A stretch of DNA of 64,000 bases from an uncultured Poribacteria bacterium (lineage in GTDB: Bacteria; Poribacteria; WGA-4E; PCPOR2b): the NCBI GenBank assembly GCA_958296125.1, contig OY282444.1, positions 1,669,940 to 1,733,939 of the forward strand. The letters are read 5' to 3'. The notes beneath the pieces are model-generated. The model worked only from the letters and a program-made list of their open reading frames with translations. It was not told the origin of the DNA and did no database searches. The stretch's first letter is position 1; each line of letters starts with the position of its first letter. Below, piece after piece: positions 1-64,000 of this stretch. Both the position numbers and the translations under genes were made by a program.

Positions 1-579
1 GGGTTGGTCGCTGTCGTATGCCTCAATCCAGTGTGCCACCTCATTACCAACGAAGTGGTCAACTGAGTATTTCCAAGGGATGGGACTGATTAGGGCACCG
101 AAGTTGTTGTGATAAGCAGGATCGTTGTAGAAAGCGGTCTTGGTATAGCCGTGCGCTTTGAGAAGGTGGTCGTAGTCGTCCTGAATATAGCCCCAAAGTT
201 TATCTTCCGCAATGATGCGGTGCTGGAAGCCTAGGCGCTTCTCCCACGGGTAAAAGTGCATCTTACCGACAGCGATGGTGTAGTAATCGTGTGCGTTGAG
301 CAATTCGGGCCACGTCGCCAATCCACACACGCGATAATCAGGACGTAGGAACTGGCCATTGTCCAGCACACCGGTCTTAAGACCGTTCATGCCCGTGATG
401 AGCGAGACACGCGCCGGCACGCATACCGGATGCTGCGAGTAAGCACGGCTATAGCGAACCCCTTGCACCCCGAGCGCATCAATATGAGGGGTATTAATGA
501 AGTCAGCACCGTAGCAACTGAGGAAATCAGCGCGCAGTTGGTCGGGCATGATGAAGATGATGTTGGGTTTCTGGCTCAT
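1..579 (-). CDS. Sulfatase (alkaline phosphatase superfamily), N-terminal 193 residues; gene runs off the window start
   Basis: Translating the minus strand from the ATG at 579 gives an open frame to base 1. It starts MSQKPNIIFIMPDQ, where the Asp-Gln is the early metal-binding segment typical of type I sulfatases. At about residues 52-62 it carries VCVPARVSLITG, the C-x-P-x-R sulfatase signature in which Cys is oxidised to formylglycine. A further conserved GKMHF segment follows near residue 107. An AAAAGGA ribosome site lies just upstream of the start. There is no obvious signal peptide in this part, so a cytoplasmic enzyme or an unconventional export route is possible. The Cys-type active site requires a maturase. 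Two FGE-like genes lie at 8.3-11.4 kb, but neither is a clean match to a canonical FGE. The substrate cannot be told from this fragment. Confidence 0.92.
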   Translation of the reverse strand, partial: MSQKPNIIFIMPDQLRADFLSCYGADFINTPHIDALGVQGVRYSRAYSQHPVCVPARVSLITGMNGLKTGVLDNGQFLRPDYRVCGLATWPELLNAHDYYTIAVGKMHFYPWEKRLGFQHRIIAEDKLWGYIQDDYDHLLKAHGYTKTAFYNDPAYHNNFGALISPIPWKYSVDHFVGNEVAHWIEAYDSDQP

Positions 580-793
580 AAAAATCCTTTTTCTACCGAT
601 TCTGCTGCATAACTGAAAACATCATAACAGAACCTCAAGCGTTTCGCAACGATAAAATTGGCGTATCCGCAGCCCTTGCCGATTAAGTCCGAAACTCAGG
701 TTGATTTTTTTCGTATATGATGTCAAGACATGTTTTATGTCCAGATAGTGAATCGGCAGTCATAATCTAAAATTCGACATTGGAGGATAGACA

Positions 794-943
794 ATGTTTA
801 ATAGTATTGGAATTATCTTGGGAGTCGCTTGCTCCCTCATGGGCATCGCGGGTGGATACCTACTTCTTTCGACTGTTTTCGCTGGTATTCAGTTAATCTC
901 TAAGCACCGCGTGCCAAACCAAAAAATTGAGAAAAAAACTTGA
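794..943 (+). CDS. Small single-span membrane protein, 49 aa
   Basis: An ATG at 794 follows a strong GGAGG site (782-786) with 7-base spacing and opens a 49-codon frame ending TGA at 941-943. The product starts MFNSIGIILGVAC and has one long hydrophobic stretch (about residues 5-35) rich in Gly, Ile, Leu and Ala. A short basic tail ending EKKT follows, which suggests a one-pass inner-membrane miniprotein with a cytoplasmic C-terminus. It sits alone between the divergent sulfatase and endonuclease V. I do not recognise a family. The ribosome site plus a clean membrane segment make it more likely real than a chance frame. Confidence 0.55.
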   Translation: MFNSIGIILGVACSLMGIAGGYLLLSTVFAGIQLISKHRVPNQKIEKKT

Positions 944-1097
944 CACCTGACCCCCCTTTGGGTAGCATATTATGTAGCCTTGCTATTTATCCTTGCTCTT
1001 TTGCCAACTCTGATTGATGATTCCAAACCTTCGCAAGGTTGACCCAATCTCATTGATGTGCAAAAGCCAAAGCTATCCATAAGCCGGTGGTTCAGCC

Positions 1098-1805
1098 ATG
1101 AATTATCAGCAGCTCCATCCGTGGGAGATGACTCCCGCCGAAGCACGCCAGATCCAAAACGAACTGCGTAATCAGGTGATATCCCAAGATCGATTTGGTG
1201 ACATCAAAACAGTCGCCGGAGTCGATCTTGGGTTTAAGAAAGACATCGCCTGTGCGTCAGTTGTTGTTTTGAGTTTCCCAGATCTACAACTGATCGACGG
1301 TGCCCTCGTTGAAAGTCCCGTCTCGTTTCCTTACATACCCGGTCTGTTATCATTCCGCGAAACACCTCCCCTTCTCAAAGCCTTTGATCAACTTAATACC
1401 GAACCGGATCTCATTATCGCTGATGGACAAGGGATTGCCCACCCCAGACGTTTTGGAATCGCATCGCATCTGGGGTTAATTCTGGACAGACCGACGATTG
1501 GGTGTGCCAAGTCGCGGCTGTGGGGTAAACACGAACAGCCCAAAAATGAAGCGGGCTCGCTTGAATATTTGTACGACAAGGACGAAATTATCGGCGCGGC
1601 GGTTCGTACACGGTCTAACATCAATGTCGTTTATGTCTCGGTCGGGCATCGGATCTCCCTAGATTCAGCAATTCGGTTGACACTCGCCTGCTGTCGGCGG
1701 TACAGGCTGCCCGAAACCACGAGATACGCCCATCAAGCGGCAGCGGGGCAAATTTCCCTACCCCAAAAACAGATTGAAGCGGAAGAGCAGCTTACACTAT
1801 TTTAG
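1098..1805 (+). CDS. nfi: Endonuclease V (deoxyinosine 3' endonuclease)
   Basis: The 235-residue protein matches the endonuclease V family over its full length. It has the N-terminal QNELRNQV helix, VAGVDLGF near residue 41 (the first catalytic Asp), a central FRETPPLL segment, [18 protein letters not shown] near residues 108-125 (second Asp plus His/Arg) and GCAKSRL. These enzymes nick DNA at the second phosphodiester bond 3' of deoxyinosine and start repair of deaminated adenine. The ATG at 1098 is preceded by GGTGG. The downstream sucD gene begins 11 bases after the stop, so the two are probably co-transcribed, although their functions are not obviously linked. Confidence 0.95.
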
Positions 1806-1816
1806 AAGGAATTAAA

Positions 1817-2698
1817 ATGAGTATTCTTGTGAATAAAGACACAAAAATGGTCGTTCAAGGGATTACCGGTCGATCGGGTCGATTCCATACGCAACAGTGC
1901 GCCGCTTACGGCACAAAAATCGTTGCAGGCGTTACCCCCGGTAGAGGGGGCTCAGATGTTGATGGTATTCCGGTTTATGATACCGTTTCCGAAGCGGTTA
2001 TGCAGACGGGAGCAGATGTGTCCGTCATCTTTGTGCCGGCGAGGTTTGATGCCGCTGACTCGATTATGGAAGCTGCCGATGCAAGCATCCGGTTGGTTAT
2101 CTGTATTACGGAAGGTATCCCTGCCCTCGATATGGTGAAAGTCAAACGGTATTTGGAGGACAAGCCAACACGGTTGATTGGTCCAAATTGCCCCGGTGTC
2201 ATCACGCCCGGTGAGTGCAAAATAGGGATTATGCCCGGCTACATCCATCAACCAGGAAAAATCGGCATTGTTTCCCGCAGCGGGACGTTGACGTATGAAG
2301 CGGTAGATCAGGTGACCAAACTGGGGATGGGGCAATCCACTTGTGTCGGCATCGGTGGTGATCCGGTCATCGGTACAAATTTTGTTGATGTATTGGCGTT
2401 GTTTGAAGCAGATGCGGACACAGAAGCGGTGCTCATGATCGGCGAAATCGGTGGGACCGCGGAGGAAGCGGCGGCTCAATTCGTAAAAGAAAACATGACC
2501 AAACCTGTAGTCAGCTTTATCGCCGGGCAGACAGCACCGCCGGGCAAACGGATGGGACATGCCGGGGCAATTATCTCCGGTGGGCACGGCACGGCTGCGG
2601 AGAAGGTTGAAGCATTGGAAGCAGCTGGCATCACTGTCGCTGAAAGCCCTACAACGATTGGGGAGACGCTAGTGAGGAGGCTTGAAAAAAGGGGATAA
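1817..2698 (+). CDS. sucD: Succinate-CoA ligase (ADP/GDP-forming) alpha subunit
   Basis: The 293-residue product matches SucD in length and motifs. An N-terminal CoA-binding Rossmann domain starts [19 protein letters not shown]. It is followed by [12 protein letters not shown] and, near the C-terminus, [11 protein letters not shown], which holds the phosphohistidine. It performs the substrate-level-phosphorylation step of the TCA cycle together with a beta subunit. AAGGAATT precedes the ATG. The beta subunit gene sucC, usually adjacent, is not in this window: upstream is endonuclease V and downstream is a minus-strand lipoprotein. The holoenzyme must therefore be assembled from separated loci, unless an unseen sucC lies elsewhere. 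Confidence 0.95.
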
Positions 2699-2798
2699 AT
2701 ATGATTATCCCATTGACTTCAAGCGGAAGATCGGCTACGATATGAAAGAGGCCGGGAGATGGTTCCCCCGACCTAGAGTGGGTACGTCTTGGTATACC

Positions 2799-3302
2799 TT
2801 AATTATTTTTCGCGCCTTCATCGATCCAATCTTTGAAGAGTTGAATTTGGGCTTTATCCAACGGTGCACCCGGCGGCATACCACCACCATCAATCCGTTG
2901 GACAACCTTACTGCCTTTGCTATCCCCAGGGTTAAATACGGGCCCGCCACGGCTCCCTTTCTCAAAGCCTGCGTATGTCTCTAAATTGAGCCCTACCCTT
3001 GGATTGAGGTCAGCATGGCACCCTTGGACAGCACAGCTCGCTTGAAGGATGGGTAAAATGTCCGCTTGGAACGAAACTGCCGGTGCCGGATCTGGTTGAG
3101 GTAGGGGTTCGGGCTCCGGCTGTACCTCCGGTTGCGGTGTTGGTTCTGAGACAGGATCTGAATCGGGTGTAACCACATTACCACTAATGCTATCATCATC
3201 GTCATCACCATTACCGCCACACCCTGTGACGAGGATGGGCAATGCTAAAACAGCTAAACAACTAATTACGGTAACTAACAAGTTCAAACGTGAACACTCC
3301 AC
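2799..3302 (-). CDS. Lipoprotein with a planctomycete-type cytochrome c-like domain
   Basis: This is a 167-residue lipoprotein. The hydrophobic leader ends LVTGC, a good lipobox, so the mature N-terminal Cys would be lipidated. A low-complexity Pro/Glu/Asp linker follows (PEPTPQPEVQPEPEPLPQP), then a C-terminal domain with ADILPILQASC, C-x4-CH, GGMPPGAPL and a final WIDEGA. This is the pattern of the short cytochrome-like domain common in Planctomycetes and Poribacteria. Heme binding is uncertain because the spacing is C-x4-CH rather than C-x2-CH. The frame extends to a TTG at 3320, but AAAGGAG sits 8 bases before the GTG at 3302, so I place the start there. Probably an anchored extracytoplasmic electron carrier or binding domain. 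Confidence 0.8.
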   Translation of the reverse strand: MECSRLNLLVTVISCLAVLALPILVTGCGGNGDDDDDSISGNVVTPDSDPVSEPTPQPEVQPEPEPLPQPDPAPAVSFQADILPILQASCAVQGCHADLNPRVGLNLETYAGFEKGSRGGPVFNPGDSKGSKVVQRIDGGGMPPGAPLDKAQIQLFKDWIDEGAKNN

Positions 3303-3400
3303 GGTTGTTTCTCCTTTCAAAATTGAGAATGTGAAATTTTAGACTGGAAACCGTCTTGAAATCTGTAAGGACGATTCCAAAACCACGAGGAGATTGGCAC

Positions 3401-4345
3401 ATGAAGATCCTGATTAATACAGAAGTTAAGCCGGAACACCTGGAACGCATTCAACTGGTTTCCGACGATATTCAGATCGTCCAACCTCAAGATAATGAGG
3501 CGCAGCTCAAAGAGGTCGTAGACACCGATGTCATCCTCGGTGGATTTGGTCGCGCTCTCTTTGAAAATGCCCGACAACTCAAGTGGGTACAAGTACTTGG
3601 CGCAGGCGTTGATGGCGTGCTTTTTCCTGAGTTCGTTGAAAGCGATGTCATCCTGACAAGTGCGAAAGGGTTTGTAGGTCCCCATCTCGCGGATCAGACG
3701 TGGGCGTTAATCCTCGGCTTGCTCAGAGGCATTGGGCGTGCCATCCGCGAACGGACTTGGGAAAATCGGATGTCCATCCGTGAAGAGACGTGGGAACTCG
3801 AAGGATGTACGCTTGGTATCGTCGGACTCGGCGGCACGGGGCTTGAGGTCGCCAAACGTGCACAGGGCTTTGAGATGCGCGTGATTGCTGTCGATCCGGA
3901 GGATGTGGATCCGCCACCGTTTGTTCACGAAGTTTGGAAGATGAACCGGTTCTATGACCTCCTTGCGGAATCGGATGTTGTGTCCATCTGTGCACCTTTG
4001 ACACCGGAGACACACGGTATGTTTAACGATGAAGCGTTCGAGCGGATGAAACCGCACGCGCTACTCATTAACGTGACGCGCGGCAAGATCGTTGATGGAC
4101 CAAGTCTCCTCCGTGCCTTGAACGAAAGACGGATAGGTGGAGCGGGACTCGATGTGACCCCAGAGGAACCTTTACCGCTGGATAGTCCACTTTGGGATAT
4201 GCCTAGGGTGATCATTACGCCCCATGCGGCGGGAGGCTCACCGATTCGGCTTGACCGGACGATTGGATTGTTCTGTGACAGCCTCGAAAGGCTTTTGGCG
4301 GGTAAACCCCTGTTGAGCGTCATAGATAAGCGGAAGGGGTATTAA
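3401..4345 (+). CDS. D-isomer-specific 2-hydroxyacid dehydrogenase (NAD-dependent)
   Basis: The 314-residue protein has the split catalytic/NAD-binding layout of the family. GIVGLGGTG near residues 144-152 is the dinucleotide fold. The three catalytic positions are visible: Arg in LINVTRGKIVDG, Glu in LDVTPEEPLP and His in IITPHAAGG. The substrate specificity (glyoxylate, hydroxypyruvate, phosphoglycerate or another 2-oxoacid) cannot be deduced. It lacks the C-terminal ACT domain of many SerA proteins. GAGGAG at 3387-3392 lies 8 bases before the ATG at 3401 and rules out the longer in-frame start at 3356. It stands alone between a divergent lipoprotein gene and the BatA-like gene. Confidence 0.9.
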   Translation: MKILINTEVKPEHLERIQLVSDDIQIVQPQDNEAQLKEVVDTDVILGGFGRALFENARQLKWVQVLGAGVDGVLFPEFVESDVILTSAKGFVGPHLADQTWALILGLLRGIGRAIRERTWENRMSIREETWELEGCTLGIVGLGGTGLEVAKRAQGFEMRVIAVDPEDVDPPPFVHEVWKMNRFYDLLAESDVVSICAPLTPETHGMFNDEAFERMKPHALLINVTRGKIVDGPSLLRALNERRIGGAGLDVTPEEPLPLDSPLWDMPRVIITPHAAGGSPIRLDRTIGLFCDSLERLLAGKPLLSVIDKRKGY

Positions 4346-4448
4346 GTCGTTACAGTCGCTTAGGTTCTACACCGTTGCACTTTTTAGCGATTACTCCGGC
4401 AGACTAATACCCTCCAAATCCTTTTAACAAAATAGAGCGTGAAAACTA

Positions 4449-6545
4449 TTGGGATTTCTTAATCCGATTTTCCTGTTGGGCATACTTGCGGCCGCCGTGC
4501 CGCTAATCATCCACCTCTGGAGGCGTTATCAAGCGAAAACGGTGGATTTTAGCAGCCTAATGTTTCTCCTGGCCGCCCATCGGCAAAATGTTCGACGCAT
4601 TCAACTTAAGCATCTGTTGATCTTGCTTTTGCGGGTGCTGATTATCATACTCATCGCCCTTGCGCTTGCACGTCCCCTGCTTAAAAACCGATTCGCCTTC
4701 GCCGGTGCCAGAACAAAAACCAGCGTTGTCATCATTCTAGACAATTCTTACAGCATGGGGTATCAGGGAATTCAGGGCGGAAGGTTTGAAGTCGCGAAAG
4801 GGATGGCACTTGAGGTCGCTCAATCCCTTCAACACGGCGACAGTGCCTCCGTGATTTTAATGTCTGATATCCCTGATCCGCTCTTCCCCAAATTGACGAA
4901 AGACCTGAATCAAGTGAGGGAGGCGATTCGTCGTTCCCAGATTGCTTATCGCGCAACGCTGGTCCCACCAAGCCTCGAAATGGCGCACGACATCCTCGAC
5001 GCGTCCAACGATCCAAACAAAGAGATCTACCTAATCTCGGATTTTAATCGCAACGGTTGGGCACGCTGGGATCGCGTACCCAACCAATCCGGAGCACGGA
5101 TTTTTCTGCTTCCTCTCGATGATGAAGTCACCGATAATATAAGCATTGAAGAAGTTCAAGCCTCTAGTCAACTAATTGGTTTGGGACTGCCCATTGAATT
5201 GGGAGTGGCGATAGGTAATCATTCCGATGCACCCTTGGTTGACGCAACGTTGACACTGTTTATCGACGAACAGAAACGACGGTCCATCAGTTCTCAAGCG
5301 GGGGCAGGTGAGTCGATGACATTGACTTTTACACACCAATTTGAATCGCCCGGTACGCACACCGGCTATCTGGAATTGACCGCGGATCGGCTGCCCCTCG
5401 ACAATCGTCGTTACTTTGCCCTCGATGCGTATGGCCAAATTCGCGTACTTTGTGTGGGCCCTCAAACGATGTACTTGACACTCGCACTAAACCCGGCAAT
5501 TCAGGGGCAACCGAGCACAGACTCGCCCTTTGTGCCTGCGACCGCTTCCCTCAAGGAATTGGAAGACCTAACGCTAACAGAGTATGACATCTTGATTTTA
5601 GCAGACGTGCCGGCATTCTCAGTCCGCGTTCAAGAACAATTACAAACGTTCATGCGAGCAAACAAAAGTGTCATCTACTTTGTGGGGGATGGCGTTGATA
5701 CAGCGAGTTATAATGCGTTTGCTGATTGGTTGCCTGCAAATGTGGGACAACCGATAACGTGGCAGCCTCCGGTAACCTTGTCAAGTTATCGGGAAGATTC
5801 TCCGATTTTTGAGGTTTTTAAGCAGGAAGATTTTGCAGGACAATACGCCCCACAATTTTATCGTGGTTTGGAGTTGAAGCCAACTGGAGCTGCAAGGATT
5901 GTTGCACAACTGAGCGATGGTGCACCTTTTCTTATCGAACGTCCTATCGACCGGGGGATGGCACTACTATTTAATGTGTCCGCAGCTCAGTTGGATGCAT
6001 CAAATCTACTGGTCAGTCCCCACTTTCTTCCTTTGCTGCAGCAGGTGGTACTTTACACAAAGGCGATTCAATCTGCACCTCAAAGGAACCTGATTGTCGG
6101 CCAACCTTACACAGCAAACTACCGTTGGAGTGGGGCGACAACCACACAGATAACGCGACTAGGAGATACAACCCATTGGTCAGAGACACTCTCGCTTGCG
6201 GAGGATGGTTCGCTCACGTTTAGTGGGACAAACGCCCCCGGTATCTATCAGGTTGAGGGGCAGGGCAGGGATACACTCCTGCGGGATTTTTTCGCCGTGA
6301 ACGTTGATGCAACGGAGTCGGAACTGCAACCTATCCCCATTCAGGAAGCTGCAGATCGAATTGGTGCACAGACCGAGGTTATTTCAGAATCAGAGGCTTT
6401 AGAACAGACGCTCAACACCTACCGAGTTGGGGTGGAAATCTGGAGCGAGTTGTTGCTTATCGCCCTCGTCTTAATGTTGATTGAAGGGATTCTATCCAAT
6501 CGAGAAAGTGCGATTTCTGATGATTCTGTGCCAAGCCGGACATGA
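4449..6545 (+). CDS. BatA-like membrane protein with von Willebrand factor A domain
   Basis: This is a 698-residue membrane protein. Residues 1-80 match the BatA/aerotolerance N-terminal domain: FLNPIFLLGIL, a first membrane span, the basic segment HLWRRYQAK, then a second span. Next is a VWA domain with the metal-ion-dependent adhesion motif D-x-S-x-S (ILDNSYSMG, about residue 95). A long beta-rich extracytoplasmic part follows, then a last hydrophobic span near the C-terminus (SELLLIALVLMLIEG). The start is a TTG at 4449, chosen because the family starts M-x-FLNP; the ribosome site is weak. The outer-membrane barrel gene starts 3 bases after the stop, so the two are almost certainly one operon. 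In relatives such proteins occur near MoxR ATPase and DUF58 genes, which are not in this window. The precise role is unknown. Confidence 0.85.
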   Translation: MGFLNPIFLLGILAAAVPLIIHLWRRYQAKTVDFSSLMFLLAAHRQNVRRIQLKHLLILLLRVLIIILIALALARPLLKNRFAFAGARTKTSVVIILDNSYSMGYQGIQGGRFEVAKGMALEVAQSLQHGDSASVILMSDIPDPLFPKLTKDLNQVREAIRRSQIAYRATLVPPSLEMAHDILDASNDPNKEIYLISDFNRNGWARWDRVPNQSGARIFLLPLDDEVTDNISIEEVQASSQLIGLGLPIELGVAIGNHSDAPLVDATLTLFIDEQKRRSISSQAGAGESMTLTFTHQFESPGTHTGYLELTADRLPLDNRRYFALDAYGQIRVLCVGPQTMYLTLALNPAIQGQPSTDSPFVPATASLKELEDLTLTEYDILILADVPAFSVRVQEQLQTFMRANKSVIYFVGDGVDTASYNAFADWLPANVGQPITWQPPVTLSSYREDSPIFEVFKQEDFAGQYAPQFYRGLELKPTGAARIVAQLSDGAPFLIERPIDRGMALLFNVSAAQLDASNLLVSPHFLPLLQQVVLYTKAIQSAPQRNLIVGQPYTANYRWSGATTTQITRLGDTTHWSETLSLAEDGSLTFSGTNAPGIYQVEGQGRDTLLRDFFAVNVDATESELQPIPIQEAADRIGAQTEVISESEALEQTLNTYRVGVEIWSELLLIALVLMLIEGILSNRESAISDDSVPSRT

Positions 6546-6548
6546 ATT

Positions 6549-8333
6549 ATGTCTCTCAATCTACCGATGAAATGCCTTTACTCACTCGTCCTTATCATCT
6601 TAATTTTTCCCTCCCAGGCATCACCTGCCGATTTGGCTCCAATCCGCAATATTATTCTGACTGGAAATGAAGCGTTCTCTAGCGAAGAGCTCCGCGGCTT
6701 GATGCAGTCACAGGTCGGTGGTAATTATAATCTAGAGCTGCTTCACCGGGACTTTGATCGGATTGCGAGTTTCTACCAAGAGCACGGATTTCAGTTTGCT
6801 CAAGTTGATGAAGAGCGACTTGTACTCTTAAAATTCCCTGATGGTGTTTATCTCAGAATCTACATTGATGAAGGGAGGATTGGGCGAATCACGGTGAAAG
6901 GGAATCAGCGTACCAAAGCTGATGTAATCAGGCGAGAACTGCTTTTTGAAGGTGGCGATGTTTACATACAGGACGATGAGTTGGAAAGTGAACGTATCCT
7001 GCGCCGAAAACCGTATTTGGGAAGCGCGGAAATTCTTGCAACGCGAGATCCGGAAACCAATCTTATTTTAATAGAGGTTGAAGTCACAGATCTATGGACT
7101 TTTTTTCCCGCCTTGGATGTACCCGCTTTTAATAAAAATAAAACCGGGTTTTTAGTCGCGCTATCCGATTCAAATGTGCTTGGCTCCGGAGACGGTGCTC
7201 GCCTTCGTTACCAACAGACCCGTGAAGATGGAGAAGAACCACGTCACCTTGTCAGTGGCCTCTATAAAGTCTTTCGCCTGTTTGATTCGCATTGGGAATT
7301 CGATGGCATGTATACCCAAAAACGGGAAGGAAACTCATGGGAGGCGAGTCTAAAACGGCCCTTGTACTCGCTCCAGACCCGATGGAGTGCCGAGTTTACA
7401 GCCGCTGAGTCTGTGGATGAAACCCGTTGGTATGAACACGGTGTAAAAACAGCTGTCTTCACCCAAAGCAGGCAATCGGAGTCCGGGCAGGTCATCCGTT
7501 CCTTTGGTGGCCGTCGTCGACAGACACAGCTTGCGCTCTGGATGGTCTCTGAGCGCGCTCATTTCAATGAGATTGAGAGGGCACCATCTTCCACCGCTAA
7601 CTTTCAGGGCAGAAACACAAGGATGATTGGGGTTTCGCTCGGGCACAGAAAAGTCAACTTTATCCGCACGCGCTTTCTCAATAAGATGGGTCGTGTTGAG
7701 GATATTGGGGTCGGATATGGATACGGCGTGTCAATCGGGCGCGCTTCCCCGTTGTACGGATCAGATCGGACAGAAACAGATGTAAATCTGTTTTTCAACA
7801 TCTCCCAAGCGTATCGGGAGGTGCTTTTCCTCAATGGCCGCACCGGGCTGGCTACCCGTCTTATAGCGGATGAAGAAGAGAATTCAGTATTTCGGGCAAA
7901 CATCAAAGTGGTACGCAAGAATCTCTTTCTCCGTCAAACCCTTGCTGCACAGATTGCTATGAATATGCAATTCGGACTTGAGGGGGAACGCCAAGTTCTC
8001 CTGGGTGGAAACAGTGGGTTGCGTGGATATGACCCTCGGCAATTCAGCGGCACCAAAAGGATCCGCCTCAACGTCGAAAGCCGAGCAATTTTCTGGGAAC
8101 ACTCGCTGATTGTGATTGGATCAGCAATCTTTGCTGATATCGGTTATATCTGGGAGGGGGATACCTTCGATCTGGGAACCCCCAAGCGGAGTGTCGGATT
8201 GGGATTACGGTTGGGTCTCCCCAAACTGAGCGGATCTCGAGTCTACCGTCTTGATTTGGCGTACCCGTTGGACGGGCCGGGAAAGCCATCGTTCATACCG
8301 GTTTTCACCTATGCAATCGGGCACGCCTTTTAA
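6549..8333 (+). CDS. Outer-membrane beta-barrel protein with POTRA repeats (BamA/TamA superfamily)
   Basis: The 594-residue product has a signal peptide (hydrophobic core [15 protein letters not shown]), then periplasmic POTRA-like repeats. One starts [13 protein letters not shown]; another is [23 protein letters not shown] with the typical G-N-x-R-T turn and LFEGG. A C-terminal surface-antigen (D15/Omp85) barrel follows, with the [16 protein letters not shown] signature and a final Phe (IGHAF), the usual outer-membrane targeting residue. With about two POTRA units it is shorter than canonical BamA, so it may be a TamA- or ShlB-like accessory insertase or transporter. It is tightly coupled to the preceding VWA membrane gene. 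The stop codon overlaps the 3' end of the opposing FGE-like pseudogene. Confidence 0.9.
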
Positions 8334-9139
8334 GTTATTCGCAGCCAGTGACATAACGCTGTATTCGCTGATGGAGAGTCTGATTTCTGGTAGTAATCGG
8401 GACTATACCAATCTGCACACCATTCGCGGACGTTTCCCATCATATCGTAGAGACCGTAACTGTTCTCAGGTGGATAACTCCCAACGGGAGTTGGCCTGCC
8501 GACGTGAGACCCATAATTCGCCCGTTTCGGGTTGATTGCATCTCCCCATGGGTATCGCTTCCCTTTCAAACCGCCCCGGGCTGCCTTTTCCCACTCCGCT
8601 TCGGTGGGAAGTCATTTTCCTGCCCACTTACAGTAGTCCCTCGCCGATTTCCAACCAAGTCCCACAACCGGCTGGTTGGGTTGGTTGTATTCGGGCTTAT
8701 CAAAATACGGATCCGGTTTATGAACCTTATACGGTTTATCATACCTAGACAGTTCCCAATCATGATCCCAATCCTTAGCCGCCTTAAGGAACTTTTGATA
8801 CTGTGCGTTGGTCACTTCATAGATATCCATGTAGAACGCATCTACATAGACGGTGTGGATAGGCTGCTGGTCTTTAAAATACCCCTTCCCCCGATTTGGA
8901 TTTTCATCTGCATCTTCCCAGCGATTGCCCATTTGAAATTCGCCGGCAGGAATCAGCACCATCGGTGTGCCATCTTTACCGGTGATGCGTTTGGGAATCT
9001 GCTCCTGCGGCGGTTCGCTCTGAGGCTCCGACGTTTCATCAGAACTGAGCACAGGTGTCGGAAAAATTGAAAGAGACAAAAAAAAGATAAACACAAAGAA
9101 CTGCTTAAGATACTTTTGGACTTCATGGAATGTCAACAC
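8330..9139 (-). pseudogene. FGE/sulfatase-modifying-factor-like gene, broken by an in-frame TGA and 3' truncated
   Basis: On the minus strand a single reading frame encodes an FGE-sulfatase-domain protein. It has a signal peptide, MVLIPAGEFQMGNRW, the metal-site-like FYMDIYEVTNAQY, then DYCKWAGK followed by TGA at 8612-8614. After that the same frame resumes with [19 protein letters not shown] and [13 protein letters not shown]. The family consensus at the stop is Lys-Arg-Leu-Pro-Thr-Glu, so the TGA replaces Arg, consistent with a CGA to TGA transition. The 3' end stops soon after VREWCADWY and lacks the final RVVRGGSW...GFRC module, so the gene is also truncated where it meets the outer-membrane barrel gene. 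TGA acts as a normal stop elsewhere in the window, so recoding is unlikely. The N-terminal 175 residues could still be made and secreted. Confidence 0.85.
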
Positions 9140-9186
9140 GTCCTAACTACCATAGATGTTCTCCTTGTGTTTGGCAACGACCCCCG

Positions 9187-10191
9187 CTACTGCTGTGAAC
9201 GTCCCAATACGGGATACATGGGATCGTTATAGCCTTTCCCAGTATGCTCACCGGGTGGCACGAGTTGGTCCACTGCCGCTTCGTCCTCCGAGCTAATGGC
9301 GCAGCCAAGACAGCCGAGGTTGTCCTCGAGTTGCTCTATATTTCGAGGGCCAATGATTACAGAAGTGATGCGTGGATTGGCAAGTGTCCAAGCCAAGGCA
9401 AATTGTGCCAGCGTTTTACCGTGTGCCGCTGCCAGCGGCTGGAGTTTTTGTGCGACTTCGTAGCTTTCTTCACGCAGTTCAGTTTGCAGAATCCGACGAT
9501 CTTGACGTGCCGCCCGTGAGCCGGGGGGCGGCGGTTGTCCGGGAAGGTATTTTCCCGTTAGCACGCCACGCGCCAGCGGACTATAGGACACAACTCCCAC
9601 GTTATAAACCTTACAAAACGGCAGCAATTCAACTTCAATATCCCGATTGACGATGTTGTAGAGTGGTTGCAGACAGATAAATTTCTCCAAATTCATGCGA
9701 TCGCTCGTCCACCATGCTTCGCAGAGTCGCCAGGCATCGAAGTTGGAGCAACCGATATAACGAACTTTGCCTTGCCTGACGCAATCATCCAACGCGCGAA
9801 GCGACTCTTCAATCGGTGTCAGGGTATCCCAGCGATGGAGGTAGTACAGATCGATGCGGTCTGTGTCAAGCCGTCTGAGACTGTCCTCCACCTGCATCAT
9901 AATATGATGGCGGCTCGCGCCGGATCGGTTAAGCCCTTCCCCCATCGCCCCACACACCTTTGTTGCGACAAGCACATCATCACGCACGGCTCGGATTGCT
10001 TTGCCAACAATTCGTTCCGATTCGCCTGCGTTGTAGACATTCGCTGTATCAATAAAATTGATTCCGGCATTGATTGCGTGTTCGATAATCTTGATTGAAT
10101 CACTCTCGTTCGCTGCTCCACCAAACATCATTGCGCCAAGACAAATTCGTGAGACTTGGACCCCAGAATTGCCAAGAACACTGTATTCCAT
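9187..10191 (-). CDS. Aldo/keto reductase
   Basis: This is a 334-residue NADPH-dependent oxidoreductase of the aldo/keto reductase fold. It begins MEYSVLGNSGVQVSRICLG, and the catalytic tetrad is visible: Asp and Tyr in FIDTANVYNAGESE, Lys in DVLVATKVCG and His in DLYYLHRWD. The cofactor-binding end shows TSVIIGPRN. The ATG is preceded by GGGAGGGG. It is the family type often annotated as YghZ/Gpr-like or general stress AKR; the substrate is unknown. It is one of three AKRs in the window and lies between two FGE-like genes on the same strand. Confidence 0.92.
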   Translation of the reverse strand: MEYSVLGNSGVQVSRICLGAMMFGGAANESDSIKIIEHAINAGINFIDTANVYNAGESERIVGKAIRAVRDDVLVATKVCGAMGEGLNRSGASRHHIMMQVEDSLRRLDTDRIDLYYLHRWDTLTPIEESLRALDDCVRQGKVRYIGCSNFDAWRLCEAWWTSDRMNLEKFICLQPLYNIVNRDIEVELLPFCKVYNVGVVSYSPLARGVLTGKYLPGQPPPPGSRAARQDRRILQTELREESYEVAQKLQPLAAAHGKTLAQFALAWTLANPRITSVIIGPRNIEQLEDNLGCLGCAISSEDEAAVDQLVPPGEHTGKGYNDPMYPVLGRSQQ

Positions 10192-10563
10192 CGATTAATA
10201 CCCCTCCCAAGAATTTTAAAATAATGCAAGCTGCTAGTTATTGAAAACCCATCGGTTTTCGACAGCGGTCACGCCGTTTTCACGCCAAGGGAATTCCAAT
10301 ATCCGTAGGTCAGGCAGCCCCGATAAATCGGGATTTTCAACTTGCCCGCCCTTCTCGCCCGGTCCGATGCCGGCAGGTAGCCTGTAGGTCTATATTCATA
10401 TCTTGACACCCGAATGTCAACAGAACCTAGCAACTTAGGTTAAAATAAAACTGTAAACCGGTATTTTGTGCATTTTAGCACATAGGTGGATTGAAGGCAA
10501 ACGAAAAGGGATAGTAGTAGGCATACTCCGTATGCCGTAATCGCGGTGCAACAGCGGTCCCCC
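10192..10563. other. Gene-free interval with a short CCCGAT palindrome
   Basis: I see no credible coding sequence in this interval. It holds a short inverted repeat, CCCGATAAATCGGG (about 10319-10332), which recurs with other loops at 33067-33079, about 33238-33253, 33419-33432 and 37869-37882. A weak TGTGC...GCACA hairpin lies near 10467-10482. It is probably the 3' region of the FGE-like gene at 10564 plus upstream sequence of the AKR gene. Confidence 0.4.
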
Positions 10564-11361
10564 TCAATTCTTGGATTTGGCGCATCGGAAGCCGATGTGG
10601 TAATACGCGCTTGATAAGGCGTAGGCGCGAGCAGCGCAACGCAGATCGAATATCGGATCGAACCAACTCCCGCCACGAACGACAAACGGTCCCTTTGCAG
10701 GAAGCCCCCGTCGGTTCACATCATCTCTGCGGTAACGCGGCAGGTATCTATCTGCACACCATTCCGCTACGTTGCCTCCCATGTTGTAGAGCATATAGCC
10801 ATTCGGTGGAAAATGGTCAACAGGTTTCAGGTATCGCTGCATATTTTTTAGTCCACCGCTACGCACGTCCCTCGAATCGTAGTTCGCCGCGTCTGGATCA
10901 ACTTGATTTCCCCATGGATAGAGCTTCCCCAGCTGCTCGCCTCGTGCTGCTTTCTCCCATTCCGCTTCCGTCGGCAAACGGTTCCCACGCCATTTGCAGT
11001 ACGCTTGCGCCGCTTGATGGGTGACATACGTTACGGGATATCGGTCCATGCCAACAGGAAATTCGTTTCCGTCCCAATGCCTGAGATAGCCCCGGACCTT
11101 GACAGCAGATTTGCGCCATTGGGGATTTGCCAAAACAAACGCTCGATAGTCGGCGTTGGTTGTTTCATACTTGTCAATATAAAACGCCTCCAGTAAAACC
11201 TGATGGATGGGTGTTTCATTGGGTCTGCCATTATCGCTTCCCATCTGAAACGAGCTAGCGGGGATAAGCACCATCTCCGACGCCGCGATTGCTTGAGGGG
11301 ATCCGATCGCGCCAACGAATAGTAAAACGTAAGGCATCAGATTACACAGACAGTTAAGCAT
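10564..11361 (-). CDS. Secreted FGE-like (SUMF1-domain) protein lacking one catalytic cysteine
   Basis: The 265-residue protein has a signal peptide (core YVLLFVGAI, likely cleavage after AIAA) and a complete FGE-sulfatase domain: [70 protein letters not shown] and a final IGFRCA. In canonical FGE the active site is a Cys pair in the pattern C-Y-R-Y-R-C-A-A-R. Here only the second Cys remains (FDLRCAAR) and the first position is a non-Cys residue. It is therefore unlikely to oxidise sulfatases by the usual copper/Cys mechanism and may be an FGE-fold protein with another role. An intact paralogue of the pseudogene at 8330, it is preceded by GGGAGA. Confidence 0.88.
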   Translation of the reverse strand: MLNCLCNLMPYVLLFVGAIGSPQAIAASEMVLIPASSFQMGSDNGRPNETPIHQVLLEAFYIDKYETTNADYRAFVLANPQWRKSAVKVRGYLRHWDGNEFPVGMDRYPVTYVTHQAAQAYCKWRGNRLPTEAEWEKAARGEQLGKLYPWGNQVDPDAANYDSRDVRSGGLKNMQRYLKPVDHFPPNGYMLYNMGGNVAEWCADRYLPRYRRDDVNRRGLPAKGPFVVRGGSWFDPIFDLRCAARAYALSSAYYHIGFRCAKSKN

Positions 11362-11663
11362 AACTTGCTATCTCCCGTGATTCCTTACAGGGGGTGTTTT
11401 ATAGTCAATCCACCTGCCAACTGTACCTTTAATTAAGTGAAGGGTGCTCATAAATCCTATAAGCCTAACATGTCCCCTGATTTTTATCAAGATTCGCACG
11501 ATTCATTGATATGGTTCCGTTCGCTTGGGGAATTTCTGTGATTTGCCACTTTAGAATTGACCCAACACTAAAAATCGGATAAGATACTGCTCACAGGTTC
11601 TACTAGAACCTCAAACTTACACGCCAACACTAGAATCCCCAGTGCATAGAAAGGAGAAGGACA
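11362..11663. promoter_or_regulatory. Divergent intergenic region between the FGE-like and Gfo/Idh genes
   Basis: These 302 bases separate two divergently transcribed genes and must hold both promoters, but I cannot assign clear -35/-10 boxes or operators. The right end contains a good AAAGGAGAAGG ribosome site for the gene at 11664. The left end contains GGGAGA for the minus-strand gene. Confidence 0.35.
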
Positions 11664-12875
11664 ATGGACAAAACACATAAAATTACGATGTTAGGAACAG
11701 GGCTCATCGGTATGTTCTATACAATGACACTCCACGGGCAGCGGAGCCGCGATCGCGTCCATGTGGTATACTCACGCACTGAAGAGCGGGCGAAAGATTT
11801 TGCAGCCGAGTGGAGCATCCCTAAGTGGACGACCGACCTCGCTGAAGCAATTAACGATCCGGAAACCGATGTAGTTATCATCGGTCTTCCCAACAACCTA
11901 CATGAAGAGGCAGTTGCTATGGCTGCCGAAGCAGGTAAGGCGGTCCTGTGTACAAAACCACTGGGACGCAACGCAGCTGAAGCCAAAACTATGCTCGATA
12001 CGGTTGAAAATGCGGGTGTCTTTCACGGCTATCTTGAGGATTTGGTCTACCCGCCAAAGACGCTCAAATCGATTGAATCTGTCAAGAACGGCGCGATTGG
12101 GGAGGTTTTGTGGGTTCGTTCCCGCGAAACCCATCCGGGCCCTCACAGCGACTGGTTCTGGGATATTGAGCAGGCGGGCGGCGGTGCCATCGTTGACATG
12201 GGATGCCACTGTATCGAAATTATCCGTAATTTTGTTGGCAAAGATATTAAACCCCTTGAGGTCATGTGTTGGGCGGATACCCTCGTTCATCCTGTTGAAG
12301 CGGAAGACCACGGGATTGCCCTGATCAAATTTGAGAACAGGGCAATGGGGCAATTTGAGGTGGGCTGGGCGTTTCGGGGCGGTATGGATATACGCGATGA
12401 AGTCTCAGGCACGGACGGCACCATCTGGCTCAACCACTGGTTGCGGACAGGTATGGAGATGTTTACATCGGGCGGACAGGGCGGCTATGTCGCTGAAAAA
12501 GCCGAAACCGATACAGGCTGGCTTTTCCCTGTTGGCGACGAAGTGGGGGAACTCGGATATCGTGATATGTTCGTCGAAATACTCAACGCTTTGGATAACG
12601 GTACGGAGCCGATGGAAACTTTTTATGATGGATACGTCGTCAACGCCATCATTGATGCCTGTTATCGGTCTGCCAAATCAAAACAGTGGGAGCCAGTGGA
12701 ATTGGAAGTATGGCGGGGAGCAACTGAGGTACAACAGATTGGTGTTGCGGCGGTTGAAGTTGACGGGCAATATACGCTGATTAAGGAAGAACGAATGCCT
12801 GATGGTCGCTTGAAACAGATCCTCAGAGATAAAGAGGGCGGCGCAATTGTTGAGAAAATTGCGGATTTGCCTTGA
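11664..12875 (+). CDS. Gfo/Idh/MocA family NAD(P)-dependent oxidoreductase
   Basis: The 403-residue protein has an N-terminal Rossmann domain ([13 protein letters not shown]), the conserved [13 protein letters not shown], and [14 protein letters not shown]. The last corresponds to the E/C-K-P segment that holds the catalytic Lys. The middle shows [15 protein letters not shown], with the His that usually completes the active site. Such enzymes oxidise or reduce inositols, glucose derivatives and other cyclic polyols. AAAGGAGAAGG precedes the ATG. It converges on the mandelate-racemase-type gene, with a strong inverted repeat in between. Together with the AKR, dehydratase and GH32 genes that follow, it suggests a small sugar or sugar-acid catabolic locus; the substrate is unknown. 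Confidence 0.92.
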
Positions 12876-12905
12876 AACCGAGTTTTTTCTTGAAAACTCG
12901 GTTTC
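12874..12905. terminator. Likely bidirectional intrinsic terminator
   Basis: A perfect 13-bp inverted repeat (GAAACCGAGTTTT, 6-base loop, AAAACTCGGTTTC) overlaps the stop codon of the Gfo/Idh gene. It lies between two convergent genes. The T-rich inner arm and adjoining TTT make a usable but short U-tract on the plus strand. Confidence 0.7.
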
Positions 12906-12969
12906 TTTGCATATTTCTTAGCCTAAGTTGCTACCGTTGTACAAATGATGGCATGGCGGCGCGTGCCTA

Positions 12970-14088
12970 CTACAATTTGAACCGGTACTTTTCTACCTCC
13001 TTCATCACGAGTTGTGATCCCAGCCCCGGTTTCGTTGGGATCCGTAGATAGCCATTTTCCACCTGCGGTGGGTCGGTCAATAGGTCGTTTCGCCACGGTG
13101 CATCCTGCTCATCATCAACATATTCCAAGACAAGCGCGTTAGGGATATTTGCCATTAGGTGAACGCTGGCGAGCGTTGAGATCGCGCTGTTGGGATTGTG
13201 CGGCGAAACCTGCATGTAGTAACTCTCTGCCATAGCAGCGATCTTCTTCGTCTCCGCGATACCTCCCGCACGGACCACATCGGGCATGATCATGTCCACC
13301 GCCTGCGCGGCAATTAAGTCGCGGAAGCCAAAGCGTGTGTAACGCCGCTCCCCGACACAGACAGGTGCTGTCACTGCGGCAGTCACCTTCGCCAGTGCAT
13401 CGATGTTTTCTGGCCCCACCGGCTCCTCGTAGAATAACAGTCCAATCTCTTCCAATCTGTTCCCCAGTCGAATCGCTGCGCTCGTGGTATATCGGGCCCC
13501 CACGTCGGTCGCAATGTCTACCTCGTCCCCTACAGCCTCTCGACACCGCCGCATGTGCGCTAGTGCGATTAGTTCCTCACTTCGAGTGATGGAGCAAGGG
13601 GTATTGATGCGTTCGCCCGGTCGGGGTGTGCCGCCGGGGAAATATGCCTTGATAGCGGTGCACCCTTTCTCCACCAAGCGGGCGCATTCCTCTGGCTCAC
13701 CCGCATGGCTATAAAAACGCACCCTATCCCGACAGGAGCCGCCCAGTAGGTCATAGATTGGGCATCCCAACGTTTGACCCACGATGTCCCATAGCGCGAT
13801 TTCAATGCCGCTGATTGCGGCAATCACCGCCCCAGTTTGCCCAATTTGTTGCAAGGCGCGATACAACAGATGGTAGATGTATTCAATGTTAAATGGATCT
13901 TCTCCGATAACAAAACGGCTCAACTCCTCAATCGCCTGCTTAATGATTGTTCCGCCGGGCCAATTCGTTGCGTCTCCTACACCCACCACGCCCTCATCGG
14001 TGAATACCTGCACGAAGATCCACGGTGAAGGGATCTCCGTGTTGCGGTTTGAGTGCACGAGGTGCACTTTGATGTCAGTAACTTTCAT
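12970..14088 (-). CDS. Mandelate racemase/muconate lactonizing enzyme family protein (sugar-acid dehydratase-like)
   Basis: The 372-residue protein is an enolase-superfamily member: capping domain (ITDIKVHL-type start, VQVFTDEGVVGVGD, ALWDIVGQTLG) followed by the barrel. Barrel residues include Lys in GCTAIKAYFPGG, the metal ligands Asp in DIATDVGARY, Glu in LFYEEPVGPEN and Glu in VCVGERRYTR, and His in MQVSPHNPNS. This resembles the galactonate/mannonate-dehydratase branch, so dehydration of a sugar acid is the likely reaction. The start is the ATG at 14088, directly behind AAGGAGAA; the frame extends further upstream without support. It begins 13 bases after the AKR stop, so the two form an operon. 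Confidence 0.9.
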   Translation of the reverse strand: MKVTDIKVHLVHSNRNTEIPSPWIFVQVFTDEGVVGVGDATNWPGGTIIKQAIEELSRFVIGEDPFNIEYIYHLLYRALQQIGQTGAVIAAISGIEIALWDIVGQTLGCPIYDLLGGSCRDRVRFYSHAGEPEECARLVEKGCTAIKAYFPGGTPRPGERINTPCSITRSEELIALAHMRRCREAVGDEVDIATDVGARYTTSAAIRLGNRLEEIGLLFYEEPVGPENIDALAKVTAAVTAPVCVGERRYTRFGFRDLIAAQAVDMIMPDVVRAGGIAETKKIAAMAESYYMQVSPHNPNSAISTLASVHLMANIPNALVLEYVDDEQDAPWRNDLLTDPPQVENGYLRIPTKPGLGSQLVMKEVEKYRFKL

Positions 14089-14101
14089 CGAGTTCTCCTT
14101 C

Positions 14102-15091
14102 CTATCTGCCGGCTTGGCCCGGCCACTTGTATGGCCGTCCAAACGGCAAGCCAAAAGGCTCTTCAGTTGGTCGGAACGGCACCAAATCTGCAATCTCCTG
14201 AAGTTCGGTAAGGATATCCGATGGCAGCGGGCCCGCTTCAACCGCACGCACGTTTTGCTCCACCTCCTCCACAGACCGCGCTCCCATCAAGACCGTGGAA
14301 ATCTCAGGGGTTGCCACCATCATGCGGAGCGCAGCCTCCGGCAGCGACAGTTCAATTTCATCCAGAAATGCGTAAAGCCGCTGATACTGTTTTTGGCGTG
14401 GTGGGCTCAACCACTTTGCTCCCGTCTCTATTTCGGGGTAGCGTCGGGATAAGGCACCCTGTTGAAGCGGCGAACCGATGACAACGCCCATATTCTGTCG
14501 TTTGGCTTCAGGGAAGATCGCGATGGTCGCTTCCCGCCAAAGTAGACTATAATTGAACGCTGTCAAAACGACATCGAAGTTTCCCATTGCCATAATAAGT
14601 GGAAGTTGATAAGCGGTGGTGCCGCCGAGTCCGGTGAATCGGATAATTTTCTCCGCTTTCAATTCTTCCAACAGCTCACAGACAGGTCCGTGAAAATTGT
14701 CGTAGTCTGTCCACCAATTGTACTGACCGGGCCGATCGGGCTCATGCACCAACAGGACATCGATATAATCGCGTTTGAGCAACCGGAGGCTTTCATCGAC
14801 CGACTGCCGCAGAAGACCTTTATCTTGTGGATTAAACGGTTGTGGCCGACCGCCGAGCTTCGTCGCGAGAAAGTACGGCTGCGTCACACCTTCAAGCGCG
14901 ATGCCCAAAACCTCTTCGCTGTCATGGTAGCTAGGTGCTGTATCCACATAATTTACGCCGAGTTCAAGGGCGCGGTGAACAGCGCGGCACCCTTCATCAT
15001 GTCCACGGTCACCTGCCCTAGAGACGTATAGCCCTCCCATCCCCAACACACTGACCTCAAGTCCTGTGCGGCCGAGAGTTCGTTTTTCCAT
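14102..15091 (-). CDS. Aldo/keto reductase (first gene of an operon with a sugar-acid dehydratase)
   Basis: The 329-residue AKR starts MEKRTLGRTGLEVSVLGMGG. The tetrad is visible: Asp and Tyr in YVDTAPSYHDSEE, Lys in YFLATKLGGRP and His in DVLLVHEPD. This sequence type is close to L-fucose/D-threo-aldose dehydrogenase-like AKRs, which would suit oxidation of an aldose to a lactone or acid upstream of the dehydratase encoded next. That functional link is inferred from the operon arrangement, not proven. AAAGGAAC precedes the ATG. Upstream, on the same strand but 70 bases away, ends the GH32 gene. Confidence 0.9.
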   Translation of the reverse strand: MEKRTLGRTGLEVSVLGMGGLYVSRAGDRGHDEGCRAVHRALELGVNYVDTAPSYHDSEEVLGIALEGVTQPYFLATKLGGRPQPFNPQDKGLLRQSVDESLRLLKRDYIDVLLVHEPDRPGQYNWWTDYDNFHGPVCELLEELKAEKIIRFTGLGGTTAYQLPLIMAMGNFDVVLTAFNYSLLWREATIAIFPEAKRQNMGVVIGSPLQQGALSRRYPEIETGAKWLSPPRQKQYQRLYAFLDEIELSLPEAALRMMVATPEISTVLMGARSVEEVEQNVRAVEAGPLPSDILTELQEIADLVPFRPTEEPFGLPFGRPYKWPGQAGR

Positions 15092-15109
15092 ATCTTGTTC
15101 CTTTCGTAC

Positions 15110-15129
15110 GGAACACGGATCTGCGTTCC
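15110..15129. repeat. Copy of a 20-bp GGAACGCAGATCTGCGTTCC-type palindrome
   Basis: The sequence here is GGAACACGGATCTGCGTTCC, an imperfect palindrome. Related copies lie at 53251-53269 and 60251-60269, all outside intact genes. It is a dispersed extragenic palindrome, possibly a REP-type repeat. Confidence 0.55.
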
Positions 15130-15161
15130 CTACAAAACCTCGCGGAGGTTTAATTGTTAAT

Positions 15162-16682
15162 CTATTCGTTTACTGGTGCCATGTCCCAAGCATCAACAGA
15201 CTTCACACCTATACTCCCCCCGCGGCTGAATAGGGTCACGCCTAGACTATCACTTCGGGTCGGATAGATTCGCTGTGTCACACATTGGCGTCCATTGGCG
15301 AAAACTTCTAGCACCGAACGGTCCAGAAAGATGTGCAATTTGAGCGGTTCGCCGGAGAGTAACCCAAACGGTGCTTCTTGGGCAGTCACCACTCTCTTGC
15401 CTTCAGGCACCCTCTTTGTCGCGCTTTCGTTGCGATAGTAGATGTATCGTATACTTTTGTCAAGACTGGATTTGCCAATATCTACGCTTAAGGTCTTTGC
15501 GGTCGGATTACACACGATGGCGGTCTGTTCTTCCCCCTCCGGTGAACAACGAACCTTCACGCCAAACTCAACGCCATCCACTGGATCAATCTCCACAGCT
15601 AGCTCTAGACAGTCCCCTTGTACATCGTCAAGTGCCAATTCTGAATCGGCAGTCAGATGGATGTTCTCGTGATGACGGTGATTCTGCCGCAGCACCTCCA
15701 ATTCGGGAGCGGGTTCAATCACCAAACTGATATCTTCCCCTAGCGATAAGATTCGCGGCACAGTCATCACGCCAGACCAACCGGAGGCACGCTCGGCTTC
15801 CGGGGTTCTTGTCTCGCGGATCCAGTCAAAGAAGATACGCCGCCCATTCCCATCCAGCATAGTAATCCCGCCTCCAAGGTGTCCGCCGGGCCAACTCATA
15901 CGGGCGTATCGCTCCGGATAAAGGCGGTCATCCTCGTATTGACCGAGGTAGTATTGGGTTCCCTGCAAATGGCTGCAAAACAGCAGCATGTGTCTATCCC
16001 CTATCGGGAAGAAATTCGGGACAGCGCAATCCTCATCTGCCTCGGTCCAACGCCGGTCTGATTTGTAAAATGGGTGTAGATACTCCCAGTGAACCATATC
16101 AGCGGATTTGAATAGGTAGGCAGTATCGCCTCCCGCTGGGTCACGACTGCCGCACAACGCATACCAAAAGTCGCCGTGCTTCCACGCGCACGGATCATAG
16201 ACACGATATTTCCCGTAGTCCGGGTCATCAGGTTTTGGAACAGGTATAACGGGATTCGCAGGGTGCTTGGTCCATAGGATTAAATCCGGATCCTCGCTGG
16301 TAGCGATACACGTTCCTTCGGGGACACCGTGGTAAATCAGCGTGGGAGTACCATCATTGATCACCGCACCGCCACTAAAGCAACCGTCCCGGTCAGGACC
16401 GCCCAACGTCGGTGTCAATGCAATCGGATGGTGCGTCCAATGCACAAGGTCTGGACTTGATGCGTGTCCCCACTGAATCCATTTCCAGTAGGCACCGTCG
16501 GGGTTATGCTGGTAGAAAATGTGGTATCTGCCGTTCCAGAAGAGGGGCCCGTTGATGTCGTTCATCCAAGCCCACGGCGGGGTGAAATGGTACGCTGGTC
16601 GATGGGGGTCTTTCTGAAATTTCTCTCTCAGTTCCTGTGCACTTTGGATAAGTTGTTCGGTTTTTTCGATATCGTTGGTCAC
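15162..16682 (-). CDS. Glycoside hydrolase family 32-like protein (beta-fructosidase/levanase type)
   Basis: The 506-residue product has the GH32 five-blade propeller followed by a beta-sandwich. Near residues 39-46, WMNDINGP contains the nucleophile Asp. FSGGAV and YHG follow, then YDPCAW in place of the usual R-D-P, and EDCAVPNFF where the E-C motif with the acid/base Glu is expected. The altered R-D-P motif means the substrate may differ from sucrose or levan. The C-terminal part shows the FLDRSVLEVFANG signature of the GH32 sandwich domain. No signal peptide is seen. A GTG at 16721 overlaps the NADAR stop (GTGA), but GAAAGGAG lies 10 bases before the GTG at 16682, so I prefer that start. 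Confidence 0.85.
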   Translation of the reverse strand: MTNDIEKTEQLIQSAQELREKFQKDPHRPAYHFTPPWAWMNDINGPLFWNGRYHIFYQHNPDGAYWKWIQWGHASSPDLVHWTHHPIALTPTLGGPDRDGCFSGGAVINDGTPTLIYHGVPEGTCIATSEDPDLILWTKHPANPVIPVPKPDDPDYGKYRVYDPCAWKHGDFWYALCGSRDPAGGDTAYLFKSADMVHWEYLHPFYKSDRRWTEADEDCAVPNFFPIGDRHMLLFCSHLQGTQYYLGQYEDDRLYPERYARMSWPGGHLGGGITMLDGNGRRIFFDWIRETRTPEAERASGWSGVMTVPRILSLGEDISLVIEPAPELEVLRQNHRHHENIHLTADSELALDDVQGDCLELAVEIDPVDGVEFGVKVRCSPEGEEQTAIVCNPTAKTLSVDIGKSSLDKSIRYIYYRNESATKRVPEGKRVVTAQEAPFGLLSGEPLKLHIFLDRSVLEVFANGRQCVTQRIYPTRSDSLGVTLFSRGGSIGVKSVDAWDMAPVNE

Positions 16683-16717
16683 TGTGCGCTCACTCCTTTC
16701 GTACTCCCGGAGATCCC

Positions 16718-17374
16718 TCACGAAGCTTCGATGCCCGGTAACAAAGGTTGTTCTGAACCAACACCGCCTATTACTCCCGTATTACCTATTACTTCAATTT
16801 GGTGTCCATATAGCAGGAAGTTGGGGATAGGAAGTGGATCCACGTGCAGGAATTTACTTGGATCGTCTTTTACCTGTTCTCGCAGTTCCATAAGCAAACG
16901 GCCCAAAGCATTAGTTCCAATTAGTGTATCTTTATCTACTAGTTTAGCCCCCCAGAAGTCATCCCGTCTTGATTGCTCAACTATTGGAAGATCTGTGGTT
17001 TCCATCAATAGTTTGCTAAACGCATCCCAATTCTGGGCCAGCTTCACTCGCAAGCACCAACGCATAATTTTAACTCGAACTGCATCCCAATCAGGACGAG
17101 AGTTTTGCCGATAGGGCTTGCCCTTCATCTTTGCTGTCATTGGGCTTTTTTGCTCTATAATCAAGCGTTGGATGTCTGGTATATGCGGAAAACGGCAAGC
17201 CTGATACAACGCCTCGGACGTGCGAATCTTGATGTCGTTTACAACCAGTGGAAAACCGCCGGACATGTTGGACAAGCCACCGTATTTTTCTTTAGTTTTG
17301 AGAAAAACAGCGGAGTTGATACGGTGATACGTCCGCAGCTGGTTTTTGTCTTGGTTGCTAGTTGCAGAGATCAT
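16718..17374 (-). CDS. NADAR-family protein (YbiA-like N-glycosidase fold)
   Basis: The 218-residue protein contains the NADAR pattern: KYGGLSNMSGGFP (residues 30-42), RTSEALYQACRFP (51-63), WDAVRVKIMRWCLRVKL (96-112), LPIVEQSRRDDFWG (129-142) and IGTNALGRLLMELRE (152-166). Relatives cleave N-glycosidic bonds: YbiA-type proteins act on riboflavin intermediates, and NADAR proteins paired with DarT toxins remove ADP-ribose from guanosine in DNA. No DarT-like gene is adjacent here. Instead the upstream gene is phosphoribosyltransferase-like, and its stop codon lies inside the AGGAGGAG ribosome site of this gene, so translation is coupled. The usual E-H of the third motif is E-A, which may change activity. 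Confidence 0.85.
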   Translation of the reverse strand: MISATSNQDKNQLRTYHRINSAVFLKTKEKYGGLSNMSGGFPLVVNDIKIRTSEALYQACRFPHIPDIQRLIIEQKSPMTAKMKGKPYRQNSRPDWDAVRVKIMRWCLRVKLAQNWDAFSKLLMETTDLPIVEQSRRDDFWGAKLVDKDTLIGTNALGRLLMELREQVKDDPSKFLHVDPLPIPNFLLYGHQIEVIGNTGVIGGVGSEQPLLPGIEAS

Positions 17375-17385
17375 TGTGACTCCTC

Positions 17386-18360
17386 CTACTGGTCATATAT
17401 TTTGCGCGGAAACAGTGGATACCATCTGCCGAGCGGATGGCTAGGTGGGAACTCTAGATTCCCGTACCAAAGGGCAAGTGGACAATTGTTGGGACAGTTC
17501 CGGTAGGTTACGAACATTGAGCCGAAACCAGGATCGAAAGGACTATATCCCAAAGGTTTGATCCTCTGACTAGGATTGCTGGCGAATCCACGTATCGTTC
17601 TGCCAGCGCGCAAGAACTCCCTTTCAAGCAATTGACGCCCCTTGACACTAGAAAAGAAACGGCTCGCCCGCTGATTAAAGTTGCGTACCCCAATTTCTTC
17701 AGGACAAAGTATATCAGTTGGGACAAGCATACCTGATTGGTCACACCATGTGCGGCGGTTCTCGAATGAAATCGCGTGCCAAAATTTTACATTGATTCGT
17801 CTTTGCGATAGTGCAGCTATCCTATTATCCTGGTGGAACCAGTACTTTGCGTAACTATGAATGGCAATAACGATGATATGCAATCGTGCTCTTGGCGGGA
17901 TATTTTCCGTAATTTCTGCAAGGTCCTCTATGACGCGGTCGCCAGTGAAAATGGCATCATCCAGATAAATGAATGCACTATCACTGGCACTAACATGATT
18001 TATACTCAGACCATACTGCTCCCTGAGTATTTCCCCGAACAGCATTCGCATTTCAGCCTGACTTCTTCCGTTTCTCTGGATATCGAGTATACGTGCATCT
18101 CGCCAGAATTCACGAGGAATATTGCCAACTAATGCTTCATGAGTAGCCACGGTTTCAAGAAATTTCTTTACCTCAAATTTTGGCTTGTAGGTGAGTTTGA
18201 ACACATGGTCCAATTCACGCAGCATCGGGAGTTGCACGTTTTCATCGAACTGACTAATCCATCGGTCAACGTGGTCAGGCGTAGGTTCGGGGATTTCGCA
18301 GGCCCGGTAGTCCTTGATAGTATTGGTTATGGATGCCAGCAAATTCCTTCGCTCGGTCAT
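17386..18360 (-). CDS. Phosphoribosyltransferase-like protein coupled to NADAR
   Basis: The 324-residue protein has a clear PRPP-binding loop near residues 130-142, FIYLDDAIFTGDRV, matching the hydrophobic-D-D-x3-T-G pattern of type I phosphoribosyltransferases. The N-terminal 90 residues are helical and charged. The C-terminus has an unusual YRNCPNNCPLALWYG segment and ends LGRWYPLFPRK, not part of housekeeping PRTases. I recall similar PRTase-like domains being discussed as parts of predicted bacterial conflict systems, but I cannot confirm membership. The ATG at 18360 is preceded by a G-rich site; an in-frame start at 18405 has no support. It is first in a two-gene unit with NADAR, which suggests a pathway making or modifying a ribosylated nucleotide or nucleic acid. 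Confidence 0.75.
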   Translation of the reverse strand: MTERRNLLASITNTIKDYRACEIPEPTPDHVDRWISQFDENVQLPMLRELDHVFKLTYKPKFEVKKFLETVATHEALVGNIPREFWRDARILDIQRNGRSQAEMRMLFGEILREQYGLSINHVSASDSAFIYLDDAIFTGDRVIEDLAEITENIPPRARLHIIVIAIHSYAKYWFHQDNRIAALSQRRINVKFWHAISFENRRTWCDQSGMLVPTDILCPEEIGVRNFNQRASRFFSSVKGRQLLEREFLRAGRTIRGFASNPSQRIKPLGYSPFDPGFGSMFVTYRNCPNNCPLALWYGNLEFPPSHPLGRWYPLFPRKIYDQ

Positions 18361-18633
18361 CGTGGCCCCCCTGTGAAAATATAACCACACTTTGTAGTGG
18401 TACAAGTGACTGCATTAACATCGTGGGGATTTTATGCCATCGCAAGGTTGGGTTTCTGTACCGTTCGGTATCATAGCAAAGTTCGGGCAATTCCGCAACA
18501 AAAAAGATGTCTGCACGAGAACTGGAAATTTCTCTCTTGACCTGATTTCGGTTTCGTCATAATATAAATTCAAACTTCAAGATTTTAGCGATAATGCTCT
18601 GTCTTGGAGGTAACCCGAAGGAGGACAAATCTC

Positions 18634-19716
18634 ATGAAAGCTGCTGTGTTATATGAAATCAATACGCCACTGAAAATTGAGGAGTTTGATCTGCCGGATA
18701 CAGGACCCAATCAGGTGCAGGTGCGAATAATCGCCAGCGGTGTCTGTCATTCCGACTGGCACGTCGTCAAGGGCGATTGGCCCCACATCCCGATACCGAC
18801 TATCTTAGGTCACGAAGGGGCAGGTATTGTTGAAGAGGTAGGGAGTCAAGTCAGTGGGGTTCGTGAAGGCGACCACGTCATCCTATCATGGAAACGGAGC
18901 TGCGGCTATTGCGAGATGTGTCAGAAAGGGTTTCCCACCCTGTGTGAGCTTCCGCCTGATAGTTCTACACTCCCCCGATTCCCCGGCGAACAGAAAACGA
19001 TGGAAAAGATGGCTGGTTTGGGAACCTTTGGCACACATGCGCTAGTGCCTCAAGATGCGGTTGTTTCCATAGATAAAGATATGCCTTTCGCGCAAGCAGC
19101 ACTGATTGGTTGTGGTGTCATGACGGGGGTAGGCGCGGCTATCAACACCGCTCAGGTGCAGCAAGGCAGTTCAGTGGCAGTCTTTGGTTGTGGCGGCGTG
19201 GGGCTCAATTGTATTCAGGGGGCGGCGATGGCAGGTGCCGAACCGATTATCGCGGTAGATGTCCGAGACAACAAGCTGGAAATGGCAAAGCGTTTTGGCG
19301 CAACTGATACGGTCAACGCTTCTCAGGAGGATCCCATCGCCCGCATTCAGGAGCTCAGCGGCGGGCCCGGCGTACACTATGCCTTTGAAGCGATTGGACT
19401 GACGGGTGAGCCCTTCCTCCAAGCCATCCAATGCACCCGTAGACGCGGCATCACCGTTTTCGTTGGTCATGCGCCTGAAGACACACCTGTGGCGTTGGAC
19501 GCTCGAATGTTAATGCACGAGAAAATGGTTATCGGTTCCTACTACGGCTCCGCACGTCCCCATGTAGACTTTCCGCGTTTGATTCGTCTATACAAGGCAG
19601 GGAAGTTAAATCTGGATGAATTGGTGACGCGAACATACCCACTAGAGGGAGTCAACGAGGCGTTTGATGCGTTGGCGAGAGGTGAGGTAGCCCGTAGCGT
19701 CTTGATGCTTGATTGA
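18634..19716 (+). CDS. Zinc-dependent alcohol dehydrogenase (MDR superfamily)
   Basis: The 360-residue medium-chain dehydrogenase starts MKAAVLYEINTPLKIEEF. Catalytic zinc ligands are seen in SGVCHSDWH and in LGHEGAGIVEEVG. The four-Cys structural zinc loop is in CGYCEMCQKGFPTLC, and the NAD-binding fold is in VAVFGCGGVGLNC. The layout is like class III/NAD-dependent alcohol or formaldehyde-type dehydrogenases. AAGGAGGAC sits just upstream of the ATG at 18634, deciding the start over an in-frame site 30 bases earlier. It is transcribed divergently from the PRTase/NADAR unit and converges on the PhyH-HEAT gene. The substrate is unknown. Confidence 0.92.
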   Translation: MKAAVLYEINTPLKIEEFDLPDTGPNQVQVRIIASGVCHSDWHVVKGDWPHIPIPTILGHEGAGIVEEVGSQVSGVREGDHVILSWKRSCGYCEMCQKGFPTLCELPPDSSTLPRFPGEQKTMEKMAGLGTFGTHALVPQDAVVSIDKDMPFAQAALIGCGVMTGVGAAINTAQVQQGSSVAVFGCGGVGLNCIQGAAMAGAEPIIAVDVRDNKLEMAKRFGATDTVNASQEDPIARIQELSGGPGVHYAFEAIGLTGEPFLQAIQCTRRRGITVFVGHAPEDTPVALDARMLMHEKMVIGSYYGSARPHVDFPRLIRLYKAGKLNLDELVTRTYPLEGVNEAFDALARGEVARSVLMLD

Positions 19717-19858
19717 GATGTTCAGCATCGTGGTTTTTGCGCCGAGGTGAGGATCGCGGGCATCGGAAGTTCCACGGGCCCGTCCTGTGATATGACCGCG
19801 CGCTCCTCTCCCAAGCGGCGTGTTCAAATAGCCAGAACGGAAGAGGGGGCGGATTGAG

Positions 19859-21298
19859 CTAAAATGCACTGTGTGTTGTCGTCAGAGGACACCACCGAGA
19901 GGTCAAGAAGTGATCAAACAAAACACTTGTCGCTTCAGTCGTGCCAATCTGTTTCAACGCAAACATTGCATGAAAACGGACATACCGATTTTCATCGTTC
20001 AATGTATCCGTTAATGTGGGGATTGCAGCCTCAGCAGCGGGGCCAAGCCGAGCTAACGCCCGTGCCGCGTTATCGCGAATCCAATAGTGTTCATCACGCA
20101 ATAGGGCGATTAGCGCAGGAACCGTGTTCTGAACGGGTTGACCGATGAGCCCCAATGCCTCCGCCGCATGACGCTTCACCCACGCCGATTCATCCTGCAA
20201 TGCTTGGGTGAGCGAAGGGACTGCTTCTTGAGCGGCACTCCCAATATCGCCGAGGGCGTAAGCCGCGCTCGCACGGATCGACTCGTTGTCAGACCTTAGT
20301 GCTTCTATTAATGCGGGCACTGCTGGCTCCCCAATCGCGCTCAACGCAAAGGTGGCGTGTTGGAAATTCTCGGTCTCTGATCCGGGACTACCTGTATCCT
20401 CCGATGCCCCCCGCCATATCTCAATCAACGCCGGCACTGCCAGTGCGCCGATTGTCCCCAGCTCATACGCCGCGTTGAGACGAACCATTTCATCTTTATC
20501 CCCCAAAGCCGCAATCAGCGCGGGGAGATCTTTTCCAGCCAACGCCGTATCTTCCGTTGCACCGTTCCGTTTCCCATAAAACCAATTCCAGAGGCTTCGC
20601 CACATCACCTCATGCTCCCCCGACGATGCCTCGCGGTCAGGCGAACCCCACGTCGAGTCCGTGCTGTTCCAAGAAGGTGCCTGCGGCTCGTCGAGGCGGG
20701 TGAAGAGGAATTTCAGCATGTGACGCTTTTTATCGCTCTGATTCGGCATTGCCCGGTGCCAAAGATCATAGTGCACCAACGTTACCGTACCGGCTTCACC
20801 GCAAAGAGCCAATTCCGGCTGAGTGTGCGCGCTTTCGTGCGTCTCATAATATTGCGTTCCGGGGAGGATCGCTGTCGGTCCCATATCTTCGGTGGTATCT
20901 TGAGGATAGTAAAACCCCATCATCCAGCGGCATCGGTGCCGCCGTATCTGTTCATCCCCTTCGTAGGAGTCTTTATGAAAATTTTGTCCGGCACTCCCCA
21001 GCGGATTGAAGTGGCAATAGCGGTGTGAGTGCATGATATAATTCTCCCCAAGCGCACTGGTCAGAGCACCGTGAACCGCCGGATGCGAAAAGACCTGCTG
21101 AATCTCAGGGATGAGGGGCAGCAGGTTATTCCCCAAATTTCCTTGATTCTCGAACATATCTTCGACCTGTTGGAAAATTGTGTGGTGGAAATTGGTAGGG
21201 AAGTCGGTTTGTATCTTGATATAGCCATCAATAATGAAACGGCGCATCTCTTTGTCGTTGAGAAGATATTCTTGATTTTCCATCGGTTTTTCTTTCAT
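19859..21298 (-). CDS. PhyH-type dioxygenase fused to HEAT repeats
   Basis: The 479-residue fusion has residues 1-220 as a phytanoyl-CoA dioxygenase-like Fe(II)/2-oxoglutarate oxygenase. The metal triad is His and Asp in NFHKDSYEG and a distal His in VHYDLWHRAMPN, and an Arg follows in KKRHMLKFLFTR. From about residue 265 on there are roughly six HEAT/PBS-lyase-type repeats with the recurring patterns VRLNAAYELGTIG, IRASAAYALGDIG, VKRHAAEALGLIG and IRDNAARALARLG. HEAT repeats usually bind proteins, so the oxygenase may be targeted to a protein partner or modify one. The start is uncertain between two ATGs 15 bases apart; neither has a strong ribosome site. No signal peptide is seen. Confidence 0.88.
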   Translation of the reverse strand: MKEKPMENQEYLLNDKEMRRFIIDGYIKIQTDFPTNFHHTIFQQVEDMFENQGNLGNNLLPLIPEIQQVFSHPAVHGALTSALGENYIMHSHRYCHFNPLGSAGQNFHKDSYEGDEQIRRHRCRWMMGFYYPQDTTEDMGPTAILPGTQYYETHESAHTQPELALCGEAGTVTLVHYDLWHRAMPNQSDKKRHMLKFLFTRLDEPQAPSWNSTDSTWGSPDREASSGEHEVMWRSLWNWFYGKRNGATEDTALAGKDLPALIAALGDKDEMVRLNAAYELGTIGALAVPALIEIWRGASEDTGSPGSETENFQHATFALSAIGEPAVPALIEALRSDNESIRASAAYALGDIGSAAQEAVPSLTQALQDESAWVKRHAAEALGLIGQPVQNTVPALIALLRDEHYWIRDNAARALARLGPAAEAAIPTLTDTLNDENRYVRFHAMFALKQIGTTEATSVLFDHFLTSRWCPLTTTHSAF

Positions 21299-21469
21299 TT
21301 CGTCGTGAGGGGCTAGGTTCTCTGAAAACGCTCGTCGTCATTAACCTGTAGTGCTAGTTGGTGAGCCTGTCGTTTCCACATCGTTCAAGAGTTGATTGGT
21401 TCATTTAACGTTTCACTCTCGGTCTTTGACTGGCGGGTATATCAACAGTTGCAAGCTAGCATTATCTCG

Positions 21470-22960
21470 TCATAAAGATGTCACCAATTTCGTAGAGATC
21501 TTAAGGCGGTGCCGCACAAACTGTGATACGGAATCGATGCCCATATTGAGTAGAACTGTGATGAGAATCAACAAAATTGCCTTATCGATCTGGTCATCGG
21601 AAATCGCGCTGTCGATGTAGAACCCCAGCGTGTAGATGCCGAGGATGCCGAGGATTGCTGACTCTCGCATCATCACCTCCCAACGGTAAAATAGGAACGC
21701 GAGGAACTGTCCGTATACGCGTGGTAAGATTTCAAACAGGTATCGGTCTATCCGTCTCCCAGGAGCATCTATCCGCAGCGGCACCAAGTCAGCGTTGTTA
21801 CTGCACAAGAATCCAAGAATGGCACCGTTATGCAGGAGAATCGCCCAGACAGCCGGGAGCATTGATGGGCCCCAGAGCTGTACAAGGATATACGCGAGGA
21901 TGTACTCCGGCGTAGTGCGGATAACAATCAGTCCATAGTGTGAAATCCGGTTGGCAATCTTCCCTGAGAAATGCCGGCAGGCGAAGGGAAAACTGAGCAG
22001 CGCAAATATACCCGTCCCTACCAACACAACCTGTGTCAACACCACTGTGTTCCATATCCCTTCCCATGCCTCATGAACAAAAATCTCGTTTACCCAACTC
22101 ACGATTGGCTTCCATGCAAATGAGATTTCGCGCGTACCGTCGAGGACACCATCCCGGCGCATGGGCCACGGGAGGAGATCATAAGTGAAAAAGCGAACGA
22201 TGTTTTCCCACGACACCGTGATTGTCCTTGACAGCAACACAAACGACACCGCAACATAGAGTGGAACAAGGCGGGGCTTGAGCCAGTACCCGAGCGAGAC
22301 AATCAAGATATAGAACGCGTAGAGCAGTGCCCAAGCCTCCGAGTATATGCCTTCACGAAACGCGGTCTCAAGGTGGAATCCGAGTGTCGGCAGTCCGATG
22401 AATCCGAGAATGGCACTGGAACGTAGGGCGCACTCGAAACGGTAGCCGGTATAGTGTTTGGTATCGGCGTAGATGACAGGAAGGATGCCATAGACAAAGC
22501 GACTCAAACCTCCAGACGCTTTAGGAACGCCCTCCAGTGGGCGCCGATCCGACTCTTGGATAATCTCTGCGTACACCTTCGCAAAGATGCCAGCGTAGGG
22601 AATTGCAATAGCGAGCACACCGCAGGTTGGGTTGAGCCCAACAATGGGGAGGAAGATGAAAGCCCAAAAAATCTCATGAATGGCACGGATAAAGGCGCAA
22701 AACAACCTGACAGGGTTAAAGCGGAAGGCACAAGCCAGTCCGATGCCAAGCACGACACCCAGAAAAATACCACAGAAAGCGAAGACCACTGTGTTGAGCA
22801 GCGCAAGTTTCAAATTCCAGAGGGAGGCAACATCCGGGGTGATTGCGCCCCAAGCCATTCGGCTCAGTTCTGTCCAAGGGTGTAGCGTGGAGATTTCAAG
22901 GTCTGCCAACAGGAGGGCTATCAGGGCAATCGCAACGAAGAACAGACTGGTTTTTAACAT
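21470..22960 (-). CDS. Phosphonate-type ABC transporter permease, two PhnE domains fused
   Basis: The 496-residue membrane protein has two tandem binding-protein-dependent permease domains. Each half has several hydrophobic spans and a repeated RSSAILGFIGLPTLGF / RESAILGILGIYTLGF segment, the E-S-A-x-x-G-x-x-G coupling motif typical of PhnE/PtxC permeases. The first half also shows EIFWAFIFLPIVGL. Single PhnE genes are usually about 260-290 residues, so this is a natural fusion of two. The ATPase gene lies 30 bases upstream on the same strand. Likely substrate is a phosphonate, phosphite or related anion, but see the unusual binding protein next to it. Confidence 0.88.
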   Translation of the reverse strand: MLKTSLFFVAIALIALLLADLEISTLHPWTELSRMAWGAITPDVASLWNLKLALLNTVVFAFCGIFLGVVLGIGLACAFRFNPVRLFCAFIRAIHEIFWAFIFLPIVGLNPTCGVLAIAIPYAGIFAKVYAEIIQESDRRPLEGVPKASGGLSRFVYGILPVIYADTKHYTGYRFECALRSSAILGFIGLPTLGFHLETAFREGIYSEAWALLYAFYILIVSLGYWLKPRLVPLYVAVSFVLLSRTITVSWENIVRFFTYDLLPWPMRRDGVLDGTREISFAWKPIVSWVNEIFVHEAWEGIWNTVVLTQVVLVGTGIFALLSFPFACRHFSGKIANRISHYGLIVIRTTPEYILAYILVQLWGPSMLPAVWAILLHNGAILGFLCSNNADLVPLRIDAPGRRIDRYLFEILPRVYGQFLAFLFYRWEVMMRESAILGILGIYTLGFYIDSAISDDQIDKAILLILITVLLNMGIDSVSQFVRHRLKISTKLVTSL

Positions 22961-22990
22961 GGTGATTATGGCCCTTGAACGCTCATCGAT

Positions 22991-23677
22991 TCAAAGGGAG
23001 TTCCCGTTCCGATACAGTTCTGTCAGCATTGTTGGGGTCACGTCCCCGGTTGGCAAATCAAATTGAATCTCCCCATCACTCAACCCGACTATTCGCTGTG
23101 CGAACTTTAGGGCAAATTCCACCGCGTGTAGCGATACCACAACGGTTTCTGTATTCTGAATAATGATTTCCATCACCGTGCCCGCTTGAAGCGGATCCAC
23201 TGAGGCTATCGGTTCGTCTGCCAACAAGATATCCTCTCCGCGGTAAATCGCACGTGCAACAGCGACCCGCTGCTGCTGTCCTCCAGACATTGCCCCAACC
23301 TTGTCAAAAATTTTCTCTTCCATGCCCAATGCTTGCAGGATAGGAGTAATTTCCTGCAACACCTTCTTCTGGGGTTTAATTAGGTTCAAGAGATTGTGGA
23401 CCGTGGAATATTGATCGAGCCGCCCAGTATAGACATTGTGGAAAGCAGAGAGCTGCAGGACTAAGGCATAGTGTTGGTCCACGAATGCAGACTGGTCCGC
23501 AACGCTATTGTAGAGCCTGCGCAGCAAGGTCGTTTTGCCAGCACCACTCGGACCAACCAGTGCGACCTTTTCGCCTCTGTCAATTTGTAGGGAGATATTT
23601 TTTAAAACAATGTTGTTTTCGTAGGCTACACTTTCTGCGGTCAAGTTAAACAGTTCGGTGCTGGGAGATGGCTTCAT
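22991..23677 (-). CDS. Phosphonate-type ABC transporter ATP-binding protein (PhnC-like)
   Basis: The 228-residue ATPase has Walker A GPSGAGKTTLL near residue 41, the Q-loop-like segment around VDQHYALVLQLSAFHNV (the usual PhnC-type position), signature MSGGQQQRVAVARA, Walker B DILLADEPIASVDP and the switch His in VVVSLHAVEFAL. The LSAFHNVYTGRL segment is characteristic of PhnC proteins. It is followed after 30 bases by the double permease and preceded after 86 bases by a BMP-type binding lipoprotein on the same strand. Confidence 0.9.
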   Translation of the reverse strand: MKPSPSTELFNLTAESVAYENNIVLKNISLQIDRGEKVALVGPSGAGKTTLLRRLYNSVADQSAFVDQHYALVLQLSAFHNVYTGRLDQYSTVHNLLNLIKPQKKVLQEITPILQALGMEEKIFDKVGAMSGGQQQRVAVARAIYRGEDILLADEPIASVDPLQAGTVMEIIIQNTETVVVSLHAVEFALKFAQRIVGLSDGEIQFDLPTGDVTPTMLTELYRNGNSL

Positions 23678-23763
23678 ATTCTGAAAGTTAAAGAATTAAT
23701 CTTCATCAAATACGGGGGCTTCAACCCCTTAGTTTTTCGTGTGATGCACGGATAAACGTAATG

Positions 23764-24804
23764 TTAGCGTGGGAGCGAGACCTCATTCGGAACGACAATT
23801 TCGCCGGCGATGATTTGCGCCCTCAGTGATTCGACAGTTGCTATAATTTCGTCTGAAAGCTCAGATCGGTTGTGTTCATCAAGGGCATAGTCGGCTCCGC
23901 CATCTGCGAGTCCTTGGTATCGGATACCTCCCATAAAGGTGCCGTCAATAGTTTCCTTGATGACTCCATATACGGAATCCCCAATCTGTTTGACCATACT
24001 CGTCAGGACTGTCCCCGGCGCGAGATGATTGCCGTTGGAGTCAACCCAAATGACATATTTCCCCTGCTCTTGCGCGGCTTCGAGCACTCCCGGACCGGAT
24101 CCACCGGCAGCGGTGTAAATGACATCAACTCCGCCCTCATATTGGGTTAACGCAATCTCTTTCGCCTTGTCCGGCTGGCTGAAACCGCCTATATCCTCGC
24201 TGATGTATTCTATAGAGACAACCGCATCTGGGTTGACAGCGTGAACCCCAGCGACGTAGCCAGCTTCAAATTCTCGTAGTAAAGGCACGTCCACCCCGCC
24301 GATATAGCCAATTTTACCGCTTTCCGCTTTTAGCCCGGCGATTGCCCCGACCAGAAATGAGCCCTCGTTTGCCTTATAGTTGAGGCCCGCGACATTAGGA
24401 AGGTCAAGTGCAACATCAACAATTGCAAAATTGACATCGGGAAAGTCGGGTGCCACGCGCGACAGCGGGCCTTCCATTTGGAACCCCGCGGTTATAATCA
24501 GGTCAGAATTTTGAGCCGCCTCTCTGAAAAGCATTTCTGTCAATACCGGATCGCCCTCCATTCCAATAACCTCGTTGAGATGGATCCCGAGCTCTGCCTC
24601 AGCCCGTCTGACTCCGATATGGATCGTATCACAGTAACCTGAATCCCCCACGCAATCATCGGGATATATCATGGTTACACGGATCGGGGCGATCTCCATT
24701 TCGATCGGTGGTTGGATGATTTCTTGAACTAAGTCACAACTACAAAGTAAAAGTAGTCCTAACATCCAAAAGGGGTATTTTCTCAAGATGCTAAAATGTT
24801 TCAT
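23764..24804 (-). CDS. BMP/PnrA-like substrate-binding lipoprotein
   Basis: The 346-residue protein has a lipoprotein signal (LLLLCSC lipobox) and the Bmp fold: GIHLNEVIG, DLIITAGFQMEGPLSRVAPDFP, FAIVDVALDLPNVAGLNYKANEGSFLVGAIAG, KIGYIGGVDVPLLREFEAGYVAGV, DVIYTAAGGSGPGVLEAA and YVIWVDSNGN. These proteins normally deliver nucleosides or similar solutes to NupOPQ-type transporters. Here it precedes a PhnC ATPase and a fused PhnE permease, an unusual pairing that may mean a switched ligand or a relic of insertion. The preceding gene is an orphan hsdS. No strong ribosome site: GGAGCA lies close to the ATG. Confidence 0.88.
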   Translation of the reverse strand: MKHFSILRKYPFWMLGLLLLCSCDLVQEIIQPPIEMEIAPIRVTMIYPDDCVGDSGYCDTIHIGVRRAEAELGIHLNEVIGMEGDPVLTEMLFREAAQNSDLIITAGFQMEGPLSRVAPDFPDVNFAIVDVALDLPNVAGLNYKANEGSFLVGAIAGLKAESGKIGYIGGVDVPLLREFEAGYVAGVHAVNPDAVVSIEYISEDIGGFSQPDKAKEIALTQYEGGVDVIYTAAGGSGPGVLEAAQEQGKYVIWVDSNGNHLAPGTVLTSMVKQIGDSVYGVIKETIDGTFMGGIRYQGLADGGADYALDEHNRSELSDEIIATVESLRAQIIAGEIVVPNEVSLPR

Positions 24805-25065
24805 ATCTGCTCCTTTATGGTTATAGTGATTTAGAAGGGATGAACTTCTAAATTAAGTCACACCTACAGATGAGGTGAACCTGTATGAAAATGATGTTTC
24901 CCCGCTTCCTTGAGATGTTAGCACAAGTGCTAGATTATCGCAAGACCTACGGGGAACAGGGCATTGAGTGCTCCTGTGGGAGGGATTTCCAAATTGTGAA
25001 ACCTCCCGCCAGTTGCAAGCATTATCGATTACCGTAACAACCCCAAAAGTGAAGGGATAATTGGT

Positions 25066-26382
25066 CTAAATCTCACTTCGGACATCAATTTTGCCCGTCA
25101 CAGCTTCAAATATCAGGGATTGACGGTATTCTTTGAGAAGTTCGACTTTTCGCTGTTCCGCGGATATCAGTTCGTCAATCTGTTTGGTTTTGCGGTCAAG
25201 GAAATTGGCGATTTGGGTCTGTTCAGAGAGCGATGGCACAACGCAAGTCATGTTAGAAACTTTATCTACTGTAACAGCATCATAAGTGGTTCCGGTCGCG
25301 ACAACATGTAGCTCGGTACGTACAACCTCAAGCAAATATTTAGCATAGCGGCGTTCAAGTTGATCCGTCCGGGGGCGTATTGCACATAAACCACGACCAA
25401 TCCCGTATTCTTGATCTGCGACGTTGATGGCTCCTACAGGTGCACGAACAGACAGTAGAATATCACCGGGACTCGCGTATTTCTTTGCCGTAGGACAATA
25501 AATTTTTGGCATCGGATGATGTGGTCCAAACTCAGCGTTGCCTTGAAGAAAAGGTGTTCCAAACTGATTGCTATTGTATTCTTCCGAAGGCGGTGATTGC
25601 CCCATGTTTAAGTCCGCAACATACTTCAACCGCTTCACTTCCGAATGCACCGGTATCTCCCCAATCCACTCCACGCCCGACGGTTTCATCTCCACATTCG
25701 GGTCAAGCCCTTTCGTCACTACCTCATTTATCAGGACAGTTCGTTGTTCGGCCAGCAGTTCTAGCAATCGTTCTTTGATGCGGATGAGCTCGTCAATCTG
25801 TCCTGTCTTTCGATCAAGGAAGTTAGCGATTTGGGTCTGTTCTACTAAGCTGGGAAACGGTATTCTTTCTTGAAAATAGGAATCAATATCAAGGTTTTGA
25901 AGTCCCGTGCTCTGTTTAATATGTTTTCTGGTTAAACCTATCTGATATAAAAAACATAAGCAATACAACAAGTATCTAGGAAAACACAAATCTGATTTCG
26001 CAGTGAATTTGGAGATAAAATTTGAGGTAACACTCGGCCTTGGTATTCCACCATCGAACATCACCGTTCTTCCAACAGGTGATTTTTCTCCACCTCCCGA
26101 CTTTTCCACTAGCAAATCAGCAACTCTTAGTGTTCTTTTGCTTCTTTCTTTAAGCGGTATATTTCTCAAAGTAAGATTATGTGTCGAAATTGCCAATTGC
26201 ACATAGTTAAAATCTGCCACTCGTATACAGTAAATATCATTTTCGTTTCCCTCTGGTTCACTTCCCCAGACACCACCTATTAAATCAGATTGCATATACT
26301 TTATTTTTTTTAGTTCCCAATCCTGCGGTATCTCCCCAATCCACTCCACACCGCTCTCTTTATATTCAGGATAACGCTTCAT
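25066..26382 (-). CDS. hsdS: Orphan type I restriction-modification specificity subunit HsdS
   Basis: The 438-residue protein has two target-recognition domains. It starts MKRYPEYKESGVEWIGEIP, the standard HsdS opening. A central conserved helix contains TQIANFLDRKTGQIDELI, then GVEWIGEIPVHSEVKRLKYV restarts the second half. The C-terminal helix repeats TQIANFLDRKTKQIDELI. The near-identical helices show the two-fold symmetry that spaces the two half-sites. No hsdM or hsdR gene is in the window, so it either works with distant subunits or is a remnant. The first recognition domain is clearly more AT-rich than the rest, as expected for exchange of recognition domains. An upstream ATG at 26433 is in frame but unsupported. 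Confidence 0.9.
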   Translation of the reverse strand: MKRYPEYKESGVEWIGEIPQDWELKKIKYMQSDLIGGVWGSEPEGNENDIYCIRVADFNYVQLAISTHNLTLRNIPLKERSKRTLRVADLLVEKSGGGEKSPVGRTVMFDGGIPRPSVTSNFISKFTAKSDLCFPRYLLYCLCFLYQIGLTRKHIKQSTGLQNLDIDSYFQERIPFPSLVEQTQIANFLDRKTGQIDELIRIKERLLELLAEQRTVLINEVVTKGLDPNVEMKPSGVEWIGEIPVHSEVKRLKYVADLNMGQSPPSEEYNSNQFGTPFLQGNAEFGPHHPMPKIYCPTAKKYASPGDILLSVRAPVGAINVADQEYGIGRGLCAIRPRTDQLERRYAKYLLEVVRTELHVVATGTTYDAVTVDKVSNMTCVVPSLSEQTQIANFLDRKTKQIDELISAEQRKVELLKEYRQSLIFEAVTGKIDVRSEI

Positions 26383-26557
26383 AGCCTGAAAGCCCTTTAT
26401 TTTTCCGCTCAAGTGCCCCCCTGCAATTTTCATAAAGGTTTAGGTAATTCCAGATCGCCGTTGAAGTCTGTGTCAATAGTAGCTAGCCAATCTCGACTGG
26501 CAATTGACAGGGTGATTGGCTAGCATACCATGGTTTTTGTTACGCGTGGAGAGTTCG

Positions 26558-27436
26558 TCAATTTCTTATAATTCCAACCTCAATAGCAGTATCAAGGATA
26601 GGTTTGTACATGGAATTATCAGCAGGGATGAACCGATTCCTAGGAAAAGCCTTAAGTATGGCTGGGTCCGTGATGTCGAGAAGGGCTTGCTGAACCTTCT
26701 TGATGAATCCTTCACCATAAGTTTCTTCCACACTGCCGCGAATTGTCCAGTTGTAGTCTGGATAGGGGGGTGTGCGCCAGATGACCTGCACCTTTGTTGG
26801 ATCCACTTTGCCCGCCTCGACCTCCTTTAGCCAGACTTTGAAATTCATCGCCCCAACCTCATAGCTACCGGCTTGAACCAGAGCTAGGGTTTTAGAATGG
26901 TCGCCGCTGAAGCCGACACGCTTGAAAACCTCACGAGGGGCCTTCCCAAATGCCTGTCGGATGAAATGTTCGGGCATGAGGCGGCCTGAGGTGGACCCCT
27001 TAGAACCGAAAGTGAATGTCTTGTCGGCAATACCTTTCGGAAATTCTTCAGAAAACGACAGGCCTGTGCTCGTATTGGCGATGAAATAGCTAATAAAGTC
27101 GGGATCTTCCGCGCCTTGCGCGATAGCGACTGAGCTTGGAACTGCGATACGGGCTTGGACACCCGACAAACCACCAAACCAAGCCAACTGGACTTCGTTG
27201 TTCTTGAACGCCTGAACTGAGGCACTGTAGGATTTCACAGGTATGTACTTCACCGTGATGCCCAATTCCTCCGAAAGGTAATCGGCTATCTTGCCGAAAC
27301 GCTCTTGCAGTCGAGTCGTATCCTGATCCGGAATAGCGGTGAAGGTGAAATCGGCACCCCACGCCGATATAGTTGATAAGATAACAGCTAACAATAATGT
27401 AACGAATTGATGACATACTTTCAAAACTGATTTCAT
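26558..27436 (-). CDS. PhnD-like phosphate/phosphonate substrate-binding protein
   Basis: A signal peptide (core FVTLLLAVILSTISAWGA) precedes a PhnD-family binding domain: FTFTAIPDQDTTRLQERFG, VKYIPVKSYSASVQAFKNNEVQLAWFGGLSGVQA, FTFGSKGSTSGRLMPEHF and AMNFKVWLKE. It should capture a phosphonate, phosphite or similar oxyanion for the PhnC/PhnE-type transporter encoded downstream, but the hsdS and BMP genes intervene. I place the start at the ATG at 27436, giving 292 residues with a normal signal peptide. A strong AAAAGGAG followed 6 bases later by an in-frame GTG at 27586 would add 50 residues before it; that stretch could be an N-terminal extension or a short leader peptide. Confidence 0.85.
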   Translation of the reverse strand: MKSVLKVCHQFVTLLLAVILSTISAWGADFTFTAIPDQDTTRLQERFGKIADYLSEELGITVKYIPVKSYSASVQAFKNNEVQLAWFGGLSGVQARIAVPSSVAIAQGAEDPDFISYFIANTSTGLSFSEEFPKGIADKTFTFGSKGSTSGRLMPEHFIRQAFGKAPREVFKRVGFSGDHSKTLALVQAGSYEVGAMNFKVWLKEVEAGKVDPTKVQVIWRTPPYPDYNWTIRGSVEETYGEGFIKKVQQALLDITDPAILKAFPRNRFIPADNSMYKPILDTAIEVGIIRN

Positions 27437-27754
27437 TTGAAGAATAGGTCGCTCGGATTCAGGTGGGGAGTCGCTGAATATTTTTCTTCTTCCGATGACT
27501 TTAGCCTTGCAAAGATTGTATATCTCTGCACGCTTAAAACCCATAAATGAAATGAGACCAACATTTTGCCATAAGTGTATTCTCACTATCAACTCCTTTT
27601 AGATATTGATTTTTCTCAGAAACTGATAACGTTTCTGGATTTGAATTTACGGATCGTGTGCATTAGGTGACCATCGAATTATCTTATCATATTTGACTAA
27701 AAAAATCAAAGCGAATTATGTTGTCTAGGGTCATTTAATTCTTCGGTCCGTGCC

Positions 27755-27772
27755 GTCCGTGCCGAGACCAGG
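27755..27772 (-). repeat. Copy of 18-bp dispersed repeat CCTGGTCTCGGCACGGAC
   Basis: Exact match in reverse orientation, followed by a partial GGAGACCAGGGG and a further CCCTGGTCTTG at 27911-27922. Other copies are inside tnpB genes and in the miniature element near 33 kb. Confidence 0.8.
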
Positions 27773-27827
27773 GAGACCAGGGGCGGAGCATCCTGCCCCG
27801 CATACGATGTAGGCCCCCCCTCCCCCC

Positions 27828-27907
27828 GCTTGCGGGGGGATTAAGGGGGGTATCACTTGCAGGGGAATTAAAGGGGGATATCACTTGCGGGGGGATTAAA
27901 GGGGGGG
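27828..27907 (+). repeat. Tandem repeat, about 28 bp x 3
   Basis: Three head-to-tail units with the consensus TATCACTTGCGGGGGGATT followed by AAAGGGGGG. The first unit lacks its 5' part. There are no unique spacers, so it is not a CRISPR array. The first unit also forms the right arm of a G/C hairpin. Confidence 0.75.
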
Positions 27908-28237
27908 CATTCCCTGGTCTTGCCTGTCCCGCTATGGAAAGTCAATACTCTTTGCAAGTAAACCGGCGTTTCATCGACACATCTACAGACTTCGGTTAAC
28001 AGATGGGAAGATAATACAGTTAACCGATGGGCTTGGGAATGATAGTGGTGCCAAAGAATGGAATCCGCGGTTGTCTGTCGCTCCTCAACTGGGGGGAGTG
28101 CCTCTGTTTTGGGGAGGTATTAAATCTCACGCATTAGCCCCCTGAAGAAAGGCTTCGCCATTCCAGCCTGGAGGGCCTTGACCCCGCCCGGCAATTTGAG
28201 AGCGAGCAACACGAACGGGATGGACGGAAAGATCCAA

Positions 28238-29152
28238 TCAATCGTCGTCGGTGTCTATGCGAAAGGCTCCCCACACCGGCCGATGGTCGCTCACTGCCAG
28301 TGACGCTGCATCGTCGTTGTTCCCAAAATAGGTTTCATCAAACCGTTCAATCCCGCTTTCTCCGGTGTACTCGGTCACATGACGTGTTTGGAAAAAGATG
28401 TTATCGTAGAGGCTGGTATCTCTGATATGGGACTTCTCTGGGAGTTGAAACAGATGCTTCATTGATGGGATAGACAGCAGGGGGCCATACGCCGATTGAT
28501 CATCAGGGTTGCGATTGAAATCGCCTAACAGTATCACATCCTGTTCCGCTTCGTCAGCTGCTTGCACCATCTGATACACATTCGCTAATTCCTGTACCTC
28601 CCGCTGACGTTTACCCTCATCCTTACCCCAAATCACATGCATAGCGATCGCGGTAAAGTCAAACTCGCCTGCCTTGAAGGTAGCGAAATAGGGTTCACGA
28701 AAAAAGGTATCGTTGGGGTCAGGGAACACTTTACCATCTTCGATAACATGAACTATTCGTGGGTCAAACAGGAAAGCATAGCGTTCCTTCACGCTTGCCC
28801 CAACTGGCGGACTCATCACGTAGTCATAATCCCTTCCCATGCGGTTCAACACTTCCTCAGTCCGCATCAAAACGACTTCATCCCTCAATTCGACAATAGC
28901 GATAAAGTCATAGCCTATCAATACCTCGGCGATGTGGTGCAACTCGTCATCGTCCCGGCTGTTATCGCTGAAGATGCGGATATTCCACGCGGCGAGCCGG
29001 AATGTTGATTCGCCGTGCCCTGTTAGCGTATCCTCTTCAACCACCGCCTCCGGGATGTCCGTCTCAACAGAGGGATTCTCGGCGAGTTCCAAACATGCAG
29101 TGAGGAAACCAATCAGGATAAGGAGTAGGAAACTCTGTTTTCGGGCGGTCAT
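28238..29152 (-). CDS. Endonuclease/exonuclease/phosphatase-family lipoprotein
   Basis: The 304-residue protein has a lipoprotein signal (IGFLTAC) and a DNase I-like EEP domain. Its active-site motifs are in order: RLAAWNIRIF, DFIAIVELRD with the metal-binding Glu, TAIAMHVIW, VILLGDFNRNP and a final AVSDHRPVWG with the catalytic Asp-His. The fold hydrolyses phosphodiesters of nucleic acids or phosphoinositide-like lipids; with a lipid anchor it probably acts outside the inner membrane on extracellular DNA or other phosphodiesters. The binding lipoprotein gene upstream on the same strand ends 42 bases away. The C-terminus is Asp-rich. Confidence 0.88.
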   Translation of the reverse strand: MTARKQSFLLLILIGFLTACLELAENPSVETDIPEAVVEEDTLTGHGESTFRLAAWNIRIFSDNSRDDDELHHIAEVLIGYDFIAIVELRDEVVLMRTEEVLNRMGRDYDYVMSPPVGASVKERYAFLFDPRIVHVIEDGKVFPDPNDTFFREPYFATFKAGEFDFTAIAMHVIWGKDEGKRQREVQELANVYQMVQAADEAEQDVILLGDFNRNPDDQSAYGPLLSIPSMKHLFQLPEKSHIRDTSLYDNIFFQTRHVTEYTGESGIERFDETYFGNNDDAASLAVSDHRPVWGAFRIDTDDD

Positions 29153-29193
29153 GTGTTTCTCGTTGCTGGATTGGGAGGTGGGCTGAATCAGGA

Positions 29194-30354
29194 TTACTCG
29201 AAGACCTGAAGTTCGCCGTTTTTGACAATCAGTATGACCGGATCGTAAACAGCATCCCCGACTGTGTTAAAAGAGAACTGACCCAAAACGGTGTCAAAAT
29301 CTGTGATGTTCGCTAGCGCGTCTCGAATCGCAGTTGCATCAACGGATTGGGCATCGGCAATTGCCTTGGCAAGAATATAGACGGATGCATACGACTGCGC
29401 GGCCCAGGTGTTGGGGTCGATACCATACTTCGCACTATAATTCTGGATGAAGGCTTGATTGCCCGGCGTGTCAGCCGTGTTGACCCAATTAGTAAAAGCG
29501 ATCGTCCCCTCGGCGGCATCGCCCGCAGCTTGCACATCGGTTATGGTCAGCGTGTTAATAATAAAGGGAACCGAGTCGGGTATATTGAGTTGATGGGCTT
29601 GGATCAGAATCTCAGGTTTGTCTGGCGGTAAGGCGGAAACAAAGACCGCGTCAGGATTTGATTCCTTGATGCGAGTTAATTGTTCGGAAAAGTCGGCATC
29701 GCCGCTTTGGAAGGTTTCTGTGGTCAGAATCTCGACACCGTTCGCAGTGAGCACTGCCCCTATCACCTCGGCACCATCCGCGGAGAAGAGATCCGTTTCA
29801 TCATATATGATTGCCACTTTCTGGTAGCCGAGTTTCGCTTGCGTTGCCTTGATGCCGCTTAGAATCAGCATGTCTGTGGTGAGACTGGTGCGAAAGATAA
29901 AATCGCCAATCGCGCTCAGCCCGCGGGCGGCGGCGGTGGAGCTTATCGCCACAACACCATTCTGTTGTGCTATCGGAAACGCTGCTTCGGCTGCATTTGA
30001 GGTAGCGGGCCCGAGGATAATAGATACACCGTCTTGACCAATTAGTTTATTAAATGCCCCAACAGTGCCTTCAGCATTGCCCCGACTGTCTTCGGTGATA
30101 AACTCGAGTTTTGTATTGCCAAGCTGTGAGTTGTTAATCTCCTCACGAGCCAGCTCAAAGCCGCTTTCCATCTCCATCCCAACCGAGGCGAGTCGTCCGG
30201 TGGCAGGGTAGACGAGGCCAATGGAAATTTCTCCACTGAGCCCCTCCATCTGAGGTGAGGTGGGGAGGAGAAGTCGCTGCATCTGATCGCAGGCAGAAAG
30301 CCCCACAACTAACGCGGCAATTGCCAAGACAAACGCAAATTGGGTGAATCTCAT
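29194..30354 (-). CDS. Branched-chain-amino-acid-type ABC substrate-binding lipoprotein, paralogue 1
   Basis: The 386-residue lipoprotein (lipobox LSAC after a short hydrophobic core) has a LivJ-like periplasmic-binding fold: ISIGLVYPATGRLASVGMEMESGFELA, GVSIILGPATSNAAEAAFPIAQ, GVVAISSTA, VAIIYDETDLF, FQSGDADFSEQLTRIK, ADAVFVSALPP, YSAKYGIDPNTWAAQSYASVYI. It is the last of three tandem copies on the same strand (see 30437 and 31786). No LivHMGF permease or ATPase genes are nearby, so it may serve a transporter encoded elsewhere or act as a sensor ligand-binder. The ligand is unknown. Confidence 0.9.
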   Translation of the reverse strand: MRFTQFAFVLAIAALVVGLSACDQMQRLLLPTSPQMEGLSGEISIGLVYPATGRLASVGMEMESGFELAREEINNSQLGNTKLEFITEDSRGNAEGTVGAFNKLIGQDGVSIILGPATSNAAEAAFPIAQQNGVVAISSTAAARGLSAIGDFIFRTSLTTDMLILSGIKATQAKLGYQKVAIIYDETDLFSADGAEVIGAVLTANGVEILTTETFQSGDADFSEQLTRIKESNPDAVFVSALPPDKPEILIQAHQLNIPDSVPFIINTLTITDVQAAGDAAEGTIAFTNWVNTADTPGNQAFIQNYSAKYGIDPNTWAAQSYASVYILAKAIADAQSVDATAIRDALANITDFDTVLGQFSFNTVGDAVYDPVILIVKNGELQVFE

Positions 30355-30436
30355 GATATTCCTTTTTCAGTTTGTTGTCGCGCGTCCGGAGGTGCAATGA
30401 ACTGCGCGACTACAAACCTTTCTGGCGTTTAGCAAT

Positions 30437-31600
30437 TTATTCAAAAATTTGGAATTCGCCGTTTTTGACAATCAATATAACCGGGTCATAAACGGCATCC
30501 CCGACAGCATTAAAAGAGAACGGCCCCAAAACGGTGTCGAAATTTTTCGTATTTGCCAGCGCGTCTCGAATTGCGGTTGGATCGGTAGATTGCGCTTCCG
30601 CGATCGCCGCGGCGAGAATATAGACAGCGGCATACGACTGCGCGGTCCAAGGGTTCGGTTCACTCCCATACGTCGCTCGGTACTTCTGGACAAAGGCTTG
30701 ATTTCCCGGTGTATCAGCCGTACTAATCCAACCTGCAAAAGAGATTGCCCCCTCGGCAGCGGCCCCTGCGTTTTCCACATCGCTTATCAGGCTAGTAATA
30801 AAGGGAGTCTCAGCGGGAATTCCAAGCTGGCGGCTTTGAACCTGAATTCCAGTTAGCTCCGGTGGTAACGCTGCGATAAAGATAGCGTCAGGGTTTGCCG
30901 CCTTCATCCGATCCAATTGGGCAGAAAAATCGGTATCGCCACTTTGGAAGGTCTCCGTAATCAGAATCTCAACCCCGATCTCAGTAAGCGTGTCCCTGAA
31001 CTTTTCATGGCTATCTATGGAGTAGGGATCAATTTCATCATATATGGTCACTACCCGTTGATAACCGAGTTTCGCGTGCGTTGCCTTGACACCGCCAGGA
31101 ATCAACACATCTGTGGTGAGCCCAGCGCGGAAGATTAAATCGCCAAGTGCACTCAGACCAGAGGCGTTTGAGGATGAACTAAAAGCCACAACCCCATTCT
31201 GTTGCGCGATTGGAAACGCCGCCTCTGCTTGACCTGAAGTTGTGGGACCGAAGATAACAGGTACGCCCGCCTGATGAATCAGTTTATTATACGCTTTGAC
31301 GGCACCCTCAACAGTGCTCTGGTCGTCCGCGATGATGAAATTGAGTTTAATATTGCCGAGTTGTGAGTTGTTTACCTCCTCTAGAGCCAGTTCAAAACCA
31401 CGTTGTATCGGTAGGGCAAACGTGGCAAGCCGTCCGGTGACAGGGTAGACGAGGCCAACGGGAATCTTCTCACTGAGCCCGTCCGTCTGAGGTGTCGCAG
31501 GGACGAGAAGTTGTTGGATCTGGTCACAGGCGGAAAGCCCTGCAATCAGCGTAACAATCGCTAGCACAAACACAAATGTGGTGAATCTTCTGATGTTCAT
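30437..31600 (-). CDS. Branched-chain-amino-acid-type ABC substrate-binding lipoprotein, paralogue 2
   Basis: The 387-residue middle copy of the triplet starts MNIRRFTTFVFVLAIV with lipobox LSAC. It matches paralogue 1 over its full length, including the C-terminal GDAVYDPVILIVKNGE. The start is preceded by GGGAG. The binding-loop residues differ (GVPVIFGPTTSGQAEAAFP versus GVSIILGPATSNAAEAAFP), so the ligands may differ. The 82-base gap to paralogue 1 contains no obvious promoter. Confidence 0.9.
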   Translation of the reverse strand: MNIRRFTTFVFVLAIVTLIAGLSACDQIQQLLVPATPQTDGLSEKIPVGLVYPVTGRLATFALPIQRGFELALEEVNNSQLGNIKLNFIIADDQSTVEGAVKAYNKLIHQAGVPVIFGPTTSGQAEAAFPIAQQNGVVAFSSSSNASGLSALGDLIFRAGLTTDVLIPGGVKATHAKLGYQRVVTIYDEIDPYSIDSHEKFRDTLTEIGVEILITETFQSGDTDFSAQLDRMKAANPDAIFIAALPPELTGIQVQSRQLGIPAETPFITSLISDVENAGAAAEGAISFAGWISTADTPGNQAFVQKYRATYGSEPNPWTAQSYAAVYILAAAIAEAQSTDPTAIRDALANTKNFDTVLGPFSFNAVGDAVYDPVILIVKNGEFQIFE

Positions 31601-31785
31601 TTTTAACTCCCTATTCGTTGTTGATTGATATAATCAAGATCAAATTGCGATCTATCGTCAGAAAAAGCGGGTTTTGACGTTTCGGTGTGAAACATCTTGC
31701 TGTTGTTTAACCTTTGCCTATTGTTCCATAGATTATAGTCGTCGTCAAATTAAAAAATGAAGGGATTTCTTAGCGGGATAGACAC

Positions 31786-32955
31786 CTACTCGAAGACCTG
31801 AAGTTGGCCATTCTCAACAATCAATACGATCGGGTTGTAAACCGCATCGCCGACAGCGTCAAAAGAGAACTTACCCAAAACCGTGTCCGAATCCATGATA
31901 TTTGCCATAGCGTCCCGGATCGCCGTTGAATCAACGGATTGCCCCCTCTTAATCGCAGTCGCCAAGATATAGACAGAAGTATACGCCTGCGCTGCCCAGA
32001 TGGTTGGTTCGATACCGTACTTCGCGCGATAATTCTGAAGGAAGGCTTGATTTTCTGGTGTGGCAGCGGTGCTGATCCAACTGGTAAAAGTAATCACACC
32101 CTCGGCAGCATCGCCTAGAATTTGGATCTGATCCGAGGCGAGGGTAACGGGGACAATAAAGGGAATGTCAGCGGGGATGCCAAGCCGGCGACCTTGCCTC
32201 AAAATCTTGGTCGTATCTGGGGATAGTGCCGAGATAAAGATCGCGTCAGGATTGGATTCCTTGATGCGAGTCAATTGTGCAGAAAAGTCAGTCTCGCCGG
32301 TTTCAAAGGTTTCTGTGGTCAAGATTTCAACACCGTTCACATTGAGCGATTCTTCCAACACTGTATCGCTACTTCGGGAAAAGAAATCAATGCTATCGGC
32401 TATTTTAGCAACGCGCTGATAACCCAGTTTTTCATGGGTTAGCTGGACACCGGTAGGCACGAGTTTATCTACAGTGAGACTTGCCCGAAAGCCAAAATCG
32501 CTAAGCGCGCTGAGACCGCGAGCCGCAGATAGTTGGCCAAACGCCACGACCCCATTTTCTTGCGCGATTGGAAACACCTCTTTGGTCGCACTTGAGGTTG
32601 CAAGACCGAGGATAACAGGCACACCATCCTGATGAATCAGTTTATTGGCTGCTTTAACAGCACCCTCAACGGTGCTCCGATCATCTTCAATAATTAACTT
32701 GATTCTCGCATTGCCGAGCTGAGAATTATTAATCTCTTCGACAGCTAGTTCAGTACCTTGTTGCATTGCTATGCCGCTTGAAACGTAGGGACCTGTCTGC
32801 GGTAGGATAAAGCCTATGGGAATCTCTCCACTAAGTCCTTGCATCTGAGGTGATATGGGGAGGAGTTGCTCAATCGGGTCACAGGCAGAAAGCCCGACAA
32901 TCAGCGGGACAATCGCCAGTACAAACGCGAATGTGGTGAATCTTCTGATATTCAT
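31786..32955 (-). CDS. Branched-chain-amino-acid-type ABC substrate-binding lipoprotein, paralogue 3
   Basis: The 389-residue first copy of the triplet starts MNIRRFTTFAFVLAIV with lipobox LSAC and shares the LivJ fold (IPIGFILPQTGPYVSSGIA, GVPVILGLATSSATKEVFPIAQ, FISALSPDT, GDAVYNPIVLIVENG). AGGAGG lies just before the ATG at 32955; a longer frame that runs upstream through repeat DNA is not credible. Its nearest upstream neighbour is a miniature IS200/IS605-type element at 32973-33475, whose end lies only 18 bases from the start codon, so that element may have brought or removed a promoter. Confidence 0.9.
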   Translation of the reverse strand: MNIRRFTTFAFVLAIVPLIVGLSACDPIEQLLPISPQMQGLSGEIPIGFILPQTGPYVSSGIAMQQGTELAVEEINNSQLGNARIKLIIEDDRSTVEGAVKAANKLIHQDGVPVILGLATSSATKEVFPIAQENGVVAFGQLSAARGLSALSDFGFRASLTVDKLVPTGVQLTHEKLGYQRVAKIADSIDFFSRSSDTVLEESLNVNGVEILTTETFETGETDFSAQLTRIKESNPDAIFISALSPDTTKILRQGRRLGIPADIPFIVPVTLASDQIQILGDAAEGVITFTSWISTAATPENQAFLQNYRAKYGIEPTIWAAQAYTSVYILATAIKRGQSVDSTAIRDAMANIMDSDTVLGKFSFDAVGDAVYNPIVLIVENGQLQVFE

Positions 32956-33030
32956 TTTTAACCTCCTTGGTGTGACATACTCCCAAGCATACCTGGTCTC
33001 CCCGATAGATCGTCCCCCGTTCCGAGGGCC

Positions 33031-33080
33031 CCGCGAACGGGCCTGTCCCCGTTCCGAGGGCAGGCCCGATGCAATCGGGG
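33031..33080 (+). repeat. 50-bp GC-rich direct repeat, copy 1 (in right-end hairpin loop)
   Basis: Begins CCGCGAACGGGCCTGTCCCC and ends GATGCAATCGGGG. It differs at one position from the copy at 33384-33433. It contains its own inverted repeats, including CCCGAT-GCA-ATCGGG. Confidence 0.85.
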
Positions 33081-33140
33081 CTGGAACGGACAATGCTTGG
33101 GCTTCTTACCTGTTGTTGACAGGCTTCTTAGATATGATCC

Positions 33141-33158
33141 CCTGGTCTCGGAACGGAC
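33141..33158 (+). repeat. Copy of 18-bp dispersed repeat (17/18)
   Basis: Reads CCTGGTCTCGGAACGGAC, one base different from the copies at 27755, 37235 and 37403. It lies in the interior of the miniature element. Confidence 0.8.
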
Positions 33159-33383
33159 GACTACAGGGGTGAACGCCCACCCCTGATACTTTGTCCAGAT
33201 ATGACTTGCACCCACAACTCTAAAAGGTGTCCGTGCCCCCGATTGTATCGGGACAGGCGAGACCAGGGGGGCAATGCAAAATCATATCCAATTATAACAC
33301 ATTCCTTAGGTTTGTGTAAGGTAAAAATCACGGTGTTTGACCCAACGCTGTCCGTGCCACCGTTCCGTGTGCAGGCGAGACCC

Positions 33384-33433
33384 CCGCGAACGGGCCTGTC
33401 CCCGTTCCGAGGGCAGGCCCGATGGAATCGGGG
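33384..33433 (+). repeat. 50-bp GC-rich direct repeat, copy 2 (in left-end hairpin loop)
   Basis: Same sequence as 33031-33080 except one base (GATGG versus GATGC). Both copies occupy the loop of an end hairpin of the miniature element, interrupting the GCTTTAGC-type loop seen intact at 51138-51147. Confidence 0.85.
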
Positions 33434-33502
33434 ACAAGCAGGAAAGCATTGGGATTGTGAGAAATTCTTTCATGCGAGTTACCCCCTTCTACCCCTGACT
33501 TA

Positions 33503-34630
33503 TCACACCGCATAAGCGACTGAGCCATCTTTGCGCAACAGGGTCTGACCGGTGTTCATGGGTTGGTAGGGCATCTGCTCTATCAGGCTGTCGTCTAATT
33601 CCACGCCGAGCCCCGGTGCTTCGGGAATTGGGATATAACCTCCCTCGCGCTGATAGCAGGTTTTGTAAACCGCATGGTTAGGTGATTCGTCGCCCTTGGT
33701 GTACTCTTGGGTAATAAAGTTCGGGATGCTCGCATCGAGATGTAGCGAGGCGGTCGTAACCAACGGTCCCAAGAAGTTGTGGGTGACAACCGCACTGTGA
33801 TAGGATTCAGCGATTGCGGCGATTTTTTTGCATTGGGTCAACCCACCTGCCAATGCCACATCCGGTCGGACGTACTGAGGCCCACCGGTAGCGAGCAGTT
33901 CACGGAACTCCCAGATGGTAGTCAGGCGTTCACCGTTCCCCAGGGGGACGGTCATCCGCTTGGCGAGCTCCGCCTGCGACACGATACTGTCGATCTGGAT
34001 GGGGTCTTCAAGGAAGTAAAGATTAAACGGTGTCAACGCTTCCGCCAAGACGATTCCGTTCATCGGCGTGAGTTTGCGGTGGACTTCGACGATGAGATCG
34101 AGGTCGGGCCCGCCTCCTTCCCGCGCCGCTGCAACCAGATCGCGAGCGGTCTTAACCAAGCGGTCCAACGCCATGTCCTGATAGCCGCCGACCACCGGAT
34201 CGAACTTCAGCGCGGTGAACCCTTCCTCTACCGCATCTTTCGCAGTCTGAAACATTGCCTCGGGAGTCGCTCCACCCGCCATAAGATGCAGACGAATTTT
34301 GTCACGACAATTTCCTCCTAATAACTCCCATACCGGCGCCCCGAAATGTTTGCCTTTGATGTCCCACAACGCAATATCCACTGCACTGATCGCGCCACAG
34401 AGGGCGGTGCCGCGAAATGGCCCCATGCGATAGAGATACTGCCAGTGGTGCTCAATACGCAGGGGATTCTGACCAATTAGGTATTTTTCAAAGGTTGCAA
34501 CGATTCTCTCGACCGCTTCGGGATAGCCCCAGCAGGCGGTTTGACCGATGCCACTGATACCGTTATCGGTGTGGATGCGAACGATGTAGCCTCCACCGAT
34601 GAAGAAGGATTCGATCTTGTCAATTTTCAT
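33503..34630 (-). CDS. Mandelate racemase/muconate lactonizing enzyme family protein 2
   Basis: The 375-residue enolase-superfamily enzyme has the capping domain (YIVRIHTDNGISGIGQTACWG, ALWDIKGKHFGAPVWELLGG) and barrel residues Lys in FTALKFDPV, Asp replaced by Glu in LIVEVHRKL, Glu in YFLEDPIQ, Glu in LGNGERLTT and His in AVVTHNFLGP. The residue pattern is like galactonate/arabinonate-type dehydratases. It is clearly distinct from the homologue at 12970, so the strain processes at least two sugar acids by this fold. GGAGCA precedes the ATG. The miniature element lies just downstream. Confidence 0.9.
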   Translation of the reverse strand: MKIDKIESFFIGGGYIVRIHTDNGISGIGQTACWGYPEAVERIVATFEKYLIGQNPLRIEHHWQYLYRMGPFRGTALCGAISAVDIALWDIKGKHFGAPVWELLGGNCRDKIRLHLMAGGATPEAMFQTAKDAVEEGFTALKFDPVVGGYQDMALDRLVKTARDLVAAAREGGGPDLDLIVEVHRKLTPMNGIVLAEALTPFNLYFLEDPIQIDSIVSQAELAKRMTVPLGNGERLTTIWEFRELLATGGPQYVRPDVALAGGLTQCKKIAAIAESYHSAVVTHNFLGPLVTTASLHLDASIPNFITQEYTKGDESPNHAVYKTCYQREGGYIPIPEAPGLGVELDDSLIEQMPYQPMNTGQTLLRKDGSVAYAV

Positions 34631-35233
34631 GTTGTGCTCCTTGATGAGTTGATTTGAACAAATAGAGCCGTGCCTTAAACTGTGTCAGTATATCAAAGAT
34701 TGCGGAGCGCGTCAATCGAATTTCAAAGATTGATAGGGGTATTTAGTGCTCCTGTAGGTCGAAGACTCTCGGAACGGAGAGGGAGCTCCGAATCCCGACA
34801 CATCGCTGTAGGAGCCATCTCCCAATCGCGACTTCCTATCTAGACAGAGAGAAAACCGAAAACTAAATAGCCCCAAAAGACTGACGAGAGCAATTGTAAT
34901 CGCGAGCGTTTTACGAGCCTCACGGAATTCTTGCTGTATTGTCTAGTCGAGGCGGTGCCTTTAATCAACTTTATCTCTGGAATTCCGTCAAAGCATTTAT
35001 AGCGGCATTAATACACAAGGAGTCGAAGCCCTATGCACCATTCATCCTTTAGCCATCTAACGTCTCACGCTGTCATTTGCTTGAGTTTCGTAACCGAAGC
35101 GGCTGCATCGGCGTTAAGGCGAGTGGCGATATGAGGGGCATTGGGATTTTCCAACGATACTTCGTAGCAGCACCGCGGCTCAACAGGCAACGACTCCTTG
35201 ATAGCAAACAGATTTACTACGGGAGATCGGTGG
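34631..35233. other. Gene-free interval upstream of the ABC ATPase gene
   Basis: No credible gene is seen in about 600 bases. The left half contains repeat-like text (GTGCTCCTGTAGGTCG near 34747; CTGTAGGAGCC near 34808) that partly recurs at 24966-24980. I cannot assign a promoter with confidence. Confidence 0.35.
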
Positions 35234-36244
35234 ATGATCGAAGTTGAAAATCTCACAAAAAATTATGGACCGTTTCAGGCACTGAAGGAGATTTCCTTTC
35301 GTATCGACAAAGGCGAAGTCATCGGTTTTTTGGGTCCAAATGGTGCTGGCAAAACTACCACCATGCGAATTTTAACCTGCTTTATGCCCGCTAGCAGCGG
35401 AAATGTGACGGTCGCGGGATACGATGTTTTCAAGCAATCCTTGGAAGTTCGTAAGCACATCGGTTATCTGCCCGAAAGCGTGCCGCTCTATCCAGAAATG
35501 ACTGTCACCGGCTACCTCAAATTTGTTTCAAAAATTAAAGGTGTACCGCGAAGCAAACGCGCCGATCGATTGGAGATAGCCATTGAATCCTGCGGTTTAA
35601 CCGAGCGGCGGGGGCAAATTATCGGGCAGTTGTCCAAAGGCTATCGTCAACGGGTCGGCTTAGCACAGGCACTGATTCACGATCCAGATGTCATTGTTCT
35701 CGACGAACCAACCGCCGGCCTCGATCCACGGCAGATTATTGAGATTCGTGAACTGATTAAGGCACTCGGCAAGGAACACACAATCATCCTCAGCACGCAC
35801 ATCCTCCCCGAAGCAAGTATAACCTGTGAGCGATTAATCGTGATTAATGATGGTCAAATCGCCGGCGGTGTAAAACTCTCAGAGGGGCGCGCCGTTTCTA
35901 TTGACGCAGGCGACAGTAGACATACAGAGTTAGGTGATACGAAAACCCTTTATCTAGAGGTTTCGGGGCCGGAAGCAGAGGTCAAGACCGTCCTCGAAAA
36001 TCTCCCCGGTGTCAGCCGTGTCGAAAGCCGAGGCTTAAACAGTAACGTCAATCCGATATTCCACATCAATTATGAAATAAATGCGGATATTCGCGCAGCG
36101 GTTTCGTCAAGCATCATTCAGCACGGTTGGAGTTTGCTTGAAATGCGTTCCATCGAAATGACACTTGAGGAGCTCTTCTTGCAGTTGACAACAGGCGTAG
36201 AAGGTGAGACACGGTCCGATGATAAAGAAGGTTTAGAGGCGTGA
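35234..36244 (+). CDS. ABC-2-type transporter ATP-binding protein (GldA/CcmA-like)
   Basis: The 336-residue ATPase has Walker A GPNGAGKTTTMRILTCF, Q-loop GYLPESVPLYPEMTV, signature QLSKGYRQRVGLAQAL, Walker B DVIVLDEPTAGLDP and switch His in IILSTHILPEA. About 100 extra C-terminal residues form the accessory domain seen in GldA-like ATPases. The start is the ATG at 35234 behind GGGAGATCGGTGG; the frame upstream is not supported. In relatives an ABC-2 permease follows immediately. Here it does not: 275 bases of non-coding DNA and a tnpB element follow, so the permease gene has been separated or lost. Confidence 0.9.
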   Translation: MIEVENLTKNYGPFQALKEISFRIDKGEVIGFLGPNGAGKTTTMRILTCFMPASSGNVTVAGYDVFKQSLEVRKHIGYLPESVPLYPEMTVTGYLKFVSKIKGVPRSKRADRLEIAIESCGLTERRGQIIGQLSKGYRQRVGLAQALIHDPDVIVLDEPTAGLDPRQIIEIRELIKALGKEHTIILSTHILPEASITCERLIVINDGQIAGGVKLSEGRAVSIDAGDSRHTELGDTKTLYLEVSGPEAEVKTVLENLPGVSRVESRGLNSNVNPIFHINYEINADIRAAVSSSIIQHGWSLLEMRSIEMTLEELFLQLTTGVEGETRSDDKEGLEA

Positions 36245-36583
36245 GATTTGTAACCGTTCCCGTCCACTTCCATCGGGGAGAATTGACGACTTTCGCTAAA
36301 TTTGAAGCCTCCCCCCATTGATTCATTTGGATATTTCTAGCACTCTTTCATAAAATTCCTTGACGTTAAGCGATCCACTAATGTATAATTTTGCCATCAT
36401 ATAGAAATAATTCCCACCAATAGTCGTCTGCTGACATATTTCGTATCATCCTGAATGCCTTCAAACGCTGATTTGATGCCTCTTCTATGTTACCCCGTTC
36501 GGGAATTCTTATCTCTCTACCGCACAAGACTTTGTGGCTTTAGCGCAAAGATGTAGTGCGGCTAAATATGTTGTTATTTTCGC

Positions 36584-36612
36584 TTGATATTATTGTCAAA
36601 ATATGTTACAAT
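36584..36612 (+). promoter_or_regulatory. Sigma-70-type promoter of tnpB 1
   Basis: TTGATA (36584-36589), 17-base spacer, TACAAT (36607-36612). The same layout, TTGATA-17-TATAAT, precedes the second tnpB gene on the other strand. Confidence 0.75.
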
Positions 36613-36625
36613 GCCTTTGTCCTTC

Positions 36626-36665
36626 GTGGGAGAATAGCACGCCATCGCTTGATGGTGTCTCCCAC
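36626..36665 (+). promoter_or_regulatory. Leader hairpin between promoter and tnpB 1
   Basis: Arms GTGGGAGA (36626-36633) and TCTCCCAC (36658-36665) enclose an inner CCATC/GATGG stem. The second tnpB has the same arrangement (51034-51073) with compensating differences in both outer and inner stems, which supports a conserved RNA or DNA structure. Confidence 0.65.
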
Positions 36666-36703
36666 ACCTATTGCTATTGGGATAAGGACAGAGGGATAAC
36701 CGA

Positions 36704-37876
36704 ATGAAAACCTACAAGTTCAAGATGTATAGTGGTCATGGTAACAAAGCGTTGCATAAAACTATTGAGGGACACGCTCATATCTGGAATCATTGTATCG
36801 CCCTTCAGCGTCGCTACTATGCCATCTATGGCAAGTTTATCAGCAAGTTTAGACTGATAAACCATATCTCTAAACTCAAGAAACTCTCTCGCTTTGCCCA
36901 TTGGAATCAGTTGCCAAGTCAGGCGATCCAAGACGTAGCAGCACGGATAGACAAAGGCTATAAAAAGATGTTCAAAGACCGTGCCGCGGGCAAAAAGTGT
37001 GGCAGACCTCGTTTCAAGCCCCGTCGTAAATATAAGTCGTTCACCTTGACACGGGCAGGCTGGAAACTTCTATCCGACAATCGAATCAGAATCGGGAAAT
37101 GGGTCTACCGCTACTTCAAATCCCGTGAGATACAAGGCACTCCCAAGCGTTGCACCGTGAAACGGGATGCCTTAGGCGATATCTATATCTGTGTGCTAAC
37201 CGACTATGAAGAACCTGACCAGAACCGAGCTATGCCTGGTCTCGGCACGGACACGGGTAATATCGCAGGCTTTGACTTTGGTCTCAAACGGTATCTGACC
37301 GGTTCAGACGGCAATGATATAGAATCACCTCTATTTTTCAAACGCAGCCTCAACGCTATCAAACGGTTCAGTCGTAAACACAGCACCAAACGTACCTGTC
37401 CTGTCCGTGCCGAGACCAGGCGGAACGGGAAAGGTTCAAAGAACAGGGAACGCGCCCGTTTGGATTTAGCCCGTAAGCACCGTAGAATCGCTAACCAGCG
37501 TGAGGACTTCCACTGGAAACTTGCCCACGATCTCACAGACAGATATGATGAGATACGGCTTGAGGACTTGAATTTGAAGGGCATGAAAGCCCTTTGGGGA
37601 CGCAAGGTTAGCGATTTAGGGTTTGCTGACTTCATCAAAAAACTGGTGTATATCGCTTCCAAAAAAAGTGTTAAAGTAAAGTTCATTGATAGGTGGTATC
37701 CGTCCAGTAAGACCTGTTCAGTTTGCGGTGCAGTCAATGAAGCGTTAAATCTGCGGGATAGAACTTGGCAGTGTCCCTGCTGCCACACACAGTTAGATAG
37801 AGATCGCAACGCCGCGATTAATATCTATAGGGTGGGGGCATCCACCCTTTCAGGAGAGGTCGTAAGTTCCCGATGA
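36704..37876 (+). CDS. tnpB: TnpB, RNA-guided nuclease of IS200/IS605 family
   Basis: The 390-residue protein has the N-terminal helix-turn segment (TYKFKMYSG, AHIWNHCIALQ) and a RuvC-like core with the three acidic residues: Asp191 in AGFDFGLK, Glu287 in IRLEDLN and Asp367 in DRDRNAAIN. A zinc finger CSVCG...CPCC lies between the second and third motifs. These proteins are RNA-guided nucleases that use a guide from the element's right end. Two peptide stretches, near residues 176-185 and 231-241, are not usual in the family. They are encoded by an 18-bp repeat in opposite orientations (37235-37252, 37403-37420) yet keep the frame. Cleavage competence is therefore plausible but unproven. Confidence 0.92.
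   Translation: MKTYKFKMYSGHGNKALHKTIEGHAHIWNHCIALQRRYYAIYGKFISKFRLINHISKLKKLSRFAHWNQLPSQAIQDVAARIDKGYKKMFKDRAAGKKCGRPRFKPRRKYKSFTLTRAGWKLLSDNRIRIGKWVYRYFKSREIQGTPKRCTVKRDALGDIYICVLTDYEEPDQNRAMPGLGTDTGNIAGFDFGLKRYLTGSDGNDIESPLFFKRSLNAIKRFSRKHSTKRTCPVRAETRRNGKGSKNRERARLDLARKHRRIANQREDFHWKLAHDLTDRYDEIRLEDLNLKGMKALWGRKVSDLGFADFIKKLVYIASKKSVKVKFIDRWYPSSKTCSVCGAVNEALNLRDRTWQCPCCHTQLDRDRNAAINIYRVGASTLSGEVVSSR
37235..37252 (+). repeat. 18-bp dispersed repeat inside tnpB 1
   Basis: Exact CCTGGTCTCGGCACGGAC within the coding sequence just before the first catalytic Asp; it encodes about PGLGTD in frame. Confidence 0.85.
37403..37420 (-). repeat. 18-bp dispersed repeat inside tnpB 1, inverted copy
   Basis: Exact reverse complement of the copy at 37235, 150 bases downstream in the same gene; it encodes about VRAETR in frame. 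Confidence 0.85.
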
Positions 37877-37957
37877 ATCGGGACTAACCTCATTGATAGA
37901 ACAATTCGACTCCTAAAGGATAAGAAGCCCAATCCTTTAGGTTTGGGAGTATGTCAA
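37830..37957 (+). ncRNA. Predicted omega-RNA (guide scaffold) of tnpB element 1
   Basis: In studied TnpB systems the guide RNA derives from the 3' end of tnpB and the right end, with the guide lying just outside. Here that region holds CCCGAT-GA-ATCGGG-like and CCTAAAGGAT/ATCCTTTAGG hairpins and ends TATGTCAA. Position inferred from family knowledge; the 5' end is approximate. If right, the guide would begin at about 37958. Confidence 0.4.
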
Positions 37958-38312
37958 AATTCACGATTTAACCAACCGCTATTCTACGTATCCTTGTCTT
38001 TAATTTTAATTTGATCCAACTTTCTTTTCGATAATTTCCCCCCACTATGCTGCCAACAGTCATAAGTTACAGTGCGTGAAAGCCAACTGGTGAGTAGTTG
38101 CACATCTCCCCGCTACGATGCTGTCACTTACCTGTTACATGATCGTTTGGAGTATAAAATCTTTTTCCCAAAGTGTAGCGTCAACCGTAGATTGCCTGCT
38201 GCACATGCCTTGTGCTAATTTTGGGGTCGGTTTAAGAGATAGGCATGTTAGGCAATCTGCAGACAGTTAGAATCTCGCAACTTAGAATCTCGCAATGAGG
38301 AGCAACAAAATT
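37958..38312 (+). promoter_or_regulatory. Leader region of rho with large inverted repeat and direct repeats
   Basis: No gene is seen here. A two-part inverted repeat, AGATTGCCT..ACATGCCT (38189-38197, 38203-38210) and AGGCATGT.AGGCAATCT (38241-38248, 38250-38258), could fold into a long stem with a 30-base loop. Just before the ribosome site is a 14-bp direct repeat, TTAGAATCTCGCAA, at 38267-38280 and 38282-38295. The second copy abuts GAGGAG. This may be a regulatory leader for rho, which is autoregulated in other bacteria. Confidence 0.5.
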
Positions 38313-39626
38313 ATGGAAAATGTGGACATTGTCAAACTCCAAGAGATGACGATCTCCGAATTGAACGGTATGGCTCGGAAGCTCGGGCTGACGGGATACA
38401 GTAGCCTCCGCAAGCAGGAGCTCATCGCCAAAATTCTTGAAGCCAAAGCGGAGAGCAATGGTCTGTTGTTCGGAGAGGGCATCCTTGAAATTTTACCAGA
38501 AAAATACGGCTTCCTCCGGTCATCTAGCTATAACTATTTGCAAAGCACCGACGATATTTATGTCTCTCCTTCGCAAATACGCAAATTTGATCTCCGGACA
38601 GGTCACGAGGTTCAGGGGCAAATCCGTCCTCCTAAAAAGGGGGGCGACAAAGATGAATTCTACTTCGCATTGTTAAAAATCGAAAAAGTCAATGACGAAG
38701 CCCCGGCGGTTGCAAAGGATACCATCCTTTTCGATAACTTGACCCCTGTTTACCCGCATGAACAGCTAAGACTTGAGCATAATCCGAGGGAGTTTTCAAC
38801 ACGCATTGTGGATTTGATGTCTCCGATCGGTAAGGGCCAGCGTGGACTGATTGTAGCTCCCCCCTACAGTGGTAAAACCACAATCTTAAAAAATATCGCC
38901 CACGGTATAGAGGAGAATCATCCGGAAGTCATGCTCATTTTCTTGTTAATTGATGAGCGTCCAGAAGAAGTGACAGATGTCTCCCGGTCCGTAAAAGGGG
39001 AGGTTATCAGTTCGACTTTTGACGAGCATCCAGAACGGCATGTGCAAGTCGCGGATATGGTCATTGAAAAGGCGAAACGGTGGGTCGAATATGGCAAAGA
39101 TGTGGTAATTATGCTAGATAGCATGACACGCCTCGTGCGAGCCTGTAACGTTGTGGCACCGCACAGTGGTAAAACATTGTCAGGCGGTATCGACGCGCTC
39201 GCGTTCTTAAAGCCACGTCAATTTTTTGGAGCGGCACGAAAGTTTGAGGAAGGGGGTAGCTTAACAATCATAGCTACCGTATTGGTTGATACCGAAAGCC
39301 GAGGCGATGAGCATATTTATGAGGAACTAAAGGGGACTGCAAACATGGAGATCCACCTAGAACGTTCTCTGCTCGAACGGCGTATTTTCCCATCCATCGA
39401 CATCGCTAAATCAAAGACTCGGCGCGAGGAGCTGCTTCTGAAGCCGGAGATACTCAGCAAAGCGTGGGTCCTCCGCAAATTCATGGGGCAGATGAGCACC
39501 GCCGAATCAATGGAACTCCTTGTCGAACAGTTAGGAAAAACAAAGACAAATGAACGGTTTATCGATATGATGGTAAATAATACCAAAACCAACGGGCCCG
39601 CACGCGGCGGGCGGTATCAGTGGTAG
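38313..39626 (+). CDS. rho: Transcription termination factor Rho
   Basis: The 437-residue Rho has an N-terminal Rho_N helix bundle ([19 protein letters not shown]), an OSB-fold RNA-binding domain ([38 protein letters not shown]) and a RecA-type ATPase with Walker [30 protein letters not shown], Walker [16 protein letters not shown], the Q loop KTLSGGIDA and the R loop. The hexamer translocates along RNA and ends transcription. The ribosome site GAGGAG serves the ATG at 38313; an ATG at 38295 lies inside that site. It heads the conserved rho-rpmE-prfA-prmC order. Confidence 0.97.
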
Positions 39627-39706
39627 TACTGAGTCGGCCCCTGGATAAATTATGACGAGCCGATTTTCTGAGAGAATTCTAACACCGTAAGGAGGTGAGT
39701 ATCCTC

Positions 39707-39916
39707 ATGAAATCAGATATCCATCCAGAGACCATGGAATGTGTCATCAATTGTGTGTGTGGTGCGACATATACAACCAATTCTACCAAACCCCAAATCC
39801 GCGTAGAAATTTGTTCAAAATGCCACCCATTTTACTCAGGGCAGCAGACAATTGTCGATACAGCAGGGCGTGTGGAAAGCTTCCGTCGTAGGTATGGTCT
39901 TGCCGATGAAAATTAA
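39707..39916 (+). CDS. rpmE: 50S ribosomal protein L31 (zinc-binding form)
   Basis: The 69-residue L31 starts MKSDIHPE and has CVC and CSKC pairs, the four-Cys zinc ribbon of the C+ form, followed by [25 protein letters not shown]. The ATG at 39707 is chosen because AAGGAGGTGA ends about 9 bases before it; a GTG at 39695 overlaps that site. The zinc form implies possible turnover under zinc limitation, as known in other bacteria, but no zinc-free paralogue is in the window. It lies 80 bases after rho. Confidence 0.96.
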
Positions 39917-40122
39917 ATGAGGTTTAGCCACAATACCGGCAGCCGAACTCCTCAAGGTTGATTAATAGTTTAAGCCTTAGTATTGCAGCAGTGCTGCATT
40001 CTCACAAATTTCGCTTGAGGAAAAAATCAATTAGAATAAGCTAGACCCGGTGATTGTAAGGACAATTATTCGCCGTTCTGAGGAAGCCCCGCAGTGCATA
40101 GTAGGTGGAGGGAAAATGACGC

Positions 40123-40965
40123 ATGGGATTTCAAGTATCTGATAAACATATTGAAGAATACTATATGCTGGGTTACACAGTTTTCCGAAAGATTCTCCCA
40201 CCGTCATTGATTCGGGATCTGCGGCGAGTCAGTGACAGGGCGAAAACAATTGCCCGCGAGCAAGGCGGTCCGCAAGTGCAGCGACTCCAACCCGTTGCAA
40301 ACTACGACCTTGACCAGCAGCCTTTTATTGACTACGCCAATCTACCAACATTGGTTGATGCCATTGCCAAGGTACTGACACCGCGTCATCGCCATGGGGA
40401 TCGAGATCACTTTGGCATTCTTTTTGAACCTGCGGAGATGCCATACTGTACGCCATGGCACCGCGACTGGCGTGATAACGCCGTAGGCTTACCGCTCTCG
40501 ATGTGGGATGAAGTGTTCCACGACATCAACCTTTTCAACCAGATTAACTGTGCTTTGTATGAAGACAGTTCAACATGGTTTATTCTGGGTAGTCATTTGA
40601 GGCGTGACCTGCCGGCGGAGATTGAACGGTTCCCAGATCGACCGATACCGAGCGTGGAACTTGATGGACACTTCGCCGAAGTGCGGGAATCGCTCTGCCT
40701 CGAATACTGTCGCAGTATGCCCGGGGCGGTGCAGCTGCACCTAGAAGCGGGGGATTTCGCGCTCTATCGAAATACGCTCTGGCATCTGGGTAACTATGTT
40801 CCCTACCGCAAACGGGCAACGTTACACGACAGTGCTTGGACACCTGAGTTTGAGGCGTGGTACAACAAAGCGCGAGCCAAAGCGAACAAGCGACGTGAAA
40901 CTGGCATCGGTATGGAGAATCCAAACCTCAACGCGACCGATAGATCGGTGTCAATATCGGCTTAA
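40123..40965 (+). CDS. PhyH-family dioxygenase inserted between rpmE and prfA
   Basis: The 280-residue phytanoyl-CoA dioxygenase-like protein starts MGFQVSDKHIEEYYMLGYTVF. The iron ligands are visible in TPWHRDWRD (His, Asp) and in LYRNTLWHLGNY (His), and Arg in YRKRATLHD probably binds 2-oxoglutarate. Such Fe(II)/2-oxoglutarate enzymes hydroxylate small molecules; the family is unusually abundant in Poribacteria. GGAGGG is 10 bases upstream. It starts 206 bases after rpmE and ends 20 bases before prfA, so it may be read through with the translation factors. The substrate is unknown. Confidence 0.9.
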   Translation: MGFQVSDKHIEEYYMLGYTVFRKILPPSLIRDLRRVSDRAKTIAREQGGPQVQRLQPVANYDLDQQPFIDYANLPTLVDAIAKVLTPRHRHGDRDHFGILFEPAEMPYCTPWHRDWRDNAVGLPLSMWDEVFHDINLFNQINCALYEDSSTWFILGSHLRRDLPAEIERFPDRPIPSVELDGHFAEVRESLCLEYCRSMPGAVQLHLEAGDFALYRNTLWHLGNYVPYRKRATLHDSAWTPEFEAWYNKARAKANKRRETGIGMENPNLNATDRSVSISA

Positions 40966-40985
40966 TAGTAAGGTGGGACTCAACT

Positions 40986-42056
40986 ATGTTTGAGCAGTTA
41001 AAAGAGATAGAAACGAGATGTTTAGAAATTGAAAAGAATTTAGCCGATCCCGCGCAAATCGCTGATCAGCAAAACTTACAATACCTCGCAAAGTCGCACG
41101 CGGAACTTGCACCGATTGTTTCAAAGTATACGGCGCATCAAAAAACAGAGAAAGAGATTGAAGAGACCGCCGCCCTACTTGAACAGGAAACCGATGCCGA
41201 ATTTATCGCCTTTGCCAAGCAGGAACTTGACGTGCTCACCGAACAGAAAAACGACTTAGAAACACAACTGAAAATCTTGTTAATCCCGAAGGATGCGAAC
41301 GATGAGAAGAATGTGATTGTGGAGATCCGCGCGGGAACAGGGGGCGAAGAAGCGAGTTTATTTGCCGGAGAGCTTTTCCGGATGTATTCAAGATACACCG
41401 ACCAAAAAGGTTGGAAAATTGAATTGCTCAACTCCAACACAACCGGCTTGAAAGGCTTCAAGGAGATTATTTTTTCAATCAACGGGAGCCGGACGTATAG
41501 TCGCCTGAAATTTGAAGGTGGTACACACCGCGTGCAGCGCGTCCCTACGACAGAAGCCAGTGGCCGCATCCACACATCGGCGGTGACTGTTGCCGTATTG
41601 CCGGAGGCAAAAGAGGTTGATCTCAAGATTGACACAGAAGATTTGCGGATTGAAGTGTTTCGTTCATCGGGCCCAGGCGGTCAAAGTGTCAACACAACCG
41701 ATTCGGCGGTCCGAATCACGTACATTCCCACGGGGCTCATGGTATCCTGCCAAGACGAAAAATCCCAACATAAAAACCGAGCCAAAGCGATGAAAATTCT
41801 GCGTTCCCGTCTACTTGAACAGATGCAAGCTGAACAGGATGCCGAACGCGCTCAAACGCGGAAATCCATGATTGGCAGCGGCGATCGAAGTGAAAAAATT
41901 CGCACGTATAACTTCCCCCAAAGTCGGGTGACAGACCATCGTATCGGTTTAAGCGTTTATCAACTGGACGCGGTCTTAGATGGAGACATAGACACTTTCA
42001 TCGATGCCTTGATAGACGCTAACCAAGCGGAGCAATTAAAGAACCTATCGTCGTGA
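40986..42056 (+). CDS. prfA: Peptide chain release factor 1
   Basis: The 356-residue RF1 has a coiled-coil N-terminus, VEIRAGTGGEEASLFAGELFRMY, the decoding-loop segment HRVQRVPTTEASGRIHTSAVTVAV with the P-x-T type of RF1, and the catalytic GGQ in SSGPGGQSVNTTDSAVR. It ends translation at UAA and UAG. Its Gln is normally methylated by PrmC, which is encoded next with a 4-base GTGA overlap. Confidence 0.97.
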   Translation: MFEQLKEIETRCLEIEKNLADPAQIADQQNLQYLAKSHAELAPIVSKYTAHQKTEKEIEETAALLEQETDAEFIAFAKQELDVLTEQKNDLETQLKILLIPKDANDEKNVIVEIRAGTGGEEASLFAGELFRMYSRYTDQKGWKIELLNSNTTGLKGFKEIIFSINGSRTYSRLKFEGGTHRVQRVPTTEASGRIHTSAVTVAVLPEAKEVDLKIDTEDLRIEVFRSSGPGGQSVNTTDSAVRITYIPTGLMVSCQDEKSQHKNRAKAMKILRSRLLEQMQAEQDAERAQTRKSMIGSGDRSEKIRTYNFPQSRVTDHRIGLSVYQLDAVLDGDIDTFIDALIDANQAEQLKNLSS

Positions 42057-42910
42057 AAACTTGGCGCGTGCTTGATCTCATCGAATGGACAACGAAATAC
42101 TTTGAACGTCACGAAGTCCCCACCCCGCGGTTAGACGCGGAATTGTTGCTTGGGCACCTCCTGCAAAAGAGCCGCTTACAACTCTATCTTTCCTTCGAGA
42201 TGCCTGTTTTTCAAGAGCCACTCTCGAAATTTCGGGAGTTAATCAAAAAGCGGATTGCCCACACGCCTGTGAGTTACCTCACGAACCACAAGGAGTTTAT
42301 GTCCCTGGACTTCTATGTAGACCCGCGTGTGCTGATTCCGAGGCCCGAGACGGAGACTCTGGTCGAGACGGTCTTACAACAGCAAAAGGAACCCTGCCGC
42401 TTCGTTGACATCGGGACGGGTTGTGGTGCCATCGCGATTAGTTTTGGTCATCACCGTCCCGATTGGGAGTTGATTGCCACAGATTTCTCAACGGAAGCCT
42501 TGGTAGTCGCCCAACAGAATGCTCTCACCCACAACTGTGCAGATCGACTCACCTTCCTGCAAGGCGATCTGTTTGAACCTCTGCGGGAACTACCCAACCC
42601 CCGTTATGACTGGATCGCGTCCAACCCACCTTACGTGAGCACGGACGATGCGTCAACCCTCCCGTTAGATGTTCGGGAACACGAGCCAGAAATCGCACTC
42701 TTCGCTGGAGTTGATGGTCTCGACATTATTCGGCGTATCGTAACAGATGCACCACAGTTTTTGAATCCGCAAGGGAAGCTAATTTTAGAAATTGGTCACA
42801 ACCAGAGTCACGCCGTTCAGGCCCTGATCAGATCGCAACCAGCCTATAAGCGTTGTGAAGCCATCAAAGATTATTCTGGTATTGAGCGCGTGGTTCTCGC
42901 TAGCGTTTAG
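42053..42910 (+). CDS. prmC: Release factor glutamine methyltransferase PrmC
   Basis: The 285-residue protein has an N-terminal helical domain (TPRLDAELLLGHLL), VLIPRPETETLVETV, the SAM-binding FVDIGTGCGAIAISF and NPPY in DWIASNPPYVST, which binds the target Gln. It methylates the GGQ Gln of RF1/RF2. It starts with GTG overlapping the prfA stop (GTGA), so translational coupling keeps enzyme and substrate together. The C-terminus shows LILEIGHNQ. Confidence 0.96.
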   Translation: MKTWRVLDLIEWTTKYFERHEVPTPRLDAELLLGHLLQKSRLQLYLSFEMPVFQEPLSKFRELIKKRIAHTPVSYLTNHKEFMSLDFYVDPRVLIPRPETETLVETVLQQQKEPCRFVDIGTGCGAIAISFGHHRPDWELIATDFSTEALVVAQQNALTHNCADRLTFLQGDLFEPLRELPNPRYDWIASNPPYVSTDDASTLPLDVREHEPEIALFAGVDGLDIIRRIVTDAPQFLNPQGKLILEIGHNQSHAVQALIRSQPAYKRCEAIKDYSGIERVVLASV

Positions 42911-42984
42911 TTGTGAATAACCGTTCAGGGCCTCGCTTCCTCTACCTCCACAAGATGCGGAGAACAGTCCCTTACAGAAAACCC

Positions 42985-43848
42985 ATGTCTACCCAGCGCC
43001 ATTCCGTTATTACCAGCATCAATAACCAGCGAGTCGTCGCCGCCCGCAAACTCCAGACGCGCAAGCACCGTCAGCGTCAAGGACGTTTTCTAGTCGAAGG
43101 CTTTGAGATCTTGCATCTAGCATTAGACGCAGGGGTACAACCGATTGAAGTCTTTTACTGTGAAGAGCAATGTGGTGAAAAGGCAACGCAGCAACTTCTG
43201 AATCGCTTGCGAGAAGCCGGCGCAACTCTGGTCCCGGTGTCGACTCAAGTGTTGCATACCCTATCGGCTGCCGCTGGCAACGTATATGCCGCCCCCCATA
43301 AGGCACCACCCAATGTCATACAGACCCATATTGTGGCAACTTTCGCCCTATTTGAGGTGTCATTTCAGGACATCGCTTTGACCGACGATGAGCTGGTCCT
43401 TGTGCTCGATGGGACACAAACCCCAAGCAATCTAGGGATGGTTCTCCGCACTGCGGATGCCGTTGGGGTTGCAGCCGTTTTTCTAATCCCGCCCTGCGTG
43501 GACATCTTCCATCCAAAATCCGTAAGAGGGAGTCACGGCTCGCTGTTCAGTGTCCCCCTTGTGCAGACAGCGGACATTCCAGGGCTTTTTAGATGGCTGC
43601 GTGAAAAAGGGTTCAGGACGATCGGGGCAGACCCACATCTCGGAAAGTTTTGGAATCAAGAAAGCTGGAAAGGGCGAGTTGCCATAGTTTTAGGGCATGA
43701 TGTGCGAGGTATATCCGATGCGGTGCGAGCACAAATCGAAGGGTGGGCCCGGCTGCCGATGACGGGCAAAGTGGAATCGCTCAACGTGGCAGTGGCAGGG
43801 AGTGTCTTAATATATGAGTGGTTTCGGGTGAACAGGCTCGAATCATAG
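42985..43848 (+). CDS. TrmH/SpoU-family RNA 2'-O-methyltransferase
   Basis: The 287-residue SPOUT methyltransferase has an N-terminal RNA-binding part, KLQTRKHRQRQGRFLVEGFEIL, and the trefoil-knot motifs LVLVLDGTQTPSNLGMVLRTADAVG, HPKSVRGSHGSLFSVPL and VAIVLGHDVRGIS, ending MTGKVESLNVAVAGSVLIYEW. It probably methylates 23S rRNA or a tRNA 2'-OH. The frame also opens at a GTG (42913) just after the prmC stop, which would add 24 residues of atypical sequence; I prefer the ATG at 42985 but cannot exclude the earlier start. Confidence 0.92.
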   Translation: MSTQRHSVITSINNQRVVAARKLQTRKHRQRQGRFLVEGFEILHLALDAGVQPIEVFYCEEQCGEKATQQLLNRLREAGATLVPVSTQVLHTLSAAAGNVYAAPHKAPPNVIQTHIVATFALFEVSFQDIALTDDELVLVLDGTQTPSNLGMVLRTADAVGVAAVFLIPPCVDIFHPKSVRGSHGSLFSVPLVQTADIPGLFRWLREKGFRTIGADPHLGKFWNQESWKGRVAIVLGHDVRGISDAVRAQIEGWARLPMTGKVESLNVAVAGSVLIYEWFRVNRLES

Positions 43849-44101
43849 ACCGGCCCCCCACTGACATCCACCTTGTGTTCAAAAGTGGGGCAGGTCCGTT
43901 CAAAATCTGAACACACCCGAGTTATAGGCATCTGCCCAAATCTGCATGGCCTCTGGGAAATTGACGAAATAGCGTGAATAAAAATGTTGGCATGGTAATT
44001 GCTCGCAGCGTAATGGCAGATCGTCGCACGGACACTACTTCTGATTGTAGGGGATGACAATTGTGTTATCTCCTACAGTCCTAATTTAGGGGAGGTTTAT
44101 C

Positions 44102-45217
44102 ATGCAACGCGCTGTGTATCTCTTGCTACTGTTTGCCCTGTCTGTAACTGGCCGGAGTGCCGTTGCGCTCAATGGCAAAATTGTCTTTAACACTAACTCC
44201 GATGGCAATACCGAAGTTTATGTGATGGATGCCAACGGAAACCATATTCGCAATCTCACCCAACACCCCGCCCGTGATATTGCCCCAGCGTGGTCGCCGG
44301 ATGGCAGCCAGATTCTCTTTGATAGTTACCGTGATGGTAACGGCGAGATTTATGTTATGGATGCCGACGGGAGCAATCCGCGCAATCTTACCCGCCACCC
44401 CGCTTTAGACTGTGTTGCGGATTGGTCGCCGGACGGGACGCAGATTCTCTTTCTCAGTAACCGAGCTGGCGGTATCAATACCTATATCATGGATGCCGAC
44501 GGACAGAATATCCGCAGGTTGACTAATTATCCGCCTGAGGGTGAGTTTGCTGACATTTCGGCATGGTCGCCGGATGGGGAGCAAATTGCCTTTGAATGGG
44601 TAAGGGCCTTGGACACCGGGATTTATCTGATGAACACCAATGGGAGAAATATTCGTCCTGTCAGTCTACCGGAAAAAGGGATACGAAAGGGCGGTCCTAG
44701 ATGGTCTCCCGATGGGCAACAGATTGCGTATGTTGCATGGAAAGATAATAGCATCCGGTTTGGGAGATTGATGCTCGCCACGCGCTTGAGAGGCGATATT
44801 TGGGAGAGCAAGCGGCTGCCGCTGCCGAAGGAACTTGCGTTAGGGAGTGTCCGTTGGTCTCCTGATGGGGAACATCTCCTTTTTTGTGGGGGCGATATGT
44901 TTGGCGGGGGTAATAAAGAACTTCCAGGTATCCGTATCCGTCGTCATATTTATCGCTACACCTTTCGGACCAGGGAGGTTGTTCAGTTGACCAACATTCC
45001 AGGGTGGTACACTGGCAGTCCGGATTGGTCGGCTCATGCGCTGTCGGTTTCACCGACGGGGAACGTCGCCACCTATTGGGGACGCATCAAGGCTAAGGTG
45101 GAGCGGCAAGCAATTTATTGCGGAGGTAGGGGCTTAACAACCGTTAATCCCCTACCTTTTCAACTCATAAGGAGATTTATCAATACACCTTTCGCACCGG
45201 GGAGATTGTCCAAATAA
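44102..45217 (+). CDS. Secreted TolB-like beta-propeller protein
   Basis: The 371-residue protein has a signal peptide (LLLLFALSVTGRSAVA) and about five PD40/WD40-like blades with the recurring pattern IRNLTQHPARDIAPAWSPDG, EIYVMDADG, and similar. These six-bladed folds resemble TolB and the many Poribacterial paralogues with unknown protein- or glycan-binding roles. AGGGGAGG precedes the ATG. After the last blade the tail (VSPTGNVATYWGRIKAK) is normal, but the final 40 residues run through sequence containing, in another frame, a copy of a blade segment (about 45184-45231, encoding YTFRTGEIVQITEGGS before a stop). The end may thus be altered by a duplication or frameshift. Confidence 0.82.
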   Translation: MQRAVYLLLLFALSVTGRSAVALNGKIVFNTNSDGNTEVYVMDANGNHIRNLTQHPARDIAPAWSPDGSQILFDSYRDGNGEIYVMDADGSNPRNLTRHPALDCVADWSPDGTQILFLSNRAGGINTYIMDADGQNIRRLTNYPPEGEFADISAWSPDGEQIAFEWVRALDTGIYLMNTNGRNIRPVSLPEKGIRKGGPRWSPDGQQIAYVAWKDNSIRFGRLMLATRLRGDIWESKRLPLPKELALGSVRWSPDGEHLLFCGGDMFGGGNKELPGIRIRRHIYRYTFRTREVVQLTNIPGWYTGSPDWSAHALSVSPTGNVATYWGRIKAKVERQAIYCGGRGLTTVNPLPFQLIRRFINTPFAPGRLSK

Positions 45218-45582
45218 CTGAGGGGGGCTCATAGATCCAATGACCGAAATCGTGTCATCAGATGCGTTGCATTTCTGAGCAGTTATCAGCCCCGGAAAGT
45301 AAATGATACACGCTCCTCAGACCTTTCTCGTCCTTTAGGTGTCAACTTGAGTCATATAATCCTGTAAATTCTGTAAATCCTGATTCAGGTTGGGTAATGT
45401 TTCAGAGACTGAAACCAACCCAATCAGCACCGATCGAAACGTCGGGACATACTAGGGGCAGATTTAGGCAGCCGGGCGGCGGTAGGTGTTGGTCTCCCGG
45501 TGAGAGTCGGACTCACTAAATGGAGATAAAACCGTGCGAAGGTTCTGCCCCCTCGCACGGTTCACCAGTATCGAACCCCGTT
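45218..45582. other. Gene-free convergent interval
   Basis: Besides the blade-like remnant at its left edge and the hairpin at 45530-45562, this interval has a short TGAG...CTCA hairpin near 45500-45516. No gene is supported. Confidence 0.45.
45530..45562 (-). terminator. Intrinsic terminator of the DUF3500 gene
   Basis: A perfect 10-bp stem (AACCGTGCGA / TCGCACGGTT, 13-base loop). On the minus strand it is followed by TTTTAT, directly downstream of the gene ending at 45583. Confidence 0.65.
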
Positions 45583-46611
45583 TTAGGCGTGATGATGTCC
45601 GTTTTGATAGTGGGAACGGAGCAAATCTATACCGAAATCATCTTCGATATGCCGCCAAACGGTGTGGATATGGTTCGCGTTATTTTGCGTGTTGTCATAT
45701 TCCACAAAGAAGAAGGAACCGTGAAGACGATAGTAATGCGGTTGTCCACGATTCGCCGGTCCTGCCCAAGCGAAATGGATATCATTTATACCCGCATCGC
45801 GCAGTTTCCGCTCCTCAATTTTTGCCAACTGATCGGGAAGCCGATCAATGTACGTGTCAATGAGCTGCGCCAAAACCTCACGTTGGCCGGTCGTCATTGA
45901 TTCGACTGCTAACCCTTCAGCGGTGTCAAGTTGGACCTTTGGAACGTCTCGTGTCAGGATGTCCGCAGGAGCCGTTTCGTTGATAACTGTTTTGCTTTTC
46001 TGATCTGAATTAAGAGATCCTAAAAGTTGTCTAGCGAGATCTTCTTCCGCGGACAAAATCCGTAATCCCTTGTCAGGTCCATGCCGAACCTCTGCGGGGT
46101 TGGATCCAAAGAAGAACGGATTCGGCGTAATCAACTCCCGGTTCACAACGGTAAAATGGAGTGAGACATGGTGGCCCTCCGCCCGCCACCCCCAAGGACC
46201 GTGATTCGTCGGATCCCCAAAAACGCTGAAGGCGTAGAGTTCGGGATCTCGGACAAGCTGTGCCATCCCTTCCATCCGCTCCTGCTCACCGAGCGTAGCT
46301 TCCAAATCGATGATCGCCGTTGCCTTTTGATAGCCAGCCCGGCTGAGTCCGGTGGCGAGCAGATTGAAAGCCGCCACCCGTTGCTTCTCATTCATCTCTT
46401 GGAGGTATACCCCTTTGCGATCAAACATCTCGCGTGGGATGTAGTGCCAACGCTGGCGTTCAGCGTCTGCAAACGGGAATTCCACCTTCCGCCGCAAATT
46501 GGGCATCAAGGTTTCTAAAAAGTTCGCACAAGCAACCGCCATCCGCTCAGCTGTCTCGGATGCAGGAATCACTGTAGGTATGGGTGAAGCGTTATGCGTA
46601 TGTTCTGTCAT
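45583..46611 (-). CDS. DUF3500 family protein
   Basis: The 342-residue protein resembles the DUF3500 family: GPWGWRAEGHHVSLHFTVV, TPNPFFFGSNPAEVRHGPDKGLRILSAEEDLARQL and, near the end, HFAWAGPANRGQPHYYRLHGSFFFVEYDNTQNNANHIHTVWR-type segments. The family has no established reaction that I can state; the conserved His-rich motifs (EGHHVS, NHIHTVWR, HGSFFFVEYD) could bind metal or a cofactor. No signal peptide. It is followed by a terminator. Upstream on the same strand is an AKR gene 42 bases away. Confidence 0.85.
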   Translation of the reverse strand: MTEHTHNASPIPTVIPASETAERMAVACANFLETLMPNLRRKVEFPFADAERQRWHYIPREMFDRKGVYLQEMNEKQRVAAFNLLATGLSRAGYQKATAIIDLEATLGEQERMEGMAQLVRDPELYAFSVFGDPTNHGPWGWRAEGHHVSLHFTVVNRELITPNPFFFGSNPAEVRHGPDKGLRILSAEEDLARQLLGSLNSDQKSKTVINETAPADILTRDVPKVQLDTAEGLAVESMTTGQREVLAQLIDTYIDRLPDQLAKIEERKLRDAGINDIHFAWAGPANRGQPHYYRLHGSFFFVEYDNTQNNANHIHTVWRHIEDDFGIDLLRSHYQNGHHHA

Positions 46612-46652
46612 GTTGAAATCTCCTTTGCAGGATTAGAAATCCTTACCGCTTC

Positions 46653-47423
46653 TCACGCGACCCTGTGCAGGCGTTGCCTTGCATGTCCACGCGCGATCCG
46701 CACATCGAAATCAATCTCTGAGCGGTTGCACATGCCGAGATTGATGGCGTGTGCGATCTCCAGATCAAATCCCCAACGGATCCAATCTTCAAGTTCCGAT
46801 TGAGGGATGTCTCCCGCTGCGATGACCTTCATGATGCTGAGCCCTTTGCCGAGGTCATAAGCCCGCTGAAGGTACTCAAGATGCCGATCCAACGGACCGC
46901 CCTCCAGCATTCTGCCCTCCTTGTTTGCTGTCGCCAAGATGACCTGAATCTCAGGATGATCGATAACTGCATCCATGACAGGTCCAGTGAAGATATGCGT
47001 CGAGCAACCGATGACACGGATAATTCCTTCGCTTTTTGCATCCAGAAATGCTGACAGGGCTCCCTCCCGCGATGCCAAATCTTCAGGCGAGGAAACGCCA
47101 TGCAGCAAAAGCACATCAATGTAATCGGTCTCCATTTCTCGCAGGGAGCGTTGGATGCTCTTGTGGGCACCGTCATAATCCTGTGCCCCAGTTTTCGTTT
47201 GGATGACCACTTGGCTGCGCTTAATTCCCTTCAACGCCGAGCCCAGATGTGGCTGGCTTCCATACCCTTCAGCCGTATCCCAGAAAGTGATACCCCGATC
47301 AAATGCCTCACGTAGCAGGTCGCCACCCTCCGCGTAGCTCGCACAGACGTTATTGAGATGCCCTACTCCAAAGCAGAGGCGCGAGATTTCGAGTCCTGTG
47401 TTTCCGTATTCAAGACGTTCCAT
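46653..47423 (-). CDS. Aldo/keto reductase, short form
   Basis: The 256-residue AKR starts MERLEYGNTGLEISRLCFG. Asp and Tyr lie in FWDTAEGYGSQPHLG, Lys in VVIQTKTGAQ and His in DVLLLHGVSS. It is shorter than the other two AKRs because the C-terminal part is reduced, ending MCNRSEIDFDVRIA, a form often fused or paired differently. The start is the ATG at 47423 behind GGAGGG. It follows the GNAT gene with an 11-base gap, so it is the second gene of a small operon. The substrate is unknown. Confidence 0.88.
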   Translation of the reverse strand: MERLEYGNTGLEISRLCFGVGHLNNVCASYAEGGDLLREAFDRGITFWDTAEGYGSQPHLGSALKGIKRSQVVIQTKTGAQDYDGAHKSIQRSLREMETDYIDVLLLHGVSSPEDLASREGALSAFLDAKSEGIIRVIGCSTHIFTGPVMDAVIDHPEIQVILATANKEGRMLEGGPLDRHLEYLQRAYDLGKGLSIMKVIAAGDIPQSELEDWIRWGFDLEIAHAINLGMCNRSEIDFDVRIARGHARQRLHRVA

Positions 47424-47434
47424 GTTTCCCTCCT

Positions 47435-47860
47435 TCACTCCAAAAGTCCGTTCTCCTTATACCATTCGGCATTTGGATACAGAGCCATAACGGATTTATG
47501 TTTCAAGAACCCCAGTTTTCTATAGAAGTCCTCTTGCCCAATCACACAAGCGAGAAGAACTTTGTCAGCAGCCAACCTTTCGGACATCGCGTTCATGATA
47601 CGTGTGCCTATCCCTTGCTGTTGGAATTCCGGTAGCACAATGATATCACAGATGAAGGCGAAGTACTCTCCATCGGACAATGCTCGCCCGGCGGCAACCA
47701 ACTGAGGCCCGCGATATGCAAAGCAGCAGACCTCACTCCTTTCATAGGCACGTTGTAGCCGTTCCGGATCGTATGTGCCTAACGGTGCTAGGCGATACAC
47801 TTCAGCCAATTCTGTCCAATTGACAGAATTAATTGAATACACAAGTGTGATTCCATCCAT
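47435..47860 (-). CDS. GNAT-family N-acetyltransferase
   Basis: The 141-residue GNAT-fold protein contains the beta4 strand CDIIVLPEFQQQGIGTRIMNAM, with Q-x-x-G-x-G/A that binds acetyl-CoA pyrophosphate, and EDFYRKLGFLKHKSV, the usual Y-x-x-G-F turn. I start it at the ATG at 47860, since the GTG at 47875 lies too close to the G-rich ribosome site. The substrate may be a small amine, peptide or tRNA-related group. It is translated with the AKR that follows. Confidence 0.85.
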   Translation of the reverse strand: MDGITLVYSINSVNWTELAEVYRLAPLGTYDPERLQRAYERSEVCCFAYRGPQLVAAGRALSDGEYFAFICDIIVLPEFQQQGIGTRIMNAMSERLAADKVLLACVIGQEDFYRKLGFLKHKSVMALYPNAEWYKENGLLE

Positions 47861-47911
47861 GTTGATTTTCCCCACTCTCCCATCCGAGGCATCAAAAACG
47901 GTTTTCTAATC

Positions 47912-48652
47912 TTACCCGGCTGAGGACTCGCCATCATACCGCTTCCCGTTTCTTGCAACCCAGAGTCGATCCGTAAAGGGTTCGTTATTTCTTGCGTTTC
48001 TGGCGTGAGCCGGTATATACTGAATAATATACGCTTTGCGGACACCCGCTGTCAGGTTAGGACCACTTCGATGAAAAAGCAACGATGAGAAAACTGCCAT
48101 ACTTCCCTTTTTGAGCGGCACGGAAACCCCCAGATTATCGCCAGAGTATCCTACCTGTCCCAATGCTGTTCGCTCATGGAGTTGTGTGCCAAGTTTATGA
48201 CTTTCGGGCAGCACCCAGATACAACCGTTTTCCAGTGTTGAATCACTGAGTGCCAACCAGCAGGTGTAATACTGTTCCGGATCGAGTGGTGTATATCCGT
48301 TGTCTTGGTGCCACGGAAACTCCCGCGGCGTTTCAGGATATTTGAAGACCGCCTGATTCCAGTAGAGGCGCACATCTGGACCGATGAGATTTGTCGTCAG
48401 TTGGACGAACTTATCCTGTTTGACAAAGGATAGAATCTGCTCGTTCTTTTCCGCAATGAAAGCGGTAAATACAATCTCGTCCGGACGGCTAATCCCCTTT
48501 CCACCATCTGCCTTAAGCTGTTGGTTCGTTTCGTCAACATACCTTTCGATCTCAACGGTGAGATTGTCAATCTCCGCCTCGTTGAAGATATCTTCAAGGA
48601 TAAAAAATCCCGTTTCTTCAAACTGTTCTTTCTGTGCTTCACTGATCCGCAT
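47912..48652 (-). CDS. PhyH-family dioxygenase
   Basis: The 246-residue PhyH-type Fe(II)/2-oxoglutarate oxygenase has FEETGFFILEDIFNEAEI, iron ligands in PWHQDNGY (His, Asp) and SLLFHRSGPN (His), and the Arg in GVRKAYIIQY. The spacing NGCIWVLPESHKLG is the standard family hairpin. AGAGGAAAAA precedes the ATG. It heads the PhyH-GNAT-AKR strand group and is divergent from truA. It is the third PhyH gene in this window. Substrate unknown. Confidence 0.92.
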   Translation of the reverse strand: MRISEAQKEQFEETGFFILEDIFNEAEIDNLTVEIERYVDETNQQLKADGGKGISRPDEIVFTAFIAEKNEQILSFVKQDKFVQLTTNLIGPDVRLYWNQAVFKYPETPREFPWHQDNGYTPLDPEQYYTCWLALSDSTLENGCIWVLPESHKLGTQLHERTALGQVGYSGDNLGVSVPLKKGSMAVFSSLLFHRSGPNLTAGVRKAYIIQYIPAHARNARNNEPFTDRLWVARNGKRYDGESSAG

Positions 48653-48764
48653 ATTTTTCCTCTGTGAATATAGCGACTTATTTCATAATAGTTTAGCATT
48701 ACGAAAAAAAAGAATCAAGCGGAAAACGTGATCCGTGAAACGTATTGCATGACTACAAATAGCG

Positions 48765-49499
48765 ATGCGAAACATCAAACTCACCGTCGAATACGATGGC
48801 ACGAACTATCACGGCTGGCAGATCCAGCCCAACGCGATAACGATTCAAGCAGCCATCCAAGATGCGCTCGCAAAAATTACCAAGACGCACACGCAAATCA
48901 TTGGCGCAGGGAGGACGGATACAGGGGTACATGCTGCCGGTCAAGTTGCCAACTTTCACACCCGTTCTCAGATTCCGCCAATCGCCTTTCAGAAGGCACT
49001 CAACGCCACCCTGCCGCGGGACATCACCATCATTGATGTAGAGGAGGTGTCGCCAGATTTTCATGCCCGATTCAACGCGGTAAGTCGGACCTATCGGTAC
49101 ACAATTCTCAATCGTGCATACCCTTCCGCTTTGCTACGGAACAATGCCTATTTTTTTCCTAAGCCGATTGATGTGCAAGGTGCAGACGCGATCTACCGAT
49201 TCCTCGTCGGCAAATGGGATTTTTCGTCCTTTCAACGCTCCGGTAGTGAGCGAATCAACCCAATCTGTGAAATTTACCAATGTCGGTGTTGGCAGGAACA
49301 AGATTTGGTCTATTTCGAGATTGAGGCGGATGCCTTTCTGCGGGGTATGGTTCGCGCGATTGTCGGCACCGTCTTGAAACTGCATGACAGAAAGGATGGC
49401 ATTAATCGGTTGCGCGGGGTCCTTGATGCGCGGGATAGGTCTACGGCTGGGGCTTCCGTGCCGCCACACGGTTTGTCGCTCCTATGCGTAAAATACTAA
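48765..49499 (+). CDS. truA: tRNA pseudouridine synthase A
   Basis: The 244-residue TruA starts MRNIKLTVEYDGTNYHGWQIQP and has the catalytic Asp in GAGRTDTGVHAAGQVANF, the fold marker FHARFNAVSRTYRY and the C-terminal FLRGMVRAIVGTVL. It isomerises U38-U40 in the tRNA anticodon stem. No neighbour relates to tRNA modification; it is followed by an IS element. Confidence 0.96.
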   Translation: MRNIKLTVEYDGTNYHGWQIQPNAITIQAAIQDALAKITKTHTQIIGAGRTDTGVHAAGQVANFHTRSQIPPIAFQKALNATLPRDITIIDVEEVSPDFHARFNAVSRTYRYTILNRAYPSALLRNNAYFFPKPIDVQGADAIYRFLVGKWDFSSFQRSGSERINPICEIYQCRCWQEQDLVYFEIEADAFLRGMVRAIVGTVLKLHDRKDGINRLRGVLDARDRSTAGASVPPHGLSLLCVKY

Positions 49500-49726
49500 T
49501 TAGCGTGTAAAACGTGTAACCAGCAAATGACTGGGCCCCAACCTTGATATGGGAATGCTTGAAGCAGATCCACATAGACTCGCACCAAATCGTCACCAGC
49601 CGATGGGGTGGGGTTGCCCAATTCCGTGCAACAGCGGTGTCCTGAACGGTAAAAACGTCGCTTTTGGATTGGCACATAATCTGCACTGAATGACAAGACT
49701 CGACAATCTAAGAATAAAGTGAGTTT

Positions 49727-49870
49727 TTGACTGCTCCCAATGTTAAAACATTGGGATTCTTATGATAGACTGAACAGCAATAATTGTTCGCCTATTGCCG
49801 TGCTATCGCAGCCCAAACCTGATTCGACGATTCGTGCCTCAACGGCTGAGGGCTTACCAAATCTCCACAA
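49727..49870 (-). ncRNA. Predicted omega-RNA (guide scaffold) of tnpB element 2
   Basis: Inferred from the family: 3' end of tnpB, the CCCAATGTT/AACATTGGG hairpin and the terminal AGTCAA. The guide would begin just beyond 49727 on the minus strand (toward lower coordinates). The 5' end is approximate. Confidence 0.4.
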
Positions 49871-51009
49871 GCGTTTTGCGTCTCCGAGCGCCCCTCGGCG
49901 ACGGTTCTCAGGTTTATTGCAGCGTTGAGGTCTCGGTCTTGGGTATGACCACAATCGCTACAATGATATGTCCTATCAGACAAAGATAAGTCGCTGTCTA
50001 TTACACCGCATGCCGAGCACATCTTACTGGACGGATAAAACCGATCGGCTTCAACTACCTTTACGTCTATCGCATCCGATTTATACCTCAACATCTCAAG
50101 AAACGTTGATAAAGACGCATCGGATAACGCTTTGGCAAGTCTATGATTCTTTATCATACCTGCGACGTTCAAAGATTCTATGCCGATACGACTGGCACCC
50201 TTGACAATCGCAGTGGTCGCCTTATGATGTGCGTCTTTGCGAATGCAGGTTATCCGATAGTGTAACTTGGCTATCTTGTCCTTCAGTTTATACCAGTTGC
50301 GGCTGCCTTTGACTTTGCGGCTAAATCGACGTTGAAGCCTCTTGAGTTTTCTTTCATGACGATGCAACGCTTTCGGATTCGCAAAATAGTGTCCTTCCGA
50401 CGTAATGGCTAAGTGCTTGATTCCAACGTCAACACCGACAACAGGCTTGCCACGCGGGTCGGTCCGTTCCAAGACCAGGGATATTGGATCGTCAACGAAT
50501 GTATCAACGAGAATGGAAGCAAACCACCGATGCCCCTGTTTAGAAATAACAACTTTGCAGATCGTGCCGAGGTAGCGTAGGGTTTCAAACATGCGAACCC
50601 AACCGATTTTGGGGAGTTTAATTCGCTTGCCTACGACAGAAATTGTGCCTCGACCGCTATCGGCTTGGTAACTCTTGCTATGAGACTTTTTCTTAAACTT
50701 TGGGAAGCGGTTTTGACCCGACTTCCATCGGGAGACCGCATCGTTAAGATTCGTGTAAATCGCATTTTTTGATACACATTGTGACATGGCTTTACACCAG
50801 TCGTATGTATCATGCTTGATGGCATTGAAACGGCGACAAAGGGCTATGTGAGAATGCCAATCCCCATCATCGAGACCCCGCTTAAAATCGGCTAAGGCGT
50901 GATTGTAGGCGACACGAGCGTAACCGCAATGCTGAGCAAACCTTGTCGCTTGAACGTTATTAGGGGCTAATGCGATTTTATGTGTTTTTAACATGGGATT
51001 ATTTTCCAT
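49792..51009 (-). CDS. tnpB: TnpB, RNA-guided nuclease of IS200/IS605 family
   Basis: The 405-residue TnpB is of a different subgroup from the one at 36704. The RuvC-like triad is Asp in VVGVDVGIKHLA, Glu in RIGIESLNVAG and Asp in TQDRDLNAAIN; the zinc finger is CSACG...CSDCG. The N-terminal part has GYARVAYNHALADFK, RFPKFKKKS. An imperfect copy (16/18) of the dispersed 18-bp repeat lies in frame at 50462-50479, encoding part of LVLERTDPRG just before the first catalytic Asp, close to where element 1 is also interrupted. The C-terminal 25 residues run into the right end. Confidence 0.92.
   Translation of the reverse strand: MENNPMLKTHKIALAPNNVQATRFAQHCGYARVAYNHALADFKRGLDDGDWHSHIALCRRFNAIKHDTYDWCKAMSQCVSKNAIYTNLNDAVSRWKSGQNRFPKFKKKSHSKSYQADSGRGTISVVGKRIKLPKIGWVRMFETLRYLGTICKVVISKQGHRWFASILVDTFVDDPISLVLERTDPRGKPVVGVDVGIKHLAITSEGHYFANPKALHRHERKLKRLQRRFSRKVKGSRNWYKLKDKIAKLHYRITCIRKDAHHKATTAIVKGASRIGIESLNVAGMIKNHRLAKALSDASLSTFLEMLRYKSDAIDVKVVEADRFYPSSKMCSACGVIDSDLSLSDRTYHCSDCGHTQDRDLNAAINLRTVAEGRSETQNACGDLVSPQPLRHESSNQVWAAIARQ
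50462..50479 (-). repeat. 18-bp dispersed repeat inside tnpB 2 (16/18)
   Basis: Plus strand reads GTCCGTTCCAAGACCAGG, two bases different from the exact copies. In frame, upstream of the first catalytic Asp codon. Confidence 0.65.
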
Positions 51010-51033
51010 CTTTCATATCCTGTAGCGCAGGAT

Positions 51034-51073
51034 GTGAGGGACACCGCCGAGCGGCGGTGCGCTACTCCCTCAC
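51034..51073 (-). promoter_or_regulatory. Leader hairpin of tnpB 2
   Basis: Outer arms GTGAGGGA/TCCCTCAC (51034-51041, 51066-51073), inner stem CACCGCCG/CGGCGGTG. Same architecture as the leader hairpin of tnpB 1 with covarying stems. A further ATCCTG...CAGGAT hairpin sits between it and the start codon. Confidence 0.65.
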
Positions 51074-51088
51074 TGAAAGATGCTCAAT

Positions 51089-51117
51089 TATAACACATCC
51101 TAACTATAGTATCAAGA
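51089..51117 (-). promoter_or_regulatory. Sigma-70-type promoter of tnpB 2
   Basis: On the minus strand TTGATA (51112-51117), 17-base spacer, TATAAT (51089-51094): a consensus -10 and near-consensus -35. Confidence 0.8.
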
Positions 51118-51170
51118 AAAAACACTGTTTGACCCAATGCTAAAGCATTGGGCTTGTGAGAATTTCTGTC

Positions 51171-51977
51171 ATGAAATTGCCAACGATTGCCATTGGAGCC
51201 CACCGGGTGAACCGCCTGATTATTGGTGGCAACCCATATAGCGGCATCTCCCATCATTCCCCCGCAAAGTCGAAGGAGATGGAGGATTACTACACCGTTA
51301 ATCAGATTATGGCAGATTTACGCGAAGCGGAACGGTGCGGAATTAATACCGTGCTGGCGCGGGCAGACCGCCACATTATGCGGGTCTTGAATGAGTACCG
51401 AAACGCTGGCGGAAAGATTCAGTGGATTGCGCAGACGGCAAAAGGGAGTGAATATGCCGATCTGATGACGCATATTCGGCTGATTGCCCGCTATCTGCCA
51501 ATTGCCATCTACCATCACGGGGGAACAACGGATCGGCTTTACAATGCCGGAAAACTAAATACGTTGCACGATGCGTTGAAACTCATCCGAGATTTGGGGT
51601 TTTCCCCCGGCTTGGGAACACACGAGCCGCACATCCTGAAACAGTGCTACCATGAAGGATACGATGTTGATTTCTACGTCTGTGCGCTTTACAATCACAC
51701 CCGCCATCGTGAGATGTATCTCGATGCGGATCGGGATGCAGCGATTGCAGCAATTCAAGCCGTGCATCTTCCGGTAATCTCGATTAAAGTCCTCGCCGCA
51801 GGCAGAAGTGAACCGCTGCCCGCGTTTCAGTTCGCACTCGAAAGTATCAAGCCTATTGACGCGATGGCGGTTGGGATGTATACAAAAGACCATCCAGACC
51901 AAATTTATGATAATGTGACATTCGTTACCCGTCTGATTTCGGAAGACTTGGACTATGGAAGCCGCACCACAATTTGA
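51171..51977 (+). CDS. Conserved hypothetical, likely TIM-barrel fold
   Basis: The 268-residue protein starts MKLPTIAIGAHRVNRLIIGGNPYSGISHHS. Alternating strand/helix segments, such as INTVLARADRHIMRVLNEY, IQWIAQTAKGSE, IAIYHHGGTTDRLY, FSPGLGTHEPHIL, DVDFYVCALYNHT and VISIKVLAAGR, suggest an eight-stranded barrel related loosely to aldo/keto-reductase or xylose-isomerase-like proteins. I recall similar hypotheticals in environmental bacteria, but no reaction is known to me. The immediate upstream base pairs belong to the IS element, so the native ribosome site is missing or replaced by GAGAA. Confidence 0.75.
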   Translation: MKLPTIAIGAHRVNRLIIGGNPYSGISHHSPAKSKEMEDYYTVNQIMADLREAERCGINTVLARADRHIMRVLNEYRNAGGKIQWIAQTAKGSEYADLMTHIRLIARYLPIAIYHHGGTTDRLYNAGKLNTLHDALKLIRDLGFSPGLGTHEPHILKQCYHEGYDVDFYVCALYNHTRHREMYLDADRDAAIAAIQAVHLPVISIKVLAAGRSEPLPAFQFALESIKPIDAMAVGMYTKDHPDQIYDNVTFVTRLISEDLDYGSRTTI

Positions 51978-52065
51978 GATTGAACTTGTTGAGATTGAAC
52001 TTGAAGAAACGCGAATTGCAGGAAGTGAAGTTGACGGAAAACAGATGAAAGAACAAGCGGAGTAG
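51955..52065 (+). CDS. Possible small acidic protein, 36 aa
   Basis: The frame starts at an ATG inside the end of the preceding gene and ends TAG at 52063-52065. It encodes MEAAPQFEIELVEIELEETR and a charged tail. A GAGATTGAACTT direct repeat produces the EIEL-EIEL pattern. There is no good ribosome site, so it may be just a chance frame after a small duplication. Confidence 0.2.
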   Translation: MEAAPQFEIELVEIELEETRIAGSEVDGKQMKEQAE

Positions 52066-52119
52066 TTAGCGTCTATTTTTTTAATGGATCGGACTGTAGA
52101 CACCCCAAAAGGAGAATCA

Positions 52120-52782
52120 ATGAAACGTATTTTAGAACCCGAAGTTATGGATACCCGCGAAGAAGCGGACGCGTACGACGCTATGGATCACACTGCTGTC
52201 AACACGGCATTTGTGGAGCGCGTGGTTGAACTTGGTGCAAGCGAAGAGCATTTTCTCGATCTCGGGACAGGGCCCGCCCAAATTCCCATCGTTTTAGCCC
52301 AACGCTGTCCCAAAATCCGAATCACCGGGATTGACCTCTCGGTAAACATGCTCACACTCGGCGAGCAGCACGTCGCTGAAGCCGGGTTAGCGGATCGGAT
52401 CGCATTAGAGCATGTCGATGCAAAAGCCCTCTTCTATCCCGATCACTCGTTCGATGGTGTGATTTCCAACAGCATTATCCACCACCTCACCGATCCGATA
52501 GCTGCCTTTCGGGAAATCAGCCGAGTCATTCGTCCTGGCGGTTTGATTCTCATCCGCGACCTGATGCGTCCCGATACGCCCGAGGCCGCTCAAGCCTTCG
52601 TTGACCGTTACGCAGCCAATGACACCCCCTACCAACAGAAACTCTTCTACGATTCCCTCCTTGCCGCCCTTACCATTCCCGAAATCGAAGCAATGCTTGC
52701 CCAAACAAACCTTACCGGCACCGTTGTCGTCCAAAGTTCAGACCGGCATTGGTCAATTGAACGTTCCAGATCGAATGGATGA
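52120..52782 (+). CDS. SAM-dependent methyltransferase (class I)
   Basis: The 220-residue protein has HFLDLGTGPAQIPIVLAQ (SAM-binding motif I), ITGIDLSVNMLTLGE (motif II, acidic residue for the ribose), ALEHVDAKAL, then DGVISNSIIHHLTDPIAAFREISRVIRPGGLILIRDLMRP, the typical UbiE/COQ5-like methyltransferase type 11 post-motif. AAAAGGAGAATCA places the start at the ATG at 52120; an in-frame ATG at 52084 has no site. The substrate is unknown. Confidence 0.9.
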   Translation: MKRILEPEVMDTREEADAYDAMDHTAVNTAFVERVVELGASEEHFLDLGTGPAQIPIVLAQRCPKIRITGIDLSVNMLTLGEQHVAEAGLADRIALEHVDAKALFYPDHSFDGVISNSIIHHLTDPIAAFREISRVIRPGGLILIRDLMRPDTPEAAQAFVDRYAANDTPYQQKLFYDSLLAALTIPEIEAMLAQTNLTGTVVVQSSDRHWSIERSRSNG

Positions 52783-52853
52783 AACGCTGACCTCTCAATA
52801 GCATTTAAATTCGATTGGGTCTCGATACACTGCTTCACCCGTCCTTGATCAAT

Positions 52854-52881
52854 AAAAGCCTCGGAAATAGGAGCCTTTTTT
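52854..52881 (+). terminator. Intrinsic terminator after the methyltransferase gene
   Basis: Arms AAAAGCCTC and GAGCCTTTT pair with one internal mismatch and are followed by a run of T residues. Confidence 0.5.
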
Positions 52882-53250
52882 CGCTTTCAATTTTTTTCGG
52901 TGCGTGATACAATAATAGGAGTTACGCAGTTGGATTTAAGGTGTAAATGGGTTGAGTGAGATAGGCACGCACCGCGTCTCTGATAATTGAGGCTTTCGAT
53001 TCAAACCAACTGATGCCTGTCGAAAAATGAAGTGCCTTTCAACACCAACCAATTGCTGGATACCTCGATGCTACTCTTCAGTTGACCCAGGCAACTCGGC
53101 ATACTTGAGTCGATACATCTCGTTCATTGATAGGTTACTGCTTGTCTAGTATTCACTGTTGCCGTTTGGGGAACCTCTCTTGAAAACTTTAACCAGTCCG
53201 TATCCCTTCATCGGCACGGACGATCTACCGGGGAGACCAGGGGAGGTATA

Positions 53251-53269
53251 GAGCGCAGATCTGCGTTCC
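53251..53269. repeat. Copy of AACGCAGATCTGCGTT-type palindrome
   Basis: Reads GAGCGCAGATCTGCGTTCC; related to 15110-15129 and 60251-60269. Confidence 0.55.
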
Positions 53270-53351
53270 ATATTTGGGGGTGCCCCTACGAGGCTTTGAA
53301 CCTTCGACTGCGTAAGTCCTAAATAAATTAAAATACGCAACAGGAGAACTA

Positions 53352-54686
53352 ATGAAAATCGATCGATTCCTCCGTAAGTTCCGAGTGCTAGGTATAGTGC
53401 TCTTGGTCTTATTGATCGCTGGAATTGGAACGGGCTACTATCTGACTCATCAGTATCCTAAGGAGTGGAATTACTGGAAAAACCTTCCCGTATCGGAGAA
53501 ACGCCGGGCCATTGGCTTAGAGATAAAACGGATCTGGGATGGTATTTTCCTTCCGGCTCCGCGGCCTGAACTCTACGCGCATGTGACCGCAGAAACACTG
53601 GAACATTCAATGCGTCTCGGTGCCGATTGGATCGTCACTATGCAAGAACATCACGGGCGGTTTCGATACTGGTATGATCCCGTCAGTGACAAGTTCAGCA
53701 GTAAAGATGATGATAACTTTTTGCGCCAAGCAGGCACCTCATTCTCGCTGTCACTCGTTTATGAAATGACGGGAGAGCCCCATTATTTCGAGGCAGCGCG
53801 TGAGAGTGTCCAGTACCTGTTGGCTTTCACAGAATCACTTGACGCTGACAAAGCTTACTTCCTTTTCCGCAAGAAAGCGAAGCTCGGCGGAATTAGCCTT
53901 CCCATGTTGACGATGCTCAAAATTCGTCAGCTAACAGGGACGACTGAATTCGATGTAGTCTTGACGAAGTTGGCGAACATGATCTTGTTTCTACAGGAAA
54001 AATATAACACCGGCCAATATAAAAGCACCTATGTGTATTCCGGCGACTACGAGTATGAAAAACACTCCGGTTGGGAATCAAAGATTTACCCCGGTGAAGC
54101 ACTTTATGCGTTAGCGGGCATGTATCAGGCTTTTGGAGATGCCCGTTATAAACAGAGCATGGATTGGGCATTAGAATTCTATTATCGAGAAAAATGGAAG
54201 TCACATGCGTTTCTCCCATGGACTATTTCTGCTTTCGCGTCGCTCTATGAACAGACCGGTGAATGGAAATACGCCGACTATGTTTTTTTCTTGAGCGATC
54301 AACTGCTGACGCAACAAAATTTGGATGGCGATGATGAGGCTTACGGTAGTTTTCATGGAGTACCTTCCGCGAATACGGGAAGTTACATGGAAGGATTGGG
54401 AGATGCCATTCATGTTGCACGATTGGTAGGAGACAAGCGGCGATTACGGCTCTATCAAGAACGTGCAAAAATGGGGTATCGCTGGCTGTTCACGCTGCAA
54501 TACGGGGAATCTGATGCCGCCGCTCTGAAACGTCCCGATATGGCACGGGGCGGCTTTCGCAAGACCCTCACCGACTCTCAATTACGGATTGATAACACCC
54601 AACATGCAATTAGCAGTTTTGCAAAGGGGTTACGCTTTATTTATGAGATGCCGCCTGCCATGCCAGGTATCAATCATTTTCAGTAG
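53352..54686 (+). CDS. Membrane-anchored alpha/alpha-toroid-like protein 1
   Basis: The 444-residue protein has an N-terminal membrane anchor (VLGIVLLVLLIAGIGTGYYL) and a large helical domain with repeating helix pairs: SMRLGADWIVTMQE, LRQAGTSFSLSLVYEMTGEPHYFEAARESVQYLL, YPGEALYALAGMYQAFGDARY, HVARLVGDKRRLRLYQERA and a final RIDNTQHAISSFAKGLRF. This is the six-hairpin (alpha/alpha)6 toroid seen in many glycosidases and lyases, so a role in polysaccharide or wall metabolism outside the membrane is possible. The exact family is not recognised. A paralogue starts 6 bases after the stop. GGAGAA precedes the ATG. Confidence 0.75.
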   Translation: MKIDRFLRKFRVLGIVLLVLLIAGIGTGYYLTHQYPKEWNYWKNLPVSEKRRAIGLEIKRIWDGIFLPAPRPELYAHVTAETLEHSMRLGADWIVTMQEHHGRFRYWYDPVSDKFSSKDDDNFLRQAGTSFSLSLVYEMTGEPHYFEAARESVQYLLAFTESLDADKAYFLFRKKAKLGGISLPMLTMLKIRQLTGTTEFDVVLTKLANMILFLQEKYNTGQYKSTYVYSGDYEYEKHSGWESKIYPGEALYALAGMYQAFGDARYKQSMDWALEFYYREKWKSHAFLPWTISAFASLYEQTGEWKYADYVFFLSDQLLTQQNLDGDDEAYGSFHGVPSANTGSYMEGLGDAIHVARLVGDKRRLRLYQERAKMGYRWLFTLQYGESDAAALKRPDMARGGFRKTLTDSQLRIDNTQHAISSFAKGLRFIYEMPPAMPGINHFQ

Positions 54687-54692
54687 GATGCT

Positions 54693-55934
54693 ATGAACAA
54701 AAACAACGCAAATCGAACCACAAAACCGAGAAAAAAGTTGCGCTATATCGCCTTAGTGGCAGGGACAGCAGGGCTTGTAACGTCTTTTACTCTACTGCTG
54801 CTCTCTTGCGATTTTGGGCAACCGAAGCCGTTAACCCGTGCGGTTCTTGACCGTTCGCTCGAACTGGGTACACAGTTTATGCTCAATCACCAAAAACCAG
54901 AGGGCAACTTTACCTACATTTACGATTGGGTTAAGAAGACTTACACTCCCGGTGACAATCAGGTACGGCAGGCTGGGGCGATGTGGGGCTTAGCGGTGAT
55001 ATATAACGATTCGCCGAATCCGAAGGTCGGAGAAGCTGTTGAAAAATCGATGGATTTCTTCGCCCAAAACTCAAAGCTCACTCACGACGGCCACCGCTAT
55101 GTAGCTTATCCAGGGGAGGAGGTCGGACGGATAGGGACTGTGGCACTTTGTGCGCTCGCTCATATTGATTACTTGCGCGCTGCCAAACCTCAGATCTCCG
55201 AGGAAAAATTCCAAAACTATCGGCAACTCCTGGACGAGTACATTGGATTTCTCATCAAGGCACGTATACAGACGAAACTAAAGGCGGGCCTTTGGCACCG
55301 AAGCTACAGCATCTCCAACGGACAGCCCTACGGTCCGTCCTCTCCCTACTTCGATGGTGAATCCCTTCTTGCACTGATTAAAGCAGCGAAGTATATGGGA
55401 CGTGAAGATTTACAACCCATTATCATCGCTTCCGCTGATACCGGCTATCGCTACAATATTCAAGAAGCGCTTCAGGAAGATCCGGATTCGTCTACAACGA
55501 AGGGGTACTATCAGTGGGGTTCCATGATTTTCTTTGAAATTGCTACCTCCGGCTGGTTTGGTACGGAGAAGTACGGTGATTATGTCATTGACCTTGCCAA
55601 CTGGATGATCGATGTTCATGAGACCCTAAAACGAAGGCGCAACACCGCCTATGCGTACGAAGGAATCATTCATGCCTATCAACTGGCCGTGCAGCGCAAC
55701 GATACCGAGCATATCAAGAAATTCGCCGGTGTTATTGAGGCCGGCTTGGCGAAATTGACTTCGTGGCAGGTTGGCAGTCCGCTAATGAACAAGTTTATAC
55801 GTAGCCATCTGACAGATGATCCGCTTGCGATAGGCGGCATACAAAACCAGCGCCGCAAATCCCCTTTACGGATTGACGTAGTTCAGCACCAGATGCATGC
55901 GATTATTCTGGCGCGCCGTTATGTATACAAGTGA
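54693..55934 (+). CDS. Alpha/alpha-toroid-like lipoprotein 2 (paralogue of the preceding gene)
   Basis: The 413-residue protein has a membrane segment ending LLLLSC, so either a lipoprotein or a single-span anchor. It shares the helix-pair plan and key segments with its neighbour: NQVRQAGAMWGLAVIY (compare LRQAGTSFSLSLVY), YPGEEVGRIGTVALCALAH, YFDGESLLALIKAAKYMG and a final RIDVVQHQMHAIILARRYVY. The neighbouring genes therefore encode a diverged pair, probably forming one envelope machine. No catalytic residues can be assigned with confidence. It is followed by dprA, 112 bases away. Confidence 0.75.
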   Translation: MNKNNANRTTKPRKKLRYIALVAGTAGLVTSFTLLLLSCDFGQPKPLTRAVLDRSLELGTQFMLNHQKPEGNFTYIYDWVKKTYTPGDNQVRQAGAMWGLAVIYNDSPNPKVGEAVEKSMDFFAQNSKLTHDGHRYVAYPGEEVGRIGTVALCALAHIDYLRAAKPQISEEKFQNYRQLLDEYIGFLIKARIQTKLKAGLWHRSYSISNGQPYGPSSPYFDGESLLALIKAAKYMGREDLQPIIIASADTGYRYNIQEALQEDPDSSTTKGYYQWGSMIFFEIATSGWFGTEKYGDYVIDLANWMIDVHETLKRRRNTAYAYEGIIHAYQLAVQRNDTEHIKKFAGVIEAGLAKLTSWQVGSPLMNKFIRSHLTDDPLAIGGIQNQRRKSPLRIDVVQHQMHAIILARRYVYK

Positions 55935-56046
55935 GATTTTTCTAATCCAAAATATCAGGAGATTTTCTACATTTTGATGTTGATATGGTGTCCTCTCAAC
56001 TTCTGTTACGCGATTAAAGTGAGGGCACTAAGGTTGGCAATGGACT

Positions 56047-56985
56047 ATGTCCGGACAAGAATTTTGGTTCGCGCTCGCTTCAATCGACGGTGTGGGACCG
56101 ATGCGAATTAAGCGTTTGCTCAATCGTTTTGGAACAGTTGAAGCTGTCTTTGATGCAGAACTTTCCGAGATTGCGCGGGTGCCACTCTTTAACCCGCTGT
56201 TGGCGGCACGGATTCTAAAGGCAAGAATACGGGTCGCTGAATTCCGCCGCCACATCAAGTGGTTCAAAAGTCGCGGGATTGACATTCTCTGCGTTGAGGA
56301 GGAGGACTACCCCACACAACTAAAGGAAATCCTGAACGCTCCGGCAATCCTTTGTAAAAAAGGGAATTTATCTCAAGTCAGCGAGAAAGCTGTTGCTATT
56401 GTCGGTACAACGACCCCCACAGAGTTAGGAATCTTGACAACGCTTGAGCTTTCAACACGCCTTGTTCGAGCGGGATTGACCATCGTTAGTGGACTTGCCA
56501 GAGGGATTGATACCTCTGCTCACTTAGGGGCATTATCAGCCAATGGTACAACCGTTGGTGTCGTGGGGAGCGATCTGTTTTCGATCTATCCGAGCGAACA
56601 TCGGGAACTTGCCGATCAAATCTGCGAAAACGGCGCACTTTTTTCCGAACACCCTTTTACGACGCAACCGACACCCGCAAATCTTATCCTTCGGAACCGG
56701 ATCATCAGTGGGCTTTCAATAGCAACAATTGTTGTTGAATCGAATGAGAACGGTGGGGCGGTTCGCACGGCAGCCTTTGCTTCGGAACAAGGACGTCTCG
56801 TTTTTGCCTGTAACTGGGCTGGTCATTCTCGATTAAGTGAGGGGCCACGCAAACTCATTCAGCAGGGGGCTTACCCTATCTCGCCGGATCGGTTGGATAA
56901 GGTCGTTGAGGTTTTATCGGACCCCAATCGTCTAGAAAAGATTCAATCGGCTCATCTCACAGGGGAACAGATGAATCTGTTTTAG
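56047..56985 (+). CDS. dprA: DNA processing protein DprA (natural transformation)
   Basis: The 312-residue protein has an N-terminal helix-hairpin segment (LASIDGVGPMRIKRLLNRFGTVEAVF) and the DprA Rossmann-like domain: AVAIVGTTTPTELG, TIVSGLARGIDTSAHLGAL, GTTVGVVGSDLFSIYPSEHREL, LFSEHPF, RNRIISGLSIATIVVESNENGGAVRTAAFASEQGR. It protects incoming single-stranded DNA and loads RecA. The C-terminus ends EQMNLF and has no DML1-type domain. It suggests natural competence, though no com genes are in the window. Confidence 0.93.
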   Translation: MSGQEFWFALASIDGVGPMRIKRLLNRFGTVEAVFDAELSEIARVPLFNPLLAARILKARIRVAEFRRHIKWFKSRGIDILCVEEEDYPTQLKEILNAPAILCKKGNLSQVSEKAVAIVGTTTPTELGILTTLELSTRLVRAGLTIVSGLARGIDTSAHLGALSANGTTVGVVGSDLFSIYPSEHRELADQICENGALFSEHPFTTQPTPANLILRNRIISGLSIATIVVESNENGGAVRTAAFASEQGRLVFACNWAGHSRLSEGPRKLIQQGAYPISPDRLDKVVEVLSDPNRLEKIQSAHLTGEQMNLF

Positions 56986-57512
56986 GAATACAAGGGCGAG
57001 GCTCAGTAGCCCAAGAGTCAACAAACCGCCTTATTTAAACCGCTTTATTTTAGGTTTTGTCGTGGACAGGCTGCCTTTTTTCGCTTTTTCACTTTACTTT
57101 TTTTGCAAAGTTTGGTAGAATATCGGTCATCAAACATTTGGCAATCAAAATTTGTGGAAAAAAATGTGAAGATTTCTCTTTACAAAAATCACAAACTTTG
57201 ATAGGCTAAATGGAGAACAACGTTTAGCCTGCGTTGTGGCCACGCGCGGAGAGCTTGCTAAAAGCATGAGGAGGTCGCCGCGATGAGAAACGCGAAGGTC
57301 AAAATGACCATTTTGTGAACGCTTTTGATGTCTGGCTTCGTTGGAAGCAAGTTATTATTTTTCAGCTGCAACTCGCTCTTGCCAGAACGGAGTTAATTGG
57401 ACTTGAGCGGCTCTCACACAAACGAGGGTCACGGAAAGTTCATGCGACATAAGATTTATAAACCGTAGCATACAAAAATGAGTTGCGGCCAACAATAGGA
57501 GACATGAAACAA
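56986..57512 (+). promoter_or_regulatory. Long structured leader of the Ig-like lipoprotein gene
   Basis: A promoter-like TTTACT (57093-57098), 17-base spacer, TAGAAT (57116-57121) is followed by about 390 bases before the next start codon. The transcript could fold into several stems: AGGCTAAA/TTTAGCCT (about 57202-57209 and 57222-57229), CGCG..CGCG around 57281-57295 and CAAAATG/CATTTTG near 57300-57315. A strong GAGGAGG at 57269-57275 precedes a tiny frame, MRNAKVKMTIL (57283-57318), whose stop follows the last hairpin. It resembles an attenuator with a leader peptide or an uncharacterised RNA element. I cannot match it to a known riboswitch. Confidence 0.45.
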
Positions 57513-58247
57513 ATGTACCAACTCACGCAGCACAAATTCTGGGGCGTATTGGCCCTCATAATATCGATCATGTTTGTTGTCTTCATGGTCAATGGTTGTG
57601 GCAATGACGATGATGATGATGATACAACAAATGACGATGATGATGATACAACAAATGACGATGATGATGCTGGACCGCCACCGGCAACATCGGTCATGGT
57701 AAATCCAGCTGCCGGTTCTACAGTTCCATCAAACCAGGAATTCTCACTGACGTTTGATCAGGGCGTTACGGCGGCGACAGTCAATGGCACTGCAGCGACT
57801 GGATCGGGTCTCAATTGGACAGCGTCACCGGCGGGTTTATCTCAAGGTTCAGCGACTCTGAATGTTGGTTGGACAAACCGAGACGGCTCCCCCGGTTCTC
57901 AAGCGGTTGGCCCTTATACCATTGATGACCCAGATGTGGTAGCACCGTCGATCACTACTGGCACGGTGGCAGATGGAGACAGTGATGTCGACCCCGCGCC
58001 GATCAATGCAGGTGGCTTCCGGTTTGATTTCGACGAAGCTGTCACAGGATCCATTAAGCTGACCGATGAGGCTGGTGCTGACCTCAATTGGCAGGCAAAT
58101 GTAGGTGGTCAGACAGCAACGCTGACTGCGATTGCAGGACAGGAACTTGCCAACGAGACAACCTATATCGTTGACATTGATGTCAAGGATGGTGCTGGTA
58201 ATGCAACTACAGCGCAGCTTACCTTCGTTACCAAACCCAAAGAGTAA
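57513..58247 (+). CDS. Lipoprotein with Asp-rich repeat and bacterial Ig-like domains
   Basis: The 244-residue protein has a signal with the lipobox MVNGC. Directly after the Cys comes a tandem acidic repeat built from a 24-base unit (DDDDTTN, repeated), then two SbsA/Big_5-type Ig-like domains: MVNPAAGSTVPSNQEFSLTF and the second starting VVAPSITTGTVADGDSDVDP, with FDFDEAVTGSIKLTDEAG and the end TYIVDIDVKDGAGNATTAQLTF. It likely sits on the outer surface as an adhesion or calcium-binding protein. AGGAG is 11 bases before the ATG at 57513; an ATG at 57504 is too close. A strong terminator follows. Confidence 0.82.
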   Translation: MYQLTQHKFWGVLALIISIMFVVFMVNGCGNDDDDDDTTNDDDDDTTNDDDDAGPPPATSVMVNPAAGSTVPSNQEFSLTFDQGVTAATVNGTAATGSGLNWTASPAGLSQGSATLNVGWTNRDGSPGSQAVGPYTIDDPDVVAPSITTGTVADGDSDVDPAPINAGGFRFDFDEAVTGSIKLTDEAGADLNWQANVGGQTATLTAIAGQELANETTYIVDIDVKDGAGNATTAQLTFVTKPKE

Positions 58248-58285
58248 ATAAACCGTTTTATTTTCGGTTTCAATGTTTGAAAAAG

Positions 58286-58318
58286 GGCAACGTGTCATAG
58301 GCATGTTGCCTTTTTTTT
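58286..58318 (+). terminator. Intrinsic terminator
   Basis: Stem GGCAACGTG / CATGTTGCC (one G-U pair) with a 7-base loop, then eight T residues. Ends the Ig-like lipoprotein transcript. Confidence 0.9.
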
Positions 58319-58520
58319 GGCTTAGAAATTTTCAATAACGATATAAGCTTGTCGGCAAAATCACCATCAAAGGGCTTTACAAGGAGCCCGAAATCGGATA
58401 AAATAACATCTACTTACTCCGGTTTAAAAAAAATATCAAAATCTGCCAAATTTTTTGAACGGTTCTTGAAGTTGAGTTGTCTAAAACAATTGAGAGCAGC
58501 AAAATCAGGGAGAAAGTTCT

Positions 58521-59123
58521 GTGGAACGAGTTGAAACGTTGCTTATTGATGAGCTCCGTGAAGGAGATATGGCAGCATTAGCGATTCTGGTTGAAAAGTA
58601 CAAACGGCTCGTTTATCGGGTTGCCATTCAGATTACAAAAAACCATGAAGACGCGAACGATGTCATGCAAGATACGTTTCTGAAAGTGTACGAATCTATT
58701 CACAGCTTTCGCAAGGATGCTGCTTTTGAAACATGGCTTTATCGTATTGTTGTCAACCATGCTACGAATCTCGTCAAGCACCGAGAGCGCCGTCGTGAAT
58801 CTCCGCTTTCAGCTACTAGTGAAATGGAAATTCATCCGGATTTGAGGCGAACCGCAGATCTGGCAAATAATCCTCACTTGCACGCTGAAAGAAAAGAGCG
58901 ACAAAGATGGGTCACCCAGGCGGTAAATAGTTTGCCACTCAAGCAAAGAACCGTTGTTATTCTTCACGAGTTTGAAGGCTTAACGCACCCAGAAATTGCT
59001 TCGATTCTCAACTGCTCCGAGGGAACAGTTCGTTCCCGGTTGCATTACGCAAGACAAAAACTGAGAGATTTGTTGAAGCCTTATGTAGACTCAACAGACT
59101 TTCCTCTAACAGAAGGCAACTGA
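58521..59123 (+). CDS. ECF-type RNA polymerase sigma factor
   Basis: The 200-residue sigma factor has region 2 (YKRLVYRVAIQITKNHEDANDVMQDTFLKVYESIHSFRKDAAFETWLYRIVVNHA) and region 4 with the helix-turn-helix LPLKQRTVVILHEFEGLTHPEIASILNCSEGTVRSRLHYARQ-type pattern, like the SigE/RpoE group. It begins with GTG, preceded by GGGAGAAAG. The gene that follows, 72 bases away, encodes a zinc-finger membrane protein likely to be its anti-sigma factor, so it is probably an envelope-responsive regulator. Confidence 0.95.
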   Translation: MERVETLLIDELREGDMAALAILVEKYKRLVYRVAIQITKNHEDANDVMQDTFLKVYESIHSFRKDAAFETWLYRIVVNHATNLVKHRERRRESPLSATSEMEIHPDLRRTADLANNPHLHAERKERQRWVTQAVNSLPLKQRTVVILHEFEGLTHPEIASILNCSEGTVRSRLHYARQKLRDLLKPYVDSTDFPLTEGN

Positions 59124-59195
59124 AATCGCACAACAGATATACCTAAGTTGTCGCACGATTTACCCTAGCAATGATAGATACATACCGAGGCAAAC

Positions 59196-60149
59196 ATGAA
59201 ACCTCAATGTCGTTCAATTCAACGGTGCTTGTCTGATTACATAGACTATACACTCTTATGGCGGCAAACCGTCATCGTGGATCAACATCTACGATTTTGT
59301 CGAGATTGCCAACTCGAATTGGAATCTTTGCGGCGGACAGAGGCACTGCTTCGTCTTCATGTACCTCCACAGCCCCCAGAAGGTTATTACGATCAATTTG
59401 GGGAGCAGTTGCAGCAGCGGATAATTGAAAAGCGTCGTTGTCCTATATGGTGGGAGGCGACTGCGTTTTCGCAAGCAATCACTTGGAGATTTCAAGAATT
59501 TCTACATCAGTCTATCTGCTCTTTTAGCAAGCTAATTAGTCTTCCTATAGGCTGGGTTAAACAGTCTCCTGCTTATGCGTGGACGCTGCTTATCGTTCTT
59601 GTCGGTCTGTCTACATATCAATTCTTCCAGCCCCAAGAACAAAATCGCTTTGACGCTACAAACTTGTCACAGGTCCTGAAAGTTCAGCCGACCTCTCCCC
59701 TGAAACGGGGCGATAATCGAGAACTGATTAGCAACCGGGAACGGCTTGTTGAAATCGCACAGGCTCCTCCTGAACACGTCGTTCAGGGTGAACAAAATTC
59801 AGATAAAGAGATTGAGGTCGTTGCATCGCTTGCAGAACTTTCAAGATGGGAGGGCTACCAGCTAGGTCCTGTTAGTGATAACAGTCTCATTAGTGATAAT
59901 GATGCGTTTAAAGCAATGGCAATCCATGATGCTTCTCCCAACCTGATAACAGTTGCCCAGTTATCAAGTCCTGAACCGATTGCCGCGAAAGAGGATTTTT
60001 CGCAGCCTTTGGGCGTTGTGGTTATTCCTGTTTCAGCGGAAATTGGTTGGAGCGACAATCGCTCACTGAATGGCGTTGTTGAGATGTTGATGAATGTACC
60101 GTTACCCAATTTCTCGATTACGGAAGTTTACGATTCTGTCAAACTTTAG
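59196..60149 (+). CDS. Putative anti-sigma factor: zinc-finger (HC2-like) membrane protein
   Basis: The 317-residue protein starts with a cytoplasmic zf-HC2-like domain: SDYIDYT, then VDQHLRFCRDCQLELES with H-x3-C-x2-C, the anti-sigma zinc pattern. A membrane span (AYAWTLLIVLVGLSTYQFF) sits near residues 125-145, and a long extracytoplasmic Ser/Glu-rich tail follows. It probably binds the adjacent ECF sigma and releases it on an envelope signal. The last residues, PNFSITEVYDSVKL, and the following bases recur in the small broken gene at 60332-60731. Confidence 0.8.
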   Translation: MKPQCRSIQRCLSDYIDYTLLWRQTVIVDQHLRFCRDCQLELESLRRTEALLRLHVPPQPPEGYYDQFGEQLQQRIIEKRRCPIWWEATAFSQAITWRFQEFLHQSICSFSKLISLPIGWVKQSPAYAWTLLIVLVGLSTYQFFQPQEQNRFDATNLSQVLKVQPTSPLKRGDNRELISNRERLVEIAQAPPEHVVQGEQNSDKEIEVVASLAELSRWEGYQLGPVSDNSLISDNDAFKAMAIHDASPNLITVAQLSSPEPIAAKEDFSQPLGVVVIPVSAEIGWSDNRSLNGVVEMLMNVPLPNFSITEVYDSVKL

Positions 60150-60250
60150 TTAGGCTAATTCAGGAGCAACAAAATGGAAAGCCAACCTCTATCTGTATCT
60201 CAACAAAAAACTTGTGTTTCTTACGAAAATATGCTACGATTTCTTTTGCA

Positions 60251-60269
60251 GAACGCGAATCTGCGTTCC
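60251..60269. repeat. Copy of AACGCAGATCTGCGTT-type palindrome
   Basis: Reads GAACGCGAATCTGCGTTCC; imperfect palindrome related to 15110-15129 and 53251-53269. Confidence 0.55.
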
Positions 60270-60331
60270 CTAACTTGCTACCCCACTGGGGTGAGGGGAG
60301 TATATCAATTTAAATGAGCAATCAAACAATT

Positions 60332-60731
60332 ATGCAGGAGAAAATAAAGCTAGGGGCCCCATCCGAAAGAGATTGAGATTCTTGTCGAGGGACTGGACGC
60401 TTTCAGGGCTGCCAAGTTTTTGGAGGCCTTGTACTTGTCTTCGGATTACGTCAGTGAATATCCTGAGCGAGCAGTGGTTGAAAATCCGGGTGATTTTGAC
60501 GTGCTGCTGTTCTATCCCAAACAACTTCCACACGATTCATGGGATGAGCAATCGGTTGAGAAAAAGGTCGCAGGATACTGTCAATTACTTTCGATGAATC
60601 CGTCCTCGGTTGAGGTGTTATGGGCTTGGGACATACTTAACATACCTTGTAACTCCTTGCTCATTTGTGCATTTACTGTGCATTTACCTAGTTTCTTAAT
60701 TACGGAAATTTATGATTCCGTCAAACTTTAG
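60332..60731 (+). pseudogene. Frameshifted small gene ending in a duplicated anti-sigma tail
   Basis: An ATG at 60332 opens MQEKIKLGAPSERD and stops. In the +1 frame the sequence continues PHPKEIEILVEGLD and FRAAKFLEALYLSSDYVSEYP for about 120 residues to a stop at 60729-60731. The frames join at a GGGGCCCC run around 60353-60360, where one missing C would restore a single protein. The last residues, LITEIYDSVKL, and the bases around the stop (GTCAAACTTTAGTTAG) repeat the end of the upstream gene at 60107-60154, so a segmental duplication created this end. I do not recognise the remaining sequence as a family. Probably non-functional. Confidence 0.55.
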
Positions 60732-60777
60732 TTAGATTAACAACATCCACCAATTACTATCCGAAAGGAGAATCTTT

Positions 60778-63700
60778 ATGAATCCGAGACTTTTAGGCGT
60801 TCTCGCCGGAATAGCCTTAGCTGTCGTTCTGTTTTGGCCGGCAGGCAGTTCTAAAAAGGTCGAACGACTCTATAACGAAGCAGAAGAACTTTACCGTCAA
60901 AATGATTACGAAGGGTCAAATGAAAAATACGATCAAGCCCTTGAAGAATCTGTTAAATGGGGTGTCAAGACCGAGGTCATTGATAAGGACTTCCCGACAC
61001 TTGCAAATTACAAAATCGCCGTTAACTACTCTCAATGGGCTGAGCAGAGTGGTGATATTACCCACTACGATAATGCAATCGAGCGGATTGAGGAGGTTGC
61101 ACCGAATGCCACTGTGCCGAAGCATCAGGAGGGATTAACCTACCTATGGGGACACGTCCTCTACAAACAAGAGAAATTTGAACTCGCTGAACCGAAGTTT
61201 CACACCTTGATTGAAAACTTCCCCAATAGCCTATTCGTCGAAAATGCTTGGTATGCAATTGGGCAGCTCAATTACAAACTGCAAAAGTATGATGCAGCGC
61301 GTCGGGCTTACAAAGAAGTACTCGACGGATTTCCAAACTCAGAGTTCAAAGATGATGCACAACACTTAATCGCGCAATCCTTCCTCAACGAAAAGAATTA
61401 CGAGCAGGCGTACCCAGAATTTGATAAGCTTGCCACCGAAGAATTTAAGACCTTCGCAGATCTACAGGCGGAGGCAATGTACAAAGCCGCTTTCTGTTTG
61501 AATCAACTCGCCCGTGATGAAGAGGCAATTGGCCGATATACTCAATTTATCACGGAACACCCAACAAGTGGTTATGTCACCGCTGCCTATTTTGACATAG
61601 GGGCGATTTACTCAAAACAGAAAGACTATGATAATGCGCGAGTCAATTATGAGCTGGCCTTGCAGAATACAGACGATCGAGACCTCCAAGCAGAAATTCA
61701 GGTCACTATTGGTCGTACCTACTACGAGCAGCAAGATTACTCTAACGCGGTGGAATCCTACAACACCCTGCTTGAAGAGTATCCGGAATGCGATTTTATT
61801 AGTGAAGCGAAGTTGGGCATTGCCGATAGCTACTTCAAGTCAGCGGCTTGGAGTGAATCCACTGTCGCGTACCAGCGTGTTCTGGACGAGCATCCCGATG
61901 AGACCGATTTTACCCCTTATGTCACCTACCAGATGGGGGAATCAAACTATAAGTTAGCTTCTGACTTGAAAGATGATGGTCAAATAGATTTGGCAAACGC
62001 GTCCTTTGAAGAAGCACTAACATGGTATCAGAAAGCTGTTGATGACTTCCCGGCAGACCCGGTTGCGTCTCATGCACTCTACGGTGCAATCTGGGCGTTG
62101 AACGCGCTCGGGCGAAAGGATGAACTGGAAGCTGTCGCGAGGGAATTTATCGATAAAAACCGCATGGATAACGAACTTGACCTTCTCGCTGCTGAAGTTC
62201 AGTTGAAGTTTGCGGACCTGAAATTTAATGATTTTAAGCAGTATGAGGATGCAGCCTCGGAATACGGCAAACTTTGGGAGTATCGTGATTTCCCGAAATT
62301 TCACCTAATTAAGTTGATTGGAAAATTTCAGGAAGCGCGTTCATACTACGAAGCCGCCAAACCGGCGGGTTACCGTGAAGGCGATCCGGAAGCAGTCTTT
62401 AACGAAGCCCTGCTACAGAAGGCTGTAAACGCGTACCAGCAAGCGATAGATAAGTTCAAGGGACCCGAGGTTAAAGGTGGAGAGAGTGGCACCTTCCTCG
62501 GCGGTGTTGAGCAGGGGCGCTATGATGATTTCCCGCAGCGTCCAATGCAGGTCGAAGCCTGCGTCATGAATCAAGCCCTCTCCCACGAAAAACTGAATGG
62601 GTGGGGTAAAGCTCGTGACCTTTACAAAGCGATTCTTCCAAGCAGCGATAATTATCAACGTGCACAGTTGCTCATCGCACAGAGTCTTGTCAAAGAGGGC
62701 AAGAACAGCGAGGCCGTGGCGCATTATCAGTCGATAATGGACGTTTTGAATACGGACAATCGCTCGCTCGCAGAAATTAAGCTGGCAGACCTGCTGCGCT
62801 CCGAGGAACGATTTGCTGAAGCAGCAGCTGAGTATGAAAACGTCGTTGCAGGTAACCCAACTGGTGAATACGCCGACGATGCACAGTATCTTGTCGGACT
62901 TTGTTACTATAAAGCGGCTAAAGCGGCCTCCGACGATGCAGCCCTCTTGGATAAATCTGTTGCCGCGTTCCAGAAATCAATTGAGGATTATCCGGAGAGC
63001 CCGAATGCGGTTGAGTCATATTATGGATTAGCGCTCGCTTATCGTGACATGGCACTGGCTGGAAATGCGGAGGTGTGGCCAAAGGTGCTGGAAACCGCCG
63101 ATACTGCTTACGAAGAACATGGCAGCAGCGATAACACCATCGTCCAAAAGACGTTGGGCCATATAGACTTGGTCAAAGCGACCGCCATTGAAAAACGGGG
63201 GCTTGAATCTGAAGAAGAGAAGGCTGATCTCATTGCGAGTCTGAGGCGAATTGTCCAGAATACCGGTGCCCCAGAAGATTCTCGTTCGCGAGCACAGTTG
63301 AAAATCGGACACCTATATTATGGTGACGGTGATCATGAAAAAGCGCTCGCTGAATACCAAACATTCGTTCAGATGTTCCCTAATAGTGAGCTCGTGCCGA
63401 ATGCGTTATATCAGGCCTCTGTTTGCTATTATCAGATTGGTCAAGACAGCACAGATGAAGGGGCCCAACAGCTTGCCTTCCAGAATGCTGTAAATACCGC
63501 GACACAGGTTACCGAAAGAAATCCCGATGTCGATGCGTCAATCAGTGCCTATTACACGGTAGGACTGGCAAAGCACGCGCTGAATGATAGTAAGGGGGCA
63601 ATTGCGGCGTTTCGCCAGACCACCTCGTATGAGGGCCAAACGGAGGACAAACCCCGACAGGATTTAATTCGTCAAGCACATACCCGTCTCGCAGATTTAA

Positions 63701-64000
63701 ATACCGCTGTTGGCGACCACGCGGCAGCTGTGCGAGAATATCAGTATGTGATTCAGCATACAGATGATGAGGATCAGAAGGGGCGCGCCTACTTCTCTAT
63801 AGCATATGCTCAGGATGAGCATCTCAAGCAGTATGATGATTCGCTGCTCAACTATCAAAATGCGATTCAGCTTTCAAAAGATTCGCTCATCAAGGCACAA
63901 GCGTACTATCGAATGGGTTTGATTTATCAAGAAAGACTGAATGACCCCGCGAATGCACTGAAAGCATATGAGGCCTTGATTAATCAGTTCGGTGCCGATT
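60778..64000 (+). CDS. Very large TPR-repeat protein, N-terminal 1074 residues; runs off the window end
   Basis: AAAGGAG precedes the ATG at 60778 and the frame stays open to 64000. The protein has an N-terminal signal anchor (LLGVLAGIALAVVLFWPA), then a continuous series of TPR-like helix pairs. Examples are RLYNEAEELYRQNDYEGSNEKYDQAL, AWYAIGQLNYKLQKYDAARRAYKEVL, AYFDIGAIYSKQKDYDNARVNYELAL, AQYLVGLCYYKAAKAA and AQLKIGHLYYGDGDHEKALAEY. About 18-20 repeats are visible. The pattern (hydrophobic-G-x-x-Y, then A-x-x-x-Y, ending F-P-x-S) resembles periplasmic BamD/YbgF/CpoB-type repeats, so it likely scaffolds envelope proteins. It follows the sigma/anti-sigma pair on the same strand and may be under its control. 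Confidence 0.9.
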   Translation, partial: MNPRLLGVLAGIALAVVLFWPAGSSKKVERLYNEAEELYRQNDYEGSNEKYDQALEESVKWGVKTEVIDKDFPTLANYKIAVNYSQWAEQSGDITHYDNAIERIEEVAPNATVPKHQEGLTYLWGHVLYKQEKFELAEPKFHTLIENFPNSLFVENAWYAIGQLNYKLQKYDAARRAYKEVLDGFPNSEFKDDAQHLIAQSFLNEKNYEQAYPEFDKLATEEFKTFADLQAEAMYKAAFCLNQLARDEEAIGRYTQFITEHPTSGYVTAAYFDIGAIYSKQKDYDNARVNYELALQNTDDRDLQAEIQVTIGRTYYEQQDYSNAVESYNTLLEEYPECDFISEAKLGIADSYFKSAAWSESTVAYQRVLDEHPDETDFTPYVTYQMGESNYKLASDLKDDGQIDLANASFEEALTWYQKAVDDFPADPVASHALYGAIWALNALGRKDELEAVAREFIDKNRMDNELDLLAAEVQLKFADLKFNDFKQYEDAASEYGKLWEYRDFPKFHLIKLIGKFQEARSYYEAAKPAGYREGDPEAVFNEALLQKAVNAYQQAIDKFKGPEVKGGESGTFLGGVEQGRYDDFPQRPMQVEACVMNQALSHEKLNGWGKARDLYKAILPSSDNYQRAQLLIAQSLVKEGKNSEAVAHYQSIMDVLNTDNRSLAEIKLADLLRSEERFAEAAAEYENVVAGNPTGEYADDAQYLVGLCYYKAAKAASDDAALLDKSVAAFQKSIEDYPESPNAVESYYGLALAYRDMALAGNAEVWPKVLETADTAYEEHGSSDNTIVQKTLGHIDLVKATAIEKRGLESEEEKADLIASLRRIVQNTGAPEDSRSRAQLKIGHLYYGDGDHEKALAEYQTFVQMFPNSELVPNALYQASVCYYQIGQDSTDEGAQQLAFQNAVNTATQVTERNPDVDASISAYYTVGLAKHALNDSKGAIAAFRQTTSYEGQTEDKPRQDLIRQAHTRLADLNTAVGDHAAAVREYQYVIQHTDDEDQKGRAYFSIAYAQDEHLKQYDDSLLNYQNAIQLSKDSLIKAQAYYRMGLIYQERLNDPANALKAYEALINQFGAD

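Follow-up and report, generated by a model that had tools for sequence, protein, structure and literature searches.

Very small CCTG-tagged hairpin units, probably of mobile type, stacked within the end hairpins of an IS200/IS605-type relic of Candidatus Poribacteria

At the ends of IS200/IS605 elements, insertion takes place 3' of a short target and leaves no target duplication, which holds likewise for the units described here. Rickettsia palindromic elements, at about 100–150 bp, insert in frame into protein genes. The SDRs of Nostoc and other cyanobacteria, approximately 24 bp in length, were reportedly described by Elhai et al. in 2008 as mobile-looking and inserted into other repeats and structured sequences. 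SDRs, some of them 20 bp long, have also been cited as possibly mobile (PMC2884548). REPs, including those associated with TnpA_REP/RAYT, BIMEs, and REPINs, share with the present units a tetranucleotide tag 5' of a small hairpin that is perfect or bulged, as well as a high copy number and an occasional location inside genes (PMC3733652, PMC8266576); for the REP/RAYT system, the accepted model has Y1/HUH enzymes acting on single strands (PMC3733652, PMC8266576), and in the REPIN model the mobile entity is a REP doublet (PMC3116915). In IS200/IS605 and REP substrates, the guide tetranucleotide lies directly 5' of the hairpin and the cleavage site is chosen by base pairing (PMC8266576); the ends of IS608 and ISDra2 resemble the present units in this placement (guide logic in PMC8266576). 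The GC clusters of yeast mitochondrial DNA (GC42 and GC18) and the hairpin elements of sponge and fungal mtDNA are similarly short GC-rich palindromes that are optional at homologous sites, merge, and nest (PMC4478555, PMC2800124), and GC18 of yeast is an 18-nt unit (PMC4478555, PMC2800124). The spread of REP-like palindromes, SDRs, and mitochondrial GC clusters is a long-standing question, in part owing to the difficulty of delimiting clean units and empty sites.

The locus considered here lies in the window, i.e., the whole 64,000-nucleotide stretch that was analysed, from a Poribacteria genome of 5,156,246 bp (5.16 Mb), about 864 kb of which was sampled as stretches. A non-autonomous IS200/IS605-type element (a tnpB relic or MITE) occupies 32973..33475 on the minus strand, with its LE at the 33475 side and its RE at the 32973 side. 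Its assignment as a miniature IS200/IS605 element in the original prediction is upheld by ends and body that match full tnpB elements of the same genome. As predicted, the ends match the two intact elements at 36704 and 49792 in the same window: the LE hairpin recurs at 51133–51152, and the RE tail, ...TTGGGAGTATGTCA, at 37935–37957. The relic retains the 3' end of a tnpB, and its body derives from that end of a third tnpB lineage (L022, L007), the closest parent; inserted units make up approximately half of its length, and further copies are found in the genome at L003, L004, L007, L010, L013, and L022. With family LE and RE hairpins around a tnpB-derived body, the relic as a whole belongs to IS200/IS605. 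No Rfam match was obtained in the window at gathering thresholds, and the congeners offer no usable orthologous empty site for the whole relic, as the gene to its left differs there. A run of ORFs extends over 28238–33093 of the window, in which tandem paralogues at 29194, 30437, and 31786 (minus strand) are 66–84% alike; the paralogue adjoining the relic is a periplasmic binding protein (Pfam Peripla_BP_6).

Both end hairpins of the relic carry inserts of the predicted size of about 100 bp. In the RE hairpin, a 100-bp insert (32992..33091, plus strand) separates the arms CCCAAGCATA (32982–32991) and AATGCTTGGG (33092–33101); in the LE hairpin, read on the minus strand, a 93-bp insert (33350..33442) separates CCCAATGCTTT and AGCGTTGGG. 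The two inserts have 58 bp in common at 95% identity, within which lies the expected stretch of about 50 bp with a single mismatch, and a 37-bp core of the inserts returned nine genome-wide matches at up to 3 mismatches versus none for the control, so chance does not account for it. Both hairpins also occur without an insert in this genome: the LE hairpin in its empty form, CCCAATGCTTTAGCATTGGG, in which CCCAATGCTTT runs directly into AGCATTGGG, stands at 51133–51152 within the window, and the empty RE hairpin, CCCAAGCATA joined to AATGCTTGGG, is found in L003, L007, and L022. The insert is thus often absent, contrary to the possibility that it is never missing from these hairpins. At the RE hairpin position of L013 and L040, only a single 18-bp unit, named U1, is present (in L013 as CCTGGTCTCGGAACGGAC) in place of the 100 bp of the window. 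The second reading proposed earlier, in which IS ends have expanded structurally, is unsupported, as identical units also turn up well away from any IS.

Both inserts prove to be piles of very small units of mobile type; combined with an inferred single-stranded DNA mechanism, this explanation is considered probable as a whole. The units are 18 or 21 bp long, namely U1 (CCTGGTCTCGGMACGGAC), U2 (CCTGYCCCGTTCGCGGGG), U3 (CCTGYCCCGATNNNATCGGGG), U4 (CCTGYCCTCGGMACGGGG), and U6 (CCTGCACACGGAACGGTG). The 93-bp LE insert consists of exactly five of them, nested on the minus strand: U1 holds U2 at its position 4, with U3 inside U2 and U4 inside U3, and it holds U6 (33358..33375) at its position 10. 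The innermost U4 occupies 33400..33417, between the two parts of U3 (33395–33399 and 33418–33433). Stepwise excision of U4 (18 bp), U3 (21 bp), U2 (18 bp), U6 (18 bp), and U1 (18 bp) leaves 75, 54, 36, 18, and 0 bp, with one mismatch in total, located in U2. In the RE insert, where U1-like outer halves CCTGGTCTC...GGAACGGAC surround further units, U4 (CCTGCCCTCGGAACGGGG, 33047..33064, minus strand) and the U3 around it (33042–33046 and 33065–33080, plus strand) excise cleanly, and the remaining 61 bp resolves incompletely into the U1-like halves, a hairpin CCCGATAGATCG, and truncated U4 and U2. The tnpB-derived body of the relic contains two more copies of U1, one at 33141..33158 on the plus strand (CCTGGTCTCGGAACGGAC) and one at 33229..33267 on the minus strand with a nested U3 (33237–33257), the excision of which gives back GTCCGTGCCGAGACCAGG.

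The units are all built alike: CCTG stays unpaired as a tag, and a hairpin takes up the remainder, ending at the 3' end of the unit or within one base of it. When folded alone, U1, U4, and U6 share the fold ....(((.((...))))), in which CCTG stays single-stranded, three base pairs are separated from two further pairs by a bulge of one base, the loop has three bases, and pairing extends to the final base; U2 and U3 combine the tag with a perfect hairpin, leaving CCTGT and the last base unpaired. The stems covary between units (GTC/GAC, CCC/GGG, CAC/GTG, and CTC/GAG). The bulged hairpins are weak, at −1.2 to −2 kcal/mol, and extra thermodynamic stability was rejected (z about 0); the argument from anatomy therefore rests on the shared architecture and the paired changes rather than on energy. 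Among the bulged 18-mers found, 112 carry the CCTG tag, the next commonest contexts being GGGG, CCCG, and CCGG.

Several hundred such units are present in the genome, some within genes. With at most one mismatch, U1 has 158 copies in the 5,156,246-bp genome versus 0 for a reversed-pattern control; its strands are balanced, and tandem copies are spaced by exactly 18 bp. Exact matches to U1 number 107 in this genome, 3–9 in each of five congeners, and none across 53 further genomes of the order; across 84,980 GTDB species, the remaining matches are about 16 singletons in unrelated taxa, where chance is estimated to give about 15, and the viral contigs searched returned two single matches, which is chance level. 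Judging from these matches, the units are limited to one Candidatus Poribacteria genus. U3 has 26 copies in this genome and 2–13 in the congeners, whereas U2 (31 copies) and U4 (21 copies) are absent from all five congeners, whose assemblies are fragmented and may lose repeats, although units within unique DNA should still assemble. By these counts, U2 and U4 are species-specific among the six genomes and mark lineage-specific bursts. An assembly or adapter artefact might come to mind for a short, identical, GC-rich sequence in which U1 contains GGTCTC, a BsaI site; with units found in MAGs of several different isolate prefixes, mutated copies in existence, and in-frame placement, lineage-specific sets, and a target rule to be accounted for, the chance of such an artefact is negligible. 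Two sources supply the commonest 14-mers in the sampled genome, namely AGCCACTCAA, a heptanucleotide-like array, and repeats of CACCCTCACCGGGCATAC.

Comparison of filled with empty sites indicates that units have entered IS end hairpins, other units, and, in frame, genes, with flush junctions and no duplicated target. In all fetched DNA, a flush empty-site homologue without target duplication was found for 73 of the 188 unit sites, some of which are counted more than once in overlapping loci. Among five tnpB paralogues, 77–82% identical to the query copy, clean 18-bp in-frame U1 inserts differ at no fewer than nine sites, in addition to single inserts of 36 bp (a U4-like unit holding U1) and 27 bp; every one of these inserts has a flush empty site in another paralogue, without target duplication. 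For instance, the intact 390-aa tnpB at 36704..37876 (plus strand) carries an in-frame U1 at 37235–37252 as well as the in-frame 36-bp insert at 37396–37431, in which U1 (37403–37420, minus strand) lies within the U4-like unit, and has its empty sites in L123 and L125; similarly, the intact 405-aa tnpB at 49792..51009 (minus strand), whose LE at 51133–51152 is empty, has an in-frame U1 at 50462–50479. Both encode the Pfam domains OrfB_IS605 and Cas12f1-like_TNB. Beyond IS genes, three in-frame unit sites in genes identified by Pfam, two of them in a gene of the Uma2 family and the third in one for ketopantoate reductase, are empty in congeners, the surrounding sequence of which is about 73–81% identical; the alignment splits the 18-bp gap at both Uma2 sites. 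Inserts occur in every codon phase and in both orientations. Six-frame openness of the units as a sign of selection was not significant per unit versus shuffles.

Empty and filled forms alone give no direction, and the filled state could in principle be ancestral, with units lost by precise excision. This reading is very improbable, because the gene sites are empty in congeners, U2 and U4 are missing from all five, any given insert is missing from most copies, and the order of nesting requires insertion. When a unit is cut out, its flanks join into an intact outer unit at 41 of 147 sites (28%), compared with 1.8% in controls whose cuts were displaced by 10–55 bp, and the 5' hairpin of the tnpB paralogues displays three-step nesting through L122, L124, and L123, with the intermediates all present. 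At 27746..27781 (minus strand), U1 (27755–27772) sits in the exact centre of another U1. A U1 reversed within U1 (A-B'A'-B), like tandem U1, might be produced by foldback or slippage, i.e., by replication template switching at hairpins, after which filled IS copies would spread by transposition and gene conversion; some sites are indeed common to IS paralogues by descent (L124/L125). This route is nonetheless judged unlikely, since it has no local template for U2 in U1, for U4 in U3, or for U1 in the Uma2 and ketopantoate reductase genes, and since the fixed 18- and 21-bp ends and the target rule (a pyrimidine at −4) need end recognition.

Several minor observations accompany these sites. Clusters of U1 sit within another repeat ending CGAAGAATTAAATGACCCTA (window 27725–27830; L087 9500; L094 7712), possibly a MITE of its own in which units accumulate. 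The 27-bp in-frame insert (CCCCGATAAGATCGGGATTCAGAGC...) in the tnpB of L122 and L124, present in at least seven further places of the sampled genome, represents a second hairpin family with the arm GTTGCTYTGAAT in place of CCTG. A Type ISP restriction-modification gene of 1088 aa (L207; G000 836001–839500) contains three in-frame U1, two of which are tandem.

U1 inserts 3' of YNNN: at 33 of 33 non-redundant, non-nested sites of this genome, position −4 is a pyrimidine (29 C and 4 T; binomial p 2e-10), and the U2, U3, and U4 sites of this genome have C or T at −4 in every case. Congener sites form an independent set, in which the pyrimidine is present at 17 of 18 U1 sites and 5 of 6 U3 sites. 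A second guide-target pair (A at −3 opposite T3) was not adopted, being enriched at the own non-nested sites (17 of 33) and in neither the congeners nor the CCCG-tagged variant. Hairpins with stems of at least 6 bp harbor 11 of 69 own and 6 of 18 congener sites, whereas random positions fall within them in 2.8% of cases, and several sites are exact loop tips, including that of a hairpin with a 13-bp stem in a congener (L171); most inserts also lie inside other units, within genes, or in intergenic DNA. The first reading in the original prediction, a nested mobile repeat targeting hairpin loops, accordingly survives in its nesting, its mobile-type character, and its preference for hairpins, while a single repeat of about 100 bp and the loop as the sole target are given up, most own sites being outside hairpins. 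Replication strand bias was not readable from the sampled GC skew, which is too weak to place the origin and terminus. In G003, hairpins of the CCCCGATNNATCGGGG type are, as judged by eye, likewise stacked within each other.

The position of CCTG directly 5' of the hairpin, where a guide tetranucleotide sits, leads to the inference of Y1/HUH single-strand handling. It is tentatively proposed, at slightly below even chances, that the unit constitutes a minimal substrate for single-strand transposition, mobilized in trans by a nuclease of the Y1/HUH type. CCTG would act as the guide tetranucleotide, as at IS200/IS605 and REP ends, and its G would face the target pyrimidine at −4 through a G-C pair or a G-T wobble, which would explain why only C and T are allowed. 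The putative nuclease would cut and join the unit as folded single-stranded DNA in trans, with exposed single strands, and above all hairpins, as favoured targets; units would consequently pile up within units and IS ends, and reuse of one YNNN target would yield tandem units. Flush inserts, merger, and GC-rich hairpins have prompted, for GC42, the proposal of spread as RNA or cDNA, and every unit known here is a transcribable hairpin, a cDNA of which might be joined to DNA at nicks or hairpins; the combination of tag, hairpin, and a pyrimidine at −4, however, fits a DNA guide better, and the RNA route is regarded as doubtful. As for enzymes of the proposed single-strand route, the two Y1 proteins found in the genome are an IS200-type TnpA of 152 aa (L119), downstream of which units lie within or beside its IS end, and a RAYT-like protein of 234 aa (L120; L206, G000 4409001–4414500), the gene of which is flanked by GTGGGAGAGGCATCCCTGCCTCGAC repeats of the GTGG-GA type rather than by CCTG units. 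No nuclease linked to CCTG units was found in the genome, and the search for a Y1 gene confined to the bursting species was negative, the congeners having at least as many Y1 genes. The repeats flanking L120 read GTGGGAGAGGCATCCCTGCCTCGACTATCGGGAAAGGGATTTCCCTCCCAC and have the look of a classical REPtron with a GTGG tag.

By analogy, the units work most like REPs and mitochondrial GC clusters and resemble cyanobacterial SDRs. They possess the unpaired tetranucleotide and short hairpin (5–13 bp stem) of REPs, but neither GTAG nor CGTC is among the listed tags of the bulged 18-mers, and no RAYT/TnpA_REP gene is flanked by unit repeats; unlike REPs, they measure only 18–21 bp, are deeply nested, and have exact empty sites, and no cognate enzyme was found. 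In contrast to REPINs, a single hairpin seems to be the inserting unit, as single 18-bp inserts with empty sites occur in place of inverted REP pairs. Compared with IS200/IS605, the units lack a left and right end pair and a body, their target is reduced to YNNN, and a single hairpin of 18–21 bp replaces two distinct ends that have subterminal hairpins, with a transposase gene in some copies. The GC clusters are mitochondrial and have a putative AG target duplication, whereas the 73 flush junctions here show none. With the REP tags and the GC-cluster duplication both wanting, the units belong to neither class. The cyanobacterial SDRs, a tentative likeness, differ in sequence and phylum, and the Rickettsia palindromic elements, alike in their in-frame gene insertion, are several times longer and of other sequences. 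Few mobile-looking DNA pieces known from bacteria are as small as these units, which are filed as a new variety of very small palindromic mobile DNA; the literature searched, which covers few subscription journals, yielded no paper describing them.

One genome thereby provides several hundred exact-ended short units and dozens of matched filled and empty sites, in which nesting orders events in time, together with a one-base target rule and lineage-specific bursts. The exact units, empty sites, nesting, and target rule make the single-strand tag-and-hairpin model testable with short oligonucleotides. The units also offer a route for six-residue insertions into many proteins, in any reading phase and without frameshift. 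An ultra-small transposable DNA class, in which the CCTG-tagged 18–21-nt hairpin would be the complete single-strand substrate, recognised in trans via its tag and preferring hairpins, is put forward with a little under half of the weight of belief; if true, hairpin-preferring insertion would give rise to multi-level nested stacks and tolerated in-frame protein insertions. Other Poribacteria genera contain different short repeats, including GTAG-GA-tagged ones; in the G006 and G009/G010 samples (L260–L279, L300–L319), repeats of the GTAG-GAGCGATCTCCGAATCGCGAC type are abundant, and these are apparently ordinary GTAG REPs.
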